Assembly: GCA_023257855.1 (NCBI GenBank)
Contig: JALRBG010000142.1
Location: 1-32,486, forward strand
DNA: 32,486 bases
Direction: 5' to 3'
Origin: Pseudomonadales bacterium
Lineage (GTDB): Bacteria; Pseudomonadota; Gammaproteobacteria; Pseudomonadales; Pseudohongiellaceae
Below the pieces are notes generated by a model. It was not told the DNA's origin and did no database searches. It worked only from the letters and a program-made list of their open reading frames with translations. How positions within the stretch are numbered: the first letter of the stretch is position 1; every line of letters begins with the position of its first letter. The translations under genes were made by a program, and so were the position numbers. Shown piece by piece: positions 1 to 32,486 of the stretch.

Positions 1-172
1 TGGCACGGCGGTTCACCGCCCGCACCGTGTTGTCTTTCATGAGTGACGGCAGGCGTGACGGTACCGGCCAGCGCAGACTGCGTTCGCGCACGACAACACC
101 GGACACTTTCTTCCCGAGGATATGCGGGGCGATGCCACGCCGTGTGGTTTCAACTTCGGGTAATTCGGGCAT
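1..172 (-). CDS. mutM: Formamidopyrimidine-DNA glycosylase (MutM/Fpg), N-terminal part, runs off the left edge
   Basis: Reverse complement from CAT at 170-172 translates [56 protein letters not shown]; the N-terminal MPELPEVET catalytic motif and RLRWPVP-like segment are diagnostic of MutM. Not in the supplied ORF track. Confidence 0.92.
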   Translation of the reverse strand, partial: [57 protein letters not shown]

Positions 173-185
173 TGGGCTTTCCAGT

Positions 186-191
186 TATAAT
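186..191 (+). promoter_or_regulatory. Possible -10 box (TATAAT) in the mutM/hyuA divergent spacer
   Basis: Perfect TATAAT about 70 nt upstream of the proposed ATG at 258; no convincing -35 box. Confidence 0.35.
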
Positions 192-257
192 GCGGGCTTT
201 CTGTGGCCTCTGAAACATCAGTCAGTTACGGAACAGGACACTAAACTGGAGCAACGC

Positions 258-2258
258 ATGATTCTCGGTGTGGATACAGGTGGCACATTCACCGACTTCG
301 TGCTGCTTGTCCCCCCCGCCGAGGCTGCCGGCCAGGCCATGCTCAGGACGCACAAGGTGCTGTCCACCCCCGATGCGCCGGAGCGCGCCATTCTACAGGG
401 CATCAGAGAAATGGGTCTAGCCGATGCCATCGGCACCGGGCGGCTCAGGATCATTCACGGCAGCACCGTGGCCACCAATGCGGCTCTGGAAGGCAAAGGT
501 GTAAGAACGGCTTTCATCACCAACACGGGTTTTCGCGACCTGCTGAGCATTGGCCGGCAGACAAGGCCGTCACTCTACCGCCTCGAATCTCCGCCCATCA
601 CTCCACCCGTGCCCCGGGAATTGTGCCTTGAAGCAGAAGGCCGTATCGACAGCACCGGTGCTGAACTTGCCCCGCTTGCACCGGCCAGTCTCGAGGCGCT
701 GGCCAGGTCGCTCAATACCCTGCGGCCGGATGCCGTGGCGGTCTCGCTGCTGTTTTCGTTTCTCGCGCCGGGGCACGAGCAAACCCTCGCGGCATACCTT
801 GAAGAGCATCTCGATTATTCACCTTTTATAACCTGGTCGAGCGACGTGCTGCCTGAATACCGGGAATATGAACGCGGTATTGCCACCTGGCTCAACGCAT
901 CGCTCGGCCCCCTGGTTCGTGACTACCTCCTGCGGCTGCAAGCAGACACATGGCCCTGTTCGCTGTCAGTGATGCAATCTTCCGGTGGCACCATCGATGC
1001 CGAACAGGCCTCGCGCAAATCCGTGAACCTGCTATTGTCCGGCCCGGCCGGCGGTCTCGCCGCTGCCGCCTTCTTGGCCGAACTCACCGGCCAGCAGAAA
1101 CTCATGACCTTCGACATGGGTGGCACCTCGACCGACGTGGCGCTTATCGATGGCGCCATCGGGCTGACCACGGAAGGCCGGATCGGCGACTACCCGGTCG
1201 CCGTGCCCATGGTCGATATGCATACCATTGGCGCAGGCGGCGGCTCCATCGCGCAGGTGGATGCCGGCAACCTGCTCCAGGTGGGCCCGCAGTCCGCCGG
1301 TGCCAGTCCTGGACCTGCCTGCTACGGCCTTGGCGGCACGCGCGCCACCGTGACCGATGCCAACCTGGTGTTAGGCAGGTTGCAGCCGGACGCCTTTCTC
1401 GGCGGCAGCATGCACCTGGACGAAGCGGCCGCCAGGGCTGCCTTGATGCCCATTGCCAGTGCACTGGACCTGTCACCGGAGGCAGCGGCCGAGGGGGTGA
1501 TCCGGGTAGCCAACGAGCACATGGCGCGGGCATTGCGCGTCATTTCCGTGGCACGCGGTCATGACCCGGCAACGTTCCGCCTGTGTTGCTTCGGCGGAGC
1601 CGGGGGCCTGCATATCTGCGCCCTGGCCGATGCCATGGGCATGAAGGAAGCCCTCGTCCCGGTGAACGGCGGCGTCCTGTCCGCAATGGGCATGTTCCTG
1701 GCCCCGGTCGAGCGCCAGTTGTCCCGCACCCGCCAGTGCCTGTTTTCCAGCCTGGATATCGGGGCGACGGAAGCCCTGTTCGCTGAAATGGAAACCGAAG
1801 GCCGGCGCCAGCTGGAAGCCGAGGGCGTCGCCGCGACGGCCATTGTGACTGAACGCAGCATGGATCTGCGCTATGCCGGCCAGTCGGCGAGCCTGAACAT
1901 CGGCTGGAGCACGCCACCGGAGACTGCGGAGCGCTTCCATGAAAGCCACGAATTGCGCTATGGCCATCGGCTGCCTGCCGAGATTGAACTGGTCAACCTG
2001 CGCTCACGTATAAGAGAGCAGAAACCGGCCCCGTCGCTGGCCAAAATCGGTGCAGGCAATCCTGGCCGCCGGGTGCGCAAGTCCGTGTACGGCGTCGAAG
2101 GGCCGGTTGCGGTGATTGACCGGAACACCCTGGGTGTCGATGACAGCCTCGAGGGCCCTGCCTTGATCATCGAAACCAGTGCCACCACCTGGCTGGAGCC
2201 GGGCTGGAAAGCAGTCTGCGACCCCTGGGGCAACCTCATGCTCCAGAAAACGGCTTAA
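258..2258 (+). CDS. Hydantoinase/5-oxoprolinase family protein, A-type subunit
   Basis: Proposed start at ATG 258 (MILGVDTGGTFTDFVLL), not 27. HyuA hallmarks: GVDTGGTFTD, IIHGSTVATNAALEGKG, MQSSGG, LLSGPAGG, TFDMGGTSTDVALI, GAGGGSIA, GPQSAGASPGPACYG, FGGAGGLH. Confidence 0.88.
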   Translation: MILGVDTGGTFTDFVLLVPPAEAAGQAMLRTHKVLSTPDAPERAILQGIREMGLADAIGTGRLRIIHGSTVATNAALEGKGVRTAFITNTGFRDLLSIGRQTRPSLYRLESPPITPPVPRELCLEAEGRIDSTGAELAPLAPASLEALARSLNTLRPDAVAVSLLFSFLAPGHEQTLAAYLEEHLDYSPFITWSSDVLPEYREYERGIATWLNASLGPLVRDYLLRLQADTWPCSLSVMQSSGGTIDAEQASRKSVNLLLSGPAGGLAAAAFLAELTGQQKLMTFDMGGTSTDVALIDGAIGLTTEGRIGDYPVAVPMVDMHTIGAGGGSIAQVDAGNLLQVGPQSAGASPGPACYGLGGTRATVTDANLVLGRLQPDAFLGGSMHLDEAAARAALMPIASALDLSPEAAAEGVIRVANEHMARALRVISVARGHDPATFRLCCFGGAGGLHICALADAMGMKEALVPVNGGVLSAMGMFLAPVERQLSRTRQCLFSSLDIGATEALFAEMETEGRRQLEAEGVAATAIVTERSMDLRYAGQSASLNIGWSTPPETAERFHESHELRYGHRLPAEIELVNLRSRIREQKPAPSLAKIGAGNPGRRVRKSVYGVEGPVAVIDRNTLGVDDSLEGPALIIETSATTWLEPGWKAVCDPWGNLMLQKTA

Positions 2259-2465
2259 TGACGGTCAACCGGAGGGCAACTGCCCCGTTATTTGGACGTC
2301 AGGGCCAACTTCCCGGCAATTTTCGTGGCATCGGGCGGTCTGTTTAACAGGTTGGGCAGGTGGCTCCGATTCAGTGCGGATTCAGCATGAAAATGCGAGA
2401 ATTCCGGCTTAAATAGCATCGGGAAATATTTCCTAAAACGGTTGACCTGATGGCGTCTAAGGCGG

Positions 2466-2531
2466 AGGATAGTTGGTCCGAATCCTGTTCCTGACCCGCA
2501 ATTTCGGGCCTTTCAGCCAACCCGAAGGAGG
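2466..2531 (+). promoter_or_regulatory. Putative structured 5' leader ahead of the envelope cluster
   Basis: Possible helices AGGAT 2466-2470/ATCCT 2482-2486, GTTGG 2472-2476/CCAAC 2517-2521, TTCGGG 2503-2508/CCCGAA 2521-2526, the last abutting a strong Shine-Dalgarno (AAGGAGGTAAGGAG). Confidence 0.3.
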
Positions 2532-2541
2532 TAAGGAGTAA

Positions 2542-3774
2542 ATGGCAATGCCGTTGAAAATGACGTTTGGAAAGTCGCAAAAAGCCAAGTTAAACATCCG
2601 GTCCACCCTCACCCAAGGTTCGCTCACCAACAGACAGGGCGCTGGTTCCTTGCGCACCATTTTAGTGCTTGGCCTGGCGACAGCCGTCCTGGCGGGATGC
2701 CAGACCTCGTCCAGCTCCTCGTCATCGAGCAGTATGCCGAGCATGCCGAGCCCGTCCAGTTCGCCCAGCTCGCCAAGCGCCCCGAGCATGCCCAGCACCT
2801 CGTCGTCCAGCATGCCCAGTTCATCGCCCAGCATGCCGAGTACATCGTCCTCCAGTTCATCCGGGTCGCCCAGCTTCCCGACGGCCAGCTCGTCCAGCAG
2901 CTCATCGCGGTCCAGCAGTGCTTCCAGCTCGTCCAGCAGCTCATCCAGCCAGTCGCAGCCGGGCCAGCAATCCAGCCAGCAGGGCGGGCAGCAGTCCAGC
3001 CAGCAATCCGGCCAGACTGCCTCCACATCCGGCGGGTTCGAGTCTTCCCCGCAGTCCGGCACTGATGGCCAGAGCAGCGGCAATATCGGTTTCGAGAATG
3101 CCGGCAGCACCGGCACGGATGGCAGTACCGCGCAGAACGGCACCCAGGCCGGCAGCCAGAGCAATGGCGGATCCGACCAGGCCGGCGGCCAGAACAGCGG
3201 CGGTTTTGACACCGCTGGCAACAACAATGGCGGTGGTCAGAGCAACGGCAGCTTCGAGGGTTCCCAGACTGCGGGCCAGGGCAATGGCTCCGGCGACGAC
3301 CCCTTCGCCGACCTGTCCGACGGTCGTGGCCAGGTCATGACCGCCTCGGAACGACGGGCGGCCCTGGATGCGCGCCTGGATGAAGGCTTCGCCGAATTCG
3401 ACGGCATGATCCTTGGAGAACGCGAGCGCGTACAAGCCCAGGCCGATGATGCCGGCAGCGGCGTCATGTCCGGCGGCGGCAGTGGTACAGGTAATGGCGG
3501 GGAAGTCGGCCAGCCCGGTGGCCCACTGGTTATCGCCTCGGGCCCGCAGACACGCGGTGGTGGCATCATCGTGCCACCGACAGCCACCGGCCGCCAGGGA
3601 GATTTCGAGACTACCCAGGAAGAAAGCTTCCCGGTTCCGGACGACATACCGCCGGACGCCAACGACGACGTGGTGGCGCGCCAGTTGCGCGAAGCCGCCA
3701 TGCGTGAACCCGACCCCGAATTGCGGGAAAAGCTGTGGGATGAATACCGCGCCTATACGGGAATCGGCCAGTAA
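2542..3774 (+). CDS. Serine-rich low-complexity lipoprotein
   Basis: Strong SD (AAGGAGG) just upstream; lipobox LATAVLAGC; then long Ser/Pro/Met tracts and Gln/Gly-rich linker; more complex C-terminal region ending PPDANDDVVARQLREAAMREPDPELREKLWDEYRAYTGIGQ. Confidence 0.8.
   Translation: MAMPLKMTFGKSQKAKLNIRSTLTQGSLTNRQGAGSLRTILVLGLATAVLAGCQTSSSSSSSSSMPSMPSPSSSPSSPSAPSMPSTSSSSMPSSSPSMPSTSSSSSSGSPSFPTASSSSSSSRSSSASSSSSSSSSQSQPGQQSSQQGGQQSSQQSGQTASTSGGFESSPQSGTDGQSSGNIGFENAGSTGTDGSTAQNGTQAGSQSNGGSDQAGGQNSGGFDTAGNNNGGGQSNGSFEGSQTAGQGNGSGDDPFADLSDGRGQVMTASERRAALDARLDEGFAEFDGMILGERERVQAQADDAGSGVMSGGGSGTGNGGEVGQPGGPLVIASGPQTRGGGIIVPPTATGRQGDFETTQEESFPVPDDIPPDANDDVVARQLREAAMREPDPELREKLWDEYRAYTGIGQ
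2706..3015 (+). repeat. Low-complexity Ser/Pro/Gln-coding region
   Basis: Translation SSSSSSSSMPSMPSPSSSPSSPSAPSMPS...SSSSSSSSSQSQPGQQSSQQGGQQSSQQSGQ; irregular tandem AGC/TCC/TCG codons. Confidence 0.85.
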
Positions 3775-3828
3775 GTAATCTCCAGGCCGGTCCGGTTAAA
3801 GAGAGGAACTGAAAACAGGCAATTGAAC

Positions 3829-5022
3829 ATGTACAGACTGTATCGCTACCTGCTCATACTCACACTGCTCACTGGTGCAGCCGGCTGTGCCACACAGACG
3901 GTCAAAAGCACGACCTTCACGCCCATTGTGGAGGACAGCGCGCCGATTGTGGAAGAACAACTCCTGGATATCGGCATCGGCATTTTCCAGCCCGGCCTGG
4001 ATGATGTCCCCCGCAACCGCGAAGAGCTGACCTTCTCCGACGTGCGCATGGCGGAAACCTATTTCGCCTCCTACCAGCTGGCGCAGGCGCTGCAAAACAG
4101 CGGCAACTGGGGCGTGGTACGAGTGGTGCCCGGCAGGCTGGAAAGTGTCGACCTCGCCATCACCGGTACCATCCTGCAGTCTGACGGCGAGACCATGCGC
4201 GTGCAGGTACATGTCCAGGATTCCACCGGCATGACCTGGATCGACAAGGAATACGAGGAAGTCGTCAGCAAGTACAGCTATGACCCGCGTATGCGTCGCA
4301 GCGAGGACGCCTTCCAGGGCCTGTTCAACAAGATCGCCAATGACCTGCTTGCCTACAAGCAGCGCAACATCAGCGCGGCTGACGCCGTCAATATCAGGAC
4401 GGTTTCGAAGATCCAGTTTGCCCGCGATTTCGCCCCCCAGGTGTTCGATGAATACCTGGCGGAAAACCGCAATGGCATCCTCGAAGTGAAGCGCCTGCCC
4501 GCCCAGAATGACCCCATCCTGAACCGGATTGAAAACATACGCGAACGCGACTTCCTCTACGTTGACGCCCTGCAGGACTACTACTCCAATTTCGTCAGGC
4601 AGATGGAAGTGCCATACACCGAGTTTCGTCGCATGAGTTACGACGAGGTCATGAAAATGGACCGGTTGGCAGCTGATGCACGCCGCAACATGATCATGGG
4701 TGTCGCCGCCATCATTGGTGGTCTCGCCGCCACCCAGAGCAACAATGCCGCAGCGTATTATTCCTCGCCGGTCATACTGGCCAGCGGCGGCTGGCTGATC
4801 AAGGACGCCTTCGATAAGGGCGATGAGCGCGCCTTGCATGTCGAGGCGCTCGCCGAACTCGGCAACTCGCTGGAAATGGAACTTGCCCCGCAGACCATCG
4901 AACTTGAAGAGCGCACCATCACGTTGTCCGGTTCTGTTGAAGCACAGTATGAACAGTGGCGTGAAATCCTTGCCGATATCTATGCCAACGAAACCGGGGA
5001 GGCAACCAGCTCCGAGCAGTAG
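3829..5022 (+). CDS. Uncharacterised lipoprotein with internal Gly/Ala-rich hydrophobic segment
   Basis: ATG at 3829 (track begins at TTG 3823); signal peptide MYRLYRYLLILTLLTGAAGC; hydrophobic segment NMIMGVAAIIGGLAATQSN...VILASGGWLI. Confidence 0.8.
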   Translation: MYRLYRYLLILTLLTGAAGCATQTVKSTTFTPIVEDSAPIVEEQLLDIGIGIFQPGLDDVPRNREELTFSDVRMAETYFASYQLAQALQNSGNWGVVRVVPGRLESVDLAITGTILQSDGETMRVQVHVQDSTGMTWIDKEYEEVVSKYSYDPRMRRSEDAFQGLFNKIANDLLAYKQRNISAADAVNIRTVSKIQFARDFAPQVFDEYLAENRNGILEVKRLPAQNDPILNRIENIRERDFLYVDALQDYYSNFVRQMEVPYTEFRRMSYDEVMKMDRLAADARRNMIMGVAAIIGGLAATQSNNAAAYYSSPVILASGGWLIKDAFDKGDERALHVEALAELGNSLEMELAPQTIELEERTITLSGSVEAQYEQWREILADIYANETGEATSSEQ

Positions 5023-5068
5023 TGATGAAAAGGCCCCAGGCTAATTCATTGATCGCGAGCAGCAAGCC

Positions 5069-6625
5069 ATGGCTGATTCAGATTTCGACAACATTACTCC
5101 TGCCGATCTCAACCTGAGCGGCAAGAAGCCCCCGACCGATGCTGTCCCCGAACCCGGCACGCCAACCCTTGGTGTTGCAGAGATCGAACGCAGCGATGAG
5201 GAAAAAAAACGCCAGTCGCGCATCCTGACCGGCATTTTCTTTTTACTGCTTGTCCTGGTCGGCGGCGTGATTTTCATTCTGCCCAATTTCGTTTCACCGC
5301 CTGACCCTGCTGCCAGTCGCGTCGTTGTCGTCGACACGCGTTCAGACACTGCCGCCCCGGCAGGCCAGGTGTCTCCCTTCGAGGAAGCCCAGAAACTCCG
5401 CCAGCGTGAAGCGGCGCAAACTGTCCTCGCCGAACTGCTCGATCTCCAGGAATCCCTGGAAGACAAAGAAGCAGAAACCTGGGCGGAGGAACGTTTCGCT
5501 CGCGTTTTCGATCTTGCCGCGCAGGGCGACACCGCTTATCGCGAGCAGGACTTTATCGAAGCCAGGGATTTCTACCAGCAGGGACTGGATATCCTGCAGG
5601 CACTGGATAACGACCTGCCCAACGTCTTTGCGCGCTACATGGCCACAGGCGAACAGGCCATACTGGATGGCGACCCCGAACTCGCCGAGACATCTTTCAA
5701 CATCGCCGTACTGATCAGTCCCGACAGCGAAGAAGCTGTGTCCGGCTATGACCGCTCACAGATCCTGGCAGAAGTGCTCGCGATCATCGAGCAAGGCGAA
5801 GCCCTGCATGAGGCCGACCAGTTCGAGCAGGCGCGCGAGTTCTATCGCCAGGCGCTGGCGCGTGATTCAGAGCATGTCGGTGCCGCCGCCATGCTCAGAC
5901 AGGTCAACCAGGATATCCTCGACCGTGATTTTTCCGCGGCCATGTCCCGCGGGTTTGCGGCCCTGGCCAGCAACGACCCGGAGCAGGCCGAAACCGCATT
6001 CCGGCAGGCGCTTGCCCTCAAGCCGCAAGCACCGGAAGCGAATGCCGCGCTTGAGCAGACTACCGGCCAGATGACGCTCAGCGCCATCAACATCCACCTC
6101 GATGCCGCCCGCGACCTGGTGACACAGGAGCAGTGGAAACAGGCCCTGGTCGAATACGATGCGGCGCTGGCCATCGACCCCAACCTGGTGAGCGCGCGGG
6201 AAAACCGCAGCGAGGCCAACAGCCGCAGCAACCTGGACAATTACCTCGAAACGATCAACAACAATCCCCTCAGGCTGGCGGAAAATGCCGTTTACCAGCA
6301 GGCCGTCGGCATTTACAACGAGGCATTGAAGATCAGCGGTGACTGGCCGCGCCTCGACGGACAACTGCGCACCCTGCGCAATTTCCTGGAACGGGCCACC
6401 GAACCTGTCACCGTCCATCTGCAATCCGACGGACTCACCCGCGTCACCGTGTACCAGGTGGGTGAACTCGGCCAGTTCACCAACCAGACCCTGGACCTGA
6501 CTCCCGGCACCTACGTGGCTGTCGGTATCCGGGCCGGATACCGGGATGTCCGCGAGGAATTTACCGTGGGTTTTGACGGACAGTCTCCCGTCATTACGGT
6601 CCAGTGTATGGAAGAAGTCCTGTAG
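5069..6625 (+). CDS. Membrane-anchored TPR protein with PEGA-like C-terminus
   Basis: Single N-terminal TM (ILTGIFFLLLVLVGGVIFILPNFV); TPR-like helices (QFEQAREFYRQALARDSEHVGAAAMLRQ, EQAETAFRQALALKPQAPEANAAL, WKQALVEYDAALAIDPNLVSARENR); C-terminal LDLTPGTYVAVGIRAGYRDVREEFTV resembles PEGA. Confidence 0.85.
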   Translation: MADSDFDNITPADLNLSGKKPPTDAVPEPGTPTLGVAEIERSDEEKKRQSRILTGIFFLLLVLVGGVIFILPNFVSPPDPAASRVVVVDTRSDTAAPAGQVSPFEEAQKLRQREAAQTVLAELLDLQESLEDKEAETWAEERFARVFDLAAQGDTAYREQDFIEARDFYQQGLDILQALDNDLPNVFARYMATGEQAILDGDPELAETSFNIAVLISPDSEEAVSGYDRSQILAEVLAIIEQGEALHEADQFEQAREFYRQALARDSEHVGAAAMLRQVNQDILDRDFSAAMSRGFAALASNDPEQAETAFRQALALKPQAPEANAALEQTTGQMTLSAINIHLDAARDLVTQEQWKQALVEYDAALAIDPNLVSARENRSEANSRSNLDNYLETINNNPLRLAENAVYQQAVGIYNEALKISGDWPRLDGQLRTLRNFLERATEPVTVHLQSDGLTRVTVYQVGELGQFTNQTLDLTPGTYVAVGIRAGYRDVREEFTVGFDGQSPVITVQCMEEVL

Positions 6626-6660
6626 GCAAGGCCACAGGCACACCGGCATCAGGAAACGGC

Positions 6661-8751
6661 ATGGCTGACGAGAAGTTGAATTCACCCGCATCGGGCAACG
6701 GAGGTTTTGACGACCCCATTGCCCCGATTGATTTCACGCCGATCGATGCCGGCGCCCGCAAGCGGAAGCTGAAACTCAGCCCCGTCAAGATCGTGGTGTC
6801 GGTTGTGTTGCTGATTTTTGCCGGTGCCGCCTGGTTCGTGCTTTCCGCACGCTCCGTTTTCCTGGATGTGACACCTGGCACCAGCATGATCAGTGTCAAC
6901 CATCCCATGGCCATCAAGATCGGTCCCCGTTATCTCGTCCTCGAAGGCGACCTGCCCATAATCGTGACTGCCGAAGGTTATTATGAACTCGATACAGTAC
7001 TCACCGTTTCCGACCAACAGGCGCAGACCTTCGTCATCGACATGCAGCCGCTGCCGGGTTTCCTGTCAGTGACCGCGGGTGACCTGGCCGGTGCGACAGT
7101 GCTGGTCGATGGTCTCGAAGCCGGTGTGACGCCAATGACCGATTTCGAACTGGCATATGGCACGCACACCCTTACGGTGACCCTCGACCGCTATGAGCCG
7201 GTGGAAACCACCGTATACATGGAGGGTCGGCAAACCCGCCAGGGTCTGGATGTTGAGCTGCTGCCCGCCTGGGCGAACGTGAGTTTTGCCACGCAGCCGG
7301 CTGGCGCCACAGTCACCATCGATGGTGAGGACCGCGGCATCACGCCCCTGGTGGCGGAAATTCTCGAAGGTGATCACGAGATCCTGGTCAAGCTGGCCTC
7401 GCACAAGGCGTGGACCGACGACATCGAAGTGATCGCAAGGCAGGACTTCAGCCTGCCGCTGATCACGCTGGAACAGGCCGACGGCCTGGTGCTGCTGCAG
7501 TCCACCCCGAGCAATGCCAATGTCACGCTCGATGGCAGCTTCCAGGGCCAGACCCCGCTGGAGATAACCGTACCGCCGGGGCGCTCGCACCAGCTGACCT
7601 TTTTCCTCAACGGTTACGAATCCGCTACCCGCGCAATCACGACCCGTCCCGAAGAGGAAGCCTCCCTGCACGTCACCCTGCAGCCGATCCTTAACTCCGT
7701 CGAAATCAGCGCGGTGCCCGCCGATGCCGAGCTGTATATCAACGGCGAATACATGGGCAATGCCAACCAGACGGTGGAGCTGCTGGCGGCCACACAGGTG
7801 ATCGCCATCCGCCGTGAAGGCTATGTCGATTTCGAAACCGAATTCACTTCGCGCCCGGGACTCGAGCAAAAACTGGAAGTCACGCTGAAGACCCTGGAGC
7901 AGCAGCGCCTGGAAGACATCAAGCCGTTCATTACCAACGCCGCCGGACAGAACATGAAACTGGTCTACCCGGGGACATTCGAAATGGGCGCATCACGCCG
8001 GGAGCCGGGCAGGCAGGCCAACGAGGTCCTGCGCAACGTCACCCTGACACGGCCGTACTACCTGTCACTGATGGAGGTCACCAATGCCCAGTTCGCCCGT
8101 TTCGACAGCGAACATTCCTCCGGCGTGGTGGAAGGGCGCACACTCAGCAACAACAACCAGCCGGTCGTGCGCATCACCTGGGAACAGGCCGCCCGTTTCT
8201 GCAACTGGCTCAGCGCCCAGGAGAACCTGCCGCCTTTCTATAATGTCGAAGGCGATCGGGTTACCGGTTTCAATCCGTCCAGCACTGGTTACCGCCTGCC
8301 CACCGAGGCGGAGTGGGCCTGGTCTGCACGCGTCAACGGCAGCCCCGACAACCTGCTGAAATTTCCCTGGGGTGAAACACTGCCGCCGCCGGCCAACCAG
8401 GGCAACTACGCGGACATCTCCGCCGGAATTTTCCTGGGCAGGATCATCGCCGATTACAATGACGGTTATCTGGGTACCGCGCCGGTCGGCTCTTTTGCGC
8501 CGAATCCCAACGGCTTCTTTGATATGGGCGGGAACGTCGCGGAATGGGTGCACGACTTTTATGGCTCCACCGGCCAGGTCGGCGCCTCCGTGGAAACCGA
8601 TCCCATGGGACCGACCACCGGCACCTACCATGTCGTGCGCGGCTCCAGCTGGGCCCACGGCACCATCACGGAACTGCGGCTTTCCTACCGCGATTACAGC
8701 AATGAAACCCGTGACGACGTGGGTTTCAGGGTAGCCCGCTACCTGGAATGA
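6661..8751 (+). CDS. TM-anchored protein with about four PEGA repeats and a C-terminal SUMF1/formylglycine-generating-enzyme-fold domain
   Basis: Proposed ATG 6661 (track starts 6604 inside the previous gene). TM VVSVVLLIFAGAAWFVL; PEGA units ATVLVDGLEAGVTP, ATVTIDGEDRGITP, ANVTLDGSFQGQTP, AELYINGEYMGNAN; SUMF1 motifs MKLVYPGTFEMGA, VTNAQFARF, VVRITWEQAARFCNWLSAQ, GYRLPTEAEWAWSAR, FFDMGGNVAEWVHDFYG, VVRGSSW, VGFRVAR. Confidence 0.9.
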   Translation: MADEKLNSPASGNGGFDDPIAPIDFTPIDAGARKRKLKLSPVKIVVSVVLLIFAGAAWFVLSARSVFLDVTPGTSMISVNHPMAIKIGPRYLVLEGDLPIIVTAEGYYELDTVLTVSDQQAQTFVIDMQPLPGFLSVTAGDLAGATVLVDGLEAGVTPMTDFELAYGTHTLTVTLDRYEPVETTVYMEGRQTRQGLDVELLPAWANVSFATQPAGATVTIDGEDRGITPLVAEILEGDHEILVKLASHKAWTDDIEVIARQDFSLPLITLEQADGLVLLQSTPSNANVTLDGSFQGQTPLEITVPPGRSHQLTFFLNGYESATRAITTRPEEEASLHVTLQPILNSVEISAVPADAELYINGEYMGNANQTVELLAATQVIAIRREGYVDFETEFTSRPGLEQKLEVTLKTLEQQRLEDIKPFITNAAGQNMKLVYPGTFEMGASRREPGRQANEVLRNVTLTRPYYLSLMEVTNAQFARFDSEHSSGVVEGRTLSNNNQPVVRITWEQAARFCNWLSAQENLPPFYNVEGDRVTGFNPSSTGYRLPTEAEWAWSARVNGSPDNLLKFPWGETLPPPANQGNYADISAGIFLGRIIADYNDGYLGTAPVGSFAPNPNGFFDMGGNVAEWVHDFYGSTGQVGASVETDPMGPTTGTYHVVRGSSWAHGTITELRLSYRDYSNETRDDVGFRVARYLE

Positions 8752-8752
8752 G

Positions 8753-9004
8753 ATGATGAAACCGTTTGCCAGCATACTCGCGACCTGGCTGTTGGCGTCC
8801 CTGCCCCTGCTGGCTGCCGAGGATGACAGCAGCGAAGGTACTGCAGCGGAACCGGAACAGCCGGCAGCAGTCACCGGGACAGAAGCGCCGGACCCGGACA
8901 GCGGGCTGACACCGCCGCCAAGCGAAGATCCGGCGAGCGAGGATTTTGTTCCCAGCATTCGTATCACCGAGGATTTGCCCGTGGCGTTCCCGGTGGACAT
9001 CTGA
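8753..9004 (+). CDS. Small secreted acidic protein
   Basis: Signal peptide MMKPFASILATWLLASLPLLAA, acidic Pro-rich middle, C-terminal tail FVPSIRITEDLPVAFPVDI; starts 2 nt after the upstream stop. Confidence 0.7.
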   Translation: MMKPFASILATWLLASLPLLAAEDDSSEGTAAEPEQPAAVTGTEAPDPDSGLTPPPSEDPASEDFVPSIRITEDLPVAFPVDI

Positions 9005-9043
9005 GGCACGCAACACAGAGCAACCCAACAACAAGGCTAGAGC

Positions 9044-9862
9044 ATGAAACAACAGGGCATCATTTCCGATTTCATTTACCAGGTCTTCGCGCTGATCATT
9101 TCGGTCATCGTGGTTCACGCGGTCTATGTCGCCGTCATTCGGCCCAGTGCCGATGCCGTGATGGAGCAGCAGGCAGCCCAGCAGGCCATCGATCCCGACT
9201 ATGTCGGTGAGCGCTCCCTGTTCGTGGTAATGAAGGACTACGAGCAGGAGACCTGTATCATCCTGATGTTCTGGGCGATGTCGATCATCGGCCTGAAGAT
9301 CATGCGCAACCGCAACGAGAACAACCTGCTGCAGCGCCGGCTGCTGAATCTCTCCGAAGGCATGAGCATCCTGCCCGAGGACGCCCGCGATTATGCGCGG
9401 CCTGTGCAGGCCCTGCCGGCCGCGGAACGCGAGTTCCTGCTGCCACGCGCCGTGCTGGCGGCATTGCAGCGTTTCGGCTCGACCCGCAGCATCACCGACG
9501 TCGCAGCAGTTATCAAGGATATCTGCAGCACGGAGGCGGAACGGCTGGAAAGCGAACTCACCATCGTGAGATACATTGCCTGGGCCATTCCCTCCATCGG
9601 CTTCCTTGGCACCGTGCGCGGTATCGGTGAAGCGCTCGGGCAGGCGCACCGTGCCGTCAGCGGCGACATCGTCGGTGTCACGGTCAGCCTGGGCGTGGCG
9701 TTCAACTCGACGTTCATCGCCCTGGTGGTCAGCATCCTCATCATGTTTTTGTTGTACCAGCTGCAGCTGATGCAGGACAGGCTGGTGCTCGACACGCAGA
9801 ATTACTGCGACAACTACCTGATCAGGCACCTGCAGGTACCGGAGAAGGATGAGCACCAGTGA
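9044..9862 (+). CDS. MotA/TolQ/ExbB proton-channel family protein
   Basis: ESELTIVRYIAWAIPSIGFLGTVRGIGEALGQAHRAVSGDIVGVTVSLGVAFNSTFIALVVSILIMFLLYQLQ matches the MotA/TolQ/ExbB signature (IPSIGFLGTVxGIxxAF...AFxTTxxALxxSI); two additional N-terminal TM segments. Confidence 0.9.
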   Translation: MKQQGIISDFIYQVFALIISVIVVHAVYVAVIRPSADAVMEQQAAQQAIDPDYVGERSLFVVMKDYEQETCIILMFWAMSIIGLKIMRNRNENNLLQRRLLNLSEGMSILPEDARDYARPVQALPAAEREFLLPRAVLAALQRFGSTRSITDVAAVIKDICSTEAERLESELTIVRYIAWAIPSIGFLGTVRGIGEALGQAHRAVSGDIVGVTVSLGVAFNSTFIALVVSILIMFLLYQLQLMQDRLVLDTQNYCDNYLIRHLQVPEKDEHQ

Positions 9863-11190
9863 GTACCCATATCATCGAACTGAATGACCGCAACCTCAGG
9901 TTGCGCAGCCAGGATGATATCCTGGTGCAGAGTCCGGGCTTCGCCAACATCGCGGAGAAAAAGCCGCGCTTCGGTGAAGAGGCTCGCCGCATCGCCCGCC
10001 TGCATCCGCGCCAGACCTTCACCCAGTTCTGGTCACAGCTCAGTCTCGACCCGCTGGCAAACGCCAACGATCACTTTCGCCACCATGCCGACCTGGCTTT
10101 CGCCCATCTCAACGACATTTTTAACGACGTTGCCAGCCAGCAGGGAAAGAAGGACGAAGTGATCTTTGCGGTACCCAGCAACTACAATCGCAACCAGTTA
10201 TCGATACTGCTCGGCCTCGTGCAGTCCTGTGAATTCGATGCTGTTGGTCTCGTGGATTTGCCCCTGCTGGTCGCCGGCAATGCCGACAGCCGCGAAATGA
10301 TCGTGTACCTGGACATCCAGTTGCACCAGTCCGTGCTGACCACCTTTACCGCGGGCGATGGCAAGGTCACCAGGAACAAGGTCGTGCAGATTCCCGGTAC
10401 GGGACTGCTCGCCCTGCATGATGCCTGGGTAAACATGGTGACTGATGAGTTCATCAAGCAGAGCCGCTTCGACCCCCAGCACAATGCCGAAACTGAGCAG
10501 TACGTCTACAACCAGCTCGAGGAATGGATCGCCAAGGCGCAGCGCGACAACGAAATCCTCATGGAGATCAACAACAAGGGCTCCGTGTTCCAGGCGCGCG
10601 TGAACCGCGGCCACTTCGAACAGCGGACGCGCAACATCTTCGGCCGCATCAAGACGGAACTGGAAGGCCTGGCCGGCGGGCAATACGCCCTGCACTTACC
10701 CGATACCCAGGCCGGTTTGCCGGGAATCGACCTGTACCTGAACAACCTCCAGGCCGTGAATGAATCCATGCTGATGGAAAACTGTTTCCGGCACATGGAC
10801 CACATCAAGGGCAAACCGGGATCACTGAGTTTTGTCACCAGCCTGCCAACCAGCACAACCCCGGCCAGCAAGGGGGCCACTGCAAGTGAAAGCCACGCGC
10901 CCTCGCATGTCCTGATCAACAACAAGGCCTATGCCCTGCCGGCATTTCTGGCCTACGGCCCCGTTAACGGCAGCGCTGCCGGTGCGGGTGCCATCCAGGT
11001 TGCAGCGGCCGGCGGCAGCGGCGAGATCCGCCTGTCGCTTTCCGACCAGGGTGCGGTTCTCGACTACCAGGGCGTCGGCAGCATAGAGCTCAACGGCAGC
11101 AAGGCCGCCGCCCGCGAAACCCTCAAGCTGGGCGATGTCATCAGCCTGCCCGGATCCAATACCACCTTGCGCCTGATAAAGGTGACGTAA
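9859..11190 (+). CDS. Hsp70/actin-like protein with degenerate phosphate motifs and FHA-like C-terminal segment
   Basis: GTG start overlapping the upstream stop (GTGA). VIFAVPSNYNRNQLSILLGLVQSCEFDAVGLVDLPLLVAG resembles the Hsp70 vPayf...Qr...AGl...lv.eP.AA segment; VNRGHFEQRT resembles Hsp70 R..FE.lt; C-terminus GSIELNGSKAAARETLKLGDVISLPGSNTTLRLIKV resembles the end of an FHA domain. Confidence 0.6.
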   Translation: MSTHIIELNDRNLRLRSQDDILVQSPGFANIAEKKPRFGEEARRIARLHPRQTFTQFWSQLSLDPLANANDHFRHHADLAFAHLNDIFNDVASQQGKKDEVIFAVPSNYNRNQLSILLGLVQSCEFDAVGLVDLPLLVAGNADSREMIVYLDIQLHQSVLTTFTAGDGKVTRNKVVQIPGTGLLALHDAWVNMVTDEFIKQSRFDPQHNAETEQYVYNQLEEWIAKAQRDNEILMEINNKGSVFQARVNRGHFEQRTRNIFGRIKTELEGLAGGQYALHLPDTQAGLPGIDLYLNNLQAVNESMLMENCFRHMDHIKGKPGSLSFVTSLPTSTTPASKGATASESHAPSHVLINNKAYALPAFLAYGPVNGSAAGAGAIQVAAAGGSGEIRLSLSDQGAVLDYQGVGSIELNGSKAAARETLKLGDVISLPGSNTTLRLIKVT

Positions 11191-12320
11191 TGGCAAATAG
11201 CCGTGCGGCCAAGCGCGAATTCAACCCCATCAGCCTGTCTTTCCTGGACGTAATGTCCTGCGGCTTCGGTGCGGTTGTACTGATCTTCCTCATCCTCGAC
11301 CACTCCACCAGCGTCAGGAACCAGGTGGACAATCCGGACCTGGCCGCCGAGATCAACCTGCTCAATGAAGAGATCAGCGACGGCGAGCAAAACCTGGTAC
11401 GCGTCCGCAACACGATTTCCGACGTGGACTTCCAGATGGTCGAGGCCCAGGGCCTGGCCCGTTCCATACAGCAGGAGATAGACAACTTCCTGGAGGAACT
11501 CGCGCAGCTGGAAAACTCCACGCTTGCCAAGGAAGAAAGCGTTGAACAGCTGAAGGCGGACATCCAGAACCTGGAAGAGGAGCTGGAAAGACTGCGTGGG
11601 GCGCAGGACTCCTTCACAGGCAACTTCATTCGCCCCTATGTCGGCGACGGCAATCGCCAGTACCTGACCGGCCTCATTCTCGGCGGCAGCCGCATCCTGG
11701 TCCTGGTGGACACTTCCGCCAGCATGCTGGATAACACCATCGTCAATATCATCCGCCGCCGCAACATGTCCGAAGACACCAAGATCAATTCACCCAAGTG
11801 GGTGGGCGTGCGCAAGATCGTCGACTGGCTGACCACCCAGCTGCCTCCGCCCAGCCAGTACCAGATCTACACTTTCAACGAGGATGTCCAGCCACTGGTT
11901 CCCGGTACCCTGGGCTCCTGGCTGGAGGTGGCCGACGAGGCCCAGCTGAACGAAGCCGTGAACAACCTGAACGCCACCGTACCGGCCAACGGCACCAACA
12001 TGGAACGGGTCTTCCAGGCCGTAGCAGCCATGAACCCCTTGCCGGACAATATCTACCTGATCACCGACGGCCTGCCGACGCTGGGTTCCATGGATAGCGG
12101 CTTTTTTAACCGCCGTGACGACGACGGCAACCAGAACACGGTATCCGGGCGTGAACGTGAAGCCATTTTCCGGACGGCCCTGGGGGAATTACCTTCGGGA
12201 ATTCCGGTCAACGTGGTATTGGCGCCGCTCGAGGGCGACCCGATGGCGGCATCACTGTACTGGAAACTGGCCGTCTCCACGGGCGGCTCGTTCCTGAGCC
12301 CGTCCCGGGACTGGCCATAG
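11190..12320 (+). CDS. ExbD/TolR-like TM - coiled coil - von Willebrand factor A domain protein (VWA-1)
   Basis: N-terminus NPISLSFLDVMSCGFGAVVLIFLILDHS; coiled coil (INLLNEEISDGEQNL...LKADIQNLEEELERL); VWA MIDAS DTSAS, GTN, LITDGLPT; TAATG overlap with upstream gene. Confidence 0.88.
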   Translation: MANSRAAKREFNPISLSFLDVMSCGFGAVVLIFLILDHSTSVRNQVDNPDLAAEINLLNEEISDGEQNLVRVRNTISDVDFQMVEAQGLARSIQQEIDNFLEELAQLENSTLAKEESVEQLKADIQNLEEELERLRGAQDSFTGNFIRPYVGDGNRQYLTGLILGGSRILVLVDTSASMLDNTIVNIIRRRNMSEDTKINSPKWVGVRKIVDWLTTQLPPPSQYQIYTFNEDVQPLVPGTLGSWLEVADEAQLNEAVNNLNATVPANGTNMERVFQAVAAMNPLPDNIYLITDGLPTLGSMDSGFFNRRDDDGNQNTVSGREREAIFRTALGELPSGIPVNVVLAPLEGDPMAASLYWKLAVSTGGSFLSPSRDWP

Positions 12321-12370
12321 GTCAGGGAAAGAGGAAAGAAAAGCTACTTTCATTTACCTTAATGTAAACC

Positions 12371-13372
12371 ATGGCACGCAGAGAAACTGAAACATTCAAC
12401 ATTTCCTTCCTGGATGTCATGTCTTGTGGCTTCGGGGCTATCATCCTGTTGCTGATGATCACCAAGTCGTCGGCACCGACCCCGCTGGAAATATCCGATA
12501 CCCCGAGAGAGGGGAGTGTGCTGGAGCTGCAGCGCCAGCTCTTCGAGATCCGTGGTGAAACCAACATCCTCAACCGAGACCTCAATGCCAAACATGAGCA
12601 GCTGTCCCAGTACGAGGAGCGCATTGCCCGCCTGCGCCGGGAGCTGAGCACGCTCCGCGGCCAGTTCAACAGCACCAACCAGCAGTCCACCGTCGACGAA
12701 ATCCTGGAAGGCCAGCTGGCTATTGCCCGGCAGGAGCTCACCGACGAGATGCGCCGGCTGCAGGCCAACCTTGACCAGGAGCGCCTGGACGATTCCGTGG
12801 GCGGCGTACCCGTGGACAGCGAGTACATTATCTTCCTGATCGACACTTCGGGCAGTATGTTCAATTACAGCTGGTCGCGCATGCTCGAGGTCATGGTGGA
12901 CACCCTCGATATCTACCCCGAGGTCAAGGGCATCCAGGTAATGAACGACATGGGTGAATACCTGTTTTCCAGCTTTCGCGGGGACTGGATCCCGGATACC
13001 CCGGCCAGGCGCCAGGCCATCCTCCAGCGCCTCAGGACCTGGAATCCCTTCAGTAATTCCAGCCCGGTGGAAGGCATCACGGCCGCCATCCGCACGTACT
13101 ACGATCCGGGCAAGAAAATCAGCCTGTACGTGCTCGGGGACGAGTTTCCGCCCGCCAGCGGCTCGATTCGGGAAGTCATAGACACCGTGGACAGGATAAA
13201 TGTGGAAAATGCAAACGGCGACCGCCTGGTACGCATCCACGGCATCGGTTTCCCCGTATATTTCTCCCAGCCGGACCGCTACCAGGCCACCGGCGAACGC
13301 TTTGCCACCCTCATGAGGGAGCTGGCCCGCAAAAACGGCGGCACCTTCGTGGGACTGAACGATTTTTACTAG
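12371..13372 (+). CDS. ExbD/TolR-like TM - coiled coil - VWA-like domain protein (VWA-2)
   Basis: N-terminus FNISFLDVMSCGFGAIILLLMITKSS; coiled coil (ELQRQLFEIRGETNILNRDL...RIARLRRELSTLRGQ); VWA first motif FLIDTSGSM. Confidence 0.88.
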   Translation: MARRETETFNISFLDVMSCGFGAIILLLMITKSSAPTPLEISDTPREGSVLELQRQLFEIRGETNILNRDLNAKHEQLSQYEERIARLRRELSTLRGQFNSTNQQSTVDEILEGQLAIARQELTDEMRRLQANLDQERLDDSVGGVPVDSEYIIFLIDTSGSMFNYSWSRMLEVMVDTLDIYPEVKGIQVMNDMGEYLFSSFRGDWIPDTPARRQAILQRLRTWNPFSNSSPVEGITAAIRTYYDPGKKISLYVLGDEFPPASGSIREVIDTVDRINVENANGDRLVRIHGIGFPVYFSQPDRYQATGERFATLMRELARKNGGTFVGLNDFY

Positions 13373-13412
13373 GACCCGTGGAAGCCCCGGAAACCGGGAT
13401 ATTCCGCGGATA

Positions 13413-13440
13413 TTGATGTAACCGCAAACTGGAGTACACT
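13413..13440 (+). promoter_or_regulatory. Candidate sigma70 promoter upstream of the 13506 lipoprotein
   Basis: TTGATG (13413-13418), 16-nt spacer, TACACT (13435-13440). Confidence 0.35.
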
Positions 13441-13505
13441 AGGGAGCCCACCTCCGGAAACCGGCAGAACCCTGCGTTTTCCGTGCAACAGGAGGGTAAG
13501 ATTTT

Positions 13506-14159
13506 ATGATCACCAGAGTTAGCCTATCGCAATTGCCACAGGCCGCCAGGACGCTCTTCCTGCCGGTTGCCATTATTTTGCTGGTCTCCTGCTCGGCGGC
13601 CACCATCGATATCAGTGGCACCTACCCCGCCCCGCTGGTGCAGAAGCTGCCGCTGACGGTCGGGGTTTACTATGATGATGCTTTCACCAACTACAGCTTC
13701 ATCGAGATCAACGACAACACCGGCGATGACCAGTACATCATCAATTCCGGCGCCTCGCAGGTCGAACTCTTCAATACCATGCTGCCGGCGGTTTTCGAGC
13801 AGGTTGTCCACCTGGACAGCATCGACAGCGCCGCCAACTTCAACAACCTCGACGCCGTGTTTGTGCCCGCTATCGAGGAGTTCCAGGTTGGCCTGCCCCA
13901 GAAGACCCGCCTGAACGTTTACGAGATCTGGGTGAAGTACAACATGCGCCTGGCCAAGGCCAACGGCGACTACATTGCCGACTGGGTAATGACGGCTTAC
14001 GGCAAGTCGCCGGAAGAAACATTCCAGTCCGTGGATGCCGGCGTCAACGATGCCGCCAACGTTGCCCTGCGCGACCTGGCCGCCAGTTTCACCCTCGGTT
14101 TCAGCAACATCCCCGAAGTGAATGAATGGCTGCGGTCGCAGAATGCGCTCGCGGACTGA
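13506..14159 (+). CDS. Uncharacterised lipoprotein
   Basis: Signal peptide with lipobox ILLVSC; AGGAGG SD upstream. Confidence 0.8.
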   Translation: MITRVSLSQLPQAARTLFLPVAIILLVSCSAATIDISGTYPAPLVQKLPLTVGVYYDDAFTNYSFIEINDNTGDDQYIINSGASQVELFNTMLPAVFEQVVHLDSIDSAANFNNLDAVFVPAIEEFQVGLPQKTRLNVYEIWVKYNMRLAKANGDYIADWVMTAYGKSPEETFQSVDAGVNDAANVALRDLAASFTLGFSNIPEVNEWLRSQNALAD

Positions 14160-14298
14160 CAGGATCCGGACAACAACAAAGCAATAATTGAATTAATAAA
14201 AGATATTTGAAGGGAAATAAGCGGTTTTATCCAGGAAGTTGAAAAGGCAAAACAGCAACGACATGTAAACGCCACATACCGATCGCAGAGTTATCGCC

Positions 14299-14976
14299 AT
14301 GAGTACAATCGCTACATTCAAACAACTAGTCCGTCTGGTATTCGCCCTTCCGGCAGCTGCCATAATCAGCAGTTGCACCACTACTGAAATCGACGAATTC
14401 CGGCAAAGTGCCACCACCATCGGTGAGAATGAAAGCATCGTCATTCTCGGCCGGCGCCAGAACAACAATTACGAAACCGAGGGAAGCTTTGTCGACTGTG
14501 TCGCGAACGTGGTCGCCAGCGGCCAGAACGGCATCAACGTGGTAAACGAGCAGGAATTCCTCGATGCCATGTTTCCCTTCTTCGAGCCCCGCACGGCACC
14601 CATGCGCACCGGTCACCTCGAGCAGCTCATGGCCGTCGACATCGCCGCGCAGAAAATAGAAGAATTCGGCATCGAGTACATCGTCTGGCTGGACGGCATC
14701 ACCCAGCGTTCCGACCAGTCCGGTTCCATCTCCTGCACCATCGGTCCGGGCGGCGGCGGCTGTTTCGGTTTCGGCACCTGGTCCGATGATTCCAACTTCG
14801 AGGCGGAAATCTGGGACATGGATACTCTCTCGACCGTCGGCTCTATCAGCACCGAAGCCAACGGCCAGTCGTACATGCCTGCCGTGGTAGTGCCCATCCC
14901 GCTGATCGCCAGGGTCGAAGCCAACGCCTGCAGCGGCCTGGGCAACCAGCTCAAGCAATTCATCAACGGCACCTGA
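14299..14976 (+). CDS. Uncharacterised lipoprotein
   Basis: Signal peptide with lipobox AIISSC followed by TTTEIDEFRQSATTIGENESIVILGRRQ. Confidence 0.75.
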   Translation: MSTIATFKQLVRLVFALPAAAIISSCTTTEIDEFRQSATTIGENESIVILGRRQNNNYETEGSFVDCVANVVASGQNGINVVNEQEFLDAMFPFFEPRTAPMRTGHLEQLMAVDIAAQKIEEFGIEYIVWLDGITQRSDQSGSISCTIGPGGGGCFGFGTWSDDSNFEAEIWDMDTLSTVGSISTEANGQSYMPAVVVPIPLIARVEANACSGLGNQLKQFINGT

Positions 14977-15027
14977 AACGCCGGCGTCTTAATATTTGAT
15001 TAAGCTTTATTCCGTTAGGATGTAACC

Positions 15028-16470
15028 ATGGTTAAAGCCTATCTGAACAACTTCATCAGTCTCCGCCAGCTGCTTTGTGCTGCCGGCATGGTTGCGCTTG
15101 TCACCGCCTGCGCGAGCAACCCCACCGGCGGCGCCAATTTCGTTCTCATGTCCGAAAGCACTGAGATCGAGAAAGGCCGAGAGCTGCACCAGGAAATGCT
15201 CAACCAGAACCAGGTCTACAATGACGCGGAACTGGTGGCTTACGTCAATCGCATCGGCCAGAAGATGGCGGCGATCTCCCACCGCCCGGAACTGGAATAC
15301 GTCTTCACCGTTATCGACAGCCCGGACATCAACGCCTTCGCCCTGCCGGGCGGTTTCGTTTATGTAAACCGCGGACTGCTGACCTATCTCAACTCCGAGG
15401 CGCAGCTGGCCGCCGTGCTTGGCCATGAAATAGGCCATATCACCGCCCGCCATGCCGTCCGTCAGCAAACGGCCGCCCGCTCTGCCAATGCCGCCTCCAT
15501 TGCCCTGATCTTCGCCACCGGCGTAGACCTGCGCGAAACCACCAGCCTGATCAGCGGCGCATTGATCAGCGGCTACGGCCGCGACATGGAACTGGAGGCG
15601 GACAGCCTGGGTGCGGAATACCTGTACAAGGCCGGCTATGACCCGAATGCCATGGTGGAAGTCATCGAGGTGCTGAAGAACCACGAGGATTTCATGAAGC
15701 GCACATCCAACCGCACGGCGGTTGCCTATCACGGCCTGTTCGCCTCGCATCCGCGTAATGACACCCGCCTGCAGGAAGTAGTCGGCAAGGCCGGCACGCT
15801 GTCAGCACAGCAGGTGGTGCAGAAGGACCCTGCCGAATTCCGTTCACAGATGACGGGGCTCATTGTCGGCCCGAGCCCGCAAAATGCGGCAGGTGGCGAA
15901 CAGCGCAATCGCTATTACCAGAGCCTGTTGAATTACACGCTGATATTCCCCGAAGGCTGGCTCAAGGAAGAAACGACGACAACGGTAACCGGCCTCAGCG
16001 CCGATGGCGGTAGCCGCCTGAAAGTGGAAGCACAGCGCCTGCAGAACGCCAAGGATCCCCGGCTGTTCATTCGTGAAAACCTGGGCATCGAGGACCTGCA
16101 GCGATCCGAAGCCCTGAACCAGTTCGGCCTGTCCGGGTTCACCGGCATCAATCCGGGCAGTGGTGAACGCGTTGCCGTGCTCTATTACGGTCCGCGCGCC
16201 TTTATTCTTACCGGCAGTGCGGGCGAAGGGTCTTCCGACGACCAGATCCTGGAGTCCATCCGCAGTTTCCGCCCCATCCAGCGCAACGAAACGCTCTTTG
16301 CCAACCCCGTATCGCTCTCGTATATCCAGGCGGACGGCAGGATCAAGTATGCCGACCTGGCAACGCAAACACGCTTGCCGGAACACCAGGAAGAAATGCT
16401 GCGCCTGTTGAACGGCGACTATCCCTTTGGCGAGCCCAAGGCCGGCCAGTGGGTCAAGATCGCCAACTGA
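15028..16470 (+). CDS. M48-family metalloprotease, lipoprotein
   Basis: Lipobox ALVTAC; zinc motif VLGHEIGHITARHAV (HExxH) and downstream ELEADSLGAEYLYKAGYDP. Confidence 0.92.
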   Translation: MVKAYLNNFISLRQLLCAAGMVALVTACASNPTGGANFVLMSESTEIEKGRELHQEMLNQNQVYNDAELVAYVNRIGQKMAAISHRPELEYVFTVIDSPDINAFALPGGFVYVNRGLLTYLNSEAQLAAVLGHEIGHITARHAVRQQTAARSANAASIALIFATGVDLRETTSLISGALISGYGRDMELEADSLGAEYLYKAGYDPNAMVEVIEVLKNHEDFMKRTSNRTAVAYHGLFASHPRNDTRLQEVVGKAGTLSAQQVVQKDPAEFRSQMTGLIVGPSPQNAAGGEQRNRYYQSLLNYTLIFPEGWLKEETTTTVTGLSADGGSRLKVEAQRLQNAKDPRLFIRENLGIEDLQRSEALNQFGLSGFTGINPGSGERVAVLYYGPRAFILTGSAGEGSSDDQILESIRSFRPIQRNETLFANPVSLSYIQADGRIKYADLATQTRLPEHQEEMLRLLNGDYPFGEPKAGQWVKIAN

Positions 16471-16503
16471 GCCCCGAGCCAGCGCGCGGCTGCAATTTTC
16501 CGC

Positions 16504-17046
16504 TTACCTGCCGAACAGGTGATACAGGTAGTCGTAATCCGGCTGATGTGTGATGCCCTCGGTGGGGGTGCCCGGTTTGAACGCATCGTGACAACCCTCG
16601 CAACTTGCCACCAGTACGTCACCGGTGCTGCCCAGGAGAAACTTGTCCTTGTTCTTGGCAGCATCCAGGGCCAGCATAGCCGCATTGGTCATGGTGCGTG
16701 AATAACTGGTCCACGCCTCACTCTTCGCCCAGGCATCGTCCATGTCCCCGGCGCCACCCAGTGCGATCAGGGGGGCGGAACCGGCCAGCTGGATGGCATA
16801 GTACTCGATTGTGCGCCATTCTTCATCGGTGATTTCCCGCTGCAGGGCGGCAAAATCCCAGATGTAGTGGGCGGAGTGGTCGATCAGCGTCACCATGAGG
16901 GCATTGACGCTGACAGGCACATCGATGCTGTACTGCTCTTCATGGGCAGTCAGCGACCCGGTCAATGCAGTGGTCAGTGCCGCGATCGTCAGCACGGGAA
17001 TTGCCAGCCGGCTGCATACAGGTGAGAAAATTTTTCGGAATTTCAT
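16504..17046 (-). CDS. Secreted monohaem cytochrome c, possibly cytochrome c'-like
   Basis: Signal peptide; single C-terminal haem motif CEGCH; largely helical sequence upstream. Confidence 0.75.
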   Translation of the reverse strand: MKFRKIFSPVCSRLAIPVLTIAALTTALTGSLTAHEEQYSIDVPVSVNALMVTLIDHSAHYIWDFAALQREITDEEWRTIEYYAIQLAGSAPLIALGGAGDMDDAWAKSEAWTSYSRTMTNAAMLALDAAKNKDKFLLGSTGDVLVASCEGCHDAFKPGTPTEGITHQPDYDYLYHLFGR

Positions 17047-17190
17047 GTCGCCATCCTCGGATTGGGTCGAAGTTCCAGTATCGGCTTTTCACGAAAAGGA
17101 AAGTTGACCCTGGTCAAACCGGTGATGGATTTAATTCACGGCGGCTCCCGTGGTAACTTTGTCCTGTACCGATCGGGATCATAGCCAAAA

Positions 17191-17490
17191 ATGTCCAAAG
17201 TTTTTCACGAGTGCCCCCACTGCCACCAGAAGCAGATTTCCAGTTTCCAGAAACTGTTTTCCGTTTCTTTTTCCCCGGCGATCTGCCCCGTGTGCAACCA
17301 GCCGAGCAATGTGCCGATCGTTCACGGTCTTATGACCCTGACTGCCTGGATCCTTCTGACGTGGCTCTTCATCGGCCTTTCCATCATGGCAGGCATGTCT
17401 TTCTTCCTGCTGGGCACCATCCCGGCATTTATCGTCTGCGTTGACAGGTATCTCCTGAAAGCGCCACTGGTTCCCCGGGAGTTCCAATGA
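17191..17490 (+). CDS. Small membrane protein with N-terminal zinc-ribbon-like motif
   Basis: CPHC...CPVC pairs followed by two hydrophobic helices; ATGA overlap with ubiX. Confidence 0.7.
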   Translation: MSKVFHECPHCHQKQISSFQKLFSVSFSPAICPVCNQPSNVPIVHGLMTLTAWILLTWLFIGLSIMAGMSFFLLGTIPAFIVCVDRYLLKAPLVPREFQ

Positions 17491-18065
17491 GCAAGCCCCG
17501 CATCATCGTCGGCATCAGCGGTGCATCCGGCATCGTTTACGGCATCAAGGCGCTGAAGACACTGCAGTCTCTCGGTATCGAAACCCATCTTGTCGTCACC
17601 CAGTCGGCGAAAGTGACACTGAGCCAGGAAACCTCCCTGAAGTATGCCGAGCTGGCGGATCTTGCCGACGTGAACTATGCCAACGCCGACATTGGCGCCG
17701 CCATCGCCAGCGGCAGCTTCCAGACCCTCGGCATGCTGGTGGCGCCCTGCTCCATCCGCACGCTGTCGGAAATCGCCACGGGCGTGACCTCTTCCCTGCT
17801 CAGCCGTTCAGCAGACGTGGTTCTCAAGGAGCGGCGCAGGCTGGTTCTGATGGTGCGCGAGACACCTCTGCATGCCGGCCACCTGGAAAGCATGCTCAAG
17901 GTCACGCACATGGGCGCCATCGTGAACCCCCCGGTACCTGCGTTTTACACGCAGCCGAAAAGCATCGACGGCATCGTGCAGCAAAGTGTCGGACGTGTGC
18001 TCGACCTGTTTGGCCTGGACAGTGGAATGGTAAAACGGTGGGAAGGGAACCAGCCCAGACAGTAA
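17487..18065 (+). CDS. ubiX: UbiX/Pad1-family flavin prenyltransferase
   Basis: IIVGISGASGIVYGIKAL, LVVTQSAK, LVAPCSIRTLSEIATGV, LLSRSADVVLKERRRLVLMVRETPL, GAIVNPPVPAFY. Confidence 0.94.
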   Translation: MSKPRIIVGISGASGIVYGIKALKTLQSLGIETHLVVTQSAKVTLSQETSLKYAELADLADVNYANADIGAAIASGSFQTLGMLVAPCSIRTLSEIATGVTSSLLSRSADVVLKERRRLVLMVRETPLHAGHLESMLKVTHMGAIVNPPVPAFYTQPKSIDGIVQQSVGRVLDLFGLDSGMVKRWEGNQPRQ

Positions 18066-18114
18066 CGAGACGCGTTGCTGCCTGGGGGTTTTGAATACGT
18101 TAAGCGTTAGCCGC

Positions 18115-18270
18115 TTACTTGATCTTGGCTTCGGTGTAGACGACGTGCTTGCGGACGACCGGATCGAATTTCTTGATTTCCATCTTTTCCGGCATGTTGC
18201 GCTTGTTCTTGTCCGTGGTATAGAAATGCCCGGTGCCTGCGCTTGAAACCAACCTGATTTTATCTCTCAT
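18115..18270 (-). CDS. rpmG: 50S ribosomal protein L33
   Basis: Reverse-strand translation [51 protein letters not shown]; too short for the ORF track. Confidence 0.97.
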
Positions 18271-18306
18271 GATCTTTGCCTCTTGATTCCAGGATTGAAC
18301 CCGGAC

Positions 18307-18543
18307 TTATACCTTGACGCCACTGGCGCGAAGATCGGCCAGTACCTGGTCGATGCCGCGCTTGTCGATTATGCGCATGCCCTTGCTGGACAGACGCAGT
18401 TTGACGAAACGATTTTCGGATTCCACCCAGAACCTGTGAGTGTGAAGGTTCGGGCAGAAACGGCGGCGGGTCCGGTTCTTGGCGTGGGATACGTTATTGC
18501 CAGTCACGGGGCGTTTGCCGGTAACCATGCATACTCTGGACAT
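18307..18543 (-). CDS. rpmB: 50S ribosomal protein L28
   Basis: [78 protein letters not shown]; track ORF is over-extended at the 5' end. Confidence 0.97.
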
Positions 18544-18681
18544 TGTATTGCCTCGTAATTCCCGATTTTCCGGCCGTTTGCGGCACTCGGGAAAAGTCGC
18601 TGAAAAAAAGAGGGCGTATTTAAGCAAAACACTCCTTGAATTACAAGACGATATGCGGCGAAAGCCCCAATTTCCCTGCCT

Positions 18682-19355
18682 TCAGAGCAGGCCCTGTTCG
18701 GCCAGCGATCGCACCCCCCCTCGCCCACGATCAGGTGATCCAGGGTGCGGATGTCCACCTCCTCCAGCAGGCGCTTCAGGCGCCGGGTGATGCTGATGTC
18801 GGCCTGGCTGGGCTCGGTGACACCGGACGGGTGATTATGGGCCAGGATCAGGGCAGCCGCATTGTGGAAAAGGGCCCTTTTGACCACCTCCCGCGGGTGC
18901 ACGGTGGCCCCGTCAATGGTGCCCAGGAACAGCTCCTCCTGGGCGATCAGGCGGTGGCGGTTGTCCAGGAACAGCACCAGGAACACCTCCCGGCCCCGGT
19001 GGCCCAGGCGCGACTGGATGAACCGGCGGGTGGTGCCCGAGTCGGTGAAGGCATCGGCCCGCTGCAGCCGCTGTTCCAGGCTGCGCTGGGCCAGCTCCCG
19101 GATGGCCTGGAGCTGGGCATACTTGCTGTCCCCCATGCCCGGAATGGCACAAAATGCCGCCCTTGGGGCCTCCAGGATACCCCTGAGGCCGCCCAGCCGG
19201 TGCAGCAGCGCCCGGGCCAGGTCGACGGCACTGGCGCCGCGGGTACCCGTGCGCAGGAAAATGGCCAGCAATTCGGCATCCGACAAGCTGGCGGGGCCGC
19301 CACGCAGCAGCTTTTCCCGCGGCCGTTCGGTTTCCGGCCAGTCAGAAATGCGCAT
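18682..19355 (-). CDS. radC: DNA repair protein RadC (JAB/MPN), C-terminal frameshift at a homopolymer
   Basis: RadC sequence incl. [74 protein letters not shown]; expected end [10 protein letters not shown] (stop 18682-18684) lies in another frame beyond the C7 tract 18714-18720. Uncorrected ORF runs to 18504. Confidence 0.9.
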
Positions 19356-19536
19356 TGGCGCCCCCCTTTGCCAACGCTAAGTCATTGACATTCAATTGAA
19401 TTTTTCCTTCCAGGCTGTTAGGCTTCGCCGGGTCTTGCGGGGGCCTACAGGGTAAATGGCGTGCCGGATTCCCCTGGCGCCTCCCGGTATTTACTATAGT
19501 CCAGGTTTTGCCCCTGCGCGTGAGTAGCGTCTGTCC

Positions 19537-20763
19537 ATGCTGAGTCTGTCCAACAAGCAGGTGATCCTCGGGATCACCGGTGGTATCGCCGCCTACAAGG
19601 CTGCCGAGTTATGCCGCCTGCTGATGAAGGCCGGGGCCGATGTCCGCGTGGTGATGACGCCCTCCGCGCTGGAGTTCATCACCCCCCTGACCTTCCAGGC
19701 CCTGTCAGGCAATCGCGTTTACACCGACCTGCTCGATGAAGAAGCCGAGGCGGCCATGGGGCATATCGAGCTGGCGCGCTGGGCTGACCTGATCCTCGTG
19801 GCGCCTGCCAGCGCCAATTTTATCGCGCGCCTCGCCCAGGGCCGCGCCGACGACCTGCTTTCCACCCTGTGCCTGGCAACGCCGGCAACCATCGCCGTGG
19901 CGCCGGCGATGAACCAGGGCATGTGGAATAACGCATCCACGCAGGACAACGTCAGCCTGTTGCTGGATAAGGGCATCCAGGTTTTCGGCCCCGATTCCGG
20001 CGAGCAGGCTTGCGGCGATATCGGCCCTGGCCGCATGCTGGAACCCGAGGACATTGCCCGGGAAGCGGCGAAGCTGTTCGACACCGGCACGCTTGCCGGC
20101 GTCAATGTTACGATCACTGCAGGGCCCACACGCGAAGCCATAGACCCCGTTCGCTATATCAGCAACCACAGCTCCGGCAAGATGGGCTATGCCCTGGCCC
20201 GTGCCGCCATGGAAGCCGGCGCGAAAGTCATTCTCATCAGCGGTCCCGTCGCCCTGGAGCCGCCGCCGCGGGTGAAGCTGGTGTCAGTGGAAAGCGCGCG
20301 CCAGATGCTTGACGCCTGCCAAGTGGTGCCAGGTGACATTTTTATCAGCGTCGCCGCTGTCGCCGACTACCGTCCGGAAACGACGGCCACGGAAAAGATC
20401 AAGAAGAACGACAAGACCATGACGCTCAACCTGGTGAAGAACCCCGATATCCTGGCCTCGATTTCCCTGTCGGAAAAAAGACCCTTCTGCGTCGGCTTCG
20501 CTGCGGAAACGGAAAACCTCGAGGATTTTGCGAAGAAGAAACTCGTCGACAAGAAACTGGACCTTATCTTCGCCAACAATGCCGCCCAGACCTTCAATAG
20601 CGAGTCCGCACTTGCCACGGCCTACTGGCCCGGCGGCGAGCAGGAATTCCCCCGCAGCAGCAAGGCGGTCCTCACCCGCGACATGATCGCCCTCATTGCC
20701 GCACGCTACCGGGCTGCCGCCAAACCCGCGAAAAAACGCTCCCGGAAAGCCAGCAAGCAGTAG
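19537..20763 (+). CDS. coaBC: Bifunctional phosphopantothenoylcysteine decarboxylase/phosphopantothenate-cysteine ligase
   Basis: ILGITGGIAAYKAAELCRLL, LVAPASANFIARLAQGRADDLLSTLCLA, APAMNQGMWNN, ITAGPTREAIDPVRYISNHSSGKMGYALA, KKNDKTMTLNLVKNPDILA. Confidence 0.97.
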   Translation: MLSLSNKQVILGITGGIAAYKAAELCRLLMKAGADVRVVMTPSALEFITPLTFQALSGNRVYTDLLDEEAEAAMGHIELARWADLILVAPASANFIARLAQGRADDLLSTLCLATPATIAVAPAMNQGMWNNASTQDNVSLLLDKGIQVFGPDSGEQACGDIGPGRMLEPEDIAREAAKLFDTGTLAGVNVTITAGPTREAIDPVRYISNHSSGKMGYALARAAMEAGAKVILISGPVALEPPPRVKLVSVESARQMLDACQVVPGDIFISVAAVADYRPETTATEKIKKNDKTMTLNLVKNPDILASISLSEKRPFCVGFAAETENLEDFAKKKLVDKKLDLIFANNAAQTFNSESALATAYWPGGEQEFPRSSKAVLTRDMIALIAARYRAAAKPAKKRSRKASKQ

Positions 20764-22163
20764 TGACGGTGAAGGTCCCCGACAATATTTTTCGTGCCTA
20801 CGATATTCGCGGCATCGTCGACCAGGGCATCGATGAAGACATCATCGAGCTCATCGGCAAAGCCGTGGGCACGGAGGCGCTCATCCTGGGTGAGCGCTCA
20901 CTTATCGTCGGTGCCGATGCCCGCCTGTCGAGTCCGGCCTTTGCCGTTGCGATGGTCCGGGGCATCCTGTCCACCGGCTGCGACGTAGAAAACATCGGCA
21001 CGGTGCCTTCACCGGTGCTGTATTTCGCCACCCATACCTGCAGGTCGAACTCCGGTGTCATGATCACCGGCAGCCATAATCCCCGCGACTACAACGGGGT
21101 GAAGATCGTGCTGCAGAACCAGTGCCTTGCCGCCGACCAGATTACCCGCCTGAAGGAGCGCATCCAGCGTGATGATTTCCGGAGCGGCGAGGGCAAGGTC
21201 AGTGACATCGATGTCATGCCCGCCTATATCAAGCGCATCTGCAGCGACATACACCTGGGCAGGGCCTTCAAGGTGGTTATCGACTGCGGCAACGGGGTCG
21301 CCTCCAACAGCGCACCCATGCTGTTTTCCGCCCTCGGTTGCCAGGTGGCGGCGCTCTATTGTGAAGCCGACGGCAATTTCCCCAACCATCACCCCGACCC
21401 GACGCGTGCTGAAAACCTCGTGGACCTCATCGCCCGCGTACAGGTGGAAAACGCCGATCTCGGCATTGCCTTCGACGGCGACGGCGATCGCCTGGGGCTG
21501 GTCAGCAGCAGCGGCAGGATCATCGATGCCGACAACATGCTGCTCGCTTTCGCCGGCGACATCCTGCCCGACAATCCCGGGACTGCCGTGATCTTCGATG
21601 TGAAAAGCAGCCGGCGAATTCCACTGCTCGTTGCACAGCTGGGCGGTATACCCGTGATGTGCAAGAGCGGCCATTCCTTCGTGAAACGGCAGATGCAGGA
21701 AAGCCAGGCACTGCTGGGTGGTGAATATTCAGCGCACCTGTTTTTCCGCCATCGCTGGTACGGTTTCGATGATGGCCAGTATGCCGCGGCTCGCTTCCTG
21801 GAGCTCATGGACAAACACGGCTGCTCCGCCGATACATTGCTGGATGCGCTGCCGCAGTCTTTCAATACCCCCGAACTGCAGGTGCCGGTAAGCGAAGCCG
21901 ACAAGTTCGAAATCATGGGGGGTCTGTGTGACAGTCTGGACATTGCCGGCGCCAGGATTTCACGCCTCGACGGCTTCAGGGCCGATACACCTGATTCCTG
22001 GGGACTGGTGCGGGCATCGAACACCACACCTAACCTGATCCTGCGCTTTGAGGCCGACACCCAGGCAGCGCTGGAAAAGATTCGCACACAATTCAGGATT
22101 GGCATCGCGGCGCTGTTCCCTGCCCTTGACCTTGCATGCCTCGAGGCCGCCCTGGATGGCTGA
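20763..22163 (+). CDS. algC: Phosphomannomutase/phosphoglucomutase (AlgC type)
   Basis: FRAYDIRGIVDQGI, GVMITGSHNPRDYNGVKIVL, FDGDGDRLGLV, GGEYSAHLFFRHRWYGFDDGQYAAARFLEL, WGLVRASNTTPNLILRFEAD; TAGTG overlap with coaBC. Confidence 0.93.
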   Translation: MTVKVPDNIFRAYDIRGIVDQGIDEDIIELIGKAVGTEALILGERSLIVGADARLSSPAFAVAMVRGILSTGCDVENIGTVPSPVLYFATHTCRSNSGVMITGSHNPRDYNGVKIVLQNQCLAADQITRLKERIQRDDFRSGEGKVSDIDVMPAYIKRICSDIHLGRAFKVVIDCGNGVASNSAPMLFSALGCQVAALYCEADGNFPNHHPDPTRAENLVDLIARVQVENADLGIAFDGDGDRLGLVSSSGRIIDADNMLLAFAGDILPDNPGTAVIFDVKSSRRIPLLVAQLGGIPVMCKSGHSFVKRQMQESQALLGGEYSAHLFFRHRWYGFDDGQYAAARFLELMDKHGCSADTLLDALPQSFNTPELQVPVSEADKFEIMGGLCDSLDIAGARISRLDGFRADTPDSWGLVRASNTTPNLILRFEADTQAALEKIRTQFRIGIAALFPALDLACLEAALDG

Positions 22164-23664
22164 CGCAAACTTCTACGCCAGTCTTCAAACCGGCATGCTG
22201 GCCGCCAGTGACAAGCCCTTCCTGGTATCACCTGACGGGCATGCGCTCGGTTATGCCGAGTGTGACCGCATCAGCGGCAGCCTCGCCAACCTGTTCACGG
22301 CTGCAGGCCTTGTTCCCGGTGACCGCCTGCTCGCCAGGACGGAAAAGTCCCCGCTGGCTCTCCTCGTCTACCTGGCCTGCCTGCGCAGCGGCGTTATTTA
22401 TGTCCCGGTAAACCCGGCATGCACCGAGGATGAAATGGCCTATTTTGCCAGGGACACCACGCCGTCCCTGTTTATTGGCGATGCGAAACACTGCGACCTG
22501 GTCGACAGCGCAACTGGCATCACAACGTTTACGCTGGATGCCGATGGCAAGGGGACGCTGGCAGAAGAGGCTGCAAGAGAATCCTCCAGCCATGACGTGG
22601 TTGCCAGCAATGCCGGCGATGTCGCCGTGCTGATCTATACCTCCGGCACCACGGGGGCACCCAAGGGCGCGATGCTCAGCCACGGCAACCTGGTCGCCAA
22701 TGCGGCAACACTCTATAAAAGCTGGGGCTGGTCCAGGGAGGATGTGCTGCTGCACTGCCTGCCGATCTTCCATGTACACGGATTGTTCGTCGCCACCCAC
22801 CTGGCCCTGCTGGGCACCTCCACGCTGCTGTTCGAGCCCCGTTTCGACTCCCGCAGGGTGATCGAGCTGCTACCGCAGGCAACCGTGTTCATGGGTGTGC
22901 CCACCTACTACACGCGGCTGCTGCAGGAGGACGCTTTCACCCGGGAAGCCTGCAGTCATGTGCGCCTGTTCGTCTCTGGTTCGGCGCCCCTGCTCCCGGA
23001 AACATTTGTCAGTTTCCGCGATCGCACCGGCCACAACATTCTCGAGCGCTACGGCATGTCCGAAACCGGCATGCTGGTGTCCAATCCGCTGGCCGGGGAG
23101 CGTGTTGCCGGCACCGTTGGCTACCCGCTGGCGGGCGTCGAAACCCGCGTGTGCGGCGAGGACGGCAGGCCGGTAGCAAAAGGCGGGATCGGTGTATTAC
23201 AGGTCCGGGGGCCGAATGTGTTCAGCGGCTACTGGAACAAGCCCGAGCTCAACAGCACCGAATTCCAGGACGGTTATTTCATCACCGGTGATCTTGTCGA
23301 GGTGGCTGAAGACGGCCGCATCAGCATCGTCGGGCGCAACAAGGACATGATCATCAGCGGGGGGCTGAACGTCTATCCCAAGGAAATCGAAAATGTCCTG
23401 GACGCCCAGCCGGGCATCCGCGAATCCGCCGTCTTCGGGGTGCCGCATCCCGATTTCGGTGAAGGCGTGGTCGCGGCGGTGGTTGCCCAAGCCGGGGCGT
23501 CCCTAGACACCGACGCCCTTATCCGCGCCTGCCGGGACCACCTGGCAGGATACAAGACGCCGAAAAGCATTCTCATGCTGGGTGACCTGCCCCGCAACAC
23601 CATGGGCAAGGTGCAGAAAAACCGGCTGCGCGAAGAATACGCGGACCTTTTCAAAACCCCCTGA
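22156..23664 (+). CDS. matB: AMP-dependent acyl-CoA ligase, malonyl-CoA synthetase (MatB)-like
   Basis: Proposed ATG 22156 overlapping the algC stop. LIYTSGTTGAPKGAMLSHGNLVANA, HCLPIFHVHGLFVATHLALL (FHxHGLF, MatB-like), ERYGMSETGM, YFITGDLVEVAEDGRISIVGRNKDMIISGGLNVYPKEIE, LPRNTMGKVQKNRLRE. Confidence 0.78.
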   Translation: MADANFYASLQTGMLAASDKPFLVSPDGHALGYAECDRISGSLANLFTAAGLVPGDRLLARTEKSPLALLVYLACLRSGVIYVPVNPACTEDEMAYFARDTTPSLFIGDAKHCDLVDSATGITTFTLDADGKGTLAEEAARESSSHDVVASNAGDVAVLIYTSGTTGAPKGAMLSHGNLVANAATLYKSWGWSREDVLLHCLPIFHVHGLFVATHLALLGTSTLLFEPRFDSRRVIELLPQATVFMGVPTYYTRLLQEDAFTREACSHVRLFVSGSAPLLPETFVSFRDRTGHNILERYGMSETGMLVSNPLAGERVAGTVGYPLAGVETRVCGEDGRPVAKGGIGVLQVRGPNVFSGYWNKPELNSTEFQDGYFITGDLVEVAEDGRISIVGRNKDMIISGGLNVYPKEIENVLDAQPGIRESAVFGVPHPDFGEGVVAAVVAQAGASLDTDALIRACRDHLAGYKTPKSILMLGDLPRNTMGKVQKNRLREEYADLFKTP

Positions 23665-23674
23665 CCTTTCCTGG

Positions 23675-23709
23675 CCCCTAGCCCCTAGCCACTAGTGACC
23701 AGTACGCTG
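23675..23709 (+). repeat. Degenerate 7-bp tandem repeat
   Basis: Heptads CCCCTAG CCCCTAG CCACTAG TGACCAG TACGCTG. Confidence 0.7.
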
Positions 23710-23730
23710 TAACCTTTTTCCCGTTTCCCT

Positions 23731-23736
23731 TATAAT
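23731..23736 (+). promoter_or_regulatory. -10 box (TATAAT), probable argB promoter
   Basis: Perfect TATAAT 45 nt upstream of the argB ATG; weak -35. Confidence 0.5.
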
Positions 23737-23771
23737 CCCTGCATCTTTTTGTTAGTAAGCATTCGCTTTAA

Positions 23772-24680
<909 letters not shown>

Positions 24681-24705
24681 AGCTTCATCACGGGCGGGTA
24701 CAGTT

Positions 24706-25305
24706 ATGGCTAGAGAACCAGGCGCAAAGAAGGAAGCAATCCTCAGGGCACTGGCCCAGATGCTGGAAAACAACCCCGGCGGGCGCATCACCACCGCCGC
24801 ACTGGCCGCAGAAGTCGGCGTGTCGGAGGCGGCCCTTTACCGTCACTTCCCCAGCAAGGCGCGGATGTTTGAAGGCCTGATCGGCTTCATGGAAGACACC
24901 CTGTTTACGCGCATCACCCGCATCGTCAGTGAAGGCTCTACCGCCCTGGTGCAGTGTGAAAAGATCATCCTGCTGGTGCTGACTTTCGCAGAAAAGAATC
25001 CCGGTATCAGCCGCGTGCTCAACGGTGATGCGCTGGTCGGTGAGACCGACCGCCTGCGCGATCGTGCCAGCCAGGTTTACAATCGCCTCGATACCCAGCT
25101 CAAGCAGATTTTCCGCGAGGCCGAAATCCGGGAAGGTGTCAGGACGAGGCTGAGCCCGTCCATCACGTCAAACCTGGTCCTGACGTTCATCGAGGGCAAG
25201 ATCAGCCAGTACGTGCGCACGGATTTTCAGCAGAAACCCACGGACTTTTTCTCTGACCAGTGGATGTACCTGAACCAGGAGCTGTTCCGCCAGCCCGGCA
25301 GTTAG
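24706..25305 (+). CDS. slmA: Nucleoid occlusion factor SlmA (TetR family)
   Basis: ITTAALAAEVGVSEAALYRHFPSKARMFEGLIGFMEDTLFTRI ... SQYVRTDFQQKPTDFFSDQW; position next to argB/pyrE is typical. Confidence 0.93.
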   Translation: MAREPGAKKEAILRALAQMLENNPGGRITTAALAAEVGVSEAALYRHFPSKARMFEGLIGFMEDTLFTRITRIVSEGSTALVQCEKIILLVLTFAEKNPGISRVLNGDALVGETDRLRDRASQVYNRLDTQLKQIFREAEIREGVRTRLSPSITSNLVLTFIEGKISQYVRTDFQQKPTDFFSDQWMYLNQELFRQPGS

Positions 25306-25339
25306 GAAAGGGTTTTCAGGGGGAGGGCCGGGGCGCCGC

Positions 25340-25954
25340 TCAATTCAGGTTGAGCAATTCCCGCAGGCGACTGATGTTTTTCTCGGCGGTTTCCACCGTT
25401 TCCGCTTTTTCGTTTTCAACACGTTCTACCTGCCTTTGCAGGCGGTCGCGTTCTTCCGTGGCATTTTCAAGCTGGCTCAGGAGAGTCTCCGGGGGATTGG
25501 CATTGCCATCCACCTGACCCTGCACGCTGTCCAGGCGGCGCTGGGCATCATTACGTAGACCGGTGAGCGCGGTAATCTGGGCATCCAGCTGCTCGACGGT
25601 GCTGTCGCGGCGGCGAATAACTTCCTCGGGGGAGCGGTACAGCCTGAGCAGGAGCCTGTCCTCTTCTTCCTGCCGGGCCCGTTCTTCCTGACTCTGCTGC
25701 TGCGACTACTGGGCAAGTGCCTGCGCTTCGCGCTCTTCTTCCGTCAGTGCCCGCGCCACGGTCTGGATGACCTGGCCCTTTTCATTGAGCACTTCATAGC
25801 CGTTCTTCACGAATTCCGGCGGCACCTGTGAGCCGTGGAACAGGTTGCCCTGGTTATCGTAGTAGCGGTAAATATTGGCAGCCATGGCAGGCAATGACAG
25901 CAGTGCTGACAGGGCCAGGGTCCATGTGATGAGTTGTGCCGGGAATTTACGCAT
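25340..25954 (-). pseudogene. DUF4124-like secreted coiled-coil protein interrupted by one in-frame TAG
   Basis: MRKFPAQ...AANIYRYYDNQGNLFHGSQVPPEFVKNGYEVLN...EREAQALAQ[TAG]SQQQSQEERARQEEEDRLLLRLYRSPEEVIRRRDSTVEQLDAQITALTGLRNDAQRRLDS...ISRLRELLNLN*; one reading frame over 615 nt except TAG at 25706-25708. Confidence 0.85.
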
Positions 25955-26031
25955 AGGTCTCAGTCGGGAAATGTATTCGGGATCAGGCTAATGATCAGAT
26001 GCTTTATGCAGCCTGAACGCGTCCTCCATCC

Positions 26032-26679
26032 TTATATACCGTATTGTTCCTGGTAGGCCTTCATCGCCCCCAGGTAGGTCGCCAGCGTGTCATCCTGCTG
26101 CTCCTCCAGGTAGCCGATAATCTGCTGGAGGTTGATAATGCCGATGACCGGAATTGAAAATTCCTGTTCTATCTCCTGTATCGCGGACAGGTTGGTCTTG
26201 CCTTTTTCCTGCCTGTCCAGGGCAACCACGACACCGGCAGCCTGCGCCCCTGCCGCGGCAATTATCTCCATGGTTTCGCGAATGGCCGTACCGGCCGTAA
26301 TCACGTCATCTATTACCAGGACCCGGTTCTTCAGCGGCGAGCCTACAATATTGCCGCCTTCCCCGTGATCCTTGGCTTCCTTGCGGTTGAAACACCACGG
26401 AATATCCTGCTTGAATTCCTGCCAAAATGCAATTGAGGCCGCCGAAGCCAGGGGAATGCCCTTATAGGCCGGGCCGAAGATAATATCAAATTCAAGGCCC
26501 GAGTCTTTGACGGCCTTAGCATAACAGCTGCCCAGAAAGCCCAGGGCGGCGCCGGTATTGAACAGGCCCGCATTGAAGAAATAGGGGCTTTTCCGGCCCG
26601 ATTTCAGGGTAAATTCGCCGAACCGCAGTATTTCGTGCTCGGTGACGTAGTTCAGAAACTGCTTCTGGAAGTCCTGCAT
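26032..26679 (-). CDS. pyrE: Orotate phosphoribosyltransferase
   Basis: [44 protein letters not shown] motif [16 protein letters not shown]. Confidence 0.97.
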
Positions 26680-26707
26680 GGCTTGATTCCTGTGTTCTTG
26701 TAGATTG

Positions 26708-27445
26708 CTAAGGCGCCAGATGCCCCAGAGTGGATTTTTGCACCTCGAAGAGCCGGGTAATGCCATGGCGGGCCAGGTCGATCATAGCATTCAGGTCATC
26801 CAGGCTGAACTCGCCATCTTCGCCGGTACCCTGGATTTCGATAAATCCGCCACGGTCGGTCATGACCACATTCATGTCGGTCTCGGCAGAAGAGTCCTCC
26901 ACGTAATCGAGGTCCAGCACCGGGGTGCCCCGGAAGACCCCGACAGAAACCGAGGCGATCATCTGCTGCAGCGGGTTTTCACTGATCAGGTTTATCTCCA
27001 GCATATGGTTGATGGCATCGGCCAGTGCCACGCAGCCGCCGGTGATGGATGCGGTGCGTGTACCGCCGTCGGCCTGGATGACATCGCAATCGATCTTGAT
27101 GGTGTTCTCGCCCAGCTTTTTCAGGTCCACGGCCGCTCGCAGTGAGCGCCCGATGAGGCGCTGTATCTCCTGGGTGCGTCCGCTCTGCTTGCCACGGGCC
27201 GCCTCACGATCCATGCGGTCACCGGTGGAGCGCGGCAGCATGCCGTACTCGGCGGTCACCCAGCCCTGGCCGCTGCCCTTCAGGAAACGGGGAACATTTG
27301 TCTCCACCGACGCAGTACATATGACGCGGGTATCACCGAACTCCACCAGGACCGATCCCTCGGCATGCTTGGTAAAGTTGCGGGTGATGGCGATTTCGCG
27401 CAGGTCATTCGCCTGCCTGCCGCTTGGTCTGGTTGTTACTGACAT
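26708..27445 (-). CDS. rph: Ribonuclease PH
   Basis: [90 protein letters not shown]. Confidence 0.97.
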
Positions 27446-27573
27446 GACTTCCCCTGTGTTGATCCCGGTACGGGATGTGTACTTCATCATTGATGCAAGC
27501 GGCGTATTTTATAATGGATTGCAAATCCGCTATAGTTCGTTCCCACTTTAATTCGATCGCTCCGGTCCATTCT

Positions 27574-28440
27574 ATGACAAGCAGTATGACGGCTTTTGCC
27601 CGCAAGCAGGCTGATTTCCCGTGGGGCTCCCTGATCTGGGAAATCCGCTCGGTCAATCACCGATACCTGGAACCGGCATTTCGCCTGCCCGAGCAGTTCC
27701 GTCACATCGAAACCGGCTTGCGCGACCTGCTGCGCAGCAACCTCAGCCGCGGCAAGATCGAAGCACAACTGAAGTTCCAGCCGGATGCCTCTGAATCCGG
27801 CAGCATCCCCATCAACGAACCCCTGCTGGCCCAGCTGGCCAAGGCCATCGCCCAGGTCGAGTCGCAAGCAGACAATACCGCCAGCCCAAGCCCGCTGGAG
27901 ATCCTGAAGTGGCCCGGCATCATCCAGGAACAGGAGCAGGATGCCAGGGAGCTGGAGCAGCAGTCGCTGGCGCTGTTCAAGGCGACCCTCACCATCCTGT
28001 CCGAACATCGTGCCCGCGAAGGCGCCGAGCTCAAGGCTGCCGTGGAAAGCCGGCTTGCCGCGATCGAGGTCATCATCGCTGACATCCGCGCGTCCCTGCC
28101 TGACATCCTGGCCGCCCAGCAGAACCGGCTGCGCGAACAGATCAGCGGTCTGGCGCAGGAAGTCGAATCCGGGCGCCTGGAGCAGGAACTCGTCCTGGTC
28201 ATGCAGAAAGCCGATATTGCCGAGGAACTGGACCGGCTGGAGGCGCACGTGAAAGAGATCCGCCACGTGTTATCGCGCAAGGAGCCGGTCGGCCGCCGTC
28301 TGGACTTCCTCATGCAGGAGCTGAACCGGGAAGCCAACACTATCTGCTCGAAGGCCGTGGTCACAGAAACCACCCTCAACGCGGTGGAACTGAAAGTTCT
28401 CATCGAACAGATGCGCGAACAGGTGCAGAATATCGAGTAA
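27574..28440 (+). CDS. yicC: YicC family protein (endoribonuclease-like)
   Basis: SMTAFARKQADFPWGSLIWEIRSVNHRYLEPAFRLPEQFRHIE ... VGRRLDFLMQELNREANTICSKAVVTETTLNAVELKVLIEQMREQVQNIE. Confidence 0.96.
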   Translation: MTSSMTAFARKQADFPWGSLIWEIRSVNHRYLEPAFRLPEQFRHIETGLRDLLRSNLSRGKIEAQLKFQPDASESGSIPINEPLLAQLAKAIAQVESQADNTASPSPLEILKWPGIIQEQEQDARELEQQSLALFKATLTILSEHRAREGAELKAAVESRLAAIEVIIADIRASLPDILAAQQNRLREQISGLAQEVESGRLEQELVLVMQKADIAEELDRLEAHVKEIRHVLSRKEPVGRRLDFLMQELNREANTICSKAVVTETTLNAVELKVLIEQMREQVQNIE

Positions 28441-28489
28441 CCCGGCACTGCGGCCGCGTCCACCTCGCCCTTATTGAGCTTGTATATAA

Positions 28490-29140
<651 letters not shown>

Positions 29141-29199
29141 ATTCATGTCGGATGGCGGCCATAAATGGCCTGATCCGACCTGCAATAACCGCGGGTTTC

Positions 29200-29235
29200 C
29201 CTTGCTTCCTTGCTCCTTGTACCTTGTATCTTGTC
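29200..29235 (+). repeat. Degenerate 7-bp tandem repeat
   Basis: CCTTGCT(T) CCTTGCT CCTTGTA CCTTGTA TCTTGTC. Confidence 0.75.
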
Positions 29236-29245
29236 CCTTTATAAT
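29217..29245 (+). promoter_or_regulatory. Candidate rpoZ promoter
   Basis: TTGTAC (29217-29222, inside the repeat), 17-nt spacer, TATAAT (29240-29245). Confidence 0.5.
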
Positions 29246-29296
29246 GCCCGCCCTTGGCTGAAATGCCGCCAACTCCCTGAAAATATAGGAATTACT

Positions 29297-29653
29297 ATGG
29301 CCCGTATCACTGTTGAAGATTGCCTGGACAAAGTCGGTAACCGTTTTGACCTGGTTATGGTCGCAAGCAAGCGCGCCCGCCAGTTGCAGACCGGCGGCAA
29401 GGACCCGATGGTTTCCGAAGACAATGACAAGCCAACCGTACTCGCCCTGCGCGAAATCGCTGAAGGTTTCATCACCTCCAATATCATGACCGAAATCCCC
29501 GAAGAAGAGCCGGAAGACACCCTGGTCGGTATGGAAGCCATGAAGCGTCACGACATTTCCATCGAGGAAGCCATGGATGCCGTACTGATTCCCGAAGCCG
29601 AAGACGAAGCTGTCGAGGCGCCGCAGCCGGACGTAGACGAAGACAGCGAATAA
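29297..29653 (+). CDS. rpoZ: RNA polymerase omega subunit
   Basis: [57 protein letters not shown]. Confidence 0.97.
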
Positions 29654-29674
29654 CAGCTGCTGGCAGAAATATCG

Positions 29675-29702
29675 AAAGGGCGACATTCAGTCGCCTTTTT
29701 TA
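29675..29702 (+). terminator. Rho-independent terminator after rpoZ
   Basis: GGCGAC-ATTCA-GTCGCC hairpin followed by a T-rich run. Confidence 0.85.
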
Positions 29703-29710
29703 TTTGTACC

Positions 29711-29766
29711 TCCCATTTGTGCTTCCCCTGTGTGCTTCCCCTTTGTGCTTCCCCTTTGTGTTTCCC
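29711..29766 (+). repeat. 13-bp tandem repeat in the rpoZ-spoT spacer
   Basis: TCCCATTTGTGCTT CCCCTGTGTGCTT CCCCTTTGTGCTT CCCCTTTGTGTTT CCC. Confidence 0.8.
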
Positions 29767-29865
29767 GGCTTTCCCGTAAAACGCCCGTCCCGCACGTAGC
29801 CGCTTGTCTTCTTGCCCGCCAGCCCCCATCATAGCTATCCGCTGTCTGAAAAATGACGCCCGTTT

Positions 29866-31977
29866 ATGATGACCATTGAACACTTCACCAAGGACCTGAA
29901 CAGCTACATGGGCGCCGCCCAGGTGGACCTGGTAAAGCGCGCCTACTTTTATGCCGAGCAGGCACACGACGGTCAGTACCGCCGCACCGGCGAGGACTAC
30001 GTGACCCATCCGCTGGCCGTCGCGGAAATTCTGCGTGAAATGCACATGGACCACCAGAGCCTGATCGCCGCCATGCTGCATGATGTCATCGAAGACACCG
30101 GCATCACCAAAGAGGCCATCCAGGGCCAGTTCGGTGAAACCGTGGCAAACCTGGTCGACGGCGTCAGCAAGCTGAGCCAGATCGAGTTTTCAACACGCGC
30201 CGAAGCCCAGGCAGAGAATTTCCAGAAGATGGCCCTGGCCATGGCCAAGGACATTCGCGTCATCCTGGTCAAGATCGCCGACCGCATGCACAACATGCGC
30301 ACCCTGGAAGTTCTCAGCCCCGACAAGCAAAAACGCATCGCCAGGGAAACCCTGGAAATCTACGCACCCATTGCCAACCGCCTGGGGATGCACAATATCC
30401 GCCTGGAATTCGAGGAGCGCGGCTTCAAAACACTGTATCCGCTGCGCGCCCCGCGTATCGACGCCGCGGTCAGGAACGTCAGCGGCTATCGCAAGGAGCT
30501 GGTATCGCAGGTGCAAACGGCGCTGGAAGCCTGCCTGAAGCGTGAAGGCCTGCCCGGACACGTGATCGGCCGCGAGAAGCACCTGTACAGCATCTACCGG
30601 AAAATGCGCGACAAGCGCCGCTCGTTCCGCGAAATCACCGACGTGTTCGCCTTCCGCATCGTTACCGACGAAGTCGATACCTGCTATCGCATCCTCGGCG
30701 CCGTGCACAGCCTGTACAAACCGGTACCGGGCAAGTTCAAGGACTACATCGCCATTCCCAAGGTGAACGGCTACCAGTCACTGCATACCACGCTGTTCGG
30801 CATGCACGGCGTGCCCATCGAAATCCAGATCCGCACGGAAGAGATGGACCAGATGGCCGGCAACGGCATCGCCGCGCACTGGCTGTACAAGTCTTCCGAT
30901 GACACCCCGAACCAGAGTCACATTCGCGCGCGCCAGTGGGTGCAGGACCTGCTGGAAATGCAAAAGCATGCGGGCAACTCCCTGGAATTCATCGAGCACG
31001 TGAAGACTGACCTGTTCCCTGACGAGATCTACGTGTTTACTCCCAAGGGCGCGATCCTGGAACTGCCCGCCGGATCCACACCGGTGGACTTTGCCTATGC
31101 CGTGCACACTGACGTCGGTAATTCCTGCGTCGCCTGCCGCATCAACAAGCGCCTGGCGCCGCTGAGCGAACGCTTGATGAGCGGCCAGACCGTTGAAATC
31201 ATCGCGTCGGGGAACCAGCCCAACCCGGCCTGGCTGGGCTTTGTCGTCACCGGGAAGGCACGCAGCAATATCCGCCACTTCCTGAAGAACCAGCGCCGCT
31301 CGGAAGCCATCGCTCTTGGCCGGCGCCTGCTCAACAAGACCCTGTCCAGCTTTGGCTATCACCTGTCGAATATCTCCAAGGACAAGATCGGCGGCCTGCT
31401 CGAGCAAACGGACTTCGAAGTCCTGGATGACCTGCTCGAAGACATCGGCCTCGGCAACCGCATGGCCTACATCGTCGCGCGCCGACTGATCCCCAACGAA
31501 AACGGCGAAGAACTGCCTGTGAACCAGGACGACTCCTCCATGGCCATTCGCGGCGCCGAAGGCATGCTGATGAACTTCGCCAAGTGCTGCCATCCCATTC
31601 CGGGCGACCCCATCGTCGGTTATGTCAGTGCCGGCCGCGGCATGATCGTGCACAGGGAAACCTGCAACAATGTCGCCGAGATTCGCAACGACCCGAAGAA
31701 ATACATCAACCTGCGCTGGGACCCGAGCGTGGGTGGCGAGTTCACGGTGGAGCTGCGCGTCGAGCTGGAACACCAGCGCGGCATCATCGCCACGCTGGCC
31801 AATGCCATCAGTTCAGCCGAGGGCAATATCGAAAAGATCGGCACCTCGGATCGCGATGCCCGCTTCAGCATCGTCAACCTGACGCTGAGCGTGCGCAATC
31901 GCGTACACCTGGCAAGCGTGATGAAAAAAGTCAGGATGCTCAAATCCGTGTCGAAGGTGACACGCGTGAAGAACTAG
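29866..31977 (+). CDS. spoT: Bifunctional (p)ppGpp synthetase/hydrolase SpoT
   Basis: HD domain HPLAVAEIL...AAMLHDVIEDT, synthetase domain, TGS domain (DEIYVFTPKGAILELPAGSTPVDFAYAVHTDVG), ACT domain; gmk-rpoZ-spoT order. Confidence 0.96.
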   Translation: MMTIEHFTKDLNSYMGAAQVDLVKRAYFYAEQAHDGQYRRTGEDYVTHPLAVAEILREMHMDHQSLIAAMLHDVIEDTGITKEAIQGQFGETVANLVDGVSKLSQIEFSTRAEAQAENFQKMALAMAKDIRVILVKIADRMHNMRTLEVLSPDKQKRIARETLEIYAPIANRLGMHNIRLEFEERGFKTLYPLRAPRIDAAVRNVSGYRKELVSQVQTALEACLKREGLPGHVIGREKHLYSIYRKMRDKRRSFREITDVFAFRIVTDEVDTCYRILGAVHSLYKPVPGKFKDYIAIPKVNGYQSLHTTLFGMHGVPIEIQIRTEEMDQMAGNGIAAHWLYKSSDDTPNQSHIRARQWVQDLLEMQKHAGNSLEFIEHVKTDLFPDEIYVFTPKGAILELPAGSTPVDFAYAVHTDVGNSCVACRINKRLAPLSERLMSGQTVEIIASGNQPNPAWLGFVVTGKARSNIRHFLKNQRRSEAIALGRRLLNKTLSSFGYHLSNISKDKIGGLLEQTDFEVLDDLLEDIGLGNRMAYIVARRLIPNENGEELPVNQDDSSMAIRGAEGMLMNFAKCCHPIPGDPIVGYVSAGRGMIVHRETCNNVAEIRNDPKKYINLRWDPSVGGEFTVELRVELEHQRGIIATLANAISSAEGNIEKIGTSDRDARFSIVNLTLSVRNRVHLASVMKKVRMLKSVSKVTRVKN

Positions 31978-31993
31978 GCCAGGACCGGCTAAC

Positions 31994-32031
31994 AGCCCGC
32001 CTAATCTGCCGTTACTTTCAGCGGGCTTTTT
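31994..32031 (+). terminator. Probable terminator of spoT overlapping the 3' end of the convergent EAL gene
   Basis: AGCCCGC (31994-32000)/GCGGGCT (32021-32027) followed by TTTTT. Confidence 0.55.
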
Positions 32032-32486
32032 CCCCGTACCTTGACGCCACCCTTTTTACTGCCGCTCTTGCCGGTTTTGCGATCGGCCTTGCTGATGGCC
32101 AGCGCATCGGCGACGAGCTGCCTGGCTTCCCCGAGCGGCACTGCCTTGCTGTAGATATTGCCCTGAATGACCGGGCAATTGAGCTTACGCAGGTAGCGCA
32201 GCTGGAAATCCTCTTCCACACCCTCGGCAACCATCTCCAGTTTCAGTCCCTTGGCCATATGGGCAATGGCCTCGATGATGGACATCTCGGAATCCTCTTC
32301 CATGTCATTGATGAAGCTGCGGTCGATCTTGAGACGATGGATAGGCAATTTCTGCAGCAGGCTGAGTGACGAGTAGCCGGTGCCGAAATCATCGATGGCG
32401 ACATACACTCCAACCTTGTGCAGCTCATCGAGTTCCCCACGGTTTGGTCGATATTGTGCATCAGCATGCTTTCAGTGATTTCCACT
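32001..32486 (-). CDS. EAL-domain (c-di-GMP phosphodiesterase-type) protein, C-terminal part, frameshifted, runs off the right edge
   Basis: VEITESMLMHNIDQTV in one frame and ELDELHKVGVYVAIDDFGTGYSSLSLLQKLPIHRLKIDRSFINDM...MVAEGVEEDFQLRYL in the next; frames switch near the C4 tract 32435-32438. Confidence 0.85.

Follow-up and report, generated by a model that had tools for sequence, protein, structure and literature searches.

The window analysed here, a 32,486-nucleotide contig of a Pseudomonadales bacterium, carries an operon that very probably encodes a small ion-powered inner-membrane motor in which the paired moving parts carry adhesion-type VWA heads. Flagella, the Ton and Tol systems, type IX secretion and Zorya defence all run on ion-driven 5:2 motors, and each further type of such a motor suggests another process driven mechanically across the bacterial envelope. 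A preliminary description of this DNA had proposed a new motor composed of an ExbB-like channel subunit and two VWA proteins. In substance this proposal is right, and conservation supports it well, yet it rediscovers a published prediction and is not new: PMC12204202 (Mol Biol Evol 2025, msaf138; section 8) predicts vWA proteins with a transpore helix and a conserved Asp, mostly in heterologous pairs, encoded beside tolQ-like genes with no tolR or exbD, together with AF3 models of their docking in the pore. Added here are the conserved operon around the motor and its pseudo-Hsp70 component; no description of the larger machine was found. The VWA-headed motor family is widespread, with a motor core that is so far only a published prediction, and the operon points to probable partners and to a regulator in the cytoplasm for work on the whole machine.

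The operon and its distribution

The three motor genes were recovered exactly where they had been placed before (9044-9862, 11190-12320 and 12371-13372). The span given at that time, starting at 9044, contains these genes and omits the conserved operon that surrounds them, from about 2542 to 14976 (Table 1). End-to-start overlaps join the ring gene to gX (9862/9859) and gX to VWA1 (11190/11190), a pattern as in a translationally coupled operon. Promoter- and terminator-like sites were no commoner than in shuffled sequences, and no operon promoter is therefore claimed. An Rfam search gave no match and PADLOC detected no defence system. No relatives were found on the viral contigs and plasmids searched, leaving a mobile origin unsupported.

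Table 1 Features of the operon, in window positions
Feature	Coordinates	Strand	Remarks
Ser-rich low-complexity lipoprotein	2542..3774	+	LAGC lipobox in sequence
LP1, predicted lipoprotein, first conserved-core gene	3823..5022	+	AAGC lipobox; no Pfam family
TPR protein	5069..6625	+	Single N-terminal TM anchor at residues 52-70; repeats predicted to lie in the periplasm
PEGA repeats and FGE-sulfatase-like domain, inner-membrane-anchored	6604..8751	+	
Small exported acidic/proline-rich protein	8753..9004	+	Several relatives have one
MotA/TolQ/ExbB-family channel subunit (ring protein)	9044..9862	+	PF01618
gX, cytoplasmic, predicted Hsp70-type actin-like fold	9859..11190	+	Some relatives lack gX
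VWA1: transpore-type helix, coiled coil, VWA domain with MIDAS	11190..12320	+	
VWA1 Asp20 codon	11247..11249	+	
VWA2: transpore-type helix, probable coiled coil, divergent VWA domain	12371..13372	+	
VWA2 Asp15 codon	12413..12415	+	
LP2, predicted lipoprotein	13506..14159	+	After VWA2 in most gammaproteobacterial loci
LP3, predicted lipoprotein	14299..14976	+	After LP2

The first lipoprotein in the table has a very long Ser/Pro/Met low-complexity stretch, and a similar gene stands first, upstream of LP1, in most order-level loci. The PEGA reading frame is listed from a GTG, and its true start may lie downstream. The small exported protein ends in LPVAFPVDI, and a distant relative (L259) has a protein with a similar end, FPVAIPSDM, in the same place. 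Directly downstream of LP3 lies an M48 metallopeptidase lipoprotein gene (15028-16470), found at the same position in many relatives, which may be part of the operon neighbourhood.

Co-occurrence of the channel and VWA genes, put forward earlier as a test of the motor, was borne out. The VWA pair is present in 31 of 146 genomes of the same order, and a separate search with the ExbB-like protein (E 1e-30) returned exactly the same 31. The full order LP1-TPR-PEGA/FGE-ExbB-gX-VWA1-VWA2-LP2-LP3 is found in 78 of 128 loci, the remainder being mostly cut by contig ends or without gX, LP2 or LP3; because some loci are present twice, from different collections, the 128 correspond to about 120 non-redundant cases. 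A scan of public collections returned at least 590 relatives. Of these, 80 were kept, from gammaproteobacteria or from records labelled only Proteobacteria, and the named ones among the 80 include Microbulbifer, Pseudohongiella, Pseudohalioglobus, Seongchinamella, Halioglobus and Sessilibacter.

Matches in the class sample came from 22 of 274 genomes, some of them marginal only, and most matches in the phylum sample came from one family outside the class. That family has LP1-TPR-PEGA-ExbB-VWA1-VWA2 and no gX, so the core comprises six genes, with gX, LP2 and LP3 as additions. The position of the ExbB gene can vary: one uncut locus (L259, genome G356) has no adjacent ExbB gene and a member of the same subfamily on another contig, while in L260 (G235) the gene has moved to behind VWA2. 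In one genome the operon is present twice, the additional copy (L060, G106:C60) being diverged, with 36% identity in ExbB and 30% in VWA1, and without gX, LP2 and LP3.

The ring protein and the VWA helices

The ExbB-type signature noted earlier for the ring protein was confirmed by a match to PF01618 (MotA_ExbB) with an E value of 1.3e-13 and 51.2 bits (curated cut-off 22.9), as well as by aligning it with TolQ proteins of solved structure. The protein probably has four transmembrane helices, at about residues 14-32, 69-87, 176-199 and 218-236. In this alignment the threonines of the TolQ GTV and AT motifs fall on Thr190 and Thr223 of the ring protein, in TM3 and TM4, both invariant among 27 sequences.

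VWA1 and VWA2 each have one N-terminal transmembrane helix, at residues 18-36 and 13-31, and the basic N-terminus suggests an N-in orientation for both. Asp20 and Asp15 read off the translations as had been claimed, and their conservation, another test set in advance, is complete: Asp20 is present in 120 of 120 VWA1 and Asp15 in 118 of 118 VWA2 proteins, counting non-redundant sequences with a readable N-terminus (one further VWA1, its N-terminus cut by a contig end, was left out). In the distant lineage the C/G of the helix motif is replaced by S/A in most members and the Asp is retained. Loci L247-L252, from the proteobacterial lineage outside the class, mostly read LDIMASGLGA or LDIISSAFAA in the helix, with the same Asp. 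In the single-pass anchors of the TPR and PEGA proteins, taken for comparison, no acidic residue is conserved within the helix core. Judged by this conservation, the Asp in the VWA helices is not a chance feature.

The likeness of these helices to the ExbD helix, also claimed in the preliminary description, came out near chance in profile comparison, and MotB gave a better, suggestive match. Profile-profile comparison of the VWA1 helix with ExbD helices gave a probability of 3.5%, with 6 of 100 column shuffles reaching the score, which is about chance. PF02472 (ExbD/TolR) and the Pfam MotB families gave no match in VWA1 or VWA2. Against MotB (PF13677), the VWA1 helix scored 19.8, above all 300 column shuffles and with Asp aligned on Asp; the HMM-HMM probability was 25.6%, and 10 of 300 block-preserving shuffles reached the score. 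The VWA2 helix scored 16.3 against MotB, reached by 1 of 300 full shuffles, and ExbD against MotB, the positive control, scored 20.2, reached by 7 of 300 block shuffles. On these profiles the VWA1 helix resembles the MotB helix about as strongly as ExbD does, weakly in absolute terms; the likeness is suggestive and no proof, since there is little signal in one helix of this length.

Between VWA1 and VWA2 the helices show clear homology (hhalign 99.3%). The known axles ExbD, TolR and MotB are homodimers. Both points favour an axle built of two VWA1 or two VWA2 copies, giving two kinds of motor, in place of a VWA1-VWA2 heterodimer. We regard this as rather unlikely, because every complete locus contains both genes, the heads have diverged, and in the published AF3 model (PMC12204202) each vWA monomer of the pair contributes one Asp. 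It is the constant VWA1-VWA2 pairing that suggests the heterodimeric axle preferred here.

No ExbD or TolR gene was found in the cluster. The genome has five ExbB-family genes, of which four (on contigs C154, C242 and, twice, C318) have an ExbD gene on their contig, unlike the one in the window. An ExbD gene was detected in 4 of the 128 loci, in each case separated from the motor gene by over 10 kb. The genome also encodes an ExbD (L144, G000:C333:18610-18984) on a contig with no ExbB-family match. Such a gene could supply the axle from elsewhere, with the VWA proteins sitting beside the ring like TolA or TonB; PMC12204202 does describe a separate vWA family that attaches laterally to the ring through an SHLS motif, and VWA1 His38, near the periplasmic end of the helix, is invariant in the order-level alignment. 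This arrangement is nonetheless improbable. The axle position is occupied by an Asp in the VWA helices, which lack an SHLS motif, no ExbD gene lies close to the motor gene in the 128 loci, His38 is absent from most of the distant lineage whereas the Asp is retained, and the C333 ExbD sits among unrelated genes.

That the ExbB-like and VWA proteins instead form a static membrane assembly or an ion-gated sensor, with a structural Asp, would agree with the pseudo-ATPase look of gX, suited to a regulatory or scaffold role, and with the lack of any known phenotype in motility, transport or energy, but we give it a low probability, since the Asp and the Thr ring, both halves of the ion path, are invariant and a scaffold would not need that. 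The motor reading of the preliminary description came through the tests of conservation and gene content, namely those of the Asp, the co-occurrence, the pore Thr residues and the lack of ExbD in the cluster, and the helix profiles are suggestive.

Stalks, heads and accessory proteins

The AF2 model of VWA1 comprises a helix (the membrane helix itself being of low confidence in this monomer), a long coiled coil (helices 49-109 and 115-142) and a VWA domain, supporting the coiled coil proposed to follow the transmembrane helix; in VWA2 it is graded probable. The VWA1 domain, a VWA by the fold of the model, also matches PF13519 (VWA_2) at 3.1e-7. The VWA2 match to PF13519, at 0.045, is below threshold, and its DTSGS metal-site motif is invariant. 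In the MIDAS of VWA1, D174, S176, S178 and D293 are invariant and T269 is present in 25 of 29 sequences; in VWA2, D158, S160, S162 and D257 are invariant and Ser replaces Thr. The metal-site residues of the heads are thus conserved, and the designation as an adhesion module was unsupported by anything beyond inference.

gX matches no Pfam family. A Foldseek search with its AF2 model (pLDDT 88) returned Hsp70 nucleotide-binding domains, including that of Ssz1 (4gni; TM 0.65 by target length, E 3.9e-16). Active Hsp70-type ATPases have the glycine-rich phosphate loops DLGTT and DLGGGT. The corresponding loops of the gX family read E/D-L-N-D and D/E-L-Q-L-H-Q and have no glycines, so gX is probably a pseudo-ATPase; an active ATPase was judged unlikely on account of these degenerate loops. 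Beta strands are predicted for the C-terminal 90 residues. As only one of 27 gX members gave an FHA match, a marginal one (0.15), the label FHA-like for this domain is a lead only.

Among NCBIfam families the PEGA protein is most like GldK (6.6e-32), with 111 bits, below the cut-off of 350. Formylglycine-generating enzymes have their catalytic Cys residues after an RGGSW-type motif. In the PEGA protein no conserved Cys was found in the catalytic region after this motif, and 26 of 27 members have at most two Cys in the whole protein. It was accordingly rejected as a formylglycine-generating enzyme and is probably no enzyme.

The predicted machine and known motors

Gene content, order, co-occurrence and residue conservation, together with the predicted folds of gX and VWA1, indicate that the cluster is likely to encode an ion-driven inner-membrane motor of the 5:2 type with an axle of one VWA1 and one VWA2. 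We infer its stoichiometry, rotation, ion and partners as follows. Five copies of the 9044-9862 product would form a ring around a two-helix axle, in which the VWA1 and VWA2 helices take the place of ExbD, TolR or MotB. As ions pass the pore, Asp20 and Asp15 would be protonated alternately, facing the ring of Thr190 and Thr223, and the axle would turn, so that the stalks with their VWA heads move on the periplasmic side. Through their metal sites the heads probably bind other proteins. Likely candidates are the co-conserved TPR and PEGA/pseudo-enzyme proteins, both anchored in the inner membrane, and the lipoproteins, by which force would reach the outer membrane. gX, the pseudo-ATPase of Hsp70 type, is a likely cytoplasmic adaptor or regulator. 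Our best guess for the cellular role is envelope force transduction, and the operon is best read as a force transducer that spans the envelope and has a VWA heterodimer as its axle. More tentatively, the operon may specify a machine crossing the envelope, with 6 to 10 conserved parts, that is shared by hundreds of gammaproteobacteria and by a further proteobacterial lineage. Its ion motor would be an asymmetric 5:1:1 one with a true heterodimer of one VWA1 and one VWA2 as axle, acted on from the cytoplasmic side by the Hsp70-derived pseudo-ATPase.

Among the closest known systems are the TPH-vWA/TolQ-like motors predicted in PMC12204202, which share with the window cluster a tolQ-like gene, a heterologous vWA pair with a transpore Asp helix, no tolR or exbD in synteny, and occurrence in Proteobacteria; the match is by gene content as described there for the query, Idiomarina loihiensis. 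For this family, section 8 of that paper names just the tolQ-like and vWA genes, with no pseudo-Hsp70, PEGA/pseudo-FGE or TPR protein or lipoproteins, and reports no phenotype for its vWA proteins. In open-licence full texts, no phenotype, structure or ion-flux data were found for the operon, and a study of MotAB relatives (PMC12505986, mBio 2025) does not mention VWA.

Zorya ZorA-ZorB likewise combines an ExbB-family ring with a single-pass partner in a 5:2 type; among the proteins scanned, PADLOC gave a weak ZorA match (0.0024), no ZorB and no effector genes, and the cluster was not assigned to Zorya. ExbB-ExbD and TolQ-TolR have in common with the cluster a PF01618 ring with pore Thr and a single-TM partner with Asp at the essential position. 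Their ring protein has three TM helices compared with an apparent four here. In the cluster the partners are coiled-coil VWA proteins from two different genes, and no TonB or TolA gene was found. MotA-MotB shares the probable 4-TM ring with a cytoplasmic domain between TM2 and TM3; the VWA proteins lack its OmpA-like peptidoglycan-binding domain, and MotB gives their best helix-profile match.

In the GldL-GldM system of type IX secretion and gliding, with GldK/GldN, the motor genes also adjoin an FGE-like, GldK-type protein. No match to GldL, GldM or GldN was found among the proteins scanned, so the cluster does not belong to GldKLMN, and the PEGA protein differs from GldK in having PEGA repeats and an inner-membrane anchor in place of a lipobox. 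GldM makes contact with a ring of GldK/GldN that is associated with the outer membrane (PMC8986121), and, by analogy only, the PEGA/pseudo-FGE protein might play a similar part.
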